Below, in pieces: positions 1-64,000 of a stretch of 64,000 bases of DNA (position 1 is the first letter of the stretch; every line of letters starts with the position of its first letter). Source of the DNA: Anaeromassilibacillus senegalensis (lineage in GTDB: Bacteria > Bacillota > Clostridia > Oscillospirales > Acutalibacteraceae); assembly GCF_021531715.1 (NCBI RefSeq), contig NZ_JAFBIT010000003.1:186001-250000 (forward strand), in the 5' to 3' direction. A program made the translations under genes and the position numbers. The notes under the pieces were generated by a model. The model did no database searches. It was not told the DNA's origin and saw only the letters and a list, made by a program, of their open reading frames with translations.

Positions 1-1
1 G

Positions 2-97
2 AATACCGTCAGTGACGATGCCCGGGAGACCGCTTATGAAAAGATACGGAGGCTCATCCTCCATGACACAGAAATTTATCAGAAAAAAGCATCCTGA
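2..97 (+). CDS. C-terminal fragment of a small TnpW-like element protein (5' truncated)
   Basis: An open frame enters from the window edge and encodes 31 residues before a TGA stop. The tail, with a DDARETAYEKIRRLI core, resembles the C-termini of the small TnpW-type proteins found beside TnpX recombinases in Tn4451-like elements. That resemblance is from memory and only the tail is visible. It lies 70 bp upstream of the recombinase on the same strand, as expected for an element-encoded partner. No function is claimed. Confidence 0.4.
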   Translation, partial: NTVSDDARETAYEKIRRLILHDTEIYQKKAS

Positions 98-143
98 CGC
101 TTGATATTGCGGCAGTATAGAGCGAATATGAAGTACCGCTTGA

Positions 144-1850
<1,707 letters not shown>

Positions 1851-1970
1851 TCCGGGATTGCGTATCCCTAAGTTGCACCACTAAAAGGGAGAGTGCGGTG
1901 CTGTACTGAGAGAGAAATAAAGGGAGCTGACGCTTGAGTCGGCTGAGAATGGCGTAGCCGCCTAAACCTG

Positions 1971-2013
1971 CAAATCCTCCATATGATCACACAGCGATCA
2001 TATGGAGGATTTG
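1971..2013. terminator. 18-bp perfect inverted repeat, terminator-like
   Basis: Positions 1971-1988 are exactly complementary to 1996-2013, with a 7-base loop. The arms begin CAAATCCTCC and end GGAGGATTTG, so on either strand the hairpin is followed by a short T-rich stretch. It may be a terminator left from a former neighbour, or the edge of the mobile element. Confidence 0.6.
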
Positions 2014-2090
2014 TTTGTATTCGCCTGAGTGACTTTGATGCGGTGGGCTAACCGGAAGCTATGGAAGGGAAAACTCTTTTGAGAAAGTTC

Positions 2091-2119
2091 TTGACATTTA
2101 TTCTTTAATGATATATTAT
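2091..2119 (+). promoter_or_regulatory. Promoter of the Fur-family gene
   Basis: TTGACA at 2091-2096, a 17-bp spacer, and TATTAT at 2114-2119. Confidence 0.85.
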
Positions 2120-2123
2120 ATCA
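2109..2123. promoter_or_regulatory. 7-1-7 Fur/PerR-type operator over the -10 box
   Basis: TGATATA, one base, then TATATCA: a perfect 7-1-7 inverted repeat. This is the layout of Fur and PerR boxes in Bacillus. It covers the -10 box of the regulator's own promoter, so binding would block transcription and give autoregulation. Confidence 0.7.
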
Positions 2124-2154
2124 ATAAAGGATCAATATAAATTAGGTGAGAGCT

Positions 2155-2556
2155 ATGGCAAAACGGAATACTATCCAGCGTTCTTTAGTCTTGGAGGCAG
2201 TGAATAAATTGCATTGCCATGCCACAGCAGATGAGATTTATGAAGAAATCATCAAAGAGCATCCAACGATCAGCAAGGCAACCATATATCGCAATCTGAA
2301 AGTGTTATCTGAGTTGGGCGAAATCCGACGGCTTGAGATCCCTGGGAGCGCCGACCGTTACGACCATATCAGTCGCAACCACTGTCATGTAAAATGCAAA
2401 GTATGCGAGCGCGTCTTCGATGTGGACATGGATTTTGTCGACGGTCTCGAAAGCGGGATCCGGGATACCCACGGATTTGACTTCACCGGTTATGACATCA
2501 TTTTTCATGGTGTCTGCCCAGAATGCAAAAAGAAAAAGGATCACACCGAGGAATAG
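2155..2556 (+). CDS. Fur-family metalloregulator, PerR-like
   Basis: A 133-residue DNA-binding repressor with an N-terminal winged helix (residues about 8-75, including SKATIYRNLKVL) and a C-terminal metal-binding dimer domain. Two structural-zinc pairs, CKVC and CPEC, are present. The regulatory-site pattern RYDH...NHCHVKC...VDMD keeps the Asp-His-His-Asp arrangement seen in PerR, so peroxide or iron sensing is the best guess, but Fur or Zur cannot be excluded. ATG at 2155 is preferred because AGGTGAG lies just upstream; an in-frame GTG at 2146 overlaps that site. The gene is followed 63 bp later by a PTPS-fold gene, probably in the same transcript. Confidence 0.88.
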   Translation: MAKRNTIQRSLVLEAVNKLHCHATADEIYEEIIKEHPTISKATIYRNLKVLSELGEIRRLEIPGSADRYDHISRNHCHVKCKVCERVFDVDMDFVDGLESGIRDTHGFDFTGYDIIFHGVCPECKKKKDHTEE

Positions 2557-2619
2557 CCAATTTCGGAAAAGGCGCGGGAATGAGCGTTTTTCATAAATCA
2601 ATTTTCAAGGAGGAGTATC

Positions 2620-3186
2620 ATGAGAAGTATTACGAAGTTAGACCTGCAGTACGCACACCGTTTTTATGGTTTCAAAGGAGAGGCCCAGTATCTGCATGGA
2701 CATACCGGCGTTCTGACCATTGAAGTCGAGGACACAGTCGAACCGGGCGTGAATATGGTTTTCCCCTGCAACGAAATTCAGAAGACGGCATGGGAGGTAC
2801 TGAAGAATTTTGACCATGCCCTGATCCTGCGGGAAGATGATCCGCTGCTGCCTGCAATCCTGAAAGTCTACGAAGAGCAGGGTATCAAGGATGGCGCCCC
2901 CACCAACAAGATGAAGGGCCCCGCGTTCCAGACCGAGCTTGCCACCGCTTACCCTGCGTGCCGTCTGGTCGTAACGAAAGAGACCATGACCGTTGAGGGC
3001 ATGATCAAAATCGTCTATAATCTTCTGAAGGACAAGCTGAATATCGCCAAGCTGACTTTCACCAGCGGCGTGAATGCTGCATCCCAGGAATACAAGCCGG
3101 AGGGCACGAAGGATCGCTGCCCCCTGTGCGGCATTGCTCTGAACGAAAAAGGTGTATGCCCGAAGTGTGGGTACAAGAAGCAATAA
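2620..3186 (+). CDS. Divergent 6-pyruvoyl-tetrahydropterin synthase/QueD-fold protein with C-terminal zinc ribbon
   Basis: A 188-residue protein of the PTPS/QueD fold. HRF and LHGHTG supply the three zinc-binding histidines, and FDHALIL and TVEG match later family motifs. The usual catalytic Cys, three residues before LHGH, is Ala here, and the usual D-F after the first beta strands is replaced (VFPCNEI). A rubredoxin-like zinc ribbon (CPLC...CPKC) is added at the C-terminus. A normal QueD reaction (7-cabohydroxy-type pterin formation for queuosine) is therefore doubtful. It sits behind the Fur-family gene with an AAGGAGG site, suggesting metal- or peroxide-linked control. No other queuosine gene is in the window except gluQRS far downstream. 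Confidence 0.75.
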   Translation: MRSITKLDLQYAHRFYGFKGEAQYLHGHTGVLTIEVEDTVEPGVNMVFPCNEIQKTAWEVLKNFDHALILREDDPLLPAILKVYEEQGIKDGAPTNKMKGPAFQTELATAYPACRLVVTKETMTVEGMIKIVYNLLKDKLNIAKLTFTSGVNAASQEYKPEGTKDRCPLCGIALNEKGVCPKCGYKKQ

Positions 3187-3200
3187 TTTCTATGTACAAA

Positions 3201-3244
3201 AGCAGAACGTCCGAAGAGTCCGCAGATTCTTCGGGCGTTCTGCT
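3201..3244 (+). terminator. Hairpin after the PTPS-like gene
   Basis: A 17-bp stem with one G-U pair (3201-3217 with 3228-3244). The T tract behind it is poor, so termination may be partial. Confidence 0.55.
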
Positions 3245-3334
3245 TGTAGTCAACCAGCAGCTTTTTCGCCATACTGTTTTATGAGCACCGGTGTAACGGC
3301 GGGAGGTTTTTTCGGGCAAAACAGGAAAGATGTA

Positions 3335-3363
3335 TTGCACGACGGTGTAAAACATGCTATGAT
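3335..3363 (+). promoter_or_regulatory. Promoter of glyQS
   Basis: TTGCAC at 3335-3340, a 17-bp spacer, and TATGAT at 3358-3363. The 50-base leader is too short for a T-box and no T-box core is present. Confidence 0.8.
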
Positions 3364-3412
3364 GAATAAATCACAAAACGCCGCAGCCAGCGGCGCGAAA
3401 GGAGTTCTTTCA

Positions 3413-4804
3413 ATGAAAGCAGTTTTAAAGCCTGAAGAAAAGTCGATGGAGAAAATCGTCGCGCTCTGCAAGACACGGGGCTTCATCTTCCCCGGCAGCG
3501 ACATTTACGGCGGTCTCGCCAACACATGGGACTACGGTCCGCTCGGCGCAAGGCTGAAGAACAATGTCAAGGATACATGGAGAAAGCGCTTCATTCAGGA
3601 GCGCAAAAACAGCTATGAGGTGGATGCGGATATTCTGATGCACCCGAGAGTCTGGGAGGCGAGCGGCCACGTGGCGTCCTTCTCCGACCCGCTGCTCGAC
3701 TGCAAGGAGTGCAAGATGCGCCACCGCGCGGACAACCTGATCGACGACTTCGATCCGAACGCGCATGCCGACGGCATGACGAAGGAGGAGATGTTCCAGT
3801 ACATCAAGGATCATCACATCCCCTGCCCGAATTGCGGCAAGCACAATTTCACCGACATCCGCGAATTCAACCTGATGTTCCAGACATTCCGCGGCGTCAC
3901 GAACAACAATAAGAGCATCATTTACCTGCGCCCCGAAAACGCGCAGGGCGAATATGTCAACTTCCTGAACGTCCAGCGCACGATGCGCGCGAAGCTGCCG
4001 TTCAGCATCGGCCAGATCGGCAAGGCGTTCCGCAATGAGATCACCCCGGGCAATTTCACGTTCCGCACGATCGAGTTCGAGCAGATGGAGTTCCAGACCT
4101 TCTGTAAGGAGGGCACGGACACCGAGCTGTACGACTACTTCAAGGCGTACGGCAAGCAGTATTTTGAGGATCTCGGCCTGCCCGCCGAGCATCTGCGCTT
4201 CCACGACCACGAGAAGCTTGCGCATTACGCGAAGGCGGCGTGCGACATCGAGTTCCTGTTCCCGTTCGGCTGGGGCGAGATCAACGGCACGCACAACCGC
4301 ACGAACTTCGACCTCACGCGCCACCAGGAGTACAGCGGTCAGAAGATGGAATACCTCGATCCCGAAACGAACGAGAAGTTCATCCCGTTCATCATCGAAT
4401 CCACCTACGGTCTCGACCGCACGGTGCTCGCGCTGCTCTCCGAGGCGTATGACGAGGAAGTGCTCGACGCGGAAAAGAACGACGTCCGCGTGGTGCTCCG
4501 CCTGAATCCCGCCGTCGCGCCGTACAAGGCTGCGGTACTGCCGCTCTCGAAGAAGCTCTCCGGTCCGGCGCTCGAGGTTTACAACCGCCTCGCGAAGAAA
4601 TTCATGGTCGATTTCGACGAAACCGGCTCGATCGGCAAGCGCTACCGCCGCGAAGATGAGATCGGCACGCCGTTCTGCATCACGTACGATTTCGACAGCG
4701 AAAACGACGGCTGCGTGACCATCCGCGACCGCGACACGATGGCGCAGGAGCGCGTGAAGATCGACGAGCTCGAAGCGTACATCGCCGCCAGAATCGAATT
4801 CTGA
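3413..4804 (+). CDS. glyQS: Glycyl-tRNA synthetase, single-chain dimeric type
   Basis: A class II aminoacyl-tRNA synthetase of 463 residues that charges tRNA-Gly. It is the alpha2 type rather than the alpha2-beta2 type. The N-terminus FIFPGSDIYGGLANTWDYGPLG is characteristic, and the zinc-type cysteines CKEC and CPNC lie in the insertion. The class II motif 2 region shows FRNEITPGNFTFRTIEFEQMEF, with motif 3 at STYGLDRT; the C-terminal anticodon-binding domain follows from about 370. The frame is open further upstream, but ATG at 3413 has AAAGGAG before it and matches the family N-terminus. It stands alone with its own promoter and terminator. Confidence 0.97.
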   Translation: MKAVLKPEEKSMEKIVALCKTRGFIFPGSDIYGGLANTWDYGPLGARLKNNVKDTWRKRFIQERKNSYEVDADILMHPRVWEASGHVASFSDPLLDCKECKMRHRADNLIDDFDPNAHADGMTKEEMFQYIKDHHIPCPNCGKHNFTDIREFNLMFQTFRGVTNNNKSIIYLRPENAQGEYVNFLNVQRTMRAKLPFSIGQIGKAFRNEITPGNFTFRTIEFEQMEFQTFCKEGTDTELYDYFKAYGKQYFEDLGLPAEHLRFHDHEKLAHYAKAACDIEFLFPFGWGEINGTHNRTNFDLTRHQEYSGQKMEYLDPETNEKFIPFIIESTYGLDRTVLALLSEAYDEEVLDAEKNDVRVVLRLNPAVAPYKAAVLPLSKKLSGPALEVYNRLAKKFMVDFDETGSIGKRYRREDEIGTPFCITYDFDSENDGCVTIRDRDTMAQERVKIDELEAYIAARIEF

Positions 4805-4824
4805 TTTCACATAAAGACAATAAG

Positions 4825-4867
4825 AAAACCGATTGTTCCGCAAATACACGGAGCAATCGGTTTTTTT
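4825..4867 (+). terminator. Terminator between glyQS and the symporter
   Basis: A 16-bp stem with one G-U pair (4825-4840 with 4849-4864) is followed by a long T run on the plus strand and an A-rich start on the other, so it probably serves both convergent genes. Confidence 0.88.
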
Positions 4868-4878
4868 GATGCAGTTGA

Positions 4879-6417
4879 TTAGTCGCGCGGGGCGGTGTCC
4901 CATGTGCAGCGGCTCACGGGCGCCTTCTTGCGTTTCGCGACGATGCGCACGATAAATCCGCTCAGGAACACGAGCGCCGTCATCAGCCAGCCGCCGATGA
5001 GATTCGCGGTCAGGCTGTAGCCGTCGGCGGAGCCGTAAATGCCGCCGTTGGTGACGAAGAGATCGACGACGTTCCAGACAAACAGAACGGAGAGCAGAAC
5101 CGGCGCGGCAAATTTCAGCGAGAACTTGAACCACCAGCCGGGCATTTTGAAGCTCCTCGTGTTCAGGTTGATCTCATCGAGCACCTTTGCGGTCTTGAAG
5201 CACCAGCCGACCGCGAGCGGCTCGAGAATGCCGACGATGATCAGGTTGAAGTTGTTGCACCAGTGGTCGACGATGTCGAGCCAGGCGAGGCCAGCGCCCG
5301 TGACGAACCACAGCGAGATCACGCCGGAGATCGTGCAGGTCCAGATTGTGACCTTCTTCTTCGGCAGGGAGAACTTGTCCGAAACCGCCGTGGAAACGCC
5401 CTCCACGATCGAGAAAGCGGAGTCGATCGCGAGCGTGCAGAGGCAGAAGTAGAAAATGAAGGCGAAGATCGCGTTGAAGACGCCGCTGCCCGAGAGGTTG
5501 ACGATCGCCATCGGATAGATCATGAACGCCGTGCCGATGCCGGAGGTGCTCATGTCTGCGGTCGTCATGCCCGTGCCGTACATCGTCGTGAAGAGCACGA
5601 CGCCGGAGAGCACGCTGATCGCGAGGTCGGAGAACGCGATGATAATCGAATCGAGCGCGATGTTCGTGTCCTTGTCAATGAACGAGCCGTAGGCGATCAT
5701 AATCGCCATCATGATCGAGAGCGAGTAGAACACCTGCCCGATGGCCTCCACCCAGAGGTTCGGGTTCGAGAGCGCGGAGAAATTCGGCACGAAGAGCGTG
5801 CGGATGCCCTCCATCGCGCCGGGCATCGTGAAGCCCTTCACGGCCATGATCACAAGGCAGAGCACCGGCAGGAACACCGTGTATTTCACGACCTTGCCGA
5901 CGCTGTGCGCGCCGTTGCGGATGCAGAAGTAGATGAGGCCCCATGCGACGACGAGACAGCCCACGACCGGCCAGGAGATCGTGCCATAGCCGCTTGTGGT
6001 GCCGGTTGTCTTGATCAGCTCGGCCCACACGCCGGACGCCGCCTCGCTGTTGCCGGTCAGTGGCGCGAATTTGAACGCGCAGACCGCCATCAGGATAACC
6101 CACGCGAAAACGACCGCATAGTAAATCTCGATAAAGAACGCGTTGGCCGTGGCCGCCCAGCCGAGCGGCTCAAATTTGCGGTTCATGCCGCCCAGCGCGC
6201 CGGGCGCGCCCTGCCGCATGTGGCGACCGATGGAAATTTCCATCATCAGAAGCGGAATGCCCATAATGAGCATGGCAAGGATGTAGATCAGCAGAAAAGC
6301 GCCGCCGCCGTATTTTGCCGCAAGTCCCGGGAAGCGCCATGCATTTCCGAGGCCCACCGCAGAGCCGACCGCAGCCAGAATAAAGGTTGAGCGCGAAGCC
6401 CATTTTTCTCTAGCCAT
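4879..6417 (-). CDS. Neurotransmitter:sodium symporter (NSS/SNF) family transporter
   Basis: A 512-residue membrane protein of the LeuT-fold NSS family, importing an amino acid or amine with sodium. The N-terminus carries the family signature in TM1 (GSAVGLGNAWRFPGLAAKYGGGAF), which supplies sodium and substrate contacts through the unwound helix. About twelve hydrophobic segments follow. The substrate cannot be told from sequence. ATG at 6417 is chosen because GGAGGG lies 6 bases upstream; the frame is open 19 codons further but without a site. It has its own promoter and stands alone, convergent with glyQS. Confidence 0.92.
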   Translation of the reverse strand: MAREKWASRSTFILAAVGSAVGLGNAWRFPGLAAKYGGGAFLLIYILAMLIMGIPLLMMEISIGRHMRQGAPGALGGMNRKFEPLGWAATANAFFIEIYYAVVFAWVILMAVCAFKFAPLTGNSEAASGVWAELIKTTGTTSGYGTISWPVVGCLVVAWGLIYFCIRNGAHSVGKVVKYTVFLPVLCLVIMAVKGFTMPGAMEGIRTLFVPNFSALSNPNLWVEAIGQVFYSLSIMMAIMIAYGSFIDKDTNIALDSIIIAFSDLAISVLSGVVLFTTMYGTGMTTADMSTSGIGTAFMIYPMAIVNLSGSGVFNAIFAFIFYFCLCTLAIDSAFSIVEGVSTAVSDKFSLPKKKVTIWTCTISGVISLWFVTGAGLAWLDIVDHWCNNFNLIIVGILEPLAVGWCFKTAKVLDEINLNTRSFKMPGWWFKFSLKFAAPVLLSVLFVWNVVDLFVTNGGIYGSADGYSLTANLIGGWLMTALVFLSGFIVRIVAKRKKAPVSRCTWDTAPRD

Positions 6418-6457
6418 TGTTACCCTCCAACATAAGTAAATATAAATTATGCATATT

Positions 6458-6485
6458 AGTATACTACAAAACACGCTGTTTTCAA
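6458..6485 (-). promoter_or_regulatory. Promoter of the NSS symporter
   Basis: Read on the minus strand: TTGAAA (6485-6480), a 16-bp spacer, TATACT (6463-6458). Confidence 0.72.
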
Positions 6486-6547
6486 TGGGTAATCGACACT
6501 TTTTTCATTGGAACACGGATTTTTTTCTGCGGGCGCTTTTGTGCAAT

Positions 6548-6577
6548 TTGACGTTGAATCCGCCCTCCGAATATGCT
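6548..6577 (+). promoter_or_regulatory. Promoter of the proline-rich membrane protein
   Basis: TTGACG at 6548-6553, an 18-bp spacer, and TATGCT at 6572-6577. Confidence 0.7.
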
Positions 6578-6640
6578 AAAATAACTTTACATATAGATGA
6601 ACGGAGCGGGAAAGCCGCACCGGAGAGGGAATGACGTATC

Positions 6641-7408
6641 ATGCAGATTTTGAAAAAGAGCCGGTGGCTCGCCGTTTTGGCGGTGCTGCTTTGCGTATGG
6701 CTGTGCTGCCCGGCGGTTGCCGCGGACGAGGCGGAGCCGGATGTGACCGCTTCGGAGGCGGGCGAGGAGACGTTTTTCGACGAGCTGAAAGCGGGAAACG
6801 GCGTGGGAACCACGCTGTTTGTGGCCGGACTCGCCTGCGTTGCTGCAGGCGCTGTGGGCATCCTGTGCCTGATCGTCTGGCAGAAGGCGTCCAGCAGACG
6901 CGACCGCGCTGCGGAGGACCGCGAGGATATCTTTGACGAGATCGCGCAGGCGGAGCAGCGCAACCGCAGAAAGCGCGAGGCGGAACGCCAGGCGCGCGAA
7001 TACGAGGAGCGGATCGCCGCACGCGAGGCGGATCGCGCCCCACGTCCCACGGAGAGAAAGTACGACCCGTACAGCGTGACCGGCGAGGTGCCGCTCGTAC
7101 CCGACCGCGCGGACTATACCGTGGAGCGCCCGATCGTGCCGACAACGCCGGTTTCCATGCAGCCGAACGCCGCGCAGCGTCCGAAGCGTCCCGCGCCGAA
7201 GCCGGCCGTGCAGCCAAAACCCGCAGCTCCTGCAAAACCGGCGGAACAAAAGCCCGTGGCACCCAAGCCCGCCGAGCCAAAACCCGCCCCGGCACCTGCC
7301 GCGTCGAAGCCCGCGCCCGCGCGGAAATTCGACCTCGACGACATCCTGCGCGAGGTGCGCGAGAACAACGCGCAGAAGAATGCGCAGCAAAAAGACGTAC
7401 AGCAATAA
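6641..7408 (+). CDS. Membrane protein with signal peptide and proline/alanine/lysine-rich tail
   Basis: A 255-residue protein with no family that I recognise. Residues 1-28 form a signal peptide (ends AVAADEAE). A second hydrophobic helix at about 57-82 anchors the rest in the membrane. After it come a highly charged, likely coiled segment (about 83-130, RRDRAAEDREDIF), a linker, and a long PAKP/PAPKP-repeat tail (about 180-232). The last 25 residues return to a structured-looking FDLDDILREVREN motif. The layout suggests an outer loop, one anchor and a long flexible cytoplasmic arm ending in a small docking helix. A terminator follows directly. Confidence 0.75.
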   Translation: MQILKKSRWLAVLAVLLCVWLCCPAVAADEAEPDVTASEAGEETFFDELKAGNGVGTTLFVAGLACVAAGAVGILCLIVWQKASSRRDRAAEDREDIFDEIAQAEQRNRRKREAERQAREYEERIAAREADRAPRPTERKYDPYSVTGEVPLVPDRADYTVERPIVPTTPVSMQPNAAQRPKRPAPKPAVQPKPAAPAKPAEQKPVAPKPAEPKPAPAPAASKPAPARKFDLDDILREVRENNAQKNAQQKDVQQ

Positions 7409-7414
7409 AAAAAC

Positions 7415-7455
7415 CAACAGCCACTTACCGGAAAATCCGGCGGGTGGCTGTTTTG
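7415..7455 (+). terminator. Terminator of the proline-rich protein gene
   Basis: A stem formed by the ACAGCCAC and GTGGCTGT arms, with CCGG/CCGG inside, followed by TTTT. Confidence 0.7.
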
Positions 7456-7728
7456 CGTGAGTACAGAGCGGGGACAGCAGGGACGGTAAAATACACAGCG
7501 AGAACATGCTGTCCCCATCACGCATCCTTTATCATCTAAAGCCTCATAAGCCTCCCTCTTTGAGGGAGGTGGCACGCGAAGCGTGACGGAAGGAGTGAAA
7601 ACAGAAGCGAGCTGATCATACTCCCGCTGTCCGTTTTACGGGCATCCTCCTCAAGGAGGGGATACATAAAAATATTTGATTGCTCCCTCGGGGCGGAAGT
7701 CCTTTCACGATCAATGATGAATGATACA
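7456..7728. repeat. Intergenic repeat cluster with REP-like palindromes
   Basis: No gene. A 10-bp inverted repeat (7470-7479 with 7507-7516, GGGGACAGCA type) comes first. A palindrome CCTCCCTC-TTT-GAGGGAGG at 7551-7569 is followed at once by a smaller CACGC/GCGTG hairpin, and then by a second CCTCC/GGAGG hairpin near 7648-7660. This kind of CCTCCCTC...GAGGGAGG block looks like the interspersed repeats seen between genes in gut Clostridia (recalled, not searched). It lies between convergent genes. Confidence 0.6.
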
Positions 7729-8820
7729 TTACGCCCGATAGTAAGCCAGCAGCAGATCGACCATGCGGCCGTAGGAGCGCACGCCGTTTGCCTGTCCGTT
7801 GGCTTTCAGGTAGGCGTCGTTGACCTTATTCGAGACCTCGGCGACCGGCGTATCATATCGCTTCCAGTACGCATTGTTCGACTGCACGTCGCGGCGGAGT
7901 GCGTCGCTTTTCAATGCGTCCACCTCTTTCCACAGCTCGAGGTCGGCGGAAAACAGCGCATTTGTGGCGTTTACCATCGCGAGGTATGCGCCGCTGTACC
8001 GGAAATCCGCGTTGTCGCTGCGGATGCAGGCGAGGAACGCGATGAAGTTTGCCTCGTCCTCGCGCATGTAGCCCGAAAGGTGCGAAAGCTCGTGGCACAT
8101 CGTGACCGGAACCAGAACGTCGTCCATGTGGACGTTGACGTTCGCCTCAAACGTGAACGGGCAGTAGATGCCGCTGATGTCGAGGTACGACATGACCTCC
8201 GAGAAGAAAACGGGCTTCGGCGTGCCGGTCGTGTACAGCGTTGGGTAGTCGGGGTGCAGATCGTTGAAGATGGATTTCGCGGCTTTTGCGTCGGCCCATA
8301 CGCTTTCTGAGAGCGTGAACACGCCGTTTTCGTCCTCCGCGACGTCCTCGCGCAGGGCGTTCGCGGTCTCGGTCAGCGCGACGCAGAGGTCGTAAAGCTC
8401 CTCGACGGAGGAATCACGCACCTCGAGGCCGCTCACGGCGGCGAACGGGTAGCGCCGGTGGTTCGTGCCGTAGTTTGTCACGCAGAGAAACGCGATGCAC
8501 ACGGCGATCAGCAGCGGGACGGACAGAAACCGCACCAGCCGCTCAAAACGGTTCTCGCCGTACCGGACGAGCCGGTAGATGTTCCGTGCGAGGTAGACGA
8601 GCAGAAACACGGCGAGCGCGATGAGGCACAGCTCGCCGAGCGAAAACGGCAGGATTCCGGTCAGCGCGGAGAAAAACTCCGCGTAGAGCGGGTAAACCGT
8701 CACGGCGTACCATTCGGCAAAATCCGGCGAGGACTTCGCCATGAAATCGAGCGCAAACGCCGCGGGCAGCAAAAGCAAGAGCCAGAAGCGGCGCAGCTGA
8801 AAGGCGCGCAGATACTTCAT
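7729..8820 (-). CDS. DUF3810-type membrane-anchored putative zinc metallopeptidase
   Basis: A 363-residue protein with three hydrophobic segments near the N-terminus (about 12-28, 52-72, 96-113) and a soluble outer domain. The sequence CHELSHLSGYMREDEANF carries an HExxH zinc motif plus a downstream Glu, as in gluzincin-like peptidases and DUF3810 proteins. Substrate and role are unknown; an envelope-facing protease is a fair inference. Its ATG overlaps the stop of the upstream small Cys-rich gene by four bases (ATGA), so the two are probably translated together. Confidence 0.8.
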   Translation of the reverse strand: MKYLRAFQLRRFWLLLLLPAAFALDFMAKSSPDFAEWYAVTVYPLYAEFFSALTGILPFSLGELCLIALAVFLLVYLARNIYRLVRYGENRFERLVRFLSVPLLIAVCIAFLCVTNYGTNHRRYPFAAVSGLEVRDSSVEELYDLCVALTETANALREDVAEDENGVFTLSESVWADAKAAKSIFNDLHPDYPTLYTTGTPKPVFFSEVMSYLDISGIYCPFTFEANVNVHMDDVLVPVTMCHELSHLSGYMREDEANFIAFLACIRSDNADFRYSGAYLAMVNATNALFSADLELWKEVDALKSDALRRDVQSNNAYWKRYDTPVAEVSNKVNDAYLKANGQANGVRSYGRMVDLLLAYYRA

Positions 8821-9047
8821 AGCTTGAAATCCTCGGCGGTGAACTGCCCGAGCTGCGGCTCGCCCTTCGGCTCGCGGCGCAGGGGGTCATATGTATAGCG
8901 CTTGCAGCAGCCGTTCTCCGGAAGCTGCCCGAGCAGGCATTTCGTGGTTCCCTGCGCGCTCACGCTGTGCGCGCAGTAGGCACAGCTCGGTGTGACGCGG
9001 CTGCCGAACAGCGCGCTGTCCTTCTTTTTCTTTTTGCGTCCGAACAA
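8817..9047 (-). CDS. Small cysteine-rich protein (possible metal-binding), TTG start
   Basis: A 76-residue protein with a lysine-rich start and a CAYCAHS...CLLG...CCKRY pattern that could bind a metal. I do not recognise a named family. The start is a TTG at 9047 with GGAGG nine bases upstream. It overlaps the DUF3810 gene by four bases and so forms a two-gene operon. An extended -10 (TGCTACAAT) lies about 50 bases upstream on the minus strand. Confidence 0.72.
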   Translation of the reverse strand: MFGRKKKKKDSALFGSRVTPSCAYCAHSVSAQGTTKCLLGQLPENGCCKRYTYDPLRREPKGEPQLGQFTAEDFKL

Positions 9048-9183
9048 GATGACATTCCTCCGGTTCCTTTGATACGCCTATTGTAGCATCTTGCCGCCCG
9101 AATTTCCACAATGAATTTGTGAATATGCGCGACAACCGCAGGGGAATATGGTATACTGGAAAAAACAGGCGGGAGGAATAGAT

Positions 9184-9663
9184 ATGGTTACGCTGAGAAA
9201 GGTCGATCTGAGCAATATCTGGGCGGTTCTGGAGCTGTCCGTCGATGAAACGCAGAAAAGTTTCGTCGCGGACAACGCGGCGAGCATCCTCGAGGCGTAC
9301 GCGACGCAGGCCTCGGGCTTTACGGCGCTGCCGTTTGGCATTTACGAGGACGAAACGCCGGTGGGGTTTGTGATGTTCGGCTATGATGCGCTCGGCGACG
9401 AGGACGAGCCGAAGGTCGCCGTGAAGAATTACTGCATCTGGCGGTTTATGATCGACCGCCGCTTTCAGGGGCGCGGGCTCGGCAAGACGGCGCTCGCCGT
9501 GTCGCTCGATTACCTGCGCACAAGGCCGTGCGGCGAGGCGGCGCAGTGCTGGCTGTCGTATGAGCCGGAAAATGCCGCCGCGCGGGCGCTGTACCATGCG
9601 GCCGGATTTCACGAGAACGGAGAAATATGCGGCGGGGAGATCGTCGCGGTGCTCGATCTGTAA
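9184..9663 (+). CDS. GNAT-family N-acetyltransferase, polyamine-acetyltransferase-like
   Basis: A 159-residue acetyl-CoA-dependent acetyltransferase. The acetyl-CoA loop is RFQGRGLGKTAL, and the end ENAAARALYHAAGFHENGE is typical of GNAT enzymes. The overall pattern (VGFVMFGYD, YCIWRFMIDRRFQGRG) is like BltD/PaiA-type spermidine acetyltransferases, but the substrate is not proven. ATG at 9184 has GGGAGG upstream; an earlier in-frame start at 9148 overlaps the -10 box TATACT (9152-9157) and is rejected. Confidence 0.87.
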   Translation: MVTLRKVDLSNIWAVLELSVDETQKSFVADNAASILEAYATQASGFTALPFGIYEDETPVGFVMFGYDALGDEDEPKVAVKNYCIWRFMIDRRFQGRGLGKTALAVSLDYLRTRPCGEAAQCWLSYEPENAAARALYHAAGFHENGEICGGEIVAVLDL

Positions 9664-9669
9664 CAGGCG

Positions 9670-10806
9670 TCAGGGCCGTTTGCCGGTTTTCGGCAGGCGG
9701 CCTTTTTCCGTGCACGAAAGCAAAAAGAAGACGGAGAGTGCGAGTAGAGCGGCGCTTGCGGCGGCGCTGCCTGCGGTCGGCGCGGCGGAAAGCGCGCCGC
9801 CGGAAACTGTGGCGGCTTCGCTCGCCGGGAAAAAATACGCGAGCGCGCGGTAGCACGCGGCGGCCGCAAAGCCGTTGATGAGCCGCGAAAGCAGGTAGAC
9901 CGATTTTTTCATCGGAAAGCCGGAGGCCCTGAAAAACGAAAAGATCTGCAGATGGATGCACACGCCGCCGAAGCCCAGCCCGAAGGCGATCAGCGCGGGC
10001 GCGGCGTGCCAGTACGCGCCGTGCATGACGCCGCTGGTGACCTCCAGAAAAAACGAGAGGAGCGTCCCGGCCGCCGGTATCGTCAGGCCGAGGCGCGCGA
10101 GCAGCCCCGCACACCGCTGGAACCATCCGGAGCCGTGCAGGACGGCAAGCAGTCCCGAAAAAGCCACGACAAAGCCGCACATCGAGACCATCGCGGAGAC
10201 GCCGTCCTGTACCGCGCGCGTGACGCCGCCCGCCGGCGGGGGCGTTTCTCCGGTTCGCACCGGTTTTTCGGCAAAGCGCGCGAGGCACAGCCCCGTGAGC
10301 AGCGGGGCGAGCAGGCAGGCGAGAAAGAGCAAAAGCCCGGTGTGCGCGCTGCCGAGCATGGTGGCGCCGGTGTACGCGGCAGCAAAGGCATAGCCCGGAG
10401 ACGTGCAGAAGCAGAGCAGCCGCGCCGTCTCCGCGCGCGTCAGGCGGTTATCCCCGTAAAGCTGAGCGGCGATCTTCGCGCCGGTGGGGTAGCCTGCGGT
10501 CAAACCGAAGACGAGCGCGGGCGCGGCGCAGGGCGGCAGGCGAAACGCATGGCGCATGACGGGCGCGAGCGGGCGGAACAGCACGCCCGCCGCGGGGCTT
10601 TTCGCCATCAGGCAGGCGAGCAGCACAAAGGGGAACAACGCGGGTACGAGCGTATTGAGGCAGGTGTACAGGCCGGTGAGCACGCCGCTCGCCGCGTCGT
10701 TCCGGTACAGAAGCAGCAGCGCGCAGAGCGCGAGCAGCGCCGCCGCGGCGCAGACGCTGCGGGCGGCTTCAAGATGCGGTTTCAGCGGACGGGCGATCGT
10801 TTTCAA
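9670..10806 (-). CDS. ylbJ: Sporulation integral membrane protein YlbJ
   Basis: A 378-residue multi-pass membrane protein of the nucleoside-recognition (Gate) type, matching YlbJ. The segments FPFVLLACLMA, ALVFGLTAGYPTGAK and LCFCTSPGYAF are typical. In Bacillus it is made in the mother cell and is needed for a stable spore cortex. TTG at 10806 is chosen because GGAGGG lies six bases upstream; the open frame runs on far antisense to yqfD, which is a shadow. It is divergent from yqfC with 88 bp between starts. Length fits the family (about 400). Confidence 0.88.
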   Translation of the reverse strand: MKTIARPLKPHLEAARSVCAAAALLALCALLLLYRNDAASGVLTGLYTCLNTLVPALFPFVLLACLMAKSPAAGVLFRPLAPVMRHAFRLPPCAAPALVFGLTAGYPTGAKIAAQLYGDNRLTRAETARLLCFCTSPGYAFAAAYTGATMLGSAHTGLLLFLACLLAPLLTGLCLARFAEKPVRTGETPPPAGGVTRAVQDGVSAMVSMCGFVVAFSGLLAVLHGSGWFQRCAGLLARLGLTIPAAGTLLSFFLEVTSGVMHGAYWHAAPALIAFGLGFGGVCIHLQIFSFFRASGFPMKKSVYLLSRLINGFAAAACYRALAYFFPASEAATVSGGALSAAPTAGSAAASAALLALSVFFLLSCTEKGRLPKTGKRP

Positions 10807-10841
10807 AGCAGCTCCCTCCAGTAACGCGTCGTATTCTATGC

Positions 10842-10871
10842 AGTATATGCGCCGCGCAGCCCGCATATTTA
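10842..10871. promoter_or_regulatory. Candidate divergent sigma-E-like promoters for ylbJ and yqfC
   Basis: For yqfC (plus): GTATAT at 10843-10848, 15 bases, then CATATTTA at 10864-10871. For ylbJ (minus): an ATAT block near 10868-10865 and CATATACT at 10849-10842. Both resemble the sigma-E -10 (CATACAAT) only in part. The two promoters would share the same short blocks. Confidence 0.4.
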
Positions 10872-10894
10872 TGGCGGAGAAGGGAGGCGCGGCG

Positions 10895-11140
10895 ATGGGC
10901 GGTATGGCGGATAAGATCCGGTTCGGACTGACGGGCGGCACCATCCGCACGGAGATTCTCGGCAACAGTCGGCTGATTCTCGAGGGCTGCGACGGCATCA
11001 TCGAGTACGGCCCGGCGCAGATCGGTCTGCGGTGCGGGCGGCAGCAGCTCTGGGTGACGGGGCAGAACCTGCAGCTTCTGTGCGTGGAGGAGGACTGCGC
11101 CGTGCTGTCCGGAAGAATCGAGGCGATCGCGTTCAAATGA
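10895..11140 (+). CDS. yqfC: Sporulation protein YqfC (YabP/YqfC family)
   Basis: An 81-residue protein of the YabP/YqfC family (RLILEGCDGIIEYGPAQIGLRC, then VEEDCAVLSGRIEAIAF). It is placed directly before yqfD, as in Bacillus, where both belong to the mother-cell sporulation programme; molecular role unknown. ATG at 10895 has GGGAGG six bases upstream. Its stop overlaps the yqfD start by four bases (ATGA). Confidence 0.87.
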   Translation: MGGMADKIRFGLTGGTIRTEILGNSRLILEGCDGIIEYGPAQIGLRCGRQQLWVTGQNLQLLCVEEDCAVLSGRIEAIAFK

Positions 11141-12327
11141 CGGAGAAGATCACACGGTGGATATTTGGCACGGCGGCGGTGCGCGTCTCGGGCGACACGG
11201 CGCGGTTTGTCAACGTGGCGGTGAAGAGCGGAATCACGCCGCTCGAGCTGCACAGGGAGGACGAAGGCGTGCGGCTTGTGATCCGCGCGTCGCAGTTCAA
11301 AAAGCTGCATAAGCTCAAGATCCGCACACACACGCGCGTGCGGCTTTTGAAAAAGCACGGCGGGCCGTTCGTTCTGCGCCGCATCCTGCGCCGCCCGGGG
11401 CTTGCGCTCGGCGCGGGGCTCGGCGTGGCGCTGTTTATTTACCTTTCGGGCTTTTACTGGGGCGTCAGCATCAGCGGCGAAGCGCCGTATGCGAAGAGCG
11501 AGATCCTGGAGGCCGCTCAGCGCTGCGGGGCGTATATCGGCGCGCCGCGCGGGGAGTTCGATACCGCGCTGGCGTCCTACCGCGTGATGCGGGAGCTGCC
11601 GCGCCTCTCGTGGGCGTCGCTCAATACGGACGGCTGCTTCATCACGCTGAGCGTTCGCTCGGCGCTTGAAAAGGAGCAGGGCGCGGAGCATAGCGGCGCG
11701 TACGACATCGTCGCCTCGCGCGCGGGATTGGTGCGTGAGATCACGGCCGAGAGCGGCACGGTGCTCGTCGAGGTCGGTTCTGCGGTCGGCGCGGGGCAGG
11801 TGCTTGTCTCGGGTGTGACGGAGATCGGCGACCCGTGGGGCGAGGAGCCGCTGCGTCACCTGCTCTCCCATGCGCGCGCCGAGGTCATCGCCGAGACGCG
11901 CCACACGTTCACGGCGTCGTGTCCGCTTCGGATGGAATCGGCGCGCGAAATCGTGCGCGGCGAGCGCCGTGCGCTGTATGTGCTGGGCGTGCGCGTCCCG
12001 CTCGGCCTTTCCGGCGCGCCGGATGCCGACCGCATCGCCTATACGCGCGAACTGCTCACGCTGCTCGGCACGGAGCTGCCCGTCTGGACGGAGACGCTGC
12101 GCGCGGCCGATCTTGAGCCGGTGACGGTGGAATTTTCTGAGGCGGAAGCGAAAAGCCGCGCGCTCGAAAAGGTGCGGCAGCTTGAAGCGTTTTATCTCGG
12201 CGAAACGGGTGAGCTGCTTTCCGAGGCGGTGTCCTATTCGGTGCGCGACGGCGTGGTGTACGCCTCGGCTTCGTGCGTCTGCCTGGAAAATATCGCGCGG
12301 GAGGTGTCGCTCACAGACGGACAATAG
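11137..12327 (+). CDS. yqfD: Sporulation protein YqfD
   Basis: A 396-residue protein matching YqfD in length and layout: an N-terminal basic domain (about 1-88), one membrane helix (about 89-108, GLALGAGLGVALFIYLSGFYW) and a long outer domain. In Bacillus it is a sigma-E-dependent sporulation gene, required for efficient spore formation, and its mechanism is unclear. The start overlaps yqfC (ATGA), so the pair is coupled. phoH follows after about 150 bp with its own -10 box. Confidence 0.88.
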   Translation: MTEKITRWIFGTAAVRVSGDTARFVNVAVKSGITPLELHREDEGVRLVIRASQFKKLHKLKIRTHTRVRLLKKHGGPFVLRRILRRPGLALGAGLGVALFIYLSGFYWGVSISGEAPYAKSEILEAAQRCGAYIGAPRGEFDTALASYRVMRELPRLSWASLNTDGCFITLSVRSALEKEQGAEHSGAYDIVASRAGLVREITAESGTVLVEVGSAVGAGQVLVSGVTEIGDPWGEEPLRHLLSHARAEVIAETRHTFTASCPLRMESAREIVRGERRALYVLGVRVPLGLSGAPDADRIAYTRELLTLLGTELPVWTETLRAADLEPVTVEFSEAEAKSRALEKVRQLEAFYLGETGELLSEAVSYSVRDGVVYASASCVCLENIAREVSLTDGQ

Positions 12328-12427
12328 GCGTGCATGAGCCCGCTTTTTGCGGCTGTTTGTCGGAAATGTACAGGGAACGCGGTAAATTTCGTTTAAAATT
12401 TCGTGACCACAATTCAATAGGTTATGG

Positions 12428-12433
12428 TATAAT
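12428..12433 (+). promoter_or_regulatory. Probable -10 box for the phoH-ybeY-dgkA-era operon
   Basis: TATAAT at 12428-12433, inside a small palindrome GGTTAT...ATAACC. The -35 region is poor (GTGACC at 12403). Confidence 0.5.
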
Positions 12434-12479
12434 AACCGCAGGACGATACCGCGTTATATTTTGATCTAGGGAGAACAAT

Positions 12480-13433
<954 letters not shown>

Positions 13434-13459
13434 TTCCTCAAGCGAAAGGATTTTGGCAT

Positions 13460-13954
13460 ATGGAAAAAATCAGAGTCATCATCACAAACAACCAAAAGGC
13501 GGTCAAGATCCCCACCGGCGTGCGCATGCTGATCCGCCGCTGCTGCCACGCGGTTCTGCGGATGGAGAAATTTGAGGATTCCGCTGAAATCAGCGTGACC
13601 TTTGTCGATAACGAGCAGATCCGCGAGCTGAATGCGCAGTACCGCGATAAGGACAGCGCCACCGATGTGCTTTCCTTCCCGATGGGCGAAAACGGCGTGT
13701 ACGATGTCAACCACGACACCGGCGCGAAGATCCTCGGCGATATTGTGCTCTCCGTCGAAATGGCGATGGAGCAGGCGAAGCGCTACGGCCACAGCCTCGA
13801 GCGCGAGATCGGCTATCTGACGGCGCATTCGATGCTGCATCTGCTGGGCTACGACCACGAGAAGGGCGGCATGGAGCGCGTGCGCATGCGTGAAAAGGAA
13901 GAATACGTTATGTCGCAGCTCGGCCTGCCGGGCACGTCCAGCTACACCGTGTGA
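13460..13954 (+). CDS. ybeY: Endoribonuclease YbeY, rRNA maturation factor
   Basis: A 164-residue single-strand endoribonuclease for 16S rRNA 3'-end processing and ribosome quality control. The zinc motif HSMLHLLGYDHE (H-x3-H-x5-H) and TDVLSFP are fully conserved. It lies 26 bp after phoH, and dgkA begins one base after its stop, so all belong to one transcript. Confidence 0.96.
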   Translation: MEKIRVIITNNQKAVKIPTGVRMLIRRCCHAVLRMEKFEDSAEISVTFVDNEQIRELNAQYRDKDSATDVLSFPMGENGVYDVNHDTGAKILGDIVLSVEMAMEQAKRYGHSLEREIGYLTAHSMLHLLGYDHEKGGMERVRMREKEEYVMSQLGLPGTSSYTV

Positions 13955-13955
13955 T

Positions 13956-14471
13956 ATGGTACCGGACTGGAAAACAAAGGGAAAACGCCGCACGCTCGCT
14001 GACAGCTTCGGCGACGCGGCGCGCGGCGTTCTTTATGCGGTCAAAACAGAGCGGAACATGCGTATACACGTCACAGCAGCGGTATACGTTTTGTTTTTTT
14101 CGCGCTTTCTCGGCGTGACGCGCGGGGAATACGCCGCGCTGCTCCTCGCGGTTGCGCTCGTCATCACGGCGGAGGGCTTCAACACCGCGATCGAAATGCT
14201 CTGCGATTTTGCGCAGAAAAGCTACAACCGGTTTATCGGCAGAACGAAGGATATTGCGGCGGGAGCGGTGCTGGTGAGCGCCGTTTTTGCCGCTTTTGTC
14301 GGCGTGACGGTTCTGTGGCGTCCGGCGGAGCTTTGGGCGCTTGCACAGACGATTTTCACCTCGCCCGTCTACTGCCCGCTGTTTGTGCTCGCGGCGGCGC
14401 TCGCGCTCCTCTTCATCTTCGCCGGCCCGGAAAAAATCGCCGGCTGGTTTGAGCGGAAAAAGAAAAAATAA
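13956..14471 (+). CDS. dgkA: Diacylglycerol/undecaprenol kinase DgkA
   Basis: A 171-residue membrane kinase. The core has the DgkA motif with AEGFNTAIEMLCD and a following KDIAAGAVL helix; in Firmicutes this family mainly phosphorylates undecaprenol, feeding cell-wall lipid carrier. A fourth hydrophobic helix and a lysine tail make it longer than the usual 125-130 residues. ATG at 13956 starts one base after ybeY's stop; no clear ribosome site is visible, suggesting reinitiation. Confidence 0.92.
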   Translation: MVPDWKTKGKRRTLADSFGDAARGVLYAVKTERNMRIHVTAAVYVLFFSRFLGVTRGEYAALLLAVALVITAEGFNTAIEMLCDFAQKSYNRFIGRTKDIAAGAVLVSAVFAAFVGVTVLWRPAELWALAQTIFTSPVYCPLFVLAAALALLFIFAGPEKIAGWFERKKKK

Positions 14472-14483
14472 AGGATTATCAAT

Positions 14484-15404
14484 ATGGAAACACCAGATTA
14501 TATGCATGAAAAATCGGCGTTTATCGCCATTGTGGGGCGTCCGAACGTCGGCAAGTCCTCCATTTTGAACCGGCTGATCGGCACGAAGCTTGCGATCGTC
14601 TCGAGCAAGCCGCAGACGACGCGCACGCGCATCATGGGCGTGTGGACGGAGAACGAGACGCAGCTCGTGTTCATCGACACGCCGGGTCTCATCAAGCCGA
14701 AGAATTCTCTCGGCGACTATATGGTCAAGAGCGTGACGCAGTCCGTCGCGGGCGTGGATGCCTGCCTGCTCGTCGCGGAGGCGCACACGAAGATTTCGAA
14801 AGCGGACGAGGAGCTCGCCGCGCGGTTCAAAGCGCTCGATCTGCCCGCCGTGCTCGCGATCAATAAGATCGACCTGCTCGAGGACAAGAGCCTTTTGATG
14901 GAGCAGATCGCCGCGCTCTCGAAGCTGTACGACTTCGACGCGGTCGTGCCGGTCTCCGCGCGCGACGGCAACGGCATGGAGGCGCTTAAGGACGAACTGA
15001 AGCGCCTCGCGCAGCCGGGCGGGCACTTCTTCTCGGAGGATACGCTCACGGATCAGCCCGAGCGCGTCATTGCCGCCGAGATCGTGCGCGAGAAGATTCT
15101 GCGCTTTACGGACAAGGAAATCCCGCACGGCGTGGCGGTCGTCACCGAGCGCATGCAGGAGCGCGGCGACATCACGGACATCGACGCGACGATCTACTGC
15201 GAGCGCGATACGCACAAGGGTATTCTGATCGGCAAGGGCGGCGCGATGCTGAAGAAGATCGGCTCGAAGGCGCGTGAGGATATGGAGCGCTTCTTCGACT
15301 GCAAGATCAACCTGCGCCTGTGGGTGAAGGTCAAGGAGGACTGGCGGCAGCGCCCGGAGGTGCTCACGTCGCTCGGCTTTGACAAGCGCGATCTTCTGAA
15401 TTGA
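14484..15404 (+). CDS. era: GTPase Era
   Basis: A 306-residue Ras-like GTPase with a C-terminal KH domain that binds the 3' end of 16S rRNA in 30S assembly. G1 GRPNVGKS, G3 DTPG, G4 NKID and the KH motif GKGGAMLKKIGSKAR are all present. The order ybeY-dgkA-era-recO is as in Bacillus, minus cdd. Confidence 0.98.
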   Translation: METPDYMHEKSAFIAIVGRPNVGKSSILNRLIGTKLAIVSSKPQTTRTRIMGVWTENETQLVFIDTPGLIKPKNSLGDYMVKSVTQSVAGVDACLLVAEAHTKISKADEELAARFKALDLPAVLAINKIDLLEDKSLLMEQIAALSKLYDFDAVVPVSARDGNGMEALKDELKRLAQPGGHFFSEDTLTDQPERVIAAEIVREKILRFTDKEIPHGVAVVTERMQERGDITDIDATIYCERDTHKGILIGKGGAMLKKIGSKAREDMERFFDCKINLRLWVKVKEDWRQRPEVLTSLGFDKRDLLN

Positions 15405-15564
15405 GCGCCCTAGCACAAACATTTTGAAAATTCTGCCGGAAACGGTCGATAAAAGATTTATTTTCCTGTCATACCGTCCCCTCAAACGCAAATAATGTAA
15501 GAGTAATCCCGTGAAAGGCCGCGGGCTTTGCCCGCAGACCGATGCGCGAAAAGGAGGACCCGGT

Positions 15565-15774
15565 ATGATGATTCCCGGTGAGGATTTTTTGGCATACGAA
15601 GGCACGGATGCGGCTGTTCAGGCGGAAAACAGGGCGTGGAACAGCTTTTACCACAGCGGCAAGGTGGAGGATTATATCCGTTACGCACAGCTTCGGCGCG
15701 GGGAAGAGCCCGGCGCCCATTCCATTACGGCAGGAGTCCAGCATGCAGGTAAAGACCCAGGGACTGATCATTAA
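15565..15774 (+). CDS. Small protein between era and recO (YqzL position)
   Basis: A 69-residue frame with a strong AAGGAGG site nine bases before ATG 15565. It sits exactly where Bacillus has the small yqzL gene. Residues 1-48 (FLAYEGTDAAVQAENRAWNSFYHSGK) look like a real short protein with a helix; the last 20 residues overlap the recO start in another frame and may be incidental. Function unknown. Confidence 0.6.
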   Translation: MMIPGEDFLAYEGTDAAVQAENRAWNSFYHSGKVEDYIRYAQLRRGEEPGAHSITAGVQHAGKDPGTDH

Positions 15775-16489
15775 GGAGCAGACCATCGGCGAGAGCGACC
15801 GCCTCGTTACGGTGCTGACGCGGGATGCCGGCGTGCTGCGCGCGTTTGCGCGGCGCGCCAAAAATCTCAAGGACAGCAAGAGCGCGGCGACGCAGCTGCT
15901 CTGTTATTCCCGTCTTTCGGTGTACAAGGGGCGGGAAAAATACATAATCGACGACGCCGAGCCGATCGAGGTCTTTTTCGGGCTTCGGCGGGATATCGGC
16001 GCGCTTGCGCTCGCGCAGTATTTCTGCGAGCTTGCGTACCTCATGGTGCCGGAGGAGACGGAGTCTGAGGAGTATCTCCGGCTCGTGCTGAATTCCCTGC
16101 ACTTTCTCACTAAGGGCACGCGCCCGAAGCGGATGCTGCAATCCGCGACGGAGCTTCGTATGCTCTCCATCGCGGGCTATATGCCCGACCTCGTCGCGTG
16201 CGCGGACTGCGCGGCGTATGAATCGGATGTGATGTATTTTCTGCCGGACAGCGGCATTCTGCGCTGCAAGGACTGCTTCCACGGCGCGAACGAGCCGTAC
16301 ATCGCGCTGCCGCCCGGCGTGCTCACCGCGATGCGGCACATCGCCTACGCGGACTTTAGAAAGCTGTACGCGTTTTCCCTGCCGGAAGAGGCGCTCAAAA
16401 TTCTGAACGCCGCCACCGAAAGCTACGTCGTGCGCACGCTGCACACGATGCCGAAAACGCTGGAATTTTATAAGTCGTTTTTGGATTAG
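15743..16489 (+). CDS. recO: DNA repair protein RecO
   Basis: A 248-residue recombination mediator that helps RecA load on SSB-coated DNA with RecR. An N-terminal OB fold (GLIIKEQTIGESDRLVTVLTR) is followed by a helical domain and a zinc ribbon (CADC...CKDC, about 155-180). ATG at 15743 has CAGGAG upstream and overlaps the preceding small frame by 32 bases. Confidence 0.95.
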   Translation: MQVKTQGLIIKEQTIGESDRLVTVLTRDAGVLRAFARRAKNLKDSKSAATQLLCYSRLSVYKGREKYIIDDAEPIEVFFGLRRDIGALALAQYFCELAYLMVPEETESEEYLRLVLNSLHFLTKGTRPKRMLQSATELRMLSIAGYMPDLVACADCAAYESDVMYFLPDSGILRCKDCFHGANEPYIALPPGVLTAMRHIAYADFRKLYAFSLPEEALKILNAATESYVVRTLHTMPKTLEFYKSFLD

Positions 16490-16518
16490 GAATTGCTTTT
16501 TGAATATAGGAGTATAAA

Positions 16519-18882
16519 ATGTTAAAGGATTATAAATCGCTGGAGCTGGATAAGATCCTCGCCCAGCTTGCAAATGAAACGACGTGCGCGGATGCGGCGG
16601 AGCTCGCGATGCAGATCGAGCCGGACACTGACCCGAAGCACGTGGCGCGTCTGCTCCAGGAGACGGACGACGCCTTTGTCTTGATGGCGAAGTTCGGCGC
16701 GCCGTCGTTCTACGGCATGACGAATGTGACGAACGCGCTGCGCCGCGCACAGGCGGGCGGCGTGCTGAATCTGGCGGAGTTGCTTGCGGTTGCCGCGACG
16801 CTGCGCGCCATCCGGAGCGTTTCGGACTGGCGGAAGAAGAGCGAGAGCATCAAAACGGCGCTCGATTACCGCTTTGAGACGCTCCAGCCGAACAAGTTTA
16901 TCGAGGAGCGCATCGCGATGACCGTCGTGAGCGAGGAAGAGGTCGCAGACACGGCGAGCGTGGCGCTTGCGAGTATCCGCCGCAAGATTCGCGCGGCGTC
17001 GCTGCGCGTGCGCGAGCAGCTCGACAAGCTGATTCGCTCGCAGACGTATCAGAAGTATTTGCAGGAGGCCATCGTCACGCAGCGCAGCGGGCGGTACGTC
17101 GTGCCGGTCAAGGCAGAGTTCCGCAACGAGATCAAGGGTCTCGTGCATGATTCCTCCGGCAGCGGCGCGACCGTTTTCATCGAGCCGATCGGCGTTGTGG
17201 AGGCGAACAACGAGATCCGTGTGCTGCGCGCGGACGAGCAGGACGAAATCGACCGCATTCTGGCGGAGCTTTCGCGCGAGGTGGGCGAGTTCGCCGACGG
17301 CATCGTGCAGAGCTACCGCGCGGCGGTGGAGCTGAACCTGATCTTCGCAAAGGGACAGCTGGCCTATAAAATGAAAGGTATTGTGCCGAAGCTGAACGAC
17401 GCGGGCCGCGTGAATATCAAATCGGCGCGTCACCCGCTGATCGACAAAAACAAGGTCGTGCCGACCGATCTCGTGCTCGGCGGCGACTTTGACGCGCTGA
17501 TCGTGACCGGCCCGAACACCGGCGGCAAGACGGTCTCGCTCAAAACAGCGGGCCTTCTGACGCTGATGACGATGTGCGGCCTGATGATCCCCGCGGCGGA
17601 CGGCAGCGAGGTCTCGGTATTCCGCCACGTGCTCGCCGACATTGGCGACGAGCAGAGCATCGAGCAGTCGCTCTCGACGTTCTCCGCGCACATGACGAAC
17701 ATCATCCGCATTCTGGGGCTTGCGGACGACAGCAGCTTGATTCTCATCGACGAGCTCGGCGCGGGCACCGATCCGGTTGAGGGCGCGGCGCTCGCGATCT
17801 CGATTATTGAGGCGATGCGCGCGAAGGGCGCGCGCATCATGGCGACGACGCACTACGCCGAGCTCAAGGCGTATGCGCTGCAGACCGACGGCGTGGAAAA
17901 CGGCTGCTGCGAATTCGACGTTTCCACACTCCGCCCGACGTACCGGCTTTTGATCGGCGTGCCGGGCAAATCGAACGCATTTGCGATTTCCAAGCGGCTC
18001 GGCATGCCGGAGGGCATCGTGGAGCGCGCCAAAACGCTCGTTTCCGAGGAGAGCACGATGTTCGAGGAGGTCGTCTCACGTTTGGAGGACAGCCGCCGCA
18101 GGATGGAAAACGAACGGCGCGACGCCGAGCAGTACCGCATCGACGCCGAGCGCATGATCCGCGAGGCGGAAGCGGTGCGCGAGCGCGCGGAAAAGGACGC
18201 AAAGAACGAGGTGGAGCGCGCGCGGCAGGAAGCAGCGACGCTCGTGCAGAAAACGCGCCAGCAGGCGCAGGGGCTGCTCGACGAGCTCGACGCGCTGCGG
18301 CGCGAAAAGCAGGCGGAACTTTCCGCCGAGCAGAAGGCGCGGCTCAAGGCGGGCATTCGCGACCTCGAGAAGGCCAGCGATCCCGTCCATGAGAAGCGCA
18401 TGGATGAAGAATACGTCCTGCCGCGACCGCTCCGGGTCGGCGACAATGTGCTGATCTATGACATCGACAAGGCCGCCACGGTGCTTGAACTGCCGAAAAC
18501 CGGCGACATGGTGCTCGTGCAGGCGGGCATTGTCAAGACGCGCGTGCCCATGAAAAACCTGCGCCTCACCGATAAGAAGGCGAAGGAAAAGAAGCTCGGC
18601 GGCCACCGCAATGTGACGAAGGTCGCGGAAACCACGAGCGTTCGCAATGAGATCGACGTGCGTGGCATGAATGTCGAGGAGGCAATCCTTGAGGTCGACG
18701 CGTTCATCGACCACGCGCTGCTGCGCAATCTGAACCAGCTCACCATCATCCACGGCAAGGGAACCGGCGTGCTGAGAAGCGGCATTCAGCAGCATCTCAA
18801 GCGCCACAAGGCCGTCAAAAGCTTCCGTCTCGGCGTGTACGGCGAGGGCGAAAGCGGCGTCACGGTCGTGGAACTGAAATAA
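16519..18882 (+). CDS. mutS2: Endonuclease MutS2
   Basis: A 787-residue MutS2: core and clamp domains (1-300), ABC-type ATPase with Walker A GPNTGGKT (about 331-338) and LIDELGAGTDP, a coiled-coil (about 520-620), a KOW-like linker, and a C-terminal Smr nuclease domain (about 710-787; DVRGMNVEEA and IHGKGTGVLR). It acts in suppressing recombination or in rescue of collided ribosomes. The full family length is present. It follows recO by 29 bp with GGAG upstream, likely in the same transcript. Confidence 0.97.
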   Translation: MLKDYKSLELDKILAQLANETTCADAAELAMQIEPDTDPKHVARLLQETDDAFVLMAKFGAPSFYGMTNVTNALRRAQAGGVLNLAELLAVAATLRAIRSVSDWRKKSESIKTALDYRFETLQPNKFIEERIAMTVVSEEEVADTASVALASIRRKIRAASLRVREQLDKLIRSQTYQKYLQEAIVTQRSGRYVVPVKAEFRNEIKGLVHDSSGSGATVFIEPIGVVEANNEIRVLRADEQDEIDRILAELSREVGEFADGIVQSYRAAVELNLIFAKGQLAYKMKGIVPKLNDAGRVNIKSARHPLIDKNKVVPTDLVLGGDFDALIVTGPNTGGKTVSLKTAGLLTLMTMCGLMIPAADGSEVSVFRHVLADIGDEQSIEQSLSTFSAHMTNIIRILGLADDSSLILIDELGAGTDPVEGAALAISIIEAMRAKGARIMATTHYAELKAYALQTDGVENGCCEFDVSTLRPTYRLLIGVPGKSNAFAISKRLGMPEGIVERAKTLVSEESTMFEEVVSRLEDSRRRMENERRDAEQYRIDAERMIREAEAVRERAEKDAKNEVERARQEAATLVQKTRQQAQGLLDELDALRREKQAELSAEQKARLKAGIRDLEKASDPVHEKRMDEEYVLPRPLRVGDNVLIYDIDKAATVLELPKTGDMVLVQAGIVKTRVPMKNLRLTDKKAKEKKLGGHRNVTKVAETTSVRNEIDVRGMNVEEAILEVDAFIDHALLRNLNQLTIIHGKGTGVLRSGIQQHLKRHKAVKSFRLGVYGEGESGVTVVELK

Positions 18883-18885
18883 TGC

Positions 18886-18920
18886 AAAGACCCGGCGAAA
18901 GTCGGGCCTTTCCTATCTTT
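18886..18920 (+). terminator. Terminator after mutS2
   Basis: An AAAGACCCG / TCGGGCCTTT stem with one mismatch, then a T-rich stretch running into the next promoter. Confidence 0.55.
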
Positions 18921-18924
18921 TTTC

Positions 18925-18953
18925 TTGACACGGACGCGGAATAAACGTAGAAT
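18925..18953 (+). promoter_or_regulatory. Promoter of the TPM-domain gene
   Basis: TTGACA at 18925-18930, a 17-bp spacer, TAGAAT at 18948-18953. Confidence 0.88.
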
Positions 18954-19035
18954 AAATACAGAGCATGCCGCGGCCTTTGTGCCGCGATGAAAATACCGGG
19001 GCGCGCGGCCCCGCAGAAAGGGAAGTGGTATCGAT

Positions 19036-19941
19036 ATGACAAGCGTACATCAGGCGGGTGTGCGGCGGATTTTGTCGCTTCTGCTCGCATTTATCCTCGT
19101 GTTTTCCGTTTGCGCGATCCCCGCGCTGGCGGATGAAGCGGGCGATTCGGAACCCGCTTCGGCCGATGGTTCCTCCGCCATACCGCAGCCGACCGTGGAT
19201 TTTTACGTCTACGACGAAGCCAATGTGCTCAGCGCGGAGACGAAGAGTACAATTCTCGCAAAAAATGCGGAGTTGAATGAAAAATACGGCGTGCAGATTG
19301 TCGTGATGACTGTGAACCTGCTGCCCGGCAGCGATTTGGAATCGAGAGCGACGTATCTGACCTCTGTAATCCAGTCCTGGAAGGTCGGCGGTGAACAGGG
19401 AAACGGCTTGATTCTGGCACTGTCTATTTCAGACGAAGATTATGTGGCAGTCGCGGGGAACAACTTTAAGCCGGAATTTACCAATGTCGTGCTCAAGAAT
19501 CTTCTGAATGAACAGCTTGAGCCGGATTTCAAAAATAAGGCGTACGATGCAGGCGTTGCCAAGTTCTTTACGGCGGCGGCGCAGCGTGCGGAGACCTACG
19601 CGGCATCGCTGGCAGCGAGCGCGGAGCTTTCCGAGGAGCCGGAAGCATCTGCCGTGCCGGAGAAGACCGAAGATGAGAAAAGCGGCGGGAGCGTATTCCT
19701 TTCTATCCTTAAGTTCCTTGGCACGTTTGTCCTGGTTCTGCTTGCGTTAGCGGTCATTTCCCTGATCGTTATCCAGGTGCATGGACAAATGGTGCGCAAA
19801 AAGAGACGTGAGGCACGGCGCAGGAGAGCACAGCAGCGCGGCGGCGCGGCGTCTGCGCGCCGGACAGAAACCGGATCCGTACGGCGATCGGATTCTGTAA
19901 AAGACAGTGACTACCGCGCGTTCATGGATCGGTATAAATAA
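19036..19941 (+). CDS. TPM-domain (YgcG-type) secreted membrane protein
   Basis: A 301-residue protein with a signal peptide (about 1-32, ends PALADEA), an outer TPM domain (about 52-190: VYDEANVLSA...KYGVQIVVMTVN...GNGLILALS), an acidic linker, a membrane helix (about 226-248) and an arginine-rich cytoplasmic tail. TPM proteins take part in envelope or photosystem maintenance in other groups; the role here is unknown. It stands alone between a strong promoter and a terminator. Confidence 0.87.
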   Translation: MTSVHQAGVRRILSLLLAFILVFSVCAIPALADEAGDSEPASADGSSAIPQPTVDFYVYDEANVLSAETKSTILAKNAELNEKYGVQIVVMTVNLLPGSDLESRATYLTSVIQSWKVGGEQGNGLILALSISDEDYVAVAGNNFKPEFTNVVLKNLLNEQLEPDFKNKAYDAGVAKFFTAAAQRAETYAASLAASAELSEEPEASAVPEKTEDEKSGGSVFLSILKFLGTFVLVLLALAVISLIVIQVHGQMVRKKRREARRRRAQQRGGAASARRTETGSVRRSDSVKDSDYRAFMDRYK

Positions 19942-19952
19942 GACTCCATATA

Positions 19953-19993
19953 AAAAACCGTGGAATCGGCGTATTGCCGGTTCCACGGTTTTT
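19953..19993. terminator. Bidirectional terminator for the TPM gene and the ACP/MBOAT operon
   Basis: An 18-bp stem with one G-U pair (19953-19970 with 19976-19993), flanked by A and T runs so that it works on both strands. Confidence 0.9.
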
Positions 19994-20003
19994 CTGTATG
20001 CGT

Positions 20004-20249
20004 TTACCTCTTTGCGCGCTGCTGAATGATCGACGCCATTTCTCCGACGTTTTTCATCGAGGAGATTTCGCCCATTTTGAATTTCATGCGAAACTCGCGT
20101 TCTACAGCGGAGATCAGCGTGATGTGTTCGAGGCTGTCCCAGTCCTCGATGTCATCGGCTGTGGTTTTCGGCGTGACACGGATGCTGTCGTCGTCGAAAA
20201 CATCCTGAAATACGCGGTTGAGCCTTGTGAAAATTTCTCTTGTATCCAT
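20004..20249 (-). CDS. Acyl carrier protein of the MBOAT/FkbH operon
   Basis: An 81-residue carrier protein. DWDSLEHITL holds Ser39, the 4'-phosphopantetheine site. It is distinct from the housekeeping AcpP at 43.4-43.6 kb and is the last gene of the operon, 46 bp after the FkbH-like gene. In FkbH systems the HAD protein loads a three-carbon glyceryl unit from 1,3-bisphosphoglycerate onto a dedicated ACP, so this ACP is probably the carrier for that unit. ATG 20249 is preferred over an upstream start because AAAGGA lies about ten bases before it. Confidence 0.93.
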   Translation of the reverse strand: MDTREIFTRLNRVFQDVFDDDSIRVTPKTTADDIEDWDSLEHITLISAVEREFRMKFKMGEISSMKNVGEMASIIQQRAKR

Positions 20250-20295
20250 GTTATGCAAATCCTTTCTTCGTTTATTGGTTTCGTTTATATGCATG

Positions 20296-22089
20296 TTAAG
20301 CGTTCGCTTCGTTGCCGGTGACTTCAATCACATGATTTTTCGGCATATAGCCGGAGACAGCCATTTGCCAAACCGTATTGCCGATTTCATCCTCGCTGAT
20401 TTTTTCAAAGCCGAAGGTTCCGAACAATTCGCGCACCATGTTATTCTTCGCGGTGGGATAGTAATACCCCCGGATCGTCTCGATGCCGACCTCGCGGCAG
20501 CGTTCCACAAGACGGTCCAGCATGGCGAGCTCCATATCGCGCTTCAGGACACGGCAGCTCATCAGCCAAAGCTCGATATCAAGTGTACTGCCGTTCTTTT
20601 TGCCGATGACAACGGATACAACGCCGTTGTCGCCGAATTTGTCGATCAACTTGCCGTAAAGGCGGATATACTGATCGCTCTTGAAGGTTTCCTCCATTTC
20701 GGCAGGCGTGTAGCGCTTCGTTGTCACGTTGAACTGGTTGCTCTTGTTGGACAGCTGTGTAATACGTGCCAGATAGACAGGCAGGAAGTCATCGATAACG
20801 GCGTGCATTTCGAGGCTTTTGAGATATTCGCCGTAATCGCCGAAAGACGCCATCTGCGCAGCACGCAGCGCGTTTTTCTTATACATCTCGTTGCGCTTCA
20901 GGTCATCCTCGCTGAAGGATGTGACCTCAAAGAAACCGCTGCGGTCGATCGTCATGATGTAATTTTCCACGCTGTCCATGACGGGGACTGCCGCGCCTTG
21001 GATCTGCGCGCGGACGATTTCGCGCTCGGCGGGATTGTCGTCGGCAAAGACGATCGAATCGGGCAGGATATTCAGCTCGGCGGCAGTTTCCGCAATATTG
21101 CGGTCTTTATTTTCCCAGTTTGCTTTAATAATGATGAAGTCGTCCGGCTTCAGCACGCCTTCAGGATGGTTCAGCCCGGCGATCGCGTTTTCATGGTCAT
21201 TTTTCGAGCAGACCGTGAGCAGGATGCCGAGGGATTTGAGCTGCTTGAGGTAGCTCTGGAATTCGTAGTACGACTGCGAAACGCCGGTCTCCTGACCGAT
21301 CTCAATGCCGTCTACGCCGTCGTCTCCGACAACGCCGCCCCAGAGTGTGTTGTCCAGATCGAGTGCGAGCGCCTTTTTATTTTTGCCGAAGATCGATTTA
21401 ATAATATTTGATACGCTGAATGCAAAGGCGGGGATGGCCTCAAAGCACATCGCGTATTTGTACATATTCCAGAACAGAGGATTGGACCATTCCTTCAGGC
21501 CGTAATCGGCGGAGATATAGTCGAGATCGTTGATATAAAAGCTCTCGTTTTCACGTGCATATCCGTAAAACGCGTCATTCAGGCGGGAGACGAAATTTGT
21601 TCGGCCGTGAATGTCCCATGCGTCTCGATTGCCAAGCAGACGGTAAAACGGCATCTCAAAATTATTCTGGATGATTGGACAGTGGAATTTTTCCCGGATG
21701 CTTGTCCACATGCTCTGGAATTTTTCGAACTCCGCTTTCAGCTTCTGTTCCACCAGGTCGGCGGAATCAGTCATCTCAGGCCAGTTCGTGATGTTCCGGT
21801 TGGAGGTATGGACAAAGACAATATCCGGCTCAAAGGCGAGAAGTGTTTCATTCGGGAACATGGCATCCTGAAAATATTGCGCATATTCCGATTCATAGAA
21901 GACCGGCTCAATGCCGGTGTTCAACAGGAAAAGCTCCAGCGTTTTGACAATGTCGCTTGTCGTTGAACCGCCCAATACGGCGATCTTCTTTTTGATGCGC
22001 ACCGTGCCGTCCGCAAGCAGTGCTTTCCTCAAAGATTTCCGCTTTTTGATGATGTAAGCGGCGTCAAAGGGATATTCAAGTTCAGTCAT
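20296..22089 (-). CDS. FkbH-like HAD-IIIC protein, predicted glyceryl-ACP loading enzyme
   Basis: A 597-residue protein of the HAD-IIIC/FkbH family. Residues about 30-230 form an SGNH-like N-terminal domain (VLGGSTTSD), and about 238-375 form the HAD domain with D244-L-D246-N-T-L-W and VFADDNPAERE. A GNAT-like C-terminal domain follows (about 420-590). FkbH and OzmB proteins take D-1,3-bisphosphoglycerate, remove the phosphates and pass the glyceryl group to an ACP. No polyketide or peptide synthase is nearby; instead it is flanked by an ACP, an MBOAT and an AlgJ-like protein, which points to surface acylation. ATG 22089 has AGAAAGGA upstream. Confidence 0.9.
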   Translation of the reverse strand: MTELEYPFDAAYIIKKRKSLRKALLADGTVRIKKKIAVLGGSTTSDIVKTLELFLLNTGIEPVFYESEYAQYFQDAMFPNETLLAFEPDIVFVHTSNRNITNWPEMTDSADLVEQKLKAEFEKFQSMWTSIREKFHCPIIQNNFEMPFYRLLGNRDAWDIHGRTNFVSRLNDAFYGYARENESFYINDLDYISADYGLKEWSNPLFWNMYKYAMCFEAIPAFAFSVSNIIKSIFGKNKKALALDLDNTLWGGVVGDDGVDGIEIGQETGVSQSYYEFQSYLKQLKSLGILLTVCSKNDHENAIAGLNHPEGVLKPDDFIIIKANWENKDRNIAETAAELNILPDSIVFADDNPAEREIVRAQIQGAAVPVMDSVENYIMTIDRSGFFEVTSFSEDDLKRNEMYKKNALRAAQMASFGDYGEYLKSLEMHAVIDDFLPVYLARITQLSNKSNQFNVTTKRYTPAEMEETFKSDQYIRLYGKLIDKFGDNGVVSVVIGKKNGSTLDIELWLMSCRVLKRDMELAMLDRLVERCREVGIETIRGYYYPTAKNNMVRELFGTFGFEKISEDEIGNTVWQMAVSGYMPKNHVIEVTGNEANA

Positions 22090-22122
22090 ATGCTTTCCTT
22101 TCTGCACCTTTTGCGCGATGAA

Positions 22123-23706
22123 TCAAGCCTGCGGGTCGTCATCATGGACATCCGGATCCGAGGAGGCGGAATTGTCGGATGTCGTATTGTCCGGTGCCGG
22201 GGTGCTGCTGGCGGTATTGCCTGTGGGATGTTCATCCACAATTGTGCTGTCCGCATCCTGGTGAATGAGGTTGGTGATGTTCGAGGCATTGTCGCCGACC
22301 ACGGAATAGGCGGACATCGTAAACAGGACGTCGGTCACACCTGTGGTGCCGATGAAGTTGACAAGATTGCGATGGAATTCGCGCACATCCACGACGTAGA
22401 TCTGCTCGAAGGAACTGGTGTAATACGGGATCTCCGCATTGCCGAAGCTGTCCTTCACAACGAGCAGCTTGCGGCCGTTTTTCACCTCGGTATCGACTTT
22501 GACGACCCAGGAATCGCCGCCCATAAACATGAGATACGAGTTCGCGACATCCACCTCCGCGAAGAGGTCATCGCTGAATTGATAATTGAAAGAGGAATCG
22601 TAGTAATACGCCTGATACTTGGCAGAAGGCACGTAGTACACAAAATCTTCGGGATCGTTCAGCAGGCGGGAATCCTGTGAAAAGCCGTACATCGTGCCGA
22701 CAAAGCCTTCATTATAGCCGCTGGTGTAGGAAGAGATATCCGTGAAGGGAACGTCGGCGGCTTCAGCAAAGGTGCGTGCAGCGTAATAGGCGCCGCGCGG
22801 CTGCCAGTGATGGTCCGTACGACAGTAAATATTCTCCTCGGTGTGCTTGCGCATGACATCCACCACATTGACAGACCGGATGCCGGGGTTCAGTTTTGCA
22901 GCAATTTCGTCAAAGCATTTGCCCTGATCGGCTACATAATCAATTGCATTTTTCGGCGTATAAATTGCGCTTGAGGTCGGCGCAGGCATAGACCAGATGG
23001 TCACGTTTTGGCTGACCAGGCTCTGCAGCTCATTGAGTGCATCAACGTAGTCCGAACCGCTGCCGCCGCCAAAGGGTTCCATGCAGCGCCAATGCCCGTC
23101 CCAATTGACCATGAGCAGATTGTTGACCCATTCAAGCGAGCCATTCTCTTCAGCTGTATAGTCACGCTGATAGGGCTCGTCTGCAGCACTGGCAGCAGGA
23201 AGGGCCATATTGCGGCTTGCAACACCCTCCAGTATATTGCCGGTGGAAGTGGGAACCGGTGTGGCGGAGCTTTCTGTGTTTTCAGCATCTTCGTCATCTC
23301 CTTTTGACGAGACATTTGCGCTGCCGGAGGCAGAGAACAGCTTCATGCCAAAAACATTCTTAATCTCATTGCTGAGATTCTTAAAATTATCGCGGTATGG
23401 GACAGTATCATCATAAAAGGTTGTCACGCCGGAAGTAAACGCGCCGGAAAAATAACTTTCGAGAGAAAAAGAGGGGAATTTTGCCAGCTCGCGCTTTTCA
23501 ATCTGGGATTTCTCGGAACGCGGGAAAACCAGCAGAAATAAGGCTGCGAGCAGAAGAAACAGAGCCATGGCCGTCAGAGATATCATGGAGAGGCGTGTTT
23601 CCAGCAGGGAACGTTTTTCAGCCTTGCGGTCACGCAATGATGTAGCACGTTTTTCATTTGCGGGGATTTCGTTGAGGCTGTCGTCATAAAAGCTTTCGGA
23701 ATTCAT
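22123..23706 (-). CDS. DHHW-family (AlgX/AlgJ-like) membrane-anchored SGNH-type protein
   Basis: A 527-residue protein with a charged cytoplasmic N-terminus, one membrane helix (about 43-65) and a large outer domain. RTDHHWQPRGAYYA places the DHHW motif at 298-301, and LVVKDSFGNAEIPY resembles the Ser-containing block of AlgJ/AlgX and DltD-like proteins, which work with MBOAT proteins to put acyl groups on polysaccharides. A low-complexity Ser/Thr/Pro loop (about 130-165) and an Asp/Ser/Thr-rich tail are likely disordered. It starts 17 bp after the MBOAT gene with AAGGAG. Confidence 0.85.
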   Translation of the reverse strand: MNSESFYDDSLNEIPANEKRATSLRDRKAEKRSLLETRLSMISLTAMALFLLLAALFLLVFPRSEKSQIEKRELAKFPSFSLESYFSGAFTSGVTTFYDDTVPYRDNFKNLSNEIKNVFGMKLFSASGSANVSSKGDDEDAENTESSATPVPTSTGNILEGVASRNMALPAASAADEPYQRDYTAEENGSLEWVNNLLMVNWDGHWRCMEPFGGGSGSDYVDALNELQSLVSQNVTIWSMPAPTSSAIYTPKNAIDYVADQGKCFDEIAAKLNPGIRSVNVVDVMRKHTEENIYCRTDHHWQPRGAYYAARTFAEAADVPFTDISSYTSGYNEGFVGTMYGFSQDSRLLNDPEDFVYYVPSAKYQAYYYDSSFNYQFSDDLFAEVDVANSYLMFMGGDSWVVKVDTEVKNGRKLLVVKDSFGNAEIPYYTSSFEQIYVVDVREFHRNLVNFIGTTGVTDVLFTMSAYSVVGDNASNITNLIHQDADSTIVDEHPTGNTASSTPAPDNTTSDNSASSDPDVHDDDPQA

Positions 23707-23723
23707 ATCGGCTCTCCTTTCCA

Positions 23724-25145
23724 TCAGAATCTCCAGTAGAGGAACACATTGTTGGTTGCATCGACAAGCATGATGCTCAGAACGATCAGAAGACCGATGC
23801 AGATCGTCACGGAGCCGATTCGCCCGACGGCATAGACCGCATCGTTACGGCTTTCCAGAAAATACGACTTGAGCTTTGGCAGTACAGGCAGGCTGGCGAT
23901 AATGGCCGCCGCAATCAGGAACAGGTTGTTGCGGAAAGAGGAAAAGGTCATAGGATCTGTGAACGGCGCACCATTCGCGATCATGCTGATGCCTGAAATA
24001 TTGACGAAGAATTGACCGAGCTGCGAAAGATCTTCGAAATAGAAAATGCCAAAGCCGATGATAATAACCAGCTTGCTGTAAATATGCTTCCACCAGATCG
24101 GCCATTTCTTGATGCGCTTTTTGCCGAGCTTCTGCTCAAAGAAGATGAAGAAACCGAAATACAGGCCCCAGAGGATAAAGTTCCACGCTGCGCCATGCCA
24201 AACACCGGTGCAGAACCAGACAAGGAACAGAGAGAGGTATTTGCGGTTTTTGCCGAAGATCGGCACGTACAGCAGGTAATCGCGGAAGAAGGAGCCGAGC
24301 GAAATGTGCCACCGCTGCCAGAATTCCGCAATGGTTTTGCAGGCGAACGGGTGCGTAAAGTTTTCATCAAAATGAAAACCAAACATGCGGCCGAGGCCGA
24401 TGGCAATATCGGAATAACCGCTGAAGTCAAAATAAACATACAGCGAATAAGCGATAACGGTATACCATGTGCCGAGTACAGACAAACCGGTGATGTCCTT
24501 GCCGAAGAAAGCGTCGACAATGACCCAGAGGTTATTGGCCACAATGACTTTTTTCGCAAGGCCGACGATGACACGCAGCGCGCCTTCACACAGATCGTTC
24601 ATCGTGATGCTGCGGTTGTCAATCTCATCTTCCACAACGCTGTATCGGACAATCGGGCCGGCGATAAGCTGTGGGAACAGGGAAAGATACAAAAGAAATT
24701 TTTTATACTGGTGCTGAACCTTAACGGTCTCCCAGTAGCAGTCGAGCACATAGGAAATGGCCTGGAAGGTGTAAAAACTGATACCGATCGGCAGCGTGAT
24801 CTGCGGCACGGGAATCGAGGCGCCGGAAACAGCATTGATGTTTTCCACGATAAACGCACTGTACTTAAAAATAATCAAAAGCAGAATATCTATGGAAATG
24901 CCCGCTGCAACAGCCAATTTTGCGCTGCTGGTTTCCCGGTATTTTTCGATCATCAGACCGATAAACCAGTTGAAAACGGAACTGAACAGGAGCAAAAGAA
25001 TCCAAAGTGGCTCGCCCCAAGCGTAAAAAATCAGAGAAAAGATAATGAGCACAGTGTTTTTTGTTTCAAGCTTCTTAGCCAACATATAGCAGAGAAGGCA
25101 GATCGGCAGGAAAAAATAAATAAAAAACAGATCGGCAAATACCAT
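23724..25145 (-). CDS. MBOAT-family acyltransferase (DltB/AlgI-like)
   Basis: A 473-residue multi-pass membrane O-acyltransferase. The family motifs EFWQRWHISLGSFFRDYLLYVP (His280) and GVWHGAAWNFILWG (catalytic His317) are present. Such proteins carry an acyl group from a cytoplasmic carrier through the membrane to an outer acceptor. It is the first gene of the four-gene operon MBOAT, DHHW protein, FkbH-like protein, ACP, which supplies all four roles of the Dlt system with FkbH in the place of DltA. ATG at 25145 has AAGGAG upstream. Confidence 0.94.
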   Translation of the reverse strand: MVFADLFFIYFFLPICLLCYMLAKKLETKNTVLIIFSLIFYAWGEPLWILLLLFSSVFNWFIGLMIEKYRETSSAKLAVAAGISIDILLLIIFKYSAFIVENINAVSGASIPVPQITLPIGISFYTFQAISYVLDCYWETVKVQHQYKKFLLYLSLFPQLIAGPIVRYSVVEDEIDNRSITMNDLCEGALRVIVGLAKKVIVANNLWVIVDAFFGKDITGLSVLGTWYTVIAYSLYVYFDFSGYSDIAIGLGRMFGFHFDENFTHPFACKTIAEFWQRWHISLGSFFRDYLLYVPIFGKNRKYLSLFLVWFCTGVWHGAAWNFILWGLYFGFFIFFEQKLGKKRIKKWPIWWKHIYSKLVIIIGFGIFYFEDLSQLGQFFVNISGISMIANGAPFTDPMTFSSFRNNLFLIAAAIIASLPVLPKLKSYFLESRNDAVYAVGRIGSVTICIGLLIVLSIMLVDATNNVFLYWRF

Positions 25146-25220
25146 GTTCAAAATACTCCTTATATATCCAGACAGTGCTTGCTGCAGCGGTTATTTTTTG
25201 CAGAACGCGATACACATATT

Positions 25221-25249
25221 AGTTTAGTATAATCCGCTGAAATAGTCAA
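25221..25249 (-). promoter_or_regulatory. Promoter of the MBOAT operon
   Basis: On the minus strand: TTGACT (25249-25244), 17-bp spacer, TAAACT (25226-25221). Confidence 0.7.
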
Positions 25250-25350
25250 GGGAACTTACGACAGGATAACTGATTTTTCGATGGAATAATTTGTCTGGCC
25301 GGGATGCACGGATCCAATTGTCCAATCCCGAGAAAACTCCCCGCTTTTAT

Positions 25351-25379
25351 TTGACAAATCCCCGCTTGTGCGGTAAAAT
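25351..25379 (+). promoter_or_regulatory. Strong promoter before the broken and intact tRNA-Arg genes
   Basis: TTGACA at 25351-25356, a 17-bp spacer, TAAAAT at 25374-25379. It stands 16 bases before the tRNA-like 5' half and may also drive the intact tRNA-Arg. Confidence 0.82.
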
Positions 25380-25395
25380 ATACGTTACACAATGC

Positions 25396-25433
25396 GCCCC
25401 CATAGTTTAAGGGATAGAATAAGATTCTCCTAA
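25396..25433 (+). pseudogene. 5' half of a tRNA-Arg-like gene, broken in the anticodon loop
   Basis: The sequence can be read as acceptor 5' strand (7), TA, D arm, and an anticodon stem-loop AGATT-CTCCTAA, with anticodon CCT as in tRNA-Arg. The matching 3' stem AATCT and everything after it are missing: GGGCTTGC follows instead. It differs from the intact tRNA-Arg(CCT) 180 bp downstream, so it is not a simple duplicate. The region 25434-25615 carries no gene but contains close GGCACC, GGTACC and GGTGCC blocks (about 25528-25557), of the sort found near integrase attachment sites. Confidence 0.5.
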
Positions 25434-25615
25434 GGGCTTGCTATATCCGCCCCGCAACCGAGGAAACCTGCGAAAACGCGAGAAAAACGCCGATTTCGCG
25501 ACCTTGTATCAAGAACTCCGGTGATTTGGCACCCTGTTTGGTACCCTTTGGTGCCTTTTCGAGAAAACGTAAGGGATATGCCTTCAAAGCCCAATTTACC
25601 TAAATTTCATAATAT

Positions 25616-25692
25616 GCGCCCGTAGCTCAGCAGGATAGAGCGTTCGCCTCCTAAGCGAAAGGCCGCGCGTTCGAATCGCGCCGGGCGTGCCA
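25616..25692 (+). tRNA. tRNA-Arg (anticodon CCT)
   Basis: A full cloverleaf: acceptor GCGCCCG with CGGGCGT, D arm GCTC/GAGC, anticodon stem TTCGC/GCGAA with loop CTCCTAA, T arm GCGCG-TTCGAAT-CGCGC, and an encoded CCA end. It is an integration hot-spot type of gene; an integrase fragment lies 170 bp downstream. Confidence 0.95.
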
Positions 25693-25817
25693 GGCTGTCA
25701 ACAGTCATTGTGTGTGAACTTGTATCTGTTGGCTGCAAAGATGGCGTAACCTACATTCACACGTGGGCGATTGTAAAGTGGGGATCACTCCCCACCGCCA
25801 TACCAAAAACAAAAATT

Positions 25818-25847
25818 GCCGCCACCCAGCTTTTACTGAGTGGCGGC
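25818..25847 (-). terminator. Terminator of the integrase remnant
   Basis: GCCGCCAC and GTGGCGGC arms; on the minus strand a T-rich tract follows. Confidence 0.7.
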
Positions 25848-25860
25848 TTTGCTTTATCCG

Positions 25861-26037
25861 TTATTCGAATAGCTGCTCCAGCTTTTCTGCGGCTGTTTTA
25901 TCGGAGCTCTTTAGGAAGTGGCTGTAGATGTCCGTCGTAGTGCTCGTTCGCGCGTGGCCTGCTCTACCGGCCACTGTGACCAGCGGTACGCCCGCTGCAA
26001 TCTGCATGGTGATGTTGGTATGGCGCAGCGAAAGCAA
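25861..26037 (-). pseudogene. C-terminal remnant of a tyrosine recombinase (phage integrase)
   Basis: About 58 residues that match only the end of the catalytic domain: LRHT with the second Arg, a G-x-A-G-H-A block and IYSHF with the nucleophile Tyr. The N-terminal domains are gone; homology stops where the MFS terminator begins (26038), so a deletion joined the two. The nearby tRNA-Arg is the likely attachment target of the lost element. Confidence 0.8.
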
Positions 26038-26075
26038 AAGGCCGGGCCGTTCCACACAGGGAGCGGCCCGGCCTT
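26038..26075 (-). terminator. Terminator of the MFS transporter gene
   Basis: A perfect 12-bp stem (26038-26049 with 26064-26075); on the minus strand it is followed by TTTTGCTTT. Confidence 0.82.
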
Positions 26076-26082
26076 GGCTTTG

Positions 26083-27345
26083 TTATTTTTTCGTGTATTG
26101 CTCGGTGCGGCGGAAGCGGTTGAGCAGCGCGACACCGATGAAGATCAGCGCGGGGAAGAGCATGCAGAACAGCATGCCGGCTTTCAGGCCGAGCTGATCG
26201 GCGGTGAGCGACGAGGACAACAGCGTGGTCGCGGTCGGGAGGGAGGAGGAAACGGCGGCGCTGACCGCGCCCATCAGTGCGGGGCCGGCGGAGCAGCCGA
26301 TATCGCCCATGACAGCGAGCACGCCGAACATCGCGGTGCCGCCCTTCGGATACGCCGCAGCGGTCAGTGAGAAGGTGCCCGGCCACATCAGGCTGACGGA
26401 AAGGCCGCACAGCGCGCAGGAGAGCAGAGAGAGAATTGGATTTTCAAACAGTCCCGCGCCGAGGTAGCACAGGATGCAGAGCAAAGCGCAGAGCATCAGC
26501 GCGCGGGAGAGGTTGATCTTCTCGCCCCACACGCCGTAGATCGTGCGGCCGATGCCCATGAGTACGGCAAAGAAGCACGGGCCAAGCAGGTCGCCGACGA
26601 CCTTCGTCACGCCGAGCGCACGCTCTGCGAAAAGGGAGCTCCACTGACACATGGCGAGCTCGCTCGCGCCCGCGCAGAGCATGAGCAGCATCGCGACAAG
26701 AAAGATCTTGGATGCGAAAAGCGTTTTGAGCGGTGTTTTTTCGTCCTCGGAGACGGTGGGCATCAGCGGCACCTTGAGGAAAGCGAATAAATTGTAAAAC
26801 GGCAGGAACGACCACAGCATCGGGATCACGAACCAGAGATCCTCGCCGATGACGCGCAGCAACAGCGTCGTGATGAGCACGACGCCAACCTGTCCCCAGC
26901 AGTAAAACGAGTGGAGCAGGCTCATGGCGGAGGCCTTCGCGTCGCCCGGGCAGGATTCGACGATCGGACTGATGATGACCTCGATCAAACCGCCGCCGAC
27001 GCCGTTGACGATCGTCGCGATTACGAGGCCGATGTACGGCACGGGCAGAACGTTCGGCAGGATGCCCATCAGCATCAGGCCGATAAAGGCGAGGGAATGC
27101 GCGGCGACGGCGGCGCGCCGGAAGCCCATGCGGTCGACATAGCGCACGGCGAGCACATCCGTGACGACCTGCGTGACGAAATTGCAGAGGATCAGCGCGG
27201 AGATCAGCCCGTAGGAGATGTGAAAGCGGTTCTGGAAGATCACAAAAAACAGCGGGGCGAGGTTGTTGACGATGCCCTGCGTGATGTAGCCGCGGTAGCA
27301 GGCAAAAATCGTGCTTTTAAAGTTCGGAGCGTGTGTCTGAGTCAT
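26083..27345 (-). CDS. MFS transporter
   Basis: A 420-residue transporter with about twelve hydrophobic segments. Cytoplasmic loop 2-3 reads VRYVDRMGFRRA, a weak form of the family motif. The general pattern is like FucP/YfkF-type sugar or drug facilitators; the substrate is open. Its promoter (TGCTATAAT, -10 at 27384-27379 on the minus strand) is back to back with that of the TIM-barrel isomerase gene. Confidence 0.88.
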   Translation of the reverse strand: MTQTHAPNFKSTIFACYRGYITQGIVNNLAPLFFVIFQNRFHISYGLISALILCNFVTQVVTDVLAVRYVDRMGFRRAAVAAHSLAFIGLMLMGILPNVLPVPYIGLVIATIVNGVGGGLIEVIISPIVESCPGDAKASAMSLLHSFYCWGQVGVVLITTLLLRVIGEDLWFVIPMLWSFLPFYNLFAFLKVPLMPTVSEDEKTPLKTLFASKIFLVAMLLMLCAGASELAMCQWSSLFAERALGVTKVVGDLLGPCFFAVLMGIGRTIYGVWGEKINLSRALMLCALLCILCYLGAGLFENPILSLLSCALCGLSVSLMWPGTFSLTAAAYPKGGTAMFGVLAVMGDIGCSAGPALMGAVSAAVSSSLPTATTLLSSSLTADQLGLKAGMLFCMLFPALIFIGVALLNRFRRTEQYTKK

Positions 27346-27462
27346 GAAAAGCCATCCTTATGTTCAGCGTTGCTTCCTATTATAGCAAATGCAGTGCCGG
27401 ATTTCCAGAGGCTTTCCGACGGGATTTGACACGATTTTGCACGGCGAAAGCGCAACTTCCTG

Positions 27463-27491
27463 TTGATTTCGGCGAAAACATATTGTACAAT
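27463..27491 (+). promoter_or_regulatory. Promoter of the TIM-barrel isomerase gene
   Basis: TTGATT at 27463-27468, 17 bases, TACAAT at 27486-27491. A small GGGG/CCCC hairpin (27503-27516) follows in the leader. Confidence 0.7.
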
Positions 27492-27560
27492 AATCTTGAC
27501 ACGGGGCTTGTCCCCGGAAAACCTGTTGATTCATTATATTTTTCTTAAGGAGTGTCAAAC

Positions 27561-28526
27561 ATGAAATTAGGCGTATGCACAAACGTCGTCGGCAACATGC
27601 CGTTCGAGGAAGCGCTGAAGTACTTCAAGTCTCTGGGCATCCAGATGGTCGAGATCGGCTGCGGCGGCTATCCGGGCAAGGATCACTGCGATCCCGATGT
27701 TCTGCTGAACGACGAGGAGAAGTTCAACGAGTGGAAGGCTCTCATCGAGAAGTATGACATGGAGGTCAGCGCGTTCTCCTGCCACGGTAACCCGGTTCAC
27801 CCGAACAAGGAAATCGCCGCAGAATTCGATAAGGCGATGCATGACGCGGTTCTCATGGCTGAGAAATACGGCATCCATCAGATCAACTGCTTCTCCGGCT
27901 GCCCCGGCGACAGCGAGACCTCGCAGTACCCGAACTGGGTTACCTGCCCGTGGCCGAACGATTTCGGCGAGATCCTCAAGTATCAGTGGAAGGTTCTCAT
28001 CGACTACTGGAAGGGCTTTGTCGAGTTCGCAAAGGCGCACGGCGTCAACAAGATTGCGCTGGAGCTGCACCCGGGCTTCTGCGTATACAACACGCAGACC
28101 CTCATGAAGCTGCGCGAGGCGGTCGGCCCGGAAATCGGCGCAAACTTCGACCCGTCCCACCTGATTTGGCAGGGTATGGACCCGGTCACGGTTATCCGCG
28201 AGATGGGCGACGCGATCTTCCACGTACACGCGAAGGATACGCGCATCGACAGAGCGAACACCGCGAAGAACGGCGTGCTCGATACAAAGAGCTACGCGGA
28301 CGAGATCAACCGCTCCTGGATCTTCCGCAGCGTGGGCTACGGCAACGACGCCCTCTACTGGAAGGACATCATCAGCGCGCTGAGAATGGTCGGCTATGAC
28401 TACGCGATCAGCATCGAGCATGAGGACAGCCTCATGAGCAAGAACGAGGGCCTTGTCAAGGCCGTCGAGATGCTCAAGTCCGTCGTTGTCTTCGAGCCGA
28501 AGATGACCGATCTGCGCTGGGTGTGA
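27561..28526 (+). CDS. Sugar phosphate isomerase/epimerase family (xylose isomerase-like TIM barrel)
   Basis: A 321-residue AP-endonuclease-2-type TIM barrel. Metal-site residues are visible in ALELHPGF, ANFDPSHLIWQG, HVHAKDTRID and SIEHED, as in inosose- and sugar-related isomerases and epimerases. It lies before a sugar ABC importer and behind an MFS gene, so it probably handles an imported sugar or polyol. AAGGAG lies eight bases before ATG 27561. It has its own terminator. Confidence 0.88.
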   Translation: MKLGVCTNVVGNMPFEEALKYFKSLGIQMVEIGCGGYPGKDHCDPDVLLNDEEKFNEWKALIEKYDMEVSAFSCHGNPVHPNKEIAAEFDKAMHDAVLMAEKYGIHQINCFSGCPGDSETSQYPNWVTCPWPNDFGEILKYQWKVLIDYWKGFVEFAKAHGVNKIALELHPGFCVYNTQTLMKLREAVGPEIGANFDPSHLIWQGMDPVTVIREMGDAIFHVHAKDTRIDRANTAKNGVLDTKSYADEINRSWIFRSVGYGNDALYWKDIISALRMVGYDYAISIEHEDSLMSKNEGLVKAVEMLKSVVVFEPKMTDLRWV

Positions 28527-28564
28527 TGCGGTAAACAGCTTAAAAATTTTTCTGAAAATTTTCT

Positions 28565-28615
28565 CAGCGGGGCTTCCTGCGCGTAAAAACGCAGCGGAAG
28601 TCCCGCTGTTTTTTG
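28565..28615 (+). terminator. Terminator of the isomerase gene
   Basis: A 12-bp outer stem with one G-U pair (28565-28576 with 28597-28608), a further inner stem, and six T residues. Confidence 0.9.
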
Positions 28616-28782
28616 TGCCTGAAAAAACGCGGCAATCACAAGATTGTTGGATTTTCGATAAAATTGTTCAATAACTTGTACTGTGGAAGGGGTTCCACAA
28701 AACAATACAACTCATTTTGTACAATATGGCTTTTTTGAACGGGATTTCGGCAATGGTTTTGGAAAAAATCCTTAAACGGGTC
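28616..28782. other. AT-rich intergenic region before the ABC importer promoter
   Basis: No open frame is supported. It contains a TGTGGAA-GGGG-TTCCACA inverted repeat (28682-28699), of operator size, about 85 bases before the -35 box. Confidence 0.45.
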
Positions 28783-28811
28783 TTTACAAATCATGAACAT
28801 TGTGTTAAGAT
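28783..28811 (+). promoter_or_regulatory. Promoter of the ABC importer operon
   Basis: TTTACA at 28783-28788, 17 bases, TAAGAT at 28806-28811. Confidence 0.85.
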
Positions 28812-28832
28812 ATAGGCATCCAATACGAGTAC

Positions 28833-28879
28833 CACAAAGAGAGGGCCCTCTCTTTGTGTATTCCGCATTTGCGGAATAC
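28833..28879. promoter_or_regulatory. Two abutting palindromes in the leader of the ABC importer operon
   Basis: A perfect 26-bp palindrome (28833-28858, centre GGG/CCC) shares one base with a second inverted repeat (28858-28867 with 28870-28879, GTATTCCGCA type). Both lie just downstream of the promoter. They could be a repressor operator or a folded 5' leader. Confidence 0.7.
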
Positions 28880-28952
28880 AATGGATGCTTGTGCAGAAAC
28901 TGCGTGGCCCACACGCACAAAATTTAACAAAATTTATAAGGGGGAAAAAACA

Positions 28953-30803
28953 ATGAGCAAGAAGATTATTGCAGCGCTCCTCGCGCTGGCAATGGTCATC
29001 GGTCTGGCAGCTTGCGGCAATGGCGGAAACACCTCTTCCACCGCGGAAGAGTCCTCCAAGACGGAGAGCTCCACAGCGGAGTCCTCTACCGATGCCGGCG
29101 AGACCAACACCGACGAAGGCACCACCATCGATGCTACAGGCGCATGGATTCCGGCGGCTGAGCATGAAGACGACGCGATCCCGGGCGAGAACGACGACCG
29201 TGCGTTCAAGAAGTTCGAGAACACCGTCGAAATCACATTCGGTCAGCAGGTTGACCCGGTTGACACCACCCTCCCCGAGGGCGACTCGGTCGACAACAAC
29301 CAGTACACCAGATATCTCGAAGAGAAGTTCAACATCAAGTATGTCTGCGAGTGGACGGCAGGTAACACCGCCGACTTCCAGCAGAAGCTCTCTCTGGCGA
29401 TTGCTTCCGCTTCTCTGCCGAACAGCGTAATCGCGCCGAACAGAAACTATCTCGTTCAGGCTGCGCGCGCTGACCTCCTCGCGGATCTCTGGCCGGCATT
29501 CAACGGCTATGACTCCAAGCAGGTTAAGGAAATCGTCGAGACAACCGGTACGGACGGCGATTACCGCGCAATCAGCAACTGCACTGTCGATGACGTCTTC
29601 TGCGCTCTGCCGAACATCACGGTTGACACAGACGGTGTTTACATCTACTTCATCCGCCAGGATTGGCTCGATGAGCTGAACATCGAAGCTCCGAAGACCT
29701 ACAGTGAGCTGAAGGCTGCTGCGAAGGCATTCATGGAATCCGGCAAGAGCCCGGATTATGCGATTGCTGGTATCGACAACGGCGGCAGAACATACTCCAA
29801 CTTCCTCCAGTCCTCCAACAACGGCTACGGCTTTGATGCTCTGTATCAGGCATTCAACGCAACACCGGGCTACTTCCTCAGAGACGACGCTGGCAAGATC
29901 TACTGGGGCACCACAACCGACGAGATGAAGGCTGCGGTCGCAGAGCTGGCTGAGTGGTACAAGGAAGGTCTCATCAATCCGGAAATTGGCGTTACAACAA
30001 ACGGCGATAACGCAAACGGCGTTAAGAACGGCACCTGCGGTATCTTCATGGGCCCGTGGTGGTCTCTCGGCTACGGCAACGGCGACTCCTTCAAGAACGA
30101 CCCGACCGCTGACTGGCAGGCATATCCGCTCTACACGAACGACGGCGAGTGGAACATCCACATGAAGGACGTCGGCACAACCTACACCATGCTCTCCAAG
30201 GACTGCACAGCGGAGCAGCTCGAGGCGGCTGTCATCGCGAACAACGTTCTCGTTCGCGACGAGTCCACCTTCGATACCTCTGTTGCAATCGGCTGGTATC
30301 CGCAGCGTAACGTTATCGCGGCGGCTGACGAGTGCGAGTATGAGTACAACGCTCTGATGGGCATCCTCAAGGGCGAAGCTACCGTTGAGGATTATCAGAT
30401 CGGCGGCGCGAAGTACACCACGCTCTATAAGAACCTGGCGAACGACGCAGCTACCCTGTCCGAGGTTATTTCCGAGGATTACGATCCGTCGAAGGAACTC
30501 CATGTCACCGATATGGACGTTATGACCAACAACGGTCAGTTCAACCGCTTCTATGCTATCTTCGTCGGCGACCGTCCGTATGCGACGATCGAGCCGGACA
30601 AGAAGATTTACTCTGAGGTTTACTACACCCTCGACGGCATGGATCAGTACTGGACCCAGGTTTCTGACCTCGAAGATCAGACCATCCTCCAGATGATCAC
30701 CGGCAAGAAGAGCATCGACGAGTGGGATCAGTTCTGCGCTGACTGGCATGCACAGGGCGGCGACAAGATCCTCGAGATCGTCGAAGAGTTCCTCGCAGGC
30801 TAA
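28953..30803 (+). CDS. Sugar ABC transporter substrate-binding lipoprotein (LplA/YtcQ type)
   Basis: A 616-residue lipoprotein with signal peptide and lipobox LAAC (Cys21), then a Ser/Thr/Glu-rich linker and a long family-1 solute-binding domain. The length and partners fit the LplA/YtcQ group that feeds on complex carbohydrates. The permeases follow; no ATPase is in the operon, as is usual for systems that use a shared MsmX-type ATPase. AAGGGGG lies eight bases before ATG 28953. Confidence 0.93.
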   Translation: MSKKIIAALLALAMVIGLAACGNGGNTSSTAEESSKTESSTAESSTDAGETNTDEGTTIDATGAWIPAAEHEDDAIPGENDDRAFKKFENTVEITFGQQVDPVDTTLPEGDSVDNNQYTRYLEEKFNIKYVCEWTAGNTADFQQKLSLAIASASLPNSVIAPNRNYLVQAARADLLADLWPAFNGYDSKQVKEIVETTGTDGDYRAISNCTVDDVFCALPNITVDTDGVYIYFIRQDWLDELNIEAPKTYSELKAAAKAFMESGKSPDYAIAGIDNGGRTYSNFLQSSNNGYGFDALYQAFNATPGYFLRDDAGKIYWGTTTDEMKAAVAELAEWYKEGLINPEIGVTTNGDNANGVKNGTCGIFMGPWWSLGYGNGDSFKNDPTADWQAYPLYTNDGEWNIHMKDVGTTYTMLSKDCTAEQLEAAVIANNVLVRDESTFDTSVAIGWYPQRNVIAAADECEYEYNALMGILKGEATVEDYQIGGAKYTTLYKNLANDAATLSEVISEDYDPSKELHVTDMDVMTNNGQFNRFYAIFVGDRPYATIEPDKKIYSEVYYTLDGMDQYWTQVSDLEDQTILQMITGKKSIDEWDQFCADWHAQGGDKILEIVEEFLAG

Positions 30804-30833
30804 TTTGTAAATTCGGGTATTGCACCTGATGGT

Positions 30834-30872
30834 GAGGGCGCGGGCCACCAAGCCCAGCGCCCTCGCTTTTTT
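30834..30872 (+). terminator. Intercistronic hairpin between binding protein and permease
   Basis: GAGGGCGC with GCGCCCTC and an inner GGGC/GCCC stem, then six T residues. It would give more binding protein than permease. Confidence 0.78.
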
Positions 30873-30897
30873 ACAAAACAAAAAAGGAGGACTTGCT

Positions 30898-31806
30898 TTG
30901 GAAAAAACAAAAACAAGAAAAGCTCTGCCAACTTGGTTCCATTATTCGCTGATGTGCCTCCCCGGCTACATTTGGCTGTTTATGTTCTCGATCGTCCCGA
31001 TGGTCGGTATCGTCATGGCGTTCCAGAACTTCAACCCCAGCAAGGGCTGGTTCGGCTCTCCGTGGGTCGGTCTTGAGAACTTTGAATTCCTCTGGACGAT
31101 TCCGGATGCAAAGCGTGCGCTGTGGAACACGCTCGTCATCGCGGTGTCCAAGGTTATCCTGAACATCATCGTCCCGATGACCTTCGCACTCCTGCTCAAC
31201 GAGATTAAGAACATGAAGTTCAAGAAGGGCGTACAGACCATCGTATATCTGCCGCACTTCATTTCCTGGGTTCTGCTCGGCAACATCATCACCAACATGC
31301 TCGGCACAAAGGGCATCCTGAACTATATCCTCGGCCTCTTCGGCGCAGGTCCTGTTATGCCGATGACCGAGCCCTCCACCTTCCAGGGCTTGCTGGTCGG
31401 CACCGATATCTGGAAGGAATTCGGCTACGGCGCAGTTGTTTATCTTGCCGCACTCACCGGCATCGATCTCAGCCTCTACGAGGCGGCAGCCATTGACGGT
31501 GCAAACCGCTGGCAGTCCACCTGGCACATCACGCTGCCCGGTCTGGTTCCGACGGTTGTCCTGCTCACAACGCTTGCAATGGGCAATGTCCTGAACGCCG
31601 GCTTCGACCAGGTCTTCAATATGTACAACCAGCTCGTCATCGAGACGGCGGATATCATCGATACATACGTTTACAGACTCGGTATCGTGAAGCTCCAGTT
31701 CTCGCTCTCCACGGCGGCAGGTCTGTTCAAGTCTGTGGTCAGCTTCATTCTCGTTGTCACATCTTATGCGCTGGCTTATAAGTTTGCGGATTACACGATT
31801 TTCTAA
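30898..31806 (+). CDS. Sugar ABC transporter permease (LplB type), TTG start
   Basis: A 302-residue permease with six predicted helices and the EAA loop EAAAIDGANRWQSTWHITLPGLVP near residue 200, which contacts the ATPase. AAGGAGG lies seven bases before a TTG at 30898; this start gives the expected KTKTRKALPTWFHY N-terminus, and the open frame upstream overlaps the terminator-like hairpin. Confidence 0.93.
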   Translation: MEKTKTRKALPTWFHYSLMCLPGYIWLFMFSIVPMVGIVMAFQNFNPSKGWFGSPWVGLENFEFLWTIPDAKRALWNTLVIAVSKVILNIIVPMTFALLLNEIKNMKFKKGVQTIVYLPHFISWVLLGNIITNMLGTKGILNYILGLFGAGPVMPMTEPSTFQGLLVGTDIWKEFGYGAVVYLAALTGIDLSLYEAAAIDGANRWQSTWHITLPGLVPTVVLLTTLAMGNVLNAGFDQVFNMYNQLVIETADIIDTYVYRLGIVKLQFSLSTAAGLFKSVVSFILVVTSYALAYKFADYTIF

Positions 31807-31824
31807 GAGAGGAGAGATTATTTT

Positions 31825-32712
31825 ATGGTTGAAACCAAAACCGTTGGTTCCAGAGTATTCAAAGTCATAAACTACATCATCCTCACGATTCTGGCACTGA
31901 GCTGCCTGTATCCGCTGTGGTATGAGCTCTGCGTTTCCCTGTCCGATAAGCTGGCGGCAGACGGCGGTCTCGTTACGCTGTATCCGATCGGCCTCAACTT
32001 CAAGTCCTATGAGCTCATCATGGGCGACGGCGCGTTCTGGAACTCCTTCATGATTTCCGTCGGCCGTGTCGTCATCGGTACACTCTGGACCATGGTCGTC
32101 ATCATCATGATGGCGTATCCGCTCTCGAAGAGCTCCAGAGAGTATAAGCCGAGAACCATCCTCATGTGGATCCTCGTGTTCTGCATGCTGTTCAACGGCG
32201 GTACGATTCCGTGGTTCATCACCGTCAAGCAGTACGGTCTGCTCGATAACTTCTGGGCGCTGGTCTTTGCCGGTTCCGTTCCGGTCTTCAACGTCCTGCT
32301 GCTGATGAACTTCTTCCGCAACTTGCCCGCCGATATTGAAGAGGCGGCGCTTGTGGACGGCGCGGGTCCGTGGCGTATTCTGTGGCAGATCATTGTTCCG
32401 TGTTCCGTGCCGGTTATCGCGACGGTCATCCTGTTCACCTCCGTCGGCTACTGGAACGAATACTTCCAGGGCCTGGTTCTGATGAACAAGGAGACGAACT
32501 ATCCGCTGCAGACATACATCCGTCAGATCACGGTGCAGATTCCGGTCGGCGTCACCCTGACGACCGAGCAGTATCAGCAGCTCGCGCAGAACTCCAACAA
32601 GGCCCTCGAAGCCGCGAAGGTGTTCATTGCGATGATCCCGATGCTGATTGTCTATCCGTTCCTGCAGAAATACTTTGTTTCCGGTATCACGCTCGGCGCT
32701 GTCAAGGGCTGA
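31825..32712 (+). CDS. Sugar ABC transporter permease (YtcP/LplC type)
   Basis: A 295-residue MalG-like permease with six helices and the EAA loop EEAALVDGAGPWRILWQIIVP. It pairs with the LplB-type permease 18 bp upstream. It ends the operon, convergent with the flippase gene. Confidence 0.93.
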   Translation: MVETKTVGSRVFKVINYIILTILALSCLYPLWYELCVSLSDKLAADGGLVTLYPIGLNFKSYELIMGDGAFWNSFMISVGRVVIGTLWTMVVIIMMAYPLSKSSREYKPRTILMWILVFCMLFNGGTIPWFITVKQYGLLDNFWALVFAGSVPVFNVLLLMNFFRNLPADIEEAALVDGAGPWRILWQIIVPCSVPVIATVILFTSVGYWNEYFQGLVLMNKETNYPLQTYIRQITVQIPVGVTLTTEQYQQLAQNSNKALEAAKVFIAMIPMLIVYPFLQKYFVSGITLGAVKG

Positions 32713-32730
32713 TGCACTAGCCAAAGCCTT

Positions 32731-34269
32731 TTATCCGGCTGTCTCTTCGGAGGCGGCCGGATTTTTCGTTTTTACCAGTTTTTCACAGCCCGCTTCAAAG
32801 AGGGTGAGCATGGCAAGGTAAAACACTCCGCAGACGGCGGCCTCGAGCAGCACGAGCGGGATGCCCGAAAGGGCGGCGCCGATGAGCAGAATGCGCGTCA
32901 GGATGGCGGAAAGCAGCGCAAAACCGGCGGGCAGCACCGCGCGGCGCAGGACGCGAAAGCGCACGTCCGCCACCTTCAAAAGCCTGCGCACGCTTATCAT
33001 TGCGTTGAAAATGGAGGAAAAAAAGAGGATACCGATGTAGGCGCGCATTCCGGAAAAGCGCATCAGAAGGAGAATCAGCAGCACGCGGATCAGCGAGTCT
33101 GCAAAATTGTATTTCATCGAGTTGAACTGCTCGTCAAGTCCTTTTAAAAGACTGTCCACCACGACGTCGAGGTACAAAAGCGGCACGAGCGGCGCGAGGA
33201 TTTTGAGATAGCCGCCCGCCGCCTCGCTCCTGTAAAACGCCGCGCCCCAGTCGCCGCCGAATACGAAGAACACGCCCGCGCAGAACACGCCGAACTGCAG
33301 CGCTGCGCCCACGGCGCGCTCCGTGATGTGCCGCACCGCGCGGCGGTGGTTCTGCTCGAATTCCCGCGCAATTTTGGGGATCAGCAGCGATGCGAACGAG
33401 GAGAGGAACGAGGAGGGAAAGTAGAGCATCGGCATCGCCATGCCCTGCAGAAGGCCGTAGGCAGCCATCGCCCCAGAGGCGTCCAGCCCGGAGCGCTTCA
33501 GCTCGCGCGGGATCAGCAGGTTTTCGGCGGTCGAAAGCAGGCTGCGCGCCGCGCTCGAGAGCGTGCACGGCACCGCGATGTGGAACATCCCGTGCAGCAC
33601 GCCGCGCCCCGGCTCGACCTTTTTCGGCGTGTTGCGCCGTAAGCTCCGGCGGTATACCGACCATCCGGTGAGGAACGAAACCGCTTCGCCGAGCGTGGAG
33701 GCGAGCATCGCGGCGAAGCATGCGGCCTCGATGCTCTGCGGCGCAAAGGTCCAGAACAGCGCGACGGCGGAGAGAATTGTCAGCACCTGTTCCACCGCGT
33801 CGCTCACTGAGGTGGAGAGCGATTCGTCCACCGCGAGGAAGTACCCCTTCATGCAGGTGCACTGGGACATAAACGGCAGCCCGAGCGCGAGGATGCGCAG
33901 GCTCGAGGCCGCGCCCACGTTGCCGAGAATCTTTGCCGCGGCGAAATCGGAAAAGATCAGCAGGAGCGCCGCGATCGTACAGCTCATGGTCAGGCAGAAC
34001 AAAAAGCATTTCGTCACGACGGAGCGGATTGTCTCGCGCCGGTTCGCGGCGATCGCCGCCGTAACCATGCGCGTGACGGCGAGGCTGATGCCCGAGGTGG
34101 ACAGTGTGACCGCCAGCATAAACACAGAGAAAATCAACTGGTAAAGCCCCATGCCCTCCGCGCCGATCTTCGAGGAGAGGTACGCGCGATAGCCGATGTT
34201 GGTCACGCGCAGAAAGAGCGAAAACGCCGTCAGCAGCAATCCCTGCACCAGAAATTTCTGTTTTGTCAT
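32731..34269 (-). CDS. SpoVB-like MOP-superfamily flippase
   Basis: A 512-residue protein with about 13 membrane helices, of the polysaccharide-flippase/MurJ/SpoVB group (RVTNIGYRAYLSSKIGAEGMGLYQLIFSV at the N-terminus). SpoVB proteins are thought to move lipid-linked cortex precursors during sporulation. The spore-specific role is inferred from similarity. TAGGAGG lies before ATG 34269. It is divergent from prmA. Confidence 0.85.
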   Translation of the reverse strand: MTKQKFLVQGLLLTAFSLFLRVTNIGYRAYLSSKIGAEGMGLYQLIFSVFMLAVTLSTSGISLAVTRMVTAAIAANRRETIRSVVTKCFLFCLTMSCTIAALLLIFSDFAAAKILGNVGAASSLRILALGLPFMSQCTCMKGYFLAVDESLSTSVSDAVEQVLTILSAVALFWTFAPQSIEAACFAAMLASTLGEAVSFLTGWSVYRRSLRRNTPKKVEPGRGVLHGMFHIAVPCTLSSAARSLLSTAENLLIPRELKRSGLDASGAMAAYGLLQGMAMPMLYFPSSFLSSFASLLIPKIAREFEQNHRRAVRHITERAVGAALQFGVFCAGVFFVFGGDWGAAFYRSEAAGGYLKILAPLVPLLYLDVVVDSLLKGLDEQFNSMKYNFADSLIRVLLILLLMRFSGMRAYIGILFFSSIFNAMISVRRLLKVADVRFRVLRRAVLPAGFALLSAILTRILLIGAALSGIPLVLLEAAVCGVFYLAMLTLFEAGCEKLVKTKNPAASEETAG

Positions 34270-34280
34270 AGGGCCTCCTA

Positions 34281-34309
34281 TTGAAAGTTCCCCCGCCGCG
34301 TTGTATAAT
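34281..34309 (+). promoter_or_regulatory. Promoter of prmA and downstream genes
   Basis: TTGAAA at 34281-34286, 17 bases, TATAAT at 34304-34309. Confidence 0.88.
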
Positions 34310-34345
34310 GAATCAATATTTATAGGAAACGGGAGCGTGGAAAAA

Positions 34346-35293
34346 ATGACAGATTTTGGACAGGTAAACGCGGATTGGACCGAGATTGCGGTCACCATCC
34401 GGGCGGAGGATACAGACCGGGCGGGCGACATCGCGCAGATGGTCGTGCCCTACGGCATTTATATTGAGGACTATTCGCATTTAGAAGAAGAGGCGATGGA
34501 AATCGCGCACATCGATCTAATCGACGAGGAGCTGCTCAAAAAGGACCGTACCAAGAGCGTGATTCACGTCTACATCAGCCCTGAGGATAACCCCGCTGAG
34601 GCGGTTTCGTTCCTCACGGAGCGTTTCCAGGCGGAGGGCATCTGGAACGAGATCGCGTCCGCGAACTGCGCGGAGGAGGACTGGATCAACAACTGGAAGA
34701 AATATTTTAAGCCGATTCCGGTCGGCGAGCGGCTGCTTGTGCGCCCGATGTGGGAGGACGAATACGACGCGGGTGACCGCGTGGTGCTGCACCTCGAGCC
34801 GGGTCTGGCGTTCGGCACGGGCACGCATGAGACGACGCGCCTGTGCATGGAGCTGCTTGAAAAGTACGTGAAGCCGGGCGATACGCTGCTCGATATGGGC
34901 TGCGGCAGCGGCATTCTGTCCGTCGCGGGGCTCCTGCTCGGCGCTCAGCGCGCGGTCGGCGTCGACATCGACGCGCTTGCGGTCAAAACGGCGATTGCAA
35001 ACGCCGAGACAAACAGCGTCGGCGACCGCTTTACCGGCATCTGCGGCAACCTCGCCGAGAAGGTCACGGGGCAGTTCGACATCGTCGTTGCGAATATCGT
35101 CGCGGATATCGTCATTTTGCTGACGCAGGATGCGCCGCGCTTCATGAAGCCCGACACGGTCTACATCATGAGCGGTATCATCGACACGCGCGAGGACGAC
35201 GTGCTCGCCTGCCTTGCGGAGAAATTTGAGCTGATCGACCGCCGCGAGGAAAAGGGCTGGGTCGCACTCGCGGCGAAGCTAAAGGAGGCATAA
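34346..35293 (+). CDS. prmA: Ribosomal protein L11 methyltransferase PrmA
   Basis: A 315-residue SAM-dependent methyltransferase that trimethylates L11. FGTGTHETTRLCMELLEK and DMGCGSGILS are family hallmarks, and VANIVADIV replaces the usual N-I-L-A block. ATG 34346 is chosen; an in-frame GTG nine bases upstream is too close to the GGGAG site. The next gene starts two bases after its stop. Confidence 0.95.
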   Translation: MTDFGQVNADWTEIAVTIRAEDTDRAGDIAQMVVPYGIYIEDYSHLEEEAMEIAHIDLIDEELLKKDRTKSVIHVYISPEDNPAEAVSFLTERFQAEGIWNEIASANCAEEDWINNWKKYFKPIPVGERLLVRPMWEDEYDAGDRVVLHLEPGLAFGTGTHETTRLCMELLEKYVKPGDTLLDMGCGSGILSVAGLLLGAQRAVGVDIDALAVKTAIANAETNSVGDRFTGICGNLAEKVTGQFDIVVANIVADIVILLTQDAPRFMKPDTVYIMSGIIDTREDDVLACLAEKFELIDRREEKGWVALAAKLKEA

Positions 35294-35295
35294 GC

Positions 35296-36540
35296 ATGAA
35301 AGCAGAATTCCATATTGCAAACCGGCAGCGGCTGTACGCGGAGATGGCGGACGGCAGCGCGGCGGTGTTCTTTTCCGGCCATGCGCCGCGCCAGTCGGCG
35401 GACGCGTACTACACGTTTTTCACGAACCGGAATTTCCTGTATCTGACCGGCATCCGATTTGCGGGGCTGGCGCTGCTGGCGGTCAAGACCGGCGGCGCGG
35501 TGCAGGAGACGATCTACATTCTCCCGCCCGACCTCTTAAAGGAGCGCTGGACGGGTCGCCGCCCGAAGGCGGACGAGGTGCTCGCGCAGTCCGGCATTTC
35601 GGACATCCGCTTTGTCGAGCGCTTCGAGGATGATCTGCACAAGGTGCTGAACAGCGGCAGCGTGACGCGGCTGTATTTGGACCTCTACCGCCATACGCCC
35701 GATGAAGCCCCGGACGAGGCGCATCGGCTCGCGCACCGCGTGCAAGCGGGCTACCCGTTCGTGCAGGTGGAAAACATCCTGCCCGCGCTCAAACGCCTGC
35801 GCACGCTGAAGGCGCCGTGTGAGATCGACGCGATGCGCCGCGCGATGACCGTGACCCGCGAGGGCATCCTGCGCATGATGCGCGCCTCGCGCCCGGGCAT
35901 GTATGAATACGAATACAAGGCGGAATTCGATTACGCGCTGACGCAGGCGGGCGTGCTCGAGCCGGCGTTCCACTCGATCATCTCGGCGGGCGAGAACAAT
36001 TTCTGCATCCATTACGACAGCTACATGGGGCAGGCAAAGGACGGCGACATGATCCTGAACGACGTCGGCGCACAATGGGACGGCGAATGCAACGACGTCT
36101 CGCGCGGCTGGCCGTGCAACGGCAAATTCTCGAAGGAGCAGCGCGCGCTGTACGAATGCGCGCTCAACACCTCAAATTACATGTTCTCCATCATCAAGCC
36201 CGGCATGCTGATGGACGACGTGGACAAGACCGCCCGCCGCTACTGCTATGAGCAGCTCAAAAAGCTCGGCCTGCTTTCAAGCTACGATGAAATCGGCAAA
36301 TATATGTGGCACGGCGGCGCGCACCATGTCGGCTACGATGTGCACGACGTTGTGGACGCGCTCGGCAAGCCGATTGCGCCGAACATGGTGTTCTGCGTCG
36401 ATATCGGCATCTACGTCGAGGATTGGGGCATCGGTTTCCGCGTGGAGGACAACTGCCTCGTCACGCCGTCCGGCTGCGAGAACCTTTCCGCGTCCGTCCC
36501 GCGCACGATCGAGGACATCGAGGCGGTGATGCGAAAATGA
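35296..36540 (+). CDS. M24-family Xaa-Pro aminopeptidase
   Basis: A 414-residue creatinase-fold peptidase that removes an N-terminal residue before proline. The N-terminal domain (1-165) begins in the AMP_N style, then the pita-bread domain carries metal ligands in NDVGAQWDGECNDVSR, HHVGYDVHD and FRVEDN. The usual E-P-G ligand before the last beta strands reads VDIGIYVED, an Asp for Glu change. AAGGAGG lies before ATG 35296. It overlaps the next gene (ATGA). Confidence 0.9.
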   Translation: MKAEFHIANRQRLYAEMADGSAAVFFSGHAPRQSADAYYTFFTNRNFLYLTGIRFAGLALLAVKTGGAVQETIYILPPDLLKERWTGRRPKADEVLAQSGISDIRFVERFEDDLHKVLNSGSVTRLYLDLYRHTPDEAPDEAHRLAHRVQAGYPFVQVENILPALKRLRTLKAPCEIDAMRRAMTVTREGILRMMRASRPGMYEYEYKAEFDYALTQAGVLEPAFHSIISAGENNFCIHYDSYMGQAKDGDMILNDVGAQWDGECNDVSRGWPCNGKFSKEQRALYECALNTSNYMFSIIKPGMLMDDVDKTARRYCYEQLKKLGLLSSYDEIGKYMWHGGAHHVGYDVHDVVDALGKPIAPNMVFCVDIGIYVEDWGIGFRVEDNCLVTPSGCENLSASVPRTIEDIEAVMRK

Positions 36541-37586
36541 AGCTGATTCTGCCCGAGTGGGCGACGGAGGAGCTGTATAGCGCGTATGTCGCGGACTGGG
36601 GCGAGGAGAAGATCATCCCCGCCGCGTCCGACCCGAAAGGGCGGGACTGGGCGCATTGGCTCGCGGATGTCGTCAGGATGCGCACGATCGTGCCGCCGCA
36701 TCTTGTACCCAGCACGCTGCTGTTTCTGACGGACGACGCGGAGACGAAGCTTTACGGCGCGATTGACATCCGCCACGGTCTGAACGAGGTGCTCCTGAAC
36801 TTCGGCGGGCACATCGGCTACGGCATCGTGCCGAGCGAGCGCGGCAAGGGCTACGCGAAGGAGCAGCTCCGCCTCGCGCTGCCGGTCGCGAAGGCGCTCG
36901 GCATCTCCCGCGCGCTGATCACCTGCAATGACTGGAACACGGCTTCCGCGCGGACGATTGAAGCGTGCGGCGGCGTGTTTGAGGATAAGCGGCAGGACGG
37001 CGACGAAACGCTCTGCCGCTACTGGATTGACATCCCGCTGAAAACGCTCGAAACTGAGCGGCTGATCCTGCGCCCGTGGACGATGGACGATGTGGACGAC
37101 CTGTTCGCCTACGCGCAGAATCCAAAGGTCGGTCCGGCGGCGGGCTGGAAGCCGCACGAAAGCCGCGAGGAATCCGAGGAAATTGTGAAGCGCTGGACGA
37201 CGAGCACGGAGGTCTGGGCGATCGAGGAAAAAGCATCCGGTCGCGTGATCGGCTCGATCGGTCTGCACAACGACGGGGCGCGCTCGAACCCGCGCGCGAA
37301 GATGATTGGCTATGTGTTGCGCGAGGAAAGCTGGGGCAGGGGTTACATGCCCGAGGCGGTGCGGCGCATGACGCGGTTTGCGTTTGAGGAGCTGTGTATG
37401 GACACGCTTTCGATCCAGCATTTCGAATTCAACACACACTCCCGCCGTGTGATCGAGAAGTGCGGCTACAAATTTGAGGGTGTGCTCCGCCGCGCCGCAT
37501 CGGTTTTTGACGGCTCCGTGCATGACGAATGGATGTGGTCGATGCTGCGCGAGGAGTATTTCAGCGCGCAGAAGGCGGACGTATGA
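36537..37586 (+). CDS. Tandem GNAT protein (two acetyltransferase domains)
   Basis: A 349-residue fusion of two GNAT domains. Domain 1 (about 1-160) has GYGIVPSERGKGYAKEQL; domain 2 (about 165-345) is RimJ/RimL-like: LETERLILRPWTMDD, GYVLREESWGRGYMPEAV, and NTHSRRVIEKCGYKFEG. Targets are unknown. The ATG overlaps the peptidase stop by four bases, so expression is coupled. Confidence 0.88.
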   Translation: MKLILPEWATEELYSAYVADWGEEKIIPAASDPKGRDWAHWLADVVRMRTIVPPHLVPSTLLFLTDDAETKLYGAIDIRHGLNEVLLNFGGHIGYGIVPSERGKGYAKEQLRLALPVAKALGISRALITCNDWNTASARTIEACGGVFEDKRQDGDETLCRYWIDIPLKTLETERLILRPWTMDDVDDLFAYAQNPKVGPAAGWKPHESREESEEIVKRWTTSTEVWAIEEKASGRVIGSIGLHNDGARSNPRAKMIGYVLREESWGRGYMPEAVRRMTRFAFEELCMDTLSIQHFEFNTHSRRVIEKCGYKFEGVLRRAASVFDGSVHDEWMWSMLREEYFSAQKADV

Positions 37587-37638
37587 TGAAACGCCCATGG
37601 TGGTTTGCCACAGTAAATTTAGTCTATACAAAAAATAT

Positions 37639-37667
37639 TTGACGGAAAGTGTAAATGGTGCTATACT
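37639..37667 (+). promoter_or_regulatory. Promoter of the carboxylesterase gene
   Basis: TTGACG at 37639-37644, 17 bases, TATACT at 37662-37667. The -10 box lies inside the left arm of a 16-bp inverted repeat. Confidence 0.8.
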
Positions 37668-37699
37668 GTAATCAAATTGTTTGCAGTATAGCACCATTT
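37653..37699. promoter_or_regulatory. 16-bp perfect inverted repeat over the carboxylesterase -10 box
   Basis: 37653-37668 is exactly complementary to 37684-37699, with a 15-base gap. Because the left arm covers the -10 box, this is a good repressor operator; an RNA hairpin is only possible if transcription starts upstream. Confidence 0.7.
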
Positions 37700-37721
37700 T
37701 ATTTTCAGGGAGTTGTGAGTT

Positions 37722-39284
37722 ATGGCAAGAGAATTTTTGTGCACCAAAACAGAGCCCGTCGTGCAGACGAAAGCCGGCAAGCTGCGCGGTTTTCGCCTCG
37801 ACGGTACATACGCGTTTCACGGCGTCAAGTACGCAGACGCCAAGCGCTTCCATCAGCCGGAGCCGGTTAAGCCCTGGGAGGGCATCAAAAACGCGCTCGC
37901 ATACGGCTATGTCTGCCCGATGCTGCGGCAGGATGAGCCCTCAAACGAGCTGATGGTTCCGCACCGCTACTGGCCGCTCGATGAAAACTGCCAGTATTTA
38001 AACATCTGGACGCAGTCGCTCGACCCCAAAGCGAAGAAGCCGGTGCTCGTCTGGCTGCACGGCGGCGGCTTTGCGGCGGGCTCGTCGATTGAGCACATCG
38101 CCTACGAGGGCGAAAACATGAGCAAGTACGGCGACGTCGTCGTGGTCTCGCTCAACCATCGCCTGAACATCCTCGGCTATCTCGATCTCTCGCCGTTTGG
38201 CGAGGAATACGAAAATTCCGCCAACGCGGGCAATGCGGACATGGTCGCGGCGCTCGAGTGGATTCACGAAAACATCGAAAACTTCGGCGGCGATCCGGAA
38301 AACGTCACGCTGTTCGGCCAGTCGGGCGGCGGCATGAAGGTGTGGACGCTGATGCAGACCCCGGCGGCGGACGGCTTGTTCCACAAGGGCGTCGTGCAGA
38401 GCGGCTGCATCGAGGGCTTTGTGCAGGCGGATGAGACGGACGGTACGGCAATTGTCACGGCGCTGATGGAAGAGCTCGGTACGGACGACGTCAAGACGCT
38501 TGAGACGATCCCGTACGCGCAGCTTGCCGCAGCATACAACAAGGTGATGCCCGAGGTCGCGAAAACCGGCGTGTATGTCGGCGGCAACCCCAAGGCAAAC
38601 GGTTGGTACGTCGGCGATCCGTGCGTTGTGGGCTTCACAGAGCACGCGAAGACGATCCCGGTCATGGTCGGTACGGTTCTGGGCGAGTTCTCGTTCATGC
38701 CCGCGCTTGATCCGGAGGAAAAAGCGGACGCGGCGCTGATCGAAGAGAAGCTGCAGAAGATGTATGGCGAGCACACCGAGGAGCTCAAGACGCTCTTTAA
38801 GAAAGCTTATCCAGATAAGGATATCAGCGACCTGCTGTTCATTGATTCGATCTTCCGCGCGCCGTCTATCGACTTCCTGCACAAGAAGGCGCAGCATCCC
38901 GAAAGCGGCACGTATTCGTATCTGATGTCTTACACCTTCCCGTACGACGGCGGACACATCGCGTGGCACTGCAGCGAGATTCCGTTTGTTTTCCACAACA
39001 CGAGCCTTGTGGCGGCATTCAACGAGCCGGGCGTGACCGATCTGCTCGAAAAGCAGATGTGCGACGCATGGCTGAATTTCGCGCGCACCGGCAAGCCCTC
39101 GAGCGACGCTCTGCCGGAGTGGCCCGCCTGCACGCCGGACGACGAGGCGACGATGGTCTTCGACAAGACCTGCGAGGTTCGCCACAATTACGACCACGAG
39201 CTGATTGCACTGCACAAGAAGGCCGCGCCCCCGTTCTTCTTCGGCGGCGGTGACGACGAGGAGGAGCAGAAGATTCAGCACTAA
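37722..39284 (+). CDS. Type-B carboxylesterase/lipase
   Basis: A 520-residue alpha/beta-hydrolase of the PnbA type. WLHGGGFAAGS forms the oxyanion hole and FGQSGGG the nucleophile elbow with Ser201; most relatives have GESAGG. A likely catalytic His is in FPYDGGHIAWHCSEIPF. There is no signal peptide, so it acts in the cytoplasm on small esters. It has its own promoter, operator-like repeat and terminator. Confidence 0.92.
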   Translation: MAREFLCTKTEPVVQTKAGKLRGFRLDGTYAFHGVKYADAKRFHQPEPVKPWEGIKNALAYGYVCPMLRQDEPSNELMVPHRYWPLDENCQYLNIWTQSLDPKAKKPVLVWLHGGGFAAGSSIEHIAYEGENMSKYGDVVVVSLNHRLNILGYLDLSPFGEEYENSANAGNADMVAALEWIHENIENFGGDPENVTLFGQSGGGMKVWTLMQTPAADGLFHKGVVQSGCIEGFVQADETDGTAIVTALMEELGTDDVKTLETIPYAQLAAAYNKVMPEVAKTGVYVGGNPKANGWYVGDPCVVGFTEHAKTIPVMVGTVLGEFSFMPALDPEEKADAALIEEKLQKMYGEHTEELKTLFKKAYPDKDISDLLFIDSIFRAPSIDFLHKKAQHPESGTYSYLMSYTFPYDGGHIAWHCSEIPFVFHNTSLVAAFNEPGVTDLLEKQMCDAWLNFARTGKPSSDALPEWPACTPDDEATMVFDKTCEVRHNYDHELIALHKKAAPPFFFGGGDDEEEQKIQH

Positions 39285-39300
39285 ACCATAAAGGTCTTGA

Positions 39301-39338
39301 AAAGCGGAGGTATCCCGTTTGGGATGCCTCCGCTTTCG
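39301..39338 (+). terminator. Terminator of the carboxylesterase gene
   Basis: A 16-bp stem with one G-U pair (39301-39316 with 39321-39336) and a GTTT loop; the T tract is short. Confidence 0.75.
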
Positions 39339-39381
39339 TGAGGGTAGCGGAGAGAATAATTTTGAATCAGGAGAATGCAGT

Positions 39382-39492
39382 ATGGAACAAATTGTAAAGG
39401 GCTACAGGGACGACGCGGCGCTGCATGTCTGGGGGGATATGGATATCCTTGAGGAAAAGAAGCTGATGTTCCCGCTGCTCGCGCACGCATAA
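39382..39492 (+). CDS. Short 36-residue frame, possible remnant of a GNAT gene
   Basis: ATG at 39382 has CAGGAG about seven bases upstream. The first 15 residues (MEQIVKGYRDDAALH) look like the start of a known type of GNAT acetyltransferase, but the rest does not and the frame ends after 36 codons. A collapsed gene is the simplest reading. It runs into the terminator shared with the minus-strand genes. Confidence 0.35.
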   Translation: MEQIVKGYRDDAALHVWGDMDILEEKKLMFPLLAHA

Positions 39493-39511
39493 GAGAAAAT
39501 CGACAAAACAA

Positions 39512-39539
39512 AAAGGCGGGTGCAGATGCACTCGCCTTT
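39512..39539. terminator. Terminator for the minus-strand isomerase gene
   Basis: A 13-bp stem with one G-U pair (39512-39524 with 39527-39539); on the minus strand a TTTTTGTTTTGT tract follows. Confidence 0.82.
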
Positions 39540-39552
39540 CGTTATGCGGATT

Positions 39553-40404
39553 TTACAGATTTGCCTTGAGCCAAGCGATGTCTTCTGCGAGGCAAGCGAC
39601 GCGATCCTGCGGATCGTTGTAGCTCGCTTCACGCTCCACAACGTAGATGACGTCGTCGCACTGCGCGTCGGCAGCCGCCTTGACAGCCTTCCAATCGACA
39701 ATGCCCTGACCCTGCGGAACATTCAGCTTGTCATGCTCTTCCTTCATCTTGAGGAACTCAGGCGGGAAAATCGGCTTGCCGTTCTCGTCGAGCTCGAACT
39801 TGAACGGCGGATACTCCTTATGACGGGAGCGCGGCTGCTTGGAGCCGATGACGCCGCCGTTTTCCTTGATGTGGATGGCGCCGATGCGTCCTGCGTGGCT
39901 GTTGATGAATTCCACCGGGTTGACACCAGCCGCGCTGCACCAACCGCAGTCAACCTGGAACGCAGTGACCTCGGGGTCGCAAGCGTCGATCAGCCAGTCG
40001 TAGAGGTACTTGCCCTCGTCCATGTAGAACTCATCGGTGTGGTTGTGGTAGCCGATCTTGATGCCATAGGGCTTCGCGATCTGGCCGAGGCGGTTCAGCT
40101 CTGCGGCGACCTCGAGCGCCTCTGCCTTGTTGCAGAAGTCGGTCATCGGGCAGATGATCAGCTTTGTGCCGAGCTCTGCGAAATAGGGGATGACCTCTTC
40201 GATCTTGTCGAGACCGACGTGCGCGGACGGAACCTTCAGACCGGTCTCTGCGAGAACCTTCTTCATTTCCTCGAGCGGAACCTCTGTGAAGTCCGCCGTG
40301 AACTCAGCGCCGGCAAAGCCGAGCTTTGCGATGGTCTGCAGCTTCTCGATCGGGGAAATCGGCTCGGAAATCAGGGAGTAGACCTGAACATTGATGTTTT
40401 CCAT
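39553..40404 (-). CDS. Sugar phosphate isomerase/epimerase family protein
   Basis: A 283-residue TIM barrel of the IolE/hydroxypyruvate-isomerase-like group. Metal residues are visible in IGYHNHTDEF, FQVDCGWC, HIKE and the last strand VVERE. It lies 87 bp after a Gfo/Idh oxidoreductase gene on the same strand, a pairing common in inositol and rare-sugar breakdown. GAAAGGTGG precedes ATG 40404; the open frame extends upstream without a site. Confidence 0.88.
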   Translation of the reverse strand: MENINVQVYSLISEPISPIEKLQTIAKLGFAGAEFTADFTEVPLEEMKKVLAETGLKVPSAHVGLDKIEEVIPYFAELGTKLIICPMTDFCNKAEALEVAAELNRLGQIAKPYGIKIGYHNHTDEFYMDEGKYLYDWLIDACDPEVTAFQVDCGWCSAAGVNPVEFINSHAGRIGAIHIKENGGVIGSKQPRSRHKEYPPFKFELDENGKPIFPPEFLKMKEEHDKLNVPQGQGIVDWKAVKAAADAQCDDVIYVVEREASYNDPQDRVACLAEDIAWLKANL

Positions 40405-40452
40405 GGGAAAAATCCACCTTTCTTCCATCGTTTTTATGGGACTATAAAGGAA

Positions 40453-40477
40453 ATGCGGCGGCATAACGCCGCCGCAT
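40453..40477. repeat. Intercistronic palindrome in the Gfo-isomerase operon
   Basis: ATGCGGCGGC (40453-40462) pairs with GCCGCCGCAT (40468-40477). It may stabilise mRNA ends or slow read-through. Confidence 0.55.
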
Positions 40478-40491
40478 CGAAATGGTTTGCA

Positions 40492-41637
40492 TTAGTCGTA
40501 GATCGGTCTGCCTGTGACTTCGTCGAAGTAAACCGGCTTATTGTGCTTGGAAGAATAGTAGATCGCGTCCAGAATCTTCGTGACGGTATAAGCCTGATCC
40601 GCTGTGACGAACAGCTCGCCCTCGCCCTTCAGAGCCTTGACCCAGATCTCAGCTTCCTTGGACTTCGGTGCCGGACCCTGAGAGAAGCCCGGGATGTACG
40701 GCTGAACCTTATTGCCAACCCAGGAGATCGTCGGCTGTGCCGCGACGACATGGTTGAGGCGGACACGGTTTTCCTTCGTGTCGAGACCGCCCTTTGTGCC
40801 GGCGAGCATGGTGAACGCCTGGTTGTTTGCGCCGTACTCTTCAGCCATGTTGATCGCCCAGGAAGCGCGCAGGTTGATGACAGCGCCGTTCTTCATCTTG
40901 ATGTGACCGACAGCGGAATCCTCAACGTCGTAGGTCTCGTTGTTCCAGTTGTCGAACTCACCGCGATGGTTGACCTGGCCCTGATGCTCCGGATCGAGGA
41001 GGGTGCCGAGCTTCTCAAAGGAAGTACCGACAACGTACTCGACGTCGTAGTTGTTCATGAGGAACAGGGTGAGATCGAGGGCATGTGTGCCGATATCGAT
41101 CAGCGGACCGCCGCCCTGCTTGGACTTGTCCGTGAACACGCCCCATGTCGGAACGCCACGGCGGCGCAGGTAGGTAGCCTCAGCATAGTAAACATCGCCC
41201 AGCCAGCCGTCGTCGACGACCTTCTTCGCGACCTGGTTCTCAGCGAAATGACGGTACTGATAGCCGATGGTCAGCATCTTACCGGTTCTGTCTCTCGCCT
41301 CGAGCATCTTCTTCGCATCCGCCTCTGTAGCAGCCATCGGCTTCTCGCAGAGAACGTGCTTACCGGCCTCAAGAGCCGCGATTGTGATCTCGCAGTGTGC
41401 GATATTCGGTGTCAGAACATGAACAGCATCGATGGTCGGGTCAGCCAGAAGCTCCTTGTAGTCTGTGTAGACCTTCGCGTCCGGTGTGCCGTATTCCTTT
41501 GCAGCCTTCTCAGCTCTCTCGATGATGAGATCGCAGAATGCGCACATATCGACGCCTTCCTGTGTGGACATGCCCGGGAAGTGCTTGCCGTTTGCGATAC
41601 CGCCGCAGCCGATGAAGCCAACTCTTACATTTGCCAT
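40492..41637 (-). CDS. Gfo/Idh/MocA-family NAD(P)-dependent oxidoreductase
   Basis: A 381-residue sugar or inositol dehydrogenase type. A Rossmann fold opens it (VGFIGCGGIANGKH), CEKPMAATEADAKKM is the usual cofactor and Lys motif, and GGGPLIDIGTHALDL holds the Asp-His catalytic pair. The substrate is unknown. GGAGAA lies before ATG 41637. It leads a two-gene operon with the isomerase. Confidence 0.93.
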   Translation of the reverse strand: MANVRVGFIGCGGIANGKHFPGMSTQEGVDMCAFCDLIIERAEKAAKEYGTPDAKVYTDYKELLADPTIDAVHVLTPNIAHCEITIAALEAGKHVLCEKPMAATEADAKKMLEARDRTGKMLTIGYQYRHFAENQVAKKVVDDGWLGDVYYAEATYLRRRGVPTWGVFTDKSKQGGGPLIDIGTHALDLTLFLMNNYDVEYVVGTSFEKLGTLLDPEHQGQVNHRGEFDNWNNETYDVEDSAVGHIKMKNGAVINLRASWAINMAEEYGANNQAFTMLAGTKGGLDTKENRVRLNHVVAAQPTISWVGNKVQPYIPGFSQGPAPKSKEAEIWVKALKGEGELFVTADQAYTVTKILDAIYYSSKHNKPVYFDEVTGRPIYD

Positions 41638-41699
41638 TGGAATTCTCCTCCTAGTCATTGACGGGCTTGGGAACCCGCAGTATTTAAGATTACAAGTTC

Positions 41700-41728
41700 A
41701 TTTTACAGTATTCATTTGGAAAAGTAAA
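41700..41728 (-). promoter_or_regulatory. Promoter of the Gfo/Idh operon
   Basis: Minus strand: TTTACT (41728-41723), 17 bases, TAAAAT (41705-41700). Confidence 0.8.
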
Positions 41729-41799
41729 TACCCTTTTGTGAAAAAAGCGGACCTGTACAAGTTTTATTTTAAGGATTTATGAATCTTGATGGGATAAAT

Positions 41800-43239
41800 T
41801 TAATATTGTTTGCCCCAGAAAACCATGTGCTTGGCGGGCTTGCCGCAGCAGACGCAGGTATCGGCGAGATGCTCCTCGTTGAACGGGATGCAGCGGGACT
41901 TGACACCGCCGGTCAGCTCCTTGAGCTTGTCCTCGCATTCGCTGTCGCCGCACCACATCGCCTTGATGAAGCCGGGCTTGTTCGCGGCGGTATCCACAAA
42001 CTCGTCGAGCGTCGTCGCGGTGTAGGTCTTCTCCTTCAGGTTCTGGAGCGCGCGCTCGTACAGGCCGTTGTGCACCGCCTCGAGTGCCTTCTCGATTTCC
42101 TCCTCGAGGTTGTCGAGCGAGACGAAAAGCTTCTCGCGCGTGTCGCGGCGAACGAGGACACACTGGTTCTTCTCGATGTCCTTCGGGCCGATCTCCAGAC
42201 GCAGCGGCACGCCCTGCATCTCGTACTGGCTGAACTTCCAGCCGGGGGAGTTGTCGGTATCGTCGAGCTTCACGCGGAACTTCGTCTTGAGCGATTCATA
42301 AAGTGCGTTCGCCTTGTCGAGCACGCCGGGCTTGTGCTGTGCAATCGGGATGATCGCGAGCTGGATCGGGGCGACCTTCGGCGGCAGAACGAGGCCGTTG
42401 TCGTCGCCGTGCACCATGATGATCGCGCCGATCATGCGCGTGGAGACGCCCCAGGAGGTCTGGTGCGGGTGCTGCAGCGTGTTGTCGCGGCCGGTGAAGG
42501 TGATGTCGAAATTCTTCGCCCAGCCGTCGCCGAAGTAGTGGCTCGTGCCGCCCTGCAGCGCGACGCCGTTGTGCATCATCGGCTCGATCGTATACGTCGC
42601 GACCGCGCCGGCGAACTTTTCCTTCTCGGTTTTCTGACCGGTTACGGCCGGGATGGCGAGGACGTTCTTGTAGAACTCCTCATAGATGCGCAGCATGCCG
42701 AGTGTCTCTTCCATCGCTTCCTGGGCGGTTTCGTGCATCGTGTGGCCCTCCTGCCACAGGAACTCGGAGGAGCGCAGGAACGGACGCGTTGTCTTTTCCC
42801 AGCGCACGACGGAGCACCACTGGTTGTAGAGCTTCGGCAGGTCGCGGTAGGACTTGATGATCTTCTGATAGTGCTCGCAGAAGAGAATCTCGCTCGTCGG
42901 GCGCACGCACAGGCGCTCGGAGAGCTTTTCGCTGCCGCCCTCGGTGACCCACGCCACCTCCGGCGCGAAGCCCTTCACGTGATCCTTTTCCTTCTGGAGA
43001 AGCGATTCCGGGATAAACAGCGGCATGTATACGTTCTGGTGGCCGGTCGCCTTAAAGCGGCTGTCCAGCTCACGCTGGATGTTTTCCCAGATCGCATAGC
43101 CGTACGGCTGGATAATCATGCAGCCCTTGACGCTGGAATAATCCATCAGCTCGGCCTTTTTGACAATATCGGTGTACCATTTGGAAAAGTCGACGTCCAT
43201 CGAGGTGATGTCGTCCACCATCTTTTTCTGATTCGCCAA
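41800..43239 (-). CDS. proS: Prolyl-tRNA synthetase, archaeal/eukaryotic type
   Basis: A 479-residue class II synthetase of the short type without the editing insertion. Motif 1 to 3 regions are clear: [26 protein letters not shown], and [18 protein letters not shown]. The C-terminal zinc-like domain has CEDK...CIPF...[12 protein letters not shown] at 43239 is preferred (GAAAGGA ten bases upstream); an ATG six codons later is an alternative. It has a good promoter and no T-box. Confidence 0.95.
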
Positions 43240-43289
43240 AAGAATTCATTCCTTTCACAGGTTGTTTTATCGGGTCGTGTCGTCCCTTT

Positions 43290-43318
43290 ATTATAGCGAA
43301 TGGCACCGCGAAAAGCAA
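43290..43318 (-). promoter_or_regulatory. Promoter of proS
   Basis: Minus strand: TTGCTT (43318-43313), 17 bases, TATAAT (43295-43290). Confidence 0.85.
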
Positions 43319-43358
43319 GCGGTTTTGCGCGGTTTAGGGCGCTTTTTGCGGCAAAAAA

Positions 43359-43390
43359 AGAGCGGGCAGCGTGTGTGCTGTCCGCTCTTG
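43359..43390 (-). terminator. Terminator of acpP
   Basis: AGAGCGG...CCGCTCT arms around a short loop, with seven T residues on the minus strand. Confidence 0.85.
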
Positions 43391-43403
43391 GTATGCATGA
43401 AAA

Positions 43404-43631
43404 TTACTGGTGATTTTCGATGAACTGCACGATCGCACCGACGGTCTTGAGGTTTTCAACTTCCTCATCCGGGACTTCGACGTTGAATTCGTCCTCAATG
43501 CACATGATGAGATCGATGACCGCGAGGGAATCCGCGTCCAGATCGTCAACCAGATTGGAATCCTCATTGATGATGGACGGATCGACGCTGAGCTGATCCG
43601 CAAGAATTTCGATGACCTTATCCAGAACCAT
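43404..43631 (-). CDS. acpP: Acyl carrier protein (housekeeping type)
   Basis: A 75-residue ACP with the phosphopantetheine site DADSLAVIDL (Ser35). Its acidic helix 2 and typical length suggest fatty-acid synthesis. It is monocistronic between a strong promoter and a terminator. It is the second ACP in the window; the other serves the MBOAT operon. AGGAGG lies eight bases before ATG 43631. Confidence 0.95.
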   Translation of the reverse strand: MVLDKVIEILADQLSVDPSIINEDSNLVDDLDADSLAVIDLIMCIEDEFNVEVPDEEVENLKTVGAIVQFIENHQ

Positions 43632-43732
43632 TTTGTTTTCCTCCTGTATCATAGTCAAGTTCATGCCCTGTACCGACTGCCGTATGGACAAAATGCCGCG
43701 GACATGGTACAATCGATGTGTACTTTACCTAC

Positions 43733-43761
43733 ATTGTATTGATGCGCGGATTATTTGTCAA
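43733..43761 (-). promoter_or_regulatory. Promoter of acpP
   Basis: Minus strand: TTGACA (43761-43756), 17 bases, TACAAT (43738-43733). A weaker plus-strand pair for aroE (TTGATG 43739, TATGCA 43762) overlaps it. Confidence 0.85.
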
Positions 43762-43807
43762 TATGCAATCGCAAATTTTTTCCGTGCCGGAAAGGAAGAC
43801 CCCAAAA

Positions 43808-44692
43808 ATGCGCCTCAATCGCTTTGCCGTGATCGGACATCCGATCGGACACACGATGTCCCCGTTTATTCATGACCGCCTGTTTTCGCTCTCCGGGCTT
43901 TCCCCGCGCTATGATGTGCTGGATGTGCCCTCCATTGAGGAGCAGCTGGAAGTGCTCCGCGCGCTGGACGGCTTTAACATCACGATCCCGCACAAGAGCG
44001 CGATCATCCCGCTCCTCGATGCGATTGACGAAAAGGCGCGGCTGTTCGGCTCCGTCAACACGGTGAAGGCGGAGGATGGCCGCCTGACCGGCTACACCAC
44101 GGACGGCGTCGGCTGCAGAAAGGCGCTCGCGCGCTTCGGGCTCGACTTTTCGGGCCGTCTGCTCATGCTCGGCCGCGGCGGCGCGGCGCACGCCATCGCG
44201 TTTGAAGCGGTGCTTTCCTCCGACGCGCCGGTGATGGATTTCGCCTGCCGGGAGGAATCTATGGAAAAGGCGCAGGTGCTCTGTGCGGAGCTTTCCGCGC
44301 TCTGCGAAAAGCAGGGGAAGCGCGGCGCGTTCCGCGTGCTGAGCTACGCCGAACTTGCGGCAGAGGACACGCGGTATGACCTCGTGCTCAACACGACGAG
44401 CGTCGGTATGTACCCGAACGCGGGCAAAAGTGCCGTCGGCGCGCCGGTGCTCATGCGCTGCTCGGCGGCGTTCGACGCGGTGTACAACCCCGGTGAGACG
44501 GAATTCCTGCGCCTTGCGGGGGAAAACGGGCTGAAAACCGTGGGCGGCATGGGAATGCTCGTCTGTCAGGCTGTGGCGGCGCACGAGATCTGGTACGGCG
44601 CTGTGTTTGCGGATGCGGATATTGAGCGGCTGATCCGCGATGCGGAGGCGGAAACCGAGCGCGTGTTCGGCGCAAAGAAAGGGAATGCGTAA
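43808..44692 (+). CDS. aroE: Shikimate dehydrogenase
   Basis: A 294-residue NADP-dependent enzyme that reduces 3-dehydroshikimate. The N-terminus VIGHPIGHTMSPFIHD, NITIPHKSAI with the catalytic Lys, and NTTSVGMYPN are diagnostic. The nucleotide loop is GRGGAAHA. ATG 43808 has GGAAAGGAAG upstream and matches the family start; the open frame further up overlaps the acpP promoter. aroK follows at once. Confidence 0.95.
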   Translation: MRLNRFAVIGHPIGHTMSPFIHDRLFSLSGLSPRYDVLDVPSIEEQLEVLRALDGFNITIPHKSAIIPLLDAIDEKARLFGSVNTVKAEDGRLTGYTTDGVGCRKALARFGLDFSGRLLMLGRGGAAHAIAFEAVLSSDAPVMDFACREESMEKAQVLCAELSALCEKQGKRGAFRVLSYAELAAEDTRYDLVLNTTSVGMYPNAGKSAVGAPVLMRCSAAFDAVYNPGETEFLRLAGENGLKTVGGMGMLVCQAVAAHEIWYGAVFADADIERLIRDAEAETERVFGAKKGNA

Positions 44693-44696
44693 CGGT

Positions 44697-45281
44697 ATGA
44701 ACGAAAAAACAGCGAACGGCAACATCGTCCTGAGCGGCTTCATGGGCTGCGGCAAGACGACGGTCGGGCGGCGGCTCGCTGCGGCGCTCGGCATGAAATT
44801 TGTCGATATGGATCTGTATATTGAGAAAAAGACAGGAAAGACGGTCAGGGAAATCTTTGATGAATACGGCGAGGCATATTTCCGCGCGCTTGAGACGGAG
44901 ACGGTGCGCGAGCTTTCCGAAAGCAAGGACTACGTGATCGCGACCGGCGGCGGCACGCTGATGCAGCCGCAGAACGTGGAGGAATTTCATCGGGGCGGCG
45001 GCACAGTCTATTATCTGGACGTTCCGCTTGCCGCTTTGCAGGAACGGCTGAAAAATGACAGGCGCCGCCCGCTTCTGCAGACGCCGGACCGTCGGGCGGT
45101 GATTGAGCGGCTTTTGAACGAGCGCAAGCCGAAGTATCTGGCGAGCGCCGACATCGTGGTGGATGCGGGCGCGCCGACCGTTGTCGTCGTGGAGCGCATC
45201 TGCGCTCTGCGGGGCGTGAAAACGTCCGGACGGCGCCATCAGGGCGGCAAAAAGCGCGGCGGGGCGCAAGAAAAGACTTGA
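44697..45281 (+). CDS. aroK: Shikimate kinase
   Basis: A 194-residue P-loop kinase. Walker A is GFMGCGKTTVGRRLA; VDMDLYIEKK, GEAYFRALE and ATGGGTLM bind shikimate. The C-terminal 20 residues are basic and extra (GRRHQGGKKRGG). Start is ATG 44697; ATG 44685 is an alternative but overlaps the GGGA site. The promoter for the following aro operon begins inside its last codons. Confidence 0.94.
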   Translation: MNEKTANGNIVLSGFMGCGKTTVGRRLAAALGMKFVDMDLYIEKKTGKTVREIFDEYGEAYFRALETETVRELSESKDYVIATGGGTLMQPQNVEEFHRGGGTVYYLDVPLAALQERLKNDRRRPLLQTPDRRAVIERLLNERKPKYLASADIVVDAGAPTVVVVERICALRGVKTSGRRHQGGKKRGGAQEKT

Positions 45282-45306
45282 CAAAGCGCGCGGTGGGCGG
45301 TAAAAT
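45278..45306 (+). promoter_or_regulatory. Promoter of the aroF-tyrA-aroB-aroA-aroC-pheA operon
   Basis: TTGACA at 45278-45283, 17 bases, TAAAAT at 45301-45306. It makes a leader of about 290 bases before aroF. Confidence 0.88.
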
Positions 45307-45353
45307 TTTAGCAATCGGTTTTTACCGGACGTACAGCAAAGGATGGTTTTTCC

Positions 45354-45485
45354 ATGCGTTCCGCCTTGTTCACAAGACGATTTACAAAGTATTGCAGCAC
45401 ACGATTTTACAGCGTGTGCTTTTCGTCGTACGTGAATATCCCGGGTAACGCTTGTCCGGCCTGTGGCGCAGTTTCTGCGCGATAA
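45354..45485 (+). CDS. Aromatic-rich leader peptide (attenuation)
   Basis: A 43-codon frame starts at ATG 45354 with AAAGGA about ten bases upstream. Seven of residues 6-26 are Phe or Tyr (Phe6, Phe10, Tyr13, Phe18, Tyr19, Phe23, Tyr26), the pattern expected of a leader peptide that senses charged tRNA-Phe and tRNA-Tyr. A hairpin (45396-45403 with 45413-45420) lies inside it, a second nested one (45455-45490) covers its end, and a terminator follows at 45516. The downstream operon makes Phe and Tyr, so the sense fits. It is a prediction; no homologue is known to me. Confidence 0.6.
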   Translation: MRSALFTRRFTKYCSTRFYSVCFSSYVNIPGNACPACGAVSAR

Positions 45486-45515
45486 CCGGATTTTCTGCAG
45501 GTACAGCATAATGTC

Positions 45516-45546
45516 AAGCGGAGCCGTCAGGGGCTCCGCTTTTTTG
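45516..45546 (+). terminator. Attenuator terminator before aroF
   Basis: A perfect 10-bp GC-rich stem (45516-45525 with 45532-45541) with a six-base loop, followed by a T run. It lies between the promoter and aroF with no complete gene before it apart from the leader peptide. Confidence 0.88.
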
Positions 45547-45607
45547 TTTCGGGCCGACCGCCCACAGCGGAGTGCAGGCGCTCCGGAAGAAAGGAAAGGG
45601 ACAGAAA

Positions 45608-46621
45608 ATGATCATCGTATTAAAATCCAATCGCAGTGAAGAGCAGGTTCAGAAATTCATCTCCATGCTCACCGACCGCTATGACGTCACCGTCAACACG
45701 TGGGTCGGCACGCATTCCACCGTGCTCGGCCTGCTCGGCGATACAGCCGCCGTAGACGGTGAATATATCGCGGCGCAGGACATCGTAGAGAGCGTCAAGC
45801 GCGTGCAGGAGCCGTATAAGAAGGCGAACCGCAAATTCCACCCGGACGACACCGTGATCACGCTGCCGACCGGGCAGAAAATCGGAGACGGCTCGCTGGC
45901 ACTGATCGCCGGTCCGTGCTCTGTGGAAAACGAGGCGCAGATCTGCTGCGTCGCCGAGCGCGTCAAGGCGGCGGGCGCTTCGTTCCTGCGCGGCGGCGCA
46001 TTCAAGCCGCGCACCTCGCCGTATGCGTTTCAGGGCTTGAAGGCAGAGGGCATCGAGCTGCTGAAAAAGGCAAAGGCGAAAACTGGCCTGCCGATTGTCA
46101 CGGAGATCATGAGCATCAGCCATCTCGATCTCTTCGAGGACGTCGATGTGATCCAGGTCGGCGCGCGCAACATGCAGAACTTCGAGCTTTTGAAGGCGCT
46201 GGGCCATGTAAACAAGCCGATCCTCTTGAAGCGCGGCCTCGCCAACACGATTGAGGAGCTTCTGATGAGCGCCGAATATATCATGGCGGGCGGCAACGAC
46301 CAAGTCATCCTCTGCGAGCGCGGCATCCGCACCTACGAGACGTTTACGCGCAACACGCTCGATATTTCCGCCGTGCCGATTCTGAAAAAGCTCTCGCACC
46401 TGCCGGTTATCATTGACCCGAGCCATGCGAGCGGCATCAACTGGCTCGTCGAGCCGCTGGCCATGGCGGCGGCCGCCGTCGGCGCGGACGGCCTCATCAT
46501 CGAGGTGCACAACAACCCAAGCTGCGCGCTGTGCGACGGCGCGCAGTCGCTGACGCCCGACCAGTTCGACGTGCTCGCCAAAAAGGTTCAGCGCGTGTCC
46601 GAGACGGTCAAGTCGCTGTAA
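45608..46621 (+). CDS. aroF: 3-deoxy-7-phosphoheptulonate (DAHP) synthase, type I beta with N-terminal regulatory domain
   Basis: A 337-residue enzyme that joins PEP and erythrose 4-phosphate, the first step of the shikimate pathway. Residues 1-70 form the ferredoxin-like regulatory domain usual in Firmicutes; the barrel has AGPCSVEN, GGAFKPRTSPYAFQG, LLKRG and IDPSHASG. It follows the attenuator and leads a six-gene operon. ATG 45608 is preferred to an upstream frame start that overlaps the AAGGAAAGGGA site. Confidence 0.96.
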   Translation: MIIVLKSNRSEEQVQKFISMLTDRYDVTVNTWVGTHSTVLGLLGDTAAVDGEYIAAQDIVESVKRVQEPYKKANRKFHPDDTVITLPTGQKIGDGSLALIAGPCSVENEAQICCVAERVKAAGASFLRGGAFKPRTSPYAFQGLKAEGIELLKKAKAKTGLPIVTEIMSISHLDLFEDVDVIQVGARNMQNFELLKALGHVNKPILLKRGLANTIEELLMSAEYIMAGGNDQVILCERGIRTYETFTRNTLDISAVPILKKLSHLPVIIDPSHASGINWLVEPLAMAAAAVGADGLIIEVHNNPSCALCDGAQSLTPDQFDVLAKKVQRVSETVKSL

Positions 46622-46631
46622 GGAGAGAATT

Positions 46632-47459
46632 ATGCAGATTGCAGTGATCGGGCTCGGCGTGATCGGCGGGTCCATTGCAAAGGCGCTCAAGGAAAATACG
46701 GCGCACACCGTCATTGGCTTTGACCGCGACGAGAACGTTTTGCTCGATGCGCTTTCCCTCGGCGCGATCGACCGCACCGGCAGCACGGCGGCGCTCGCTG
46801 CGGCGGACGTCGTGTACGTCTGCCTGTACCCGGCGGACGTCGTGCACTTTGTGGAGGAAAACGCCGCGCGCTTCAAGCCCGGCTGTATCGTCACGGATGT
46901 GTGCGGCATCAAGGGCGGCGTGTGGGAACGGCTGACGGAGATTGCCGCCGCGCACCCGTTTGTCTACGTCGGCGGGCACCCGATGGCCGGCAAGGAGCGC
47001 AGTGGTTTTGAGGCGAGCGAGGCGGGGCTGTTCTACAACGCCTCGTATATCCTCGTGCCGGACGGCGCGCCGCAGGACGCGGTGGATACGCTTGCGGGGC
47101 TTGCCGGGGACATGGGCTTCGGCACGATCAAGTATTGCACCGCCAAAACGCACGACCGCATGATCGCCTATACCTCGCAGGTGCCGCACGTGCTGGCGTG
47201 CGCCTACGTGATGAGCCCGCGCTGCGACGAGCACAGCGGCTTTTCGGCGGGCAGCTACCGCGACGTCTCGCGCGTGGCGCGCATCAATGCAGAGCTTTGG
47301 GCGGATCTGTTCCTTTCAAACCGGGAGGAACTGACCGACGAGCTTTCGGAGCTCGTGCACAACATTGAAGATCTCCGCGGTGCGATCGCGGACGGAAACC
47401 GGGAGCGGCTCGCTTCGCTGCTTGCGGCAGCTAGAGAAAAGAAGGAGAAATTTGGCTAA
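46632..47459 (+). CDS. tyrA: Prephenate dehydrogenase
   Basis: A 275-residue NAD-dependent enzyme making 4-hydroxyphenylpyruvate for tyrosine. GLGVIGGSIAKAL is the Rossmann loop, and GGHPMAGKERSGFEAS holds the catalytic His. No ACT or mutase domain is attached. Its stop overlaps the aroB start by one base. Confidence 0.94.
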   Translation: MQIAVIGLGVIGGSIAKALKENTAHTVIGFDRDENVLLDALSLGAIDRTGSTAALAAADVVYVCLYPADVVHFVEENAARFKPGCIVTDVCGIKGGVWERLTEIAAAHPFVYVGGHPMAGKERSGFEASEAGLFYNASYILVPDGAPQDAVDTLAGLAGDMGFGTIKYCTAKTHDRMIAYTSQVPHVLACAYVMSPRCDEHSGFSAGSYRDVSRVARINAELWADLFLSNREELTDELSELVHNIEDLRGAIADGNRERLASLLAAAREKKEKFG

Positions 47460-48535
47460 TGGTTATTCATATTGCAACGGACAAGCCGTATGACGTGCTT
47501 GTGGAAAACGGCGCGCTCGACCGCGCGGGCGAGGCGGTAAAGCCGCTCTTTAAGTCGGGCAGTCAGGCAATGATCGTCAGCGAAACGAATGTGTTCCCGA
47601 TTTACGGCGAGCGGTTGACTGCGTCGCTGACGGCGGCGGGTTTCCGCGTCTCACACTTCGTCTTTGAGGCGGGAGAGCAGCAAAAGCAGCTTTCCACCGT
47701 CATGCGGATTTATGAAGCGCTGTCTGAGCACGGCTTTACGCGCAGCGATTTCATCGTCACGCTCGGCGGCGGCGTCGCAGGCGATATGGGCGGCTTTGCT
47801 GCGGCGACATTCCTCAGGGGCATCGATTTTGTGCAGGTGCCCACGTCTCTGCTCGCGCAGGTGGATGCGAGCGTCGGCGGCAAAACCGGCGTTGATCTGC
47901 CGTTCGGCAAAAATCTCGTCGGCGCGTTCCACCAGCCGCGGCTCGTCATTAGCGACCCGCAGACGCTTTCGACGCTCCCGGACGATTTCTTCACGGACGG
48001 TCTCGGCGAGGTCATTAAGTACGGCTGCATTATGGATGCGGAGCTGTTCGGTCAGCTCGAGCGCGGCGAGGTTATCGACCGCCTCGAGGAGACGATCTGC
48101 CGCTGCGTGCAGTGCAAGAAAATCCTCGTCGAGGAGGATACGACGGACAAGGGCCACCGCATGATCCTGAATTTCGGCCACACCTTCGGCCATGCGCTCG
48201 AAAAGCTGACCGGCTTTTCCGCGCTTTCCCACGGCCGGGCGGTCGGCATCGGCATGGTGATGGCCGGCGAGGTCGGCGAAAGCCTTGGCATTACGGAGAT
48301 GGGCACGGCGGCGCGCATCCGCCGGGTGCTCGAAAGCTACGGCATGCCGGTGGAAGCCGGATATGATTTTGCCGAGGTCGTTGAAGCAACGGCGCTGGAC
48401 AAGAAGAGCTTCGGCAAGACGCTGAATCTGATTCTTTTGAAAACCATCGGGGAATGCGTCATTCACCCGGTTGACCGGAGTTATCTCGTGCTCCGGTATA
48501 AGATCGCGGCGGAGCAGAAGCGCCGCCGGAAGTAA
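47459..48535 (+). CDS. aroB: 3-dehydroquinate synthase
   Basis: A 358-residue NAD- and zinc-dependent enzyme. GGGVAGDMGGFAAATFLRGIDFVQVPTSLLAQVDASVGGKTGVD is the core, and NFGHTFGHALEK gives metal histidines. It is translationally coupled to tyrA (TAATG). Confidence 0.96.
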   Translation: MVIHIATDKPYDVLVENGALDRAGEAVKPLFKSGSQAMIVSETNVFPIYGERLTASLTAAGFRVSHFVFEAGEQQKQLSTVMRIYEALSEHGFTRSDFIVTLGGGVAGDMGGFAAATFLRGIDFVQVPTSLLAQVDASVGGKTGVDLPFGKNLVGAFHQPRLVISDPQTLSTLPDDFFTDGLGEVIKYGCIMDAELFGQLERGEVIDRLEETICRCVQCKKILVEEDTTDKGHRMILNFGHTFGHALEKLTGFSALSHGRAVGIGMVMAGEVGESLGITEMGTAARIRRVLESYGMPVEAGYDFAEVVEATALDKKSFGKTLNLILLKTIGECVIHPVDRSYLVLRYKIAAEQKRRRK

Positions 48536-48557
48536 CCGAAGGAAGGGGGCCGTGAAC

Positions 48558-49844
48558 ATGGCAGAAGTGACATACCGCCCCGCCCGAATTGCGGGCAGCG
48601 TGCGGATTCCGCCCAGCAAGAGCGCCGCGCACCGGGCGCTGCTCTGCGCCGCGCTCGGCAAAGCGCCGTGCACGGTGGCGCCGATCGACACGAGCGCCGA
48701 TATGTACGCGACGCTCGCGGGCATCCGCGCGATGGGTGTGCAGGCGGATTTTACAGACGGCGTTGTGAAGCTCACGCCGGGCGAAGCGCCGACGGAAGCC
48801 GTCACGGTGGATTGCGGCGAGTCCGGCTCCACGCTGCGCTTTCTGATCCCGATCTTCGCCGCGCTCGGTATCGAGGCGACGTTCATCGGACACGGCAGAC
48901 TGCCGCAGCGCCCGATCGGCGTTTATACAGATCTGCTCCCGCAGCACGGCGTGTCGGTAGAGACGGCGGGCGGCCTGCCGCTGAAAATTTCCGGCAAGCT
49001 CACGAGCGGTGATTTTTCGCTGCCGGGCAACATCAGCTCGCAGTTTATCACCGGACTGCTGGTTGCGCTGCCGCTTCTGGACGGCGATTCGACGATCACG
49101 CTGACGACGCCGCTCGAATCGAAGGGCTACGTTGATCTGACGCTCGGCGTCCTGCGCGATTTCGGCGTGACGGTGCAGGAGACGGAAACGGGCTGGCGGG
49201 TGCCCGGCGGACAGCGCTATCGTGCGGATGCGTACACCGTCGAGGGCGATTGGTCGCAGGCGGCGTTTTTCCTCTCTGCGGCGGCGATCGGCGGCGGTCC
49301 CGTCGCGTTGTCGGGGCTGCGCATGGATTCTTTGCAGGGTGACAAGGCGTGCGTCGCGCTTTGGCGGCGCTTTGGGCTGGAAATCACGGAGCAAAACGGC
49401 GTGCTGACGGAGGAAAATCCGCGCGTGGACGAGCCGTTTCACGGGCTGCACGGCATTTCGATCGACGCGGCGCAGATTCCGGACATGGTGCCGGCGCTCG
49501 CCGTGACAGCCGCGTTTGCCGAGGGTGAAACGGTCATTTACAATGCCGGGCGGCTGCACCTGAAAGAAAGCGACCGGCTGCTCGCGATGGAGGCGGCGCT
49601 AGGAAACCTCGGCGCGGACATCCGCGCGACGGAGGACGGGCTCGTGATCCACGGCAAGGCACACCTTGCGGGCGGCAGAGCCGAGGGGCAGAACGACCAC
49701 CGCATCCCGATGGCGCTCGCCGCTGCGGGCTGTGACTGCACTGTGACCGTCACGGACGCGGAGAGCATCCGAAAATCCTACCCCGGCTTCTACCGGGATT
49801 TTAAAGCGATAGGAGGGCACGCCGATGTCGTCGACATGGGGTGA
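48558..49844 (+). CDS. aroA: 3-phosphoshikimate 1-carboxyvinyltransferase (EPSP synthase)
   Basis: A 428-residue enzyme of two inverse alpha/beta domains. PPSKSAAHRALL, DCGESGSTLRFLIPI, GHGRLPQRPIG, LKESDRL and NDHRIPMAL are diagnostic. ATG 48558 follows GAAGGGGG; it overlaps aroC by 20 bases. Confidence 0.96.
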   Translation: MAEVTYRPARIAGSVRIPPSKSAAHRALLCAALGKAPCTVAPIDTSADMYATLAGIRAMGVQADFTDGVVKLTPGEAPTEAVTVDCGESGSTLRFLIPIFAALGIEATFIGHGRLPQRPIGVYTDLLPQHGVSVETAGGLPLKISGKLTSGDFSLPGNISSQFITGLLVALPLLDGDSTITLTTPLESKGYVDLTLGVLRDFGVTVQETETGWRVPGGQRYRADAYTVEGDWSQAAFFLSAAAIGGGPVALSGLRMDSLQGDKACVALWRRFGLEITEQNGVLTEENPRVDEPFHGLHGISIDAAQIPDMVPALAVTAAFAEGETVIYNAGRLHLKESDRLLAMEAALGNLGADIRATEDGLVIHGKAHLAGGRAEGQNDHRIPMALAAAGCDCTVTVTDAESIRKSYPGFYRDFKAIGGHADVVDMG

Positions 49845-50916
49845 AAACATCAAGCTGTCCGTTTTCGGGGGCAGCCACACGGGGGCGATCGGCGTTGTGC
49901 TCGACAATCTCCCGCCGAATCAGAAAATCGATCTCGACGCGGTGCGCGTGCAGATGGCTCGCCGCGCGCCGGGCAAAGACAAAACCGCGACGACGCGCGC
50001 TGAGGCCGATGAGCCGCAGATTCTTTCCGGCCTGCTCGACGGCGTGACGACCGGCGCGCCGCTCGCCGCGATCATCGCAAATACGAATACGCGCTCGAAG
50101 GATTATTCCGACCTTAAAGTCCACCCGCGCCCGGGACACGCCGATTACACGGCGGCGGTGCGCTACGACGGCGCGAACGACATCCGCGGCGGCGGGCATT
50201 TTTCGGGTCGGCTCACGGCGTGCCTCGTCTTTGCAGGTGCGATCTGCCGCCAGATTCTCGAAAAGCGCGGTGTTACAATCGGCGCGCACGCGCTGCGCGT
50301 CGGTGCGGCGTGGGATACGCCGTTTGACCCCGTAAATGTCTCGGCGGCGGAGCTGAACGCGCTGAACACGCGCTTTTTCGCCGTGCAGGACGCGGATGCG
50401 GAGCAGAAAATGCGCGACGAAATCGAGTGCGCGCGGCTTCAGGCCGACAGCATCGGCGGCGTGATCGAGTGCGCCGCAGTCGGTATGCCTGCGGGTATAG
50501 GCAATCCGATGTTCGGCGGCGTCGAGAACGTGCTCGCCTCAATTCTCTACGGCATCCCGGCGGTGAAGGGCGTCGAGTTCGGCGCGGGCTTCGCGGTCGG
50601 CGAGATGCGCGGCAGCGAGAACAACGACCCGTTCTACTATGACGAGACCGGCGCAGTCAAAACGCGCACGAACAATGCAGGCGGCATTCTGGGCGGCATC
50701 ACGACCGGTATGCCGGTGCTGTTCCGCATCGCCGTGAAGCCCACGCCGTCGATCGGGCAGCCGCAGCAGACGGTCGATTTGACCGCGCACCGCGACGCGC
50801 CGCTCATGATTGTCGGACGGCATGACCCGTGCATCGTGCCGCGCGCGATTCCGGTGGCAGAGGCTGCTGCGGCGATCGCGCTGATGGATTTGCTTCGCGG
50901 AGCATGGAGGGATTGA
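49825..50916 (+). CDS. aroC: Chorismate synthase
   Basis: A 363-residue FMN-dependent enzyme. SVFGGSHTGAIGVVLDNLPP, RRAPGKDKTATTRAE, RPGHADYTAAVRY and GGGHFSGRLTACLVFAGA match the family. RAPGKDKTATTRAEADE is at the expected place. AGGAGG precedes ATG 49825, inside the end of aroA. Confidence 0.96.
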   Translation: MSSTWGENIKLSVFGGSHTGAIGVVLDNLPPNQKIDLDAVRVQMARRAPGKDKTATTRAEADEPQILSGLLDGVTTGAPLAAIIANTNTRSKDYSDLKVHPRPGHADYTAAVRYDGANDIRGGGHFSGRLTACLVFAGAICRQILEKRGVTIGAHALRVGAAWDTPFDPVNVSAAELNALNTRFFAVQDADAEQKMRDEIECARLQADSIGGVIECAAVGMPAGIGNPMFGGVENVLASILYGIPAVKGVEFGAGFAVGEMRGSENNDPFYYDETGAVKTRTNNAGGILGGITTGMPVLFRIAVKPTPSIGQPQQTVDLTAHRDAPLMIVGRHDPCIVPRAIPVAEAAAAIALMDLLRGAWRD

Positions 50917-50917
50917 G

Positions 50918-52054
50918 ATGGAAAACAAAACGTTTGACGAGCTGCTTCTGCCGGTTCGCAACGATATCGACCGCATCGACAAGCAGCTTTTACAGCTTTT
51001 TATCGAGCGGATGCAGTGCTCGGAGCGTGTGGCGGAAATCAAGCGCAAGGCGGGCATTCCTGTTTTGAACGCTGCACGTGAGCAGGTGATTCTGGACCGC
51101 GTCCGCCGCGATGCGGGCGAATACGGCGACAGCGCCGTGGCGCTGTACAGCGCGATCATGTCGATCAGCCGCGCGCGTCAGCACACGATGCTCGAAAGCG
51201 GTGGTGCGCTGCGCGCGCTGGAGCAGAATTCGCCGCGCGCACTGCTCGAAAACCCGCGGATTGTCTGCCAGGGTGCGCCGGGCGCGTATTCTCACAGTGC
51301 CGCGCTGCGCCTTTTTCCCGGCCGGGAGCCGGTCTTCCTGCCCGGCTTCGGGGATGTGTTTGAGGCGGTACGGAACGGGGATGGCGATTATGGCGTGGTG
51401 CCGGTGGAAAACTCGGACGCGGGCAGCGTCTCCGAGGTATACGACCTGATCCTGCGGCATCGCATGTATATCGTCGGCGCGGCAGATATCCCGGTGCGCC
51501 ACTGCCTGTGCCGCGCAAAGGGTACGGGCGCGGTGCAGAAAGTCATCTCCAAGCAGGAGGCGCTCGCACAGTGCACCTCCTATCTGGAGCAAAACGGCAT
51601 CGCGGGCGAAGTGTTCTCGAATACGGCGGCTGCCGCGCGGTATGTCGCCGAAAACAGGCCGGAGGGTCTTGGCGCGGTCTGTTCGGCAGACGCCGCGCGC
51701 GTCTATGGGCTGGAGATCCTCGCCGAGGACATCCAGAACACGGATAACAACTGCACGCGCTTTGCGGTCATCGCGCGCGAGGCGGTTCTGCCCGGGGACG
51801 CGGACAAGATCAGCCTGTGCTTCTCGCTGCCGCACACGACCGGCTCGCTGTACCGCACATTGGAGCGCTTTGCGCTGAGCGGGCTGAACCTCACAAAAAT
51901 CGAGTCCCGTCCGATTCCCGGGCAGAACTTCGAGTACGATTTTTATCTGGATTTTACGGGGAACATTCACGACGAGCGGACGCTTGCGCTGATCTGCGCG
52001 CTGTCCGGCGAAATGCCGCGCTTCTCGTTCCTCGGCAATTATAAGGAAAGCTAG
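50918..52054 (+). CDS. pheA: Bifunctional chorismate mutase/prephenate dehydratase
   Basis: A 378-residue P-protein. An AroQ mutase domain (1-90, LLPVRNDIDRIDKQLLQLFIERM) precedes the dehydratase (about 105-285, GAPGAYSHSAA, VPVENSDAGSV, NNCTRFAVI) and an ACT domain (about 295-370, LTKIESRPIPGQNFEYDFYLDF) that gives phenylalanine feedback. It starts one base after aroC and closes the aromatic operon. Confidence 0.95.
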   Translation: MENKTFDELLLPVRNDIDRIDKQLLQLFIERMQCSERVAEIKRKAGIPVLNAAREQVILDRVRRDAGEYGDSAVALYSAIMSISRARQHTMLESGGALRALEQNSPRALLENPRIVCQGAPGAYSHSAALRLFPGREPVFLPGFGDVFEAVRNGDGDYGVVPVENSDAGSVSEVYDLILRHRMYIVGAADIPVRHCLCRAKGTGAVQKVISKQEALAQCTSYLEQNGIAGEVFSNTAAAARYVAENRPEGLGAVCSADAARVYGLEILAEDIQNTDNNCTRFAVIAREAVLPGDADKISLCFSLPHTTGSLYRTLERFALSGLNLTKIESRPIPGQNFEYDFYLDFTGNIHDERTLALICALSGEMPRFSFLGNYKES

Positions 52055-52061
52055 GTGTGCC

Positions 52062-52562
52062 ATGAACATTACATTTGAACGCGTGACGGAACCCGCGCAG
52101 ATCGAGACGGTGGCGCGCATTGCGGAGCCGATCTGGCACGCAACGTACGATCCGATCAACGGCGTGGACTCCACAAACTACATGATCGAGCAGTTTCAGT
52201 CTGTCCCGGCGATTCACCGCCAGCTCGAGAGCGAGGGCTACGTCTACTACCTGATGCTCGCGTCCGGCAAGGCGGCGGGCTTCATCGGGCTTGTGCCGCA
52301 TAAGGAGGGCAAAATGTTCCTCAGCAAGCTCTACGTCGCGGACGAATTCCACGGCATGGGGCTGCCGCACGCGGCGTTCGACTTTATCGTGAAGCTCTGC
52401 CGTGCGGAAAAGCTCGACAAAATTTATCTGACGGTCAACAAGCGCAACCACCACGCCATTGAGGTCTACAAGCACTTCGGCTTCTATGAGATCGATGCCG
52501 TCGTGACCGACATCGGCTGCGGCTTCGTGATGGACGACTATATCCTGCAGAAGGATGTGTGA
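52062..52562 (+). CDS. GNAT-family N-acetyltransferase
   Basis: A 166-residue GNAT with LSKLYVADEFHGMGLPHAAFDF as the CoA region and NKRNHHAIEVYKHFGFYEID at the end. The CoA loop reads GMGLPH where GxGxG/A is usual. It follows pheA by seven bases and may be co-transcribed; a link with aromatic amino acids is not shown. Confidence 0.85.
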   Translation: MNITFERVTEPAQIETVARIAEPIWHATYDPINGVDSTNYMIEQFQSVPAIHRQLESEGYVYYLMLASGKAAGFIGLVPHKEGKMFLSKLYVADEFHGMGLPHAAFDFIVKLCRAEKLDKIYLTVNKRNHHAIEVYKHFGFYEIDAVVTDIGCGFVMDDYILQKDV

Positions 52563-52587
52563 CACAATCTTGGGAAAGGGGAACGGG

Positions 52588-52914
52588 ATGGAAAATTTCG
52601 GTTTTGAGGAAATGCAGTGCATCCAGCGGGAGCTGCAGGAGCGGTACAAGCACAAGTGGGAACCGGTGTGCCCGGAAACGGGGCGCAACAAGCTGCTCTG
52701 GATGATGATTGAGGCCGGCGAGGTGGCGGACATCATCAAAAAAGAGGGCGACGCGGCCATCACAGACGACCCGGAGACCCGGCGGCATTTTGTCGAGGAG
52801 CTGTGTGACGTGATGATGTACTTCAACGACGTCATGCTCTGCTACGGCATCTCCGTAGAGGAGCTGAAAAATGTGTATCTGGAGAAGCACGAGCGCAATA
52901 TGAAGCGTTGGTAA
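52588..52914 (+). CDS. MazG-like nucleotide pyrophosphohydrolase family protein
   Basis: A 108-residue all-alpha protein. The E-x2-E ... E-x2-D motif of MazG-type enzymes appears as MIEAGEVADIIKKEG and FVEELCDVMMYFND, so it probably cleaves NTPs to NMP and pyrophosphate with magnesium. ATG 52588 with AAAGGGG upstream is chosen over an ATG at 52555 that overlaps the previous stop. Confidence 0.78.
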   Translation: MENFGFEEMQCIQRELQERYKHKWEPVCPETGRNKLLWMMIEAGEVADIIKKEGDAAITDDPETRRHFVEELCDVMMYFNDVMLCYGISVEELKNVYLEKHERNMKRW

Positions 52915-52922
52915 ATCTCCGT

Positions 52923-52950
52923 TTGCTTTTTTGGGAAAATGTGCTATACT
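52923..52950 (+). promoter_or_regulatory. Promoter of the CBS-pyrophosphatase gene
   Basis: TTGCTT at 52923-52928, 16 bases, TATACT at 52945-52950, preceded by an extended TG. Confidence 0.72.
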
Positions 52951-52991
52951 GTTCCCGTAACACACACGCAGAAAGGCGAGTGGTCAACTTT

Positions 52992-54656
52992 ATGGGCGGC
53001 AAGAAAAAAGAAGTTTATATATTGGGACACCGGAATCCGGACACGGATTCCATCTGCTCGGCGATTGCCTATGCAGACGTCAAGAATAAAGAAAACGACG
53101 GCAACCACTATGTTGCGGCGCGCGCCGGGCAGCTCAGCCCGGAGACGAGTTACGTGCTCCAGCGCTTTGGCATGCGCCAGCCGACGTATGTGAATAACAT
53201 CGGCACACGCGTGCGCGATATGGAGATTCGCAAGATCCCCGGCATTTCCGAGGATATTTCCATGAAAAAGGCGTGGAACCTGATGGCGGAGCTGAACGCC
53301 GTCACGCTGCCGATCATCGATGCGGACAATAGGCTCAACGGCCTGATCACGATCAACGATATCGCGACCTCCTACATGGAGAATCAGGACAGCACGCTTC
53401 TGGCGATGGCGAAAACGCCGTACCGCAATATTCTCGAGACGCTCGAGGCAGAGCTTGTCGTCGGCGACCCCGAAGCGGTCTTTGAACACGGCAACGTGCT
53501 GATTGCCGTCGCGAACCCGGACGTCATGGAGAATTACATCGAGCACGACGACATGGTCATCACCGGCAACCGGTATGAATCGCAGCTTTCCGCGATCGAA
53601 TCGGGCGCCGGGTGCATCGTCATCTGCCTCGGCGCGCAGGTTTCGCGCAGCATCCAGAAGCTCGCGCTGGACAACGGCTGCGCCGTGCTCGTCACACCGC
53701 TCGATACTTATACCGTTGCGCGCCGCATCAATCAATGCATGCCCGTGCGCGCGTTCATGCGCACAAAGAATCTCATCACATTTTTGCCCGGCGACTATAC
53801 GGATTCGATCAAGGACAGCATGCAGAACACGCGCATCCGCGATTTCCCGGTCGTCGATAAGACCGGGCAGTATCTCGGTATGATCTCGCGCCGGAACCTG
53901 CTCGGTATCCGCAAGCGCTCCGTCATTCTCGTCGACCACAACGAGCGCTCGCAGGCTGTTGACAACATCGAGGACGCGGAGATTCTCGAGATCATCGACC
54001 ACCACCGCATCGGTTCGCTCGAGACCATGGCGCCGGTTTATTTCCGCAACGAGCCGGTTGGATGCACCGCGACGATCATCTACCAGATCTACCGCGAGAA
54101 GGGCTTTGACATCCCGCCGAATATCGCGGGGCTTCTGTGCAGCGCGATCCTTTCCGACACGCTCGTGTTCCGCTCGCCGACCTGCACGATGATGGACCGC
54201 ATGGCGGCGCAGGCGCTCAGCGAGATCGCGGGCATCGACTGCCAGGCGTTCGGCATTGAGATGTTCACCGCTGGCAGCAACCTCAAGGACAAGACGCCGG
54301 AGGAGATTTTCTATCAGGATTACAAGAAGTTCGAGTTCGGAGACGTCTCGTTTGGCGTCGGCCAGATCAACAGCATGAGCGGCGGCGAGCTGGACGAGAT
54401 CGAAAAGCGTCTGCGCCCGTACCTCGAGAAGTCGTGCAAGGAGCACGGCCTGTCGATGATGTTCTTCATGCTGACGAATATCATCGAGGAATCCACGCGT
54501 CTGATGTGCTACGGCGAATCTGCCGACACGCTGGTGCAGGAGGCCTTCGGACGCAGTCCGCAGGCGGGTACCGTTTGGCTCAAGGGCGTCGTCTCGCGCA
54601 AAAAGCAGCTCATTCCGGCGTTCATCGAAGCCATCAACAAAGAAGCGGCGGTTTGA
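52992..54656 (+). CDS. Manganese-dependent inorganic pyrophosphatase with CBS-DRTGG insert
   Basis: A 554-residue family II pyrophosphatase. The DHH domain begins GHRNPDTDSICSAIAYA and returns after the insert with DHHRIGS; the regulatory insert (about 70-310) holds two CBS motifs (AVTLPIIDADNRLNGLITINDIA and RDFPVVDKTGQYLGMISRRNL) around a DRTGG domain. Such enzymes are controlled by adenine nucleotides. The DHHA2 domain ends the chain. ATG 52992 is chosen; GTG 52980 is possible. Confidence 0.95.
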   Translation: MGGKKKEVYILGHRNPDTDSICSAIAYADVKNKENDGNHYVAARAGQLSPETSYVLQRFGMRQPTYVNNIGTRVRDMEIRKIPGISEDISMKKAWNLMAELNAVTLPIIDADNRLNGLITINDIATSYMENQDSTLLAMAKTPYRNILETLEAELVVGDPEAVFEHGNVLIAVANPDVMENYIEHDDMVITGNRYESQLSAIESGAGCIVICLGAQVSRSIQKLALDNGCAVLVTPLDTYTVARRINQCMPVRAFMRTKNLITFLPGDYTDSIKDSMQNTRIRDFPVVDKTGQYLGMISRRNLLGIRKRSVILVDHNERSQAVDNIEDAEILEIIDHHRIGSLETMAPVYFRNEPVGCTATIIYQIYREKGFDIPPNIAGLLCSAILSDTLVFRSPTCTMMDRMAAQALSEIAGIDCQAFGIEMFTAGSNLKDKTPEEIFYQDYKKFEFGDVSFGVGQINSMSGGELDEIEKRLRPYLEKSCKEHGLSMMFFMLTNIIEESTRLMCYGESADTLVQEAFGRSPQAGTVWLKGVVSRKKQLIPAFIEAINKEAAV

Positions 54657-54730
54657 TCTGCACGCAGTCCAGTTCCGAGAAAAAATTGAGAAAAAATTGA
54701 AAATAGGGCTGGATTTTTCCGAAACAGTAT

Positions 54731-54738
54731 GCTATAAT
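54731..54738 (+). promoter_or_regulatory. Extended -10 promoter of tRNA-Ala
   Basis: TGC followed by TATAAT at 54733-54738; no good -35 box at the usual distance. Confidence 0.65.
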
Positions 54739-54790
54739 AGTCAGCGTCGGGTTGAACCGGCGTAAAAATGTCCGCTCAGGCGGACAATAT

Positions 54791-54866
54791 GGGCCCGTAG
54801 CTCAGCTGGGAGAGCGTTCGGTTCGCATCCGAGAGGTCAAGGGTTCGAATCCCTCCGGGTCCACCA
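54791..54866 (+). tRNA. tRNA-Ala (anticodon CGC)
   Basis: A full cloverleaf: acceptor GGGCCCG with CGGGTCC, giving the G3-U70 pair that marks alanine tRNAs, D arm GCTC/GAGC, anticodon stem TTCGG/CCGAG with loop TTCGCAT (anticodon CGC), T arm AAGGG... with TTCGAAT, and an encoded CCA. A 1.6-kb patch of small and broken genes follows. Confidence 0.93.
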
Positions 54867-54867
54867 A

Positions 54868-54915
54868 AAAATAACCGCAATCTTGATACAAGGTTGCGGT
54901 TATTTTCTTTTTGTA
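54868..54915 (+). terminator. Terminator of tRNA-Ala
   Basis: AAAATAACCGCAA pairs with TTGCGGTTATTTT around a short loop, followed by CTTTTTG. Confidence 0.85.
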
Positions 54916-54922
54916 GTATAAT
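54894..54922 (+). promoter_or_regulatory. Promoter of the small AT-rich membrane protein gene
   Basis: TTGCGG at 54894-54899, 17 bases, TATAAT at 54917-54922. The -35 box lies inside the tRNA terminator. Confidence 0.6.
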
Positions 54923-54942
54923 GTGAAAAAGGAGGGATTATA

Positions 54943-55374
54943 ATGGAATTATTGTTTTTTTCAATATTCTTTTTTGTAATTCTTATTCCGCTGGTTTTGG
55001 GGATAATAATTCCCATATATAAGAAGCACAGTAGTGTAACCGGTGGCATTATCAACTACGATTCCACAATGAAAAAATTTGTTTATAAGATTAACCTCTC
55101 ATACCAACAGGCAGTTGACTTGTTAAGTTTGAAGAACGACGTTGATGAACTATCCTGCACATTTGATTTTGAGAAAGCAATCATAAGATTTTCAGAATAT
55201 GGTTCTCATAGAGATTACTATTTTCAAATACAAGAATGTAGTGGCTTTTCTATCTTAAAGCTGGAACAAGTTGAGTTGATCGGTATGTCAAGCCATGTTC
55301 CATATAAACTCAATCCGTTTATCGTCAGTAAATTGCAAGCAGAAATCGTGCCTTTTTCCCAGTACGGTTTTTAG
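54943..55374 (+). CDS. Small membrane-anchored protein of unknown function, AT-rich
   Basis: A 143-residue protein with one N-terminal membrane helix (about 3-25) and a soluble domain of alternating strands (KKFVYKINLSY, ELSCTFDFEKAIIRFSEYG, YYFQIQECSGFSILKLEQVELIG). No family is recognised. Its codons are far richer in A and T than neighbours, and it sits right after tRNA-Ala, which suggests transfer. AAGGAGGG lies six bases before ATG. Confidence 0.75.
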   Translation: MELLFFSIFFFVILIPLVLGIIIPIYKKHSSVTGGIINYDSTMKKFVYKINLSYQQAVDLLSLKNDVDELSCTFDFEKAIIRFSEYGSHRDYYFQIQECSGFSILKLEQVELIGMSSHVPYKLNPFIVSKLQAEIVPFSQYGF

Positions 55375-55508
55375 TTTTGCACCCCCCTAAACCCACTTTG
55401 CATCCCCCCTTCGGCGTAAAATGCACCCCCTAAAATGACTTTGCACCCCCTAACCTCAAAAGGGGGTGCATTTGTATCAAAATTAGGGTCAGTTCCCACG
55501 AAAGAAAC

Positions 55509-55542
55509 CTCTTTTGTCTACCAAGACAAGAGAGTTTTTTTT
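55509..55542 (+). terminator. Orphan terminator
   Basis: An 11-bp stem with one G-U pair (55509-55519 with 55524-55534) and eight T residues. Confidence 0.8.
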
Positions 55543-55592
55543 CATGCATTTAGGGACAAAACAGCCCTCAATATAGGAAAATACCGCTGAAA

Positions 55593-55637
55593 CAGGGGTT
55601 GGAACGGTTGAACAGACCGCGCCAGCCCCTGTTTTTT
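55593..55637 (+). terminator. Orphan terminator
   Basis: CAGGGGTTGG (55593-55602) pairs with CCAGCCCCTG (55622-55631), then TTTTTT. Confidence 0.7.
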
Positions 55638-55642
55638 GCTTT

Positions 55643-55912
55643 TTGATGCTCAAACAGGCAGCTTCTCTAAAATACCATCATGAAATCAATTTGGGAGGCC
55701 GCATTTGTTGCCGTAAAGGATGGTGCCATATTGGGGTTTTGTACGTTTTTAAAGGAAGACTTTTATCCCGAAAACCGCTATTTCCCCTGGATCAGTTCTA
55801 TTTTTGTGGCCGAAGATGCGCGCGGGAACAGAATCAGCCATAAGATGATTGAGCATGTCATCGCGTACGCGAAAACAAAAGGGTTTTCCTGCGTGTATAT
55901 TCCCTCAGATAT
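55643..55912 (+). pseudogene. Broken GNAT acetyltransferase fragment
   Basis: Two frames together give part of a GNAT: MLKQAASLKYHHEI in the frame from 55643, then a shift near 55690, then WEAAFVAVKDGAILGFCTFL...VAEDARGNRISHKMIEHVIAYAKTKGFSCVYIPSD in the frame from 55680. The N-terminal and the final C-terminal parts are missing. The second frame runs without a stop into an ArsR-type regulator. Confidence 0.65.
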
Positions 55913-56273
55913 GAAACCGTTCATGCACGAAGAGGTACAGCATCTCGCGCGGGAATTTCAGGAAAACCGGAAAATCCTGCTGGCGCTCGGGGATGAAAAC
56001 CGGCAGCATATGATGCTGGAAATAATGCGGATGGGCGAATGCCGCGGCGTGCGGGTCGGTGCGATCACGGAAAGGACGCATCTTTCCCGTCCGGCTGTGT
56101 CCCATCATCTTCGGGTGCTTCGGGAAGCCGGGCTCATCAAAATGCGCAGGGAAGGAACCAAAAACTATTACTACTTCGATGCGGACACCGAGGCGATGGC
56201 CAGTCTGCTGCGCATGCTGGAGCACGCGCGGAAGGTTATGGCAGCGCTCCCTGACCGAACCGATGAAGATTAA
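55680..56273 (+). CDS. ArsR-family regulator fused in frame to a GNAT fragment
   Basis: The open frame encodes 197 residues. Residues 1-77 are the GNAT fragment; residues 78-197 are a complete-looking ArsR/SmtB winged-helix repressor (ILLALGDENRQHMMLEIM, then ERTHLSRPAVSHHLRVLREAGLIKMRREGTKNYYYFD). No metal-binding Cys pair is seen. The regulator's own start would be the ATG near 55911, but it has no clear ribosome site. A deletion that joined two genes is the likely cause. A shortened nitroreductase frame follows 18 bp later. Confidence 0.7.
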   Translation: MKSIWEAAFVAVKDGAILGFCTFLKEDFYPENRYFPWISSIFVAEDARGNRISHKMIEHVIAYAKTKGFSCVYIPSDMKPFMHEEVQHLAREFQENRKILLALGDENRQHMMLEIMRMGECRGVRVGAITERTHLSRPAVSHHLRVLREAGLIKMRREGTKNYYYFDADTEAMASLLRMLEHARKVMAALPDRTDED

Positions 56274-56291
56274 GACAGGAGGAACGGCAAT

Positions 56292-56456
56292 ATGGATCTT
56301 TTAGAAGCGATGAACCAGCAGAAATTCCGGCTGGAGCTCGACGGCAGCACGATAACCGCAAAAGCGGGCGTCGGTTTTTACAGCAAGATCGATCTCGGAA
56401 TCGTGAAGTATCACTTCGAGATCGGCGCGGGAAAAGAAAATTTCACTTGGCGGTGA
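56292..56456 (+). pseudogene. Internally deleted nitroreductase
   Basis: A 54-codon frame with a good AGGAGG site. The first residues MDLLEAMNQ are a typical nitroreductase start and the last part (IDLGIVKYHFEIGAGKENFTW) is a typical nitroreductase end, but the roughly 150 residues between them are gone. The ArsR gene before it may once have controlled it. Confidence 0.55.
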
Positions 56457-56461
56457 TTTTG

Positions 56462-56487
56462 CCCCGGCTCAACGAGCCGGGGTTTTT
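56462..56487 (+). terminator. Terminator of the ArsR/nitroreductase remnant
   Basis: A perfect CCCCGGCTC / GAGCCGGGG stem with a three-base loop and TTTTT. Confidence 0.9.
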
Positions 56488-56495
56488 CACGCCTA

Positions 56496-56524
56496 TTGAC
56501 AGATTTCGGCAATCCGGATAGAAT
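56496..56524 (+). promoter_or_regulatory. Promoter of the MATE gene
   Basis: TTGACA at 56496-56501, 17 bases, TAGAAT at 56519-56524. Confidence 0.88.
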
Positions 56525-56564
56525 GAAAATACACACGAATTTTTGGAAAAAGTGAGGAGTCCGA

Positions 56565-57980
56565 ATGAAAACCAAAGCACGCTTTCCGTGGAAGGCGTTT
56601 TTGAAAAGTCTTGCGGTGATCGCCATTCCGGTGGCGCTGCAGAATCTGCTGACCACCACCGGCAGCATGGTGGATACGATCATGATTGCGTCGCTGGGTG
56701 AGATTTCGGTGGGCGCGGTCGGCCTGTGCGCGCAGTTTTCGTCGCTGATGTTTTCCTGCTACTGGGGCTTTGTAGGCGGCGGCATGCTGTTCTTTGCCCA
56801 GTATTGGGGCGCACAGGATGAGGACGGCATCGACCGTTCCTACGGATTGACGTTAACCTGTATGATGACCGTGGCGGCGCTGTTCACCGGCTTTGCGCTG
56901 CTCGCGCCGGAGCTTGTCATGCGCGTGTACACGGATAAGGCGGCGATTCAGGGCATCGGCGTCGAGTATCTGCGGATTGTCGGCTTTGCGTACCCGATGC
57001 AGATTTTCTCGATGGCGATGAGCGCGCTGCTGCGCTCGACGGAGCGCGTGCGCATCCCGATGTTCGCGGCCTTCGCCTCGGTGGGAACGAATATCCTGCT
57101 CAACTGGGTGTTCATTTTCGGCAAGCTGGGCATCCCCGCCATGGGCATCCGCGGCGCGGCGCTCGCGACCACCTGCGCGGCGGCGGTCAATATGCTCGTG
57201 ATCCTGATTCTCAGCCGCGCGCAGGGTTACCCGTATCTGTTCCAGTTCCGCAAGCATTTCCGCTGGAACCGGGAGCAGGTCAAGGCGTATTTTGTCAAAT
57301 GCTTCCCGATTATTTGCAACGAGCTTCTGATCGGTGTCGGCATCATGGTGATCAATATCGTGCTCGGGCGGCAGTCGGAGCAGGCGATCGCCGCCATCGC
57401 GGTATTCCGCACGCTGGAGGGGCTTGTCATCGGTTTCTTTGCGGGCTTTTCAAACGCGGCGTCCGTGCTGGTGGGCAAGGAGGTCGGCGCCGGCGAGCTG
57501 GATACGGCATATGAGCGTGCCAAACGGCTTGTTGCGCTCTGCGGCGGCTGCATTCTGGTGATCTGTCTGCTCTTGCTTGCGGTACATAAGCCGGTGCTCT
57601 CCGCCATGAGCCTTTCGGGCGAGTCGCTGGAGATCGGCTCCGGCCTGCTGATGATCTACTGCGTCGCCGCCGTCATCCGCATGTGCAACTGGACGCAAAA
57701 CGACACTTACCGCGCCGGCGGAGACGCCACATTCGGCACGGTGCTGGAGATCACGTTCATGTATGTGCTCGTGCTGCCCGCCGTGTGCCTGACCGGCCTT
57801 GTGTGGAAGGCGCCGTTCCTCGTGATCTTTGCCTGCTGCTACATCGATGAGCCGATCCGCTTTGTGCTGATGCAGCTTCACATGTATTCGGGCAAGTGGG
57901 TGCGCCCCGTCACCGAGCTCGGTCTCGCCGCACTGCCGGCATTTCGTGAAAAACACGCGCGGGGAAAAAGGAAAACTTGA
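56565..57980 (+). CDS. MATE-family efflux transporter
   Basis: A 471-residue, twelve-helix cation-coupled exporter (IPVALQNLLTTTGSMVDTIMIASLGE at the start, NILLNWVFIFG and GAALATTCA later, two repeated halves). The exported compound is not predictable. It is monocistronic with a strong promoter and terminator. Confidence 0.92.
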   Translation: MKTKARFPWKAFLKSLAVIAIPVALQNLLTTTGSMVDTIMIASLGEISVGAVGLCAQFSSLMFSCYWGFVGGGMLFFAQYWGAQDEDGIDRSYGLTLTCMMTVAALFTGFALLAPELVMRVYTDKAAIQGIGVEYLRIVGFAYPMQIFSMAMSALLRSTERVRIPMFAAFASVGTNILLNWVFIFGKLGIPAMGIRGAALATTCAAAVNMLVILILSRAQGYPYLFQFRKHFRWNREQVKAYFVKCFPIICNELLIGVGIMVINIVLGRQSEQAIAAIAVFRTLEGLVIGFFAGFSNAASVLVGKEVGAGELDTAYERAKRLVALCGGCILVICLLLLAVHKPVLSAMSLSGESLEIGSGLLMIYCVAAVIRMCNWTQNDTYRAGGDATFGTVLEITFMYVLVLPAVCLTGLVWKAPFLVIFACCYIDEPIRFVLMQLHMYSGKWVRPVTELGLAALPAFREKHARGKRKT

Positions 57981-57989
57981 TTGCAGAAC

Positions 57990-58018
57990 AAAGGGTGTGC
58001 CGCAAAGCACACCCTTTT
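57990..58018 (+). terminator. Terminator of the MATE gene
   Basis: AAAGGGTGTGC pairs with GCACACCCTTT, then TTG; it also lies just after the gluQRS end on the other strand. Confidence 0.85.
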
Positions 58019-58030
58019 TGCCCGCAAAAA

Positions 58031-59014
58031 TCAGCGGATATTCGACCGGAGTGACGTACCATCATCGACGGATATTTCACCTGGCGCGGCAAAGTTTTCC
58101 GGAACGGTAATGGTCGCGCGGGAGAGATCGGCCTTCGGGAAAAGCGGGATCAGCTCCCGCGCGGTGACGGGCTCGGCACGGTCGAGCATCCCGAGCAGAT
58201 ATGCGATGCGCCCGCAGAGCACCTCCGGCGTGAACCGCTCGCGCAGCACGCCGATGTCAAGGTCTCGCTCGCGCTTGCTCAGGCGGCGTCCCTCGGGATT
58301 TACGAGCAGCGGGACGTGCCCGTAGCGCGGCGGCTTTGCGCCGAGTGCTTCAAAAAGACGGAGCTGGCAGGCGGTAGAGGCGAGCAGGTCGCGTCCTCGG
58401 ATGACCTCTGTCACGCCCATCTCGGCGTCGTCCACGGAGACCGCAAGCTGGTAGGCGTGTACGCCGTCGCTGCGGCGGACGACGAAATCGCCGAATGTGC
58501 GCTGCACGTCGAAGCCTTGTACGCCGAGAAACAGATCGTCAAACCGGGTTTCACCCTCTGGGGCGCGAAAGCGCAGGGCAGGCGCGCGGACGGCGCTCTT
58601 CTGCGCGATCTCCTCCGGGGTGAGATCGCGGCATGTGCCCGGGTAACGGAAAACGCCGTCGCTGTCGTGCGGAGCGGAGGCGGCGTGGAGCTGCGCGCGG
58701 GTGCAGAAACACGGGTACACGAGCCCGCGTGCTTTAAGTGCTTCGAGCGCACGCTCGTATTCGGCGCGGCGCTCGCTCTGATAATATGGCCCGATGTCCC
58801 AGTCCAGTCCGAGCCAGCGCAGGTCGTCGCAGAGCTGCTCCGCGTAGGCACGCTTGCAGCGGTCGGGGTCGAGGTCTTCGATGCGCAGGAGCATCTCGCC
58901 GTTCTGATGTCGCACCGAGAGCCACGCGAGCAGCGCGCAGCAGAGATTGCCGAGGTGCATTCGCCCCGAGGGGCTCGGCGCGAACCGCCCGCGCACCGGT
59001 TTAGTCTGTTCCAT
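58031..59014 (-). CDS. gluQRS: Glutamyl-Q tRNA(Asp) synthetase
   Basis: A 327-residue truncated glutamyl-tRNA synthetase that puts glutamate on queuosine of tRNA-Asp. RFAPSPSGRMHLGN is the HIGH-type motif, LSKRERD the KMSKS-type motif, and CFCTRAQ...YPGTC the zinc site. There is no anticodon-binding domain, as expected for GluQRS. It overlaps the RpiR-type gene upstream by 14 bases. Confidence 0.92.
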   Translation of the reverse strand: MEQTKPVRGRFAPSPSGRMHLGNLCCALLAWLSVRHQNGEMLLRIEDLDPDRCKRAYAEQLCDDLRWLGLDWDIGPYYQSERRAEYERALEALKARGLVYPCFCTRAQLHAASAPHDSDGVFRYPGTCRDLTPEEIAQKSAVRAPALRFRAPEGETRFDDLFLGVQGFDVQRTFGDFVVRRSDGVHAYQLAVSVDDAEMGVTEVIRGRDLLASTACQLRLFEALGAKPPRYGHVPLLVNPEGRRLSKRERDLDIGVLRERFTPEVLCGRIAYLLGMLDRAEPVTARELIPLFPKADLSRATITVPENFAAPGEISVDDGTSLRSNIR

Positions 59015-59795
59015 TTGCTTTCCCTCCCATCAAAGCCGCTGTCCGCTGGGCAATCAGGCTCGCGATGAGCTGAAGCTGGTAAGGATGCGAGACAAAATCC
59101 TGCTCGGAGGAAAAGGTCAGCACCGAGGCGTGCGGCAGCCGTGCGGCAGCCTGTGCGTCGCTCGTGATGAACCACAGCGCCGGACGGTCCGCAGCGTGCA
59201 GAATTCTCTGCGGCAGACCGTAGTTGAAATACACGCCGGTGTAGCTGAAAATCACAATTGTCTCCCCGCGCTGTGCGGCGCTGAGGTAATCCATCTGCTC
59301 GCGCAGCGTGATTTTGGTGACGGCGGATCTGCCGAGCATCACGAGGTCGCTTTGCAGGTTCATCGCGGCGGTTTCGCCCTTCAAAAGCCCGAATACGGCG
59401 ATTTTTTCGGCTGTGCACAGCGCGGTGGCGAGACGGTCGAGCGCGGCGTAATCGAGTGTTTCGGCGGCAAGGCGCAGGCTGTTCTGCACCTTTTCGGTGA
59501 AGAGCTGCCCTTGTTCCCGTGCGGAAAGCGCGCCGCCGTACAGCTTGAAGGTGCGCTCGCTGGTACGCAGCAGGTCGCGCAGCTCGGTGAAGTCCTCCAG
59601 CCCGATTTCGCGGCAGAAGCGGCTAATGGAGCTTTTCGAGACGTAGCAGGCGGCGGCAAGCTGCTCAACGCCGAGATCCTCTGTCTCCTGTACGTGCGCC
59701 AGAAGATACGATGCGATCCGGCAGTTTGTAGAATCCGACCGTCCTGCCGCAAGCTCTGCCAGCAGGACGACCGGCAGTTTTCCGTAACCGAACAT
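59001..59795 (-). CDS. MurR/RpiR-family transcriptional regulator
   Basis: A 264-residue regulator with an N-terminal helix-turn-helix (about 15-75, LAAACYVSKSSISRFCREIGL) and a C-terminal SIS domain (about 110-235) that binds a sugar phosphate. AAGGAGG lies before ATG 59795. It overlaps gluQRS, so the two are coupled although no functional link is obvious. Confidence 0.88.
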   Translation of the reverse strand: MFGYGKLPVVLLAELAAGRSDSTNCRIASYLLAHVQETEDLGVEQLAAACYVSKSSISRFCREIGLEDFTELRDLLRTSERTFKLYGGALSAREQGQLFTEKVQNSLRLAAETLDYAALDRLATALCTAEKIAVFGLLKGETAAMNLQSDLVMLGRSAVTKITLREQMDYLSAAQRGETIVIFSYTGVYFNYGLPQRILHAADRPALWFITSDAQAAARLPHASVLTFSSEQDFVSHPYQLQLIASLIAQRTAALMGGKANGTD

Positions 59796-59859
59796 GGCGG
59801 CGCCCTCCTTTGTTTGTTGCTGGTACCAGTATAGCAGATTTTGCGCGGCGGAACAAGTC

Positions 59860-61023
59860 TCAGCCGATGCCGCCGACCTGCGGATACAGCGTCCGCGCGC
59901 GCAGCCATGCGGTGTTTGCGCCGAGCGTTTCTGCAATCAACAGTGCGAACGGGTACGGCGTGGCGGGACCCTGGCTCGTTATGAGGTTTTGGTCTTTGAC
60001 GGCAACCGTCTCGCTGAACAGCGCGCCGGGCAGCTTTTCGGCGTAGCCCGTATAGCCGGTCATGCGCTTGCCCGCGATGACCTCTGCCGCAGCGAGGACG
60101 GTTGTGCCGGAGCACATGGCGGCAAGGTATTTGCCCGGCATATCGTTCATCGTGCGCAAGAGCGCGGTCACGTCGGGATTGCGGCGCAGGTTCTCCCCGC
60201 CCGGTCTGCCGCCGGGCAGCACGACCACGTCGTAGGCGGAAACATCCGCGCCGAACGGGCGGTCGCCGTACAGCATCATGCCGTGCATACCGCGCACGAG
60301 CGGCGCACCGAAATAAAATGTGTCGCAGCAAAAACCGAGGCGGCGCAGCAGGTCGACGATCGTCATCGTTTCGCCCTCTTCGAAGCCTTCCGCCATCAGG
60401 ACGGCGATGCGTTCCTGCCGCGTTTCGGCGTCGGCTGCGGGGAGCGCGTTTGGAAGCGGAACGGCGCGGCTCGGGTCAAACGAATGGCTGTACACCATGC
60501 GACTTTCCACGGCGGCGCGGTCGGCGCCGAGCTGCTCCAGCAGCGCATAGGAGAACGCGTAAACGGCGGCAGGACCCATACCGGTGACGAGCTTGCCGTC
60601 GCACACGACGGACTCCGCGCAGAAGTGACCGGCGGAGATGGTGGCAGCGACGGTTGGGTAGGCGGTGAAGCGGCGGTTTTCGAGCAGACCGGCGTCCGAA
60701 AGCACGACAGGCGCGGCGCAGAGCGCAGCGAGGCAGCGGTCGGCGGCAGCGGCTTCACACAACAGCGTGCGCACGCGCGGATGTTGACGCAGCGCTTCGA
60801 CCGCCGCATAGCCGCCGGGCAGCACGATGAGGTCGGGCAGCGTCGTCAGGTCGTCCAGCGTGCAGTCCGCGCGGAGCGTGATGCCGTGCGCACCGGTGAC
60901 GTCCGGATCGCCCACGGAGACGGCTTTCGCGTCCACGGCGCCACGGCGCAGAATATCGACGACGGTCAGCGCCTCGCTTTCCTCGAAGCCGGGCGCAAAA
61001 AGAACAACAGCAGTTTTCATCAT
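59860..61023 (-). CDS. Tandem DJ-1/PfpI-family protein
   Basis: A 387-residue protein made of two DJ-1/PfpI domains (about 1-190 and 205-387). Each starts with the family pattern (VVLFAPGFEESEALTVVDILRR; AVLMAEGFEEGETMTIVDLLRR) and has its nucleophile-elbow Cys (AALCAAPVVL; AAMCSGTTVL) with the partner Glu. Single-domain members act as glyoxalase- or deglycase-like enzymes or chaperones. It overlaps the broken MFS gene upstream (ATGA). Confidence 0.9.
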   Translation of the reverse strand: MMKTAVVLFAPGFEESEALTVVDILRRGAVDAKAVSVGDPDVTGAHGITLRADCTLDDLTTLPDLIVLPGGYAAVEALRQHPRVRTLLCEAAAADRCLAALCAAPVVLSDAGLLENRRFTAYPTVAATISAGHFCAESVVCDGKLVTGMGPAAVYAFSYALLEQLGADRAAVESRMVYSHSFDPSRAVPLPNALPAADAETRQERIAVLMAEGFEEGETMTIVDLLRRLGFCCDTFYFGAPLVRGMHGMMLYGDRPFGADVSAYDVVVLPGGRPGGENLRRNPDVTALLRTMNDMPGKYLAAMCSGTTVLAAAEVIAGKRMTGYTGYAEKLPGALFSETVAVKDQNLITSQGPATPYPFALLIAETLGANTAWLRARTLYPQVGGIG

Positions 61024-61611
61024 GACAGATTTCCTTTCTTTTTCTTGAGTATAAAGTTTAAGGCGGCGAGCAGGCAGAGATTGATGCAGTCAAACGCCAG
61101 CCCGCCCCAGATTGCGGCGCGGTAAGTGCCGGTCAGGTCAAAGACCAGACCGATGATGGTGAGGGAGGAGGCGCTGCCGACGCTTGTGAGCACCGTGAGC
61201 ACGGAATAAACGGAGGCATACTGCTCCGCACCGAAGAGACGGCGCGTGACGAGCGGAATGCCGACCGCCCCGACCGAGTAGACGGTGCCGTAGAAGAAGG
61301 CGGCAGCCAGGAACGCGTACGGCGTCTGAACGGGAAGCAGCGCCAGCGCAAGAAGCGCGCCGCCGTTCACGAGGATCATCAGCGTGCACGCGCGCATCGG
61401 ACCGATGCGGTCACTCAGCGTGCCGATGACAAGCTTCGACAGGATGTTGCCGACCATGCTTGCCGAAACCATCGCCGCGCCCGACGCCGAGCGCTTCGGA
61501 AACCGGCGTATAGAATACGCCCATGGCGTTCGTGCAGATGCCGATGGAGCTTGCGGCAAGACCGCAGCAGGCGATGACGGTCAGCCAATGCCGTATGGTT
61601 TTTTGTTGCAT
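61020..61611 (-). pseudogene. Broken MFS transporter (frameshift and internal deletion)
   Basis: From ATG 61611 one frame encodes the first helix of an MFS protein (HWLTVIACCGLAASSIGICTNAMGVFYTPVSEALG); near 61485 the reading frame must change, and the rest (AMVSASMVGNILSKLVIGTLSDRIG onward) is the C-terminal half of an MFS carrier with about five helices. Some 180 residues from the middle are absent. A GAAAGGA site and a terminal overlap with the DJ-1 gene remain. Confidence 0.75.
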
Positions 61612-61707
61612 ACGCGTTTTTCCTTTCCGTTTTTGTTTCTGCTCTCAATATATCACAAAAAGGCGGGAAAAGCCGGATTTTTCCGAAAATGGGAAAACCG
61701 GCGGCGA

Positions 61708-61736
61708 TTGACAACGCCGGCGAAAAACGATACAAT
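61708..61736 (+). promoter_or_regulatory. Promoter of the DUF4317 gene
   Basis: TTGACA at 61708-61713, 17 bases, TACAAT at 61731-61736. Confidence 0.88.
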
Positions 61737-61772
61737 AGGTCGTGCATTTTGCTCAAAAGGAGTGCGGACGCC

Positions 61773-62912
61773 ATGAACGAAAAGGAAATATCAGAGATCC
61801 GGCGCAGGTTTCGCTCGGACAAAAGCAACATCACCCATGTGCGCGGGTGCTATGTCAACGAGCGGCAGGAGATCGTCTCGGAGTTTGACCAGTCGCTCGT
61901 GCTGATGCCGCAGGAGGAGAGCGAAAACCTGCTCGCGGTGCTGCGGCGCACGCTTTCGGGTACGCTCGGCAAAAATCTCATCGACATGCCGTTTTCGACG
62001 GCGCAGGTCGTGGACAGCGACGAGCACCGGCTCCTGATGGCGCTGCGCGACTCCGCCCTCGGCGACGAGGACGCCGTGCATGCCTTCTTTGAAAAGGTGA
62101 TGGAGTCGTACCGTCCGGAGGGGACGTATCTGATCCTGCTCGCACACGAACCATACGACGTGCCGTACCGCGCAAAGGACGGCGCGAAGCTCGAGGATGC
62201 TTCGAGCGAGGTGTACAGCTATGTGCTGTGCAGCATCTGCCCCGTCAAGCAGACGAAGCCGGTTCTGCGCTACGATGTGCCGGAGAACGCTTTCCATAAC
62301 TGCGGTGTGGACTGGCTTGTTGCCGCACCGTCGCTCGGCTTCCTCTTCCCGGCTTTCAATGACCGAAGCTGCGACATTTACAGCGCGCTGTATTATACGC
62401 GCGACGCGGCGGAAAGCCACGCCGATTTCATCGACGCCGTGTTCCGCTGTGAGCCGCCGATGCCCGCCGAAGAGCAGAAGGAGACGTTCGGCACGATTCT
62501 CGGCGACGCGCTCGGCGAAGCGTGCAGCTTTGAGGTGGTGCAGTCCGTACATAGTGGGCTGTGCGGGATGATCGAGGAGCATAAGGTCAACAAGGAAATT
62601 GAACCGCTCGTGATCTCCAAGGGCACGGTGAAAACGATGCTCACCGCCTGCGGCGTTTCGGGCGAGCAGGTGCAGTCGTTCGACGAGAAGTACACCGAGA
62701 ACTTCGGCGATACGTCGCTCAGCCCGAGAAATCTTGTGGAGACAAAAAAGTTTGAGGTTACGATGCCGGACGTCACGATCCGCGTCAATCCCGAGCGCAG
62801 CGATCTCATCGAGACGCGCGTCATCGACGGCGCGCGGTACATCCTCATCCGCGCCGAGGAAGGTGTGGAGGTCAACGGCGTGAGTATCCGTATTGAAGAG
62901 GAAGAAACATAA
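61773..62912 (+). CDS. DUF4317-family protein
   Basis: A 379-residue cytoplasmic protein of a Firmicute family with no known role. The N-terminus MNEKEISEIRRRFRSDKSNIT and VRGCYVNERQEIVSEF, followed by LSGTLGKNLIDMPF, are typical. No membrane helix or catalytic motif is evident; the C-terminal part ends in a short beta-rich domain. AAAGGAG lies before ATG 61773. It stands alone. Confidence 0.88.
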   Translation: MNEKEISEIRRRFRSDKSNITHVRGCYVNERQEIVSEFDQSLVLMPQEESENLLAVLRRTLSGTLGKNLIDMPFSTAQVVDSDEHRLLMALRDSALGDEDAVHAFFEKVMESYRPEGTYLILLAHEPYDVPYRAKDGAKLEDASSEVYSYVLCSICPVKQTKPVLRYDVPENAFHNCGVDWLVAAPSLGFLFPAFNDRSCDIYSALYYTRDAAESHADFIDAVFRCEPPMPAEEQKETFGTILGDALGEACSFEVVQSVHSGLCGMIEEHKVNKEIEPLVISKGTVKTMLTACGVSGEQVQSFDEKYTENFGDTSLSPRNLVETKKFEVTMPDVTIRVNPERSDLIETRVIDGARYILIRAEEGVEVNGVSIRIEEEET

Positions 62913-62916
62913 AAAC

Positions 62917-62957
62917 AGCGGGCATTGCCGATCGGAAAACCGGCAATGCCCGCTTTG
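62917..62957. terminator. Bidirectional terminator between DUF4317 and the Na/Pi cotransporter
   Basis: A perfect 14-bp stem (62917-62930 with 62941-62954) with T runs on both sides. Confidence 0.88.
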
Positions 62958-62979
62958 CTGTGCGAAAAATCAGGATGGA

Positions 62980-64000
62980 TTATACCGCCTCAAAAGCCAC
63001 GGGCTGTGAAATCTGCGCCATGGCTTCGCCAATGTTCAGAATGTGATCGCCGATGCGCTCGAAATCCGTGAGCAGCTCGGAATAGAGGACGGCGGATTCA
63101 TCGTCCGCGCCGTTGTGCATGCGCTGGATCTGGTTCTGCCGGAGCGCAAGCGTCATGTCGTCGATCTTTTGCTCCAGCTGTGCGATCTGCTCGAGCCGTT
63201 CGGTTGTGATCGATTCAAGCGGATAGACGAGCTGCATCGCCGCAAGGCTCACGTCCTGCATCTGCACGATTTCCTTGCGCACGGCTTCGGAAAACACAAG
63301 GTTCTTTTCCGCCATGCGCTTTGTGTATTCGCTGATATTCATCGCGTGGTCGCCGATGCGCTCAAGGTTGCCGGCAATCTTGAAGAACATACTGATCTGC
63401 GCGGAGTCGCGCTCGTTCGTTTCGTGGACGATAACCGTCGAGATGTAGCGCGAGATTTCTTTGTTGAGATAGTCGATCGTTTCTTCCGCATCCTCCACAT
63501 CGGGCAGCCGCTTCGGGATGCCGTCCAGCACGGTGAGGAAGCTCTCGCGGACATTCGTCTCCACGATTTCCGCCATGCGGTTCAGCTCGCGGCTGATGCC
63601 GGTCAGCACGATGGCGGAGGTGCCGATGCGGTGCTCCCGGGAGGTGTCCACCGGCTTGATGTACATCAGGCAGCGCTGGTTGATGTTTCCCGAGGTGTGG
63701 TCGGGCAGGATATGCTCCGCGATTTTGGCAAGCTGTGTGCCGAAGGGCAAAAGCAGAAGCGTTGTGGCGATATTAAACAGCGTGTGCATCGCGGCGATCT
63801 GCCCGGCGGGGCTTGCTGGCAGCATCGATTCGACGAGCGAGGTCAATGGCGTGAGCATACAGAGCACGGTGAACAGTGTGGTGCCGATGATGTTGAACAG
63901 AAGATGGATAATCGTTGTGCGCTTTGCGCTGCGGTTTGTGCCGATGGAAGCGAGCACCGCCGTGACGCAGGTGCCGATGTTCTGGCCGAACAGGATGTAG
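62980..64000 (-). CDS. Na/Pi cotransporter family protein with PhoU-like domain (5' end beyond the window)
   Basis: The last 340 residues of an NptA/YjbB-type protein. The visible part begins in the second membrane repeat (GQNIGTCVTAVLASIGTN, which carries the Q-x-x-x-T phosphate/sodium motif), continues through two more helices and ends in a cytoplasmic PhoU-like helical domain (about the last 220 residues, with NLERIGDHAMNISEY and DFERIGDHILNIGEA). It would export or import phosphate with sodium. No stop or frame break is seen. Confidence 0.93.
   Translation of the reverse strand, partial: YILFGQNIGTCVTAVLASIGTNRSAKRTTIIHLLFNIIGTTLFTVLCMLTPLTSLVESMLPASPAGQIAAMHTLFNIATTLLLLPFGTQLAKIAEHILPDHTSGNINQRCLMYIKPVDTSREHRIGTSAIVLTGISRELNRMAEIVETNVRESFLTVLDGIPKRLPDVEDAEETIDYLNKEISRYISTVIVHETNERDSAQISMFFKIAGNLERIGDHAMNISEYTKRMAEKNLVFSEAVRKEIVQMQDVSLAAMQLVYPLESITTERLEQIAQLEQKIDDMTLALRQNQIQRMHNGADDESAVLYSELLTDFERIGDHILNIGEAMAQISQPVAFEAV

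Follow-up and report, generated by a model that had tools for sequence, protein, structure and literature searches.

An MBOAT–DHHW pair with an FkbH–carrier protein front-end as a candidate carrier-dependent surface acylation system in Anaeromassilibacillus senegalensis

What is the role of an FkbH protein and a dedicated acyl carrier protein (ACP) when the other two genes of their operon encode a membrane-bound O-acyltransferase (MBOAT) and its likely extracellular partner? This arrangement is found in a 64-kb window (the whole stretch of DNA analyzed) of contig NZ_JAFBIT010000003.1 from Anaeromassilibacillus senegalensis, wherein four minus-strand genes run in the order MBOAT-DHHW-FkbH-ACP from position 25145 to position 20004. 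The features of the locus are as follows.

25221–25249, minus strand: possible promoter, weak (TTGACT-17-TAAACT, 9 of 12 consensus matches)
23724–25145, minus strand: MBOAT O-acyltransferase, 473 aa (PF03062, 81.3 bits; cut-off 27)
22123–23706, minus strand: DHHW-family SGNH-type protein, 527 aa (PF14286, 143.5 bits; cut-off 25)
20296–22089, minus strand: FkbH protein, 597 aa (TIGR01686, 264.4 bits; cut-off 146.65; FkbH_N PF21211, 34.7 bits; cut-off 27)
20004–20249, minus strand: dedicated ACP, 81 aa (generic NCBIfam ACP models, all below cut-off)
19952–19994, minus strand: intrinsic terminator hairpin (−29.6 kcal/mol, z −7.84)

The initial annotation read these genes as one operon with one promoter and one terminator. 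The open reading frames, their family matches, and the intergenic gaps of 17, 33, and 46 bp (MBOAT/DHHW, DHHW/FkbH, and FkbH/ACP, given the ATG starts chosen) bear out the operon, and the terminator is equally evident, with none of 200 shuffled sequences yielding as good a hairpin. This hairpin sits between convergent genes and also faces the convergent gene at 19036–19941. A single promoter is not established: there is one upstream match (25249–25221), and the region holds 7 promoter-like matches versus 6.7 in shuffled sequences, which is no excess. The region upstream of the operon includes a tRNA and what may be the remnant of a recombinase.

The annotation also likened the operon to the Dlt system for teichoic acid D-alanylation (DltA, DltC, DltB, DltX, and DltD), with FkbH in place of DltA. 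Both systems include a loading enzyme, a small phosphopantetheine carrier encoded inside the operon, an MBOAT, and an extracellular SGNH-type partner. The ACP carries its predicted phosphopantetheine site at Ser39 of a DSL motif (codon 20135–20133), which is Ser in all 73 loci with an ACP match among the best 80 of 589 FkbH loci, while its PP-binding Pfam score is 17.8 versus a cut-off of 20.8. Within the MBOAT, His317 (codon 24197–24195) is part of a WHG motif that aligns with that of DltB, and DltB is the top Foldseek match to the structural model.

However, describing the operon as Dlt with a substituted DltA is incorrect: the MBOAT scores far below the cut-off of the DltB model (TIGR04091, 150.2 versus 375 bits), a DHHW protein is present instead of DltD, and the MBOAT itself carries the shuttle motif, which in Dlt belongs to the DltX microprotein. 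As regards DltX, the 17- to 46-bp gaps hold no gene. The DHHW protein has no match to a DltD model at E 0.1 among Pfam and NCBIfam (its matches are DHHW and ALGX), and no DltC model is among the NCBIfam matches of the ACP. Likewise, adenylating DltA (TIGR01734) is absent from the operon, and its best match in the host genome reaches 120.9 bits against a cut-off of 559.85. An acyl phosphate, not ATP, would provide the energy in the operon's system.

The operon is better described as a PatA1/PatB1-like MBOAT–DHHW pair to which an FkbH–ACP loading front-end has been added. The MBOAT ends in FLYWRF, a form of the FXYXXF acyl-shuttle motif (Tyr470 codon, 23738–23736), and FXYXXF is matched at the end of 60 of 68 MBOAT ORFs. 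His317, Phe468, Tyr470, and Phe473 occur in all 25 rows of an alignment with 24 relatives taken from a list of 60 ORFs, most near-copies and over-long ORFs having been left out. A C-terminal FXYXXF MBOAT with a DHHW partner is also the make-up of PatA1/PatB1, which O-acetylate the secondary cell-wall polysaccharide in the Bacillus cereus group, and of CcsH/CcsI, as described in PMC12148441, PMC9487903, and PMC7710045 (PatA1 being likened by description). The DHHW protein of the operon has an N-terminal hydrophobic segment, judged by eye to be a membrane anchor, and a catalytic set formed by Asp298, His300, and Ser420 with oxyanion Arg442. Its matches include 4nzk (E 2.7e-74) and PatB1 (5v8d, E 1.3e-12), and the Ser420–Arg442 spacing equals that of Ser337–Arg359 in PatB1. 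His300, Ser420, and Arg442 are retained in 21 of 21 rows and Asp298 in 20 (20 of 28 DHHW ORFs used, with near-copies and over-long ORFs mostly dropped).

The front-end distinguishes the operon from these pairs, which PMC12148441 presents as carrier-free and dependent on acyl-CoA; the same source describes MBOAT–SGNH acylation as acyl-CoA-driven except for Dlt, the carrier case. The FkbH protein comprises an SGNH-like N-terminal domain, a HAD-IIIC domain, and a GNAT-like domain. Its model (pLDDT 87.8) matches 3slr (Z 37.1), MDP-1 (Z 16.4), GNATs (Z ~16), and an SGNH-type esterase (Z 14.7). The initial annotation had made its reading depend on a competent HAD site, and the residues expected of one, including an Asp pair, a motif II Ser, Lys, and an acidic pair (D244, D246, S295, K296, K328, D350, and D351), are all kept, together with Cys512 (codon 20556–20554), in 49 of 49 FkbH rows. 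Of 73 full-length FkbH ORFs, 48 entered this alignment, again with most near-copies and over-long ORFs left out. The same residues are found in 15 of 15 comparison FkbHs from polyketide and methoxymalonyl pathways, save for one Lys296-to-Asn change. Another candidate for the acyl-accepting cysteine, Cys294 beside HAD motif II, was dismissed, since this position is Cys in 16 of 49 rows versus 49 of 49 for Cys512.

FkbHs that load glyceryl in polyketide, tetronate, and methoxymalonyl-ACP pathways, such as OzmB and Mad7/Mad14, share with the operon the TIGR01686 domain, the catalytic residues, and a stand-alone ACP (PMC7489565). In contrast, the operon lacks a ketosynthase, a FabH-like enzyme, and methoxymalonyl dehydrogenases.

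GNAT-type loading of ACPs occurs in polyketide synthases. The C-terminal domain of FkbH, with its clear GNAT fold, might accordingly load acetyl or another group from CoA, leaving the HAD domain as a bystander. We consider this very unlikely. The invariance of the HAD residues indicates that this domain is under selection, and the invariant Cys512 belongs to SCRVLKR, which appears to follow the fourth GNAT strand, the usual position for CoA binding (secondary structure taken from the model, with the loop assigned accordingly).

If the four genes form a functional unit, then their association should recur in other genomes, as the initial annotation also reasoned. The best 80 of 589 FkbH loci, a set biased toward near relatives, include 24 with MBOAT, DHHW, and FkbH in the operon's order. 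An ACP match is present in 23 of these, and the remaining locus ends inside FkbH. Among the same 80, an ACP follows FkbH by script rule in 70 of 76 loci with at least 1 kb of flank (in two of the remaining six, an ACP match overlaps the end of FkbH), and a same-strand MBOAT is present in 34 of 45 loci with at least 8 kb on both sides. Three further samples were not chosen as nearest. In 147 genomes of the host's order, not picked by their neighbors, 28 FkbH matches exceed the cut-off, and 15 of these have both an ACP and an MBOAT on the same strand. Uncut stretches gave no ACP match for eight of the 28, one of which (G042) has an FkbH 61% identical to that of the operon. A family sample of 120 genomes, one per genus, has FkbH above cut-off in 14. 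In the class sample (47 FkbH matches above cut-off, of which 29 were scanned with 1.5-kb flanks), 18 of the 29 scanned loci are unlike the operon's FkbH and have no MBOAT within 1.5 kb.

Several results speak against a polyketide context. No ketosynthase match was obtained in 27 fetched order stretches (tblastn with the host's own ketosynthase as query), and the single match among the best 80 of 589 loci (L064) is on the opposite strand ~5.8 kb away. A single ketoacyl-synthase match occurs in the whole host genome, and the 412-aa open frame that gives it is ~167 kb away from the operon, in agreement with the earlier claim that polyketide genes are absent here. Thus, MBOAT-DHHW-FkbH-ACP is a conserved unit without polyketide genes. 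Chance neighbors or a decaying operon would fit the patchy distribution and the tRNA and possible recombinase remnant, but the tight spacing, full frames, retained catalytic residues, and kept gene order make this explanation exceedingly improbable. Among the papers listed by searches of open-licence PubMed Central (15 of 1,030 for one search), we found no system of this make-up and no assay of any member.

It could still be that the MBOAT and DHHW proteins O-acetylate from acetyl-CoA, as do PatA1/PatB1, while FkbH and ACP serve a separate, co-transcribed small-molecule pathway. In addition to the reported use of acyl-CoA by known non-Dlt MBOAT–SGNH pairs (PMC12148441), two further MBOAT–DHHW pairs without an FkbH or ACP match are encoded in the host genome, and their MBOATs adjoin the operon's clade in the MBOAT tree (forks 90/87 and 83/26; 45 hand-picked rows, most near-copies and over-long ORFs left out, with three 'nonFkbH' rows discounted given an FkbH some kb away in those loci). 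However, FkbH and ACP recur beside MBOATs with differing partners, either DHHW or other SGNH-like proteins, in Bacillota and Pseudomonadota, and the 27 order stretches give no ketosynthase match. We therefore regard this alternative as rather unlikely, and carrier-dependent surface acylation as highly probable.

Given such a mechanism, the group transferred is probably glyceryl, a judgment that draws on distant FkbHs with ~26–31% identity to that of the operon. Many relatives carry additional genes, often between FkbH/ACP and MBOAT: the stretches fetched for the best 80 of 589 loci include MaoC in 19, SDR in 13, and transketolase halves in 12. The group transferred in those organisms may therefore differ from plain glyceryl. 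In natural-product pathways, glycolyl groups can be loaded by a transketolase-type reaction. The same machinery might then move another hydroxy acid made by FkbH and ACP (phosphoglyceryl, lactyl, glycolyl, or a tailored product), with the added enzymes converting loaded glyceryl or supplying a different group. For the operon itself, this seems less plausible, though it deserves some weight. The 24 same-order loci have no MaoC or transketolase match on flanks of uneven length, and their one SDR match (L064) is ~5 kb from the operon. Moreover, retention of all HAD phosphatase residues fits removal of the phosphate. A VOC query gave no matches across the best 80 of 589 loci, and thus its absence is not specific to the operon's own type.

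We modestly favor the complete proposal, in which the operon's products O-acylate the cell surface in a carrier-dependent manner and draw on glycolysis through a glyceryl route. Judging from family chemistry and conserved residues, FkbH would bind 1,3-bisphosphoglycerate and its HAD domain would strip the 3-phosphate. The acyl group would then reach the phosphopantetheine arm on Ser39, probably by way of Cys512 in the GNAT-like domain, forming glyceryl-S-ACP. In the cytoplasm, the MBOAT would use His317 to take glyceryl from the ACP and deliver it to Tyr470 of its own outward-facing C-terminal FLYWRF, by a mechanism that others have shown for PatA and for which the residues are present here. 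Finally, the membrane-anchored DHHW protein may accept glyceryl on Ser420 and esterify a hydroxyl of a surface glycopolymer. The glyceryl esters of gellan gum are a possible precedent. Two TagF-like genes are present in the host genome, and TagF-like genes are directly upstream in 4 of the 24 same-order loci. A teichoic-acid-like polymer is one candidate acceptor, albeit a doubtful one.

In a tree of 40 hand-picked rows, with most near-copies and over-long ORFs removed, FkbHs from MBOAT-type settings (those of Sinorhizobium meliloti and Tistrella among them) split from polyketide FkbHs (97/96). The Paludibaculum FkbH has a very long branch and is not part of the surface group. A single MBOAT lineage for all FkbH-linked systems is not supported by the MBOAT tree, because the host's FkbH-free MBOATs fall among FkbH-linked ones; gains and losses are not told apart by this tree. 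The partners other than DHHW proteins mostly have no Pfam identity (eight scanned), and are called SGNH-like from a GSS-like motif seen by eye and one sub-cut-off GDSL match. We tentatively speculate that this distinct FkbH branch, with its own ACPs, is an exchangeable front-end coupled to at least two types of MBOAT–SGNH export pair in Bacillota and Pseudomonadota, through which a glycolytic acyl phosphate directly provides the hydroxy acids that decorate surface polymers. The minimal form would use glyceryl, whereas systems with added MaoC, SDR, or transketolase genes would use tailored groups. In that case, modification of the wall would track glycolytic flux instead of ATP-driven adenylation.

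If the proposal for the operon is correct, it would constitute a second carrier-dependent MBOAT–SGNH branch, one that takes its acyl group from a glycolytic intermediate and needs no adenylation. This would widen known bacterial surface chemistry and assign a role to FkbH genes where polyketide synthases are absent from the genome. Relatives of the system are present in Sinorhizobium meliloti and Eisenbergiella tayi, cultured species in which these ideas can be tested.

The minus-strand operon examined here is a PatA1/PatB1-like pair of an MBOAT and a DHHW protein combined with an FkbH-ACP loading front-end. No description of such a system was found in the open-licence literature searched. The relevant features of the window are as follows.

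25145-20004, minus strand: operon of MBOAT, DHHW, FkbH, and ACP genes
~21999-21385, minus strand: N-terminal domain of FkbH (residues 31-235)
25616-25692: tRNA-Arg (CCT anticodon), a short distance upstream of the operon
25861-26055: ORF of 64 amino acids, beyond the tRNA-Arg

The four ORFs of the initial annotation are confirmed in place and strand and are separated by 17, 33, and 46 bp. Family models identify the MBOAT (PF03062, 81.3 bits), the DHHW protein (PF14286, 143.5 bits), and FkbH (TIGR01686, 264.4 bits; FkbH_N PF21211, 34.7 bits). The ACP matches generic ACP models, all below their cut-offs, and also falls slightly below the cut-off of Pfam. The terminator proposed for the operon holds up (-29.6 kcal/mol, z -7.84). 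The proposed promoter is weak, a 9/12 match in a region that has no excess of such matches.

The initial annotation also called the operon Dlt-like. The working logic is indeed alike, and DltB is the best structural match to the MBOAT model, but the operon is not a member of the Dlt systems; for example, the host genome carries no DltA over the cut-off. The MBOAT retains His317 and ends in FLYWRF, which fits the FXYXXF motif whose tyrosine is acylated in PatA (PMC12148441). Among the best 80 of 589 loci in the named-genome scan, 60 of 68 MBOAT ORFs carry F.Y..[FYLWM] near the end; of the remaining eight, five are cut or split, two have a degenerate end, and one is ambiguous. For the DHHW protein, matches were obtained to 4nzk and PatB1. 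Its D298 is kept in 20/21 sequences and H300, S420, and Arg442 in 21/21; this Ser and Arg stand 22 positions apart, as do Ser337 and Arg359 in PatB1.

The proposal of an FkbH, ACP, and MBOAT unit that occurs without polyketide genes is supported within the order. FkbH exceeds the family cut-off in 23/147 genomes (28 hits), and tblastn was run on the flanking stretches of each of the 27 hits other than that of the window. Counting the window, 15/28 hits have both ACP and MBOAT on the strand of FkbH, and no ketosynthase match was found in any of the 27 stretches. Two of the 28 have ACP and DHHW with MBOAT absent from the stretch, one has DHHW at a locus cut by a contig end, two that lie on short contigs (5.3 and 7.1 kb) have ACP but lack MBOAT, one has MBOAT ~2.5 kb away without ACP, and seven have neither ACP, MBOAT, nor DHHW.

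Conservation of the operon in relatives, on which the earlier reading depended, was likewise observed: MBOAT, DHHW, and FkbH occur in the order of the window in 24 of the 80 nearest loci (best 80 of 589), with an ACP match in 23/24 and the remaining locus ending inside FkbH. Across the same 80, ACP follows FkbH in 70/76 loci with at least 1 kb of flank; the six others include L055 and L110, where the ACP match overlaps the FkbH end. A same-strand MBOAT is present in 34/45 loci that extend at least 8 kb in both directions. The nearest named relatives in this set are uncultured Clostridia and Ruminococcus; judging by the names of the isolates, the sources are deer, rumen, and rabbit guts. In six loci (L053, L062, L066, L083, L125, and L146), FkbH is preceded by two tandem DHHW genes and the stretch lacks an MBOAT match. 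L129 encodes an FkbH 61% identical to that of the window, and matches to ACP, MBOAT, and DHHW are all absent from its vicinity.

The distribution of FkbH is patchy, with 14/120 family genomes positive (one genome sampled per genus); ACP adjoins FkbH in eight of these 14, host included (1.5 kb flanks). In the class sample, FkbH occurs in 35/291 genomes (47 hits), 29 of which were scanned with a short flank. Eleven of these 29 loci match the window FkbH at ≥54% over ~1.7 kb; ACP is present in 10, MBOAT in 5, DHHW in 3, and a MaoC-SDR pair in 1, with no methoxymalonyl gene in view. Among the other 18, ACP occurs in 10 and a methoxymalonyl-type dehydrogenase in 3, with no MBOAT within the short flank.

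The host genome encodes one FkbH, three MBOATs, one ketoacyl synthase (~167 kb from the operon), and two TagF-like genes away from the operon. Because its two other MBOATs each adjoin a DHHW match without an FkbH or ACP match, the MBOAT-DHHW pairs of this host do not generally come with a carrier. A few kilobases from one of these pairs, a single protein fuses helix-turn-helix, cupin, and AMP-binding ligase domains (L123:13176-15569, host contig C2).

Of the 40 FkbH domains placed in a tree, 29 are separated from the rest by a branch with support 97/96; among the 29 are the domains of S. meliloti, a Rhodobacteraceae strain, and Tistrella. MBOAT is in view for 27 of these 29, the exceptions being rows L053 and G036. 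The rest consists of the long-branched Paludibaculum row and ten rows of polyketide, KAS III-linked, or methoxymalonyl type. The window-type sequences form a single clade (100/100) in the tree of 45 MBOATs, and the two FkbH-free host MBOATs fall among FkbH-linked ones. MBOAT partners are of two kinds, DHHW or other SGNH-like proteins; the S. meliloti operon, for instance, which lies ~7 kb from capsule genes, encodes an MBOAT, a protein that by eye carries an SGNH-like motif, ACP, and FkbH. The placement of the FkbH-free MBOATs and the two partner kinds suggest that FkbH-ACP has joined or left MBOAT-SGNH pairs on more than one occasion, in either direction. The MBOAT tree lends rather weak support to repeated joining, and we regard the boldest reading, an exchangeable FkbH-ACP front-end joined to more than one kind of MBOAT-SGNH pair in Bacillota and Pseudomonadota, through which surface polymers would receive hydroxy acids from a glycolytic acyl phosphate, as tentative and somewhat more likely wrong than right. 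The operons that combine FkbH with MBOAT in S. meliloti and the Rhodobacteraceae strain are accompanied by a VOC (Glyoxalase_4) protein (L134:7564-8031 and L117:11909-12337); a speculative role for it is epimerization of the group on the carrier.

In 4/24 window-type loci, same-strand TagF-like glycerophosphotransferase genes precede the operon by 160-390 bp, a possible sign of a teichoic-acid-like acceptor. As for the transferred group, stretches from looser relatives contain MaoC (19/80), SDR (13/80), or transketolase halves (12/80; best 80 of 589 loci), often between FkbH or ACP and MBOAT. Neither MaoC nor transketolase is matched in the 24 window-type loci, and their single SDR match is distant; this argument from absence favors an untailored glyceryl group for the window. 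A split transketolase pair directly follows FkbH in L045, L063, L069, L091, and L109, some of which have MaoC or SDR genes before MBOAT; these relatives hint at other loaded acyl groups.

The AlphaFold model of FkbH (pLDDT 87.8) comprises SGNH-like, HAD, and GNAT-like domains. Structure comparison relates the first to esterases (Z 14.7), the second to MDP-1 (Z 16.4), the first two together to 3slr (Z 37.1), and the third to GNATs (Z ~16). Residues D244, D246, S295, K296, K328, D350, D351, and Cys512 are invariant in 49/49 sequences, and position 294 is Cys in only 16/49. The same residues recur in another 15 FkbHs, of surface, methoxymalonyl, KAS III-linked, and polyketide-synthase origin, except that Lys296 is Asn in a domain embedded in a polyketide synthase. 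In known FkbHs, the acyl group is carried on a cysteine. Cys512 lies between strand 502-510 and helix 516-533 of the model, probably at the site that receives the CoA arm in GNATs, which could bring it within reach of the ACP arm. The N-terminal domain, similar in fold to SGNH esterases, contains a GGSTT motif, and its Ser42 is kept in 46/49 rows.

Upstream of the operon, the 64-amino acid ORF gave no match in a Pfam search and by eye resembles a tyrosine recombinase end; together with the tRNA-Arg, it possibly marks an old island border.
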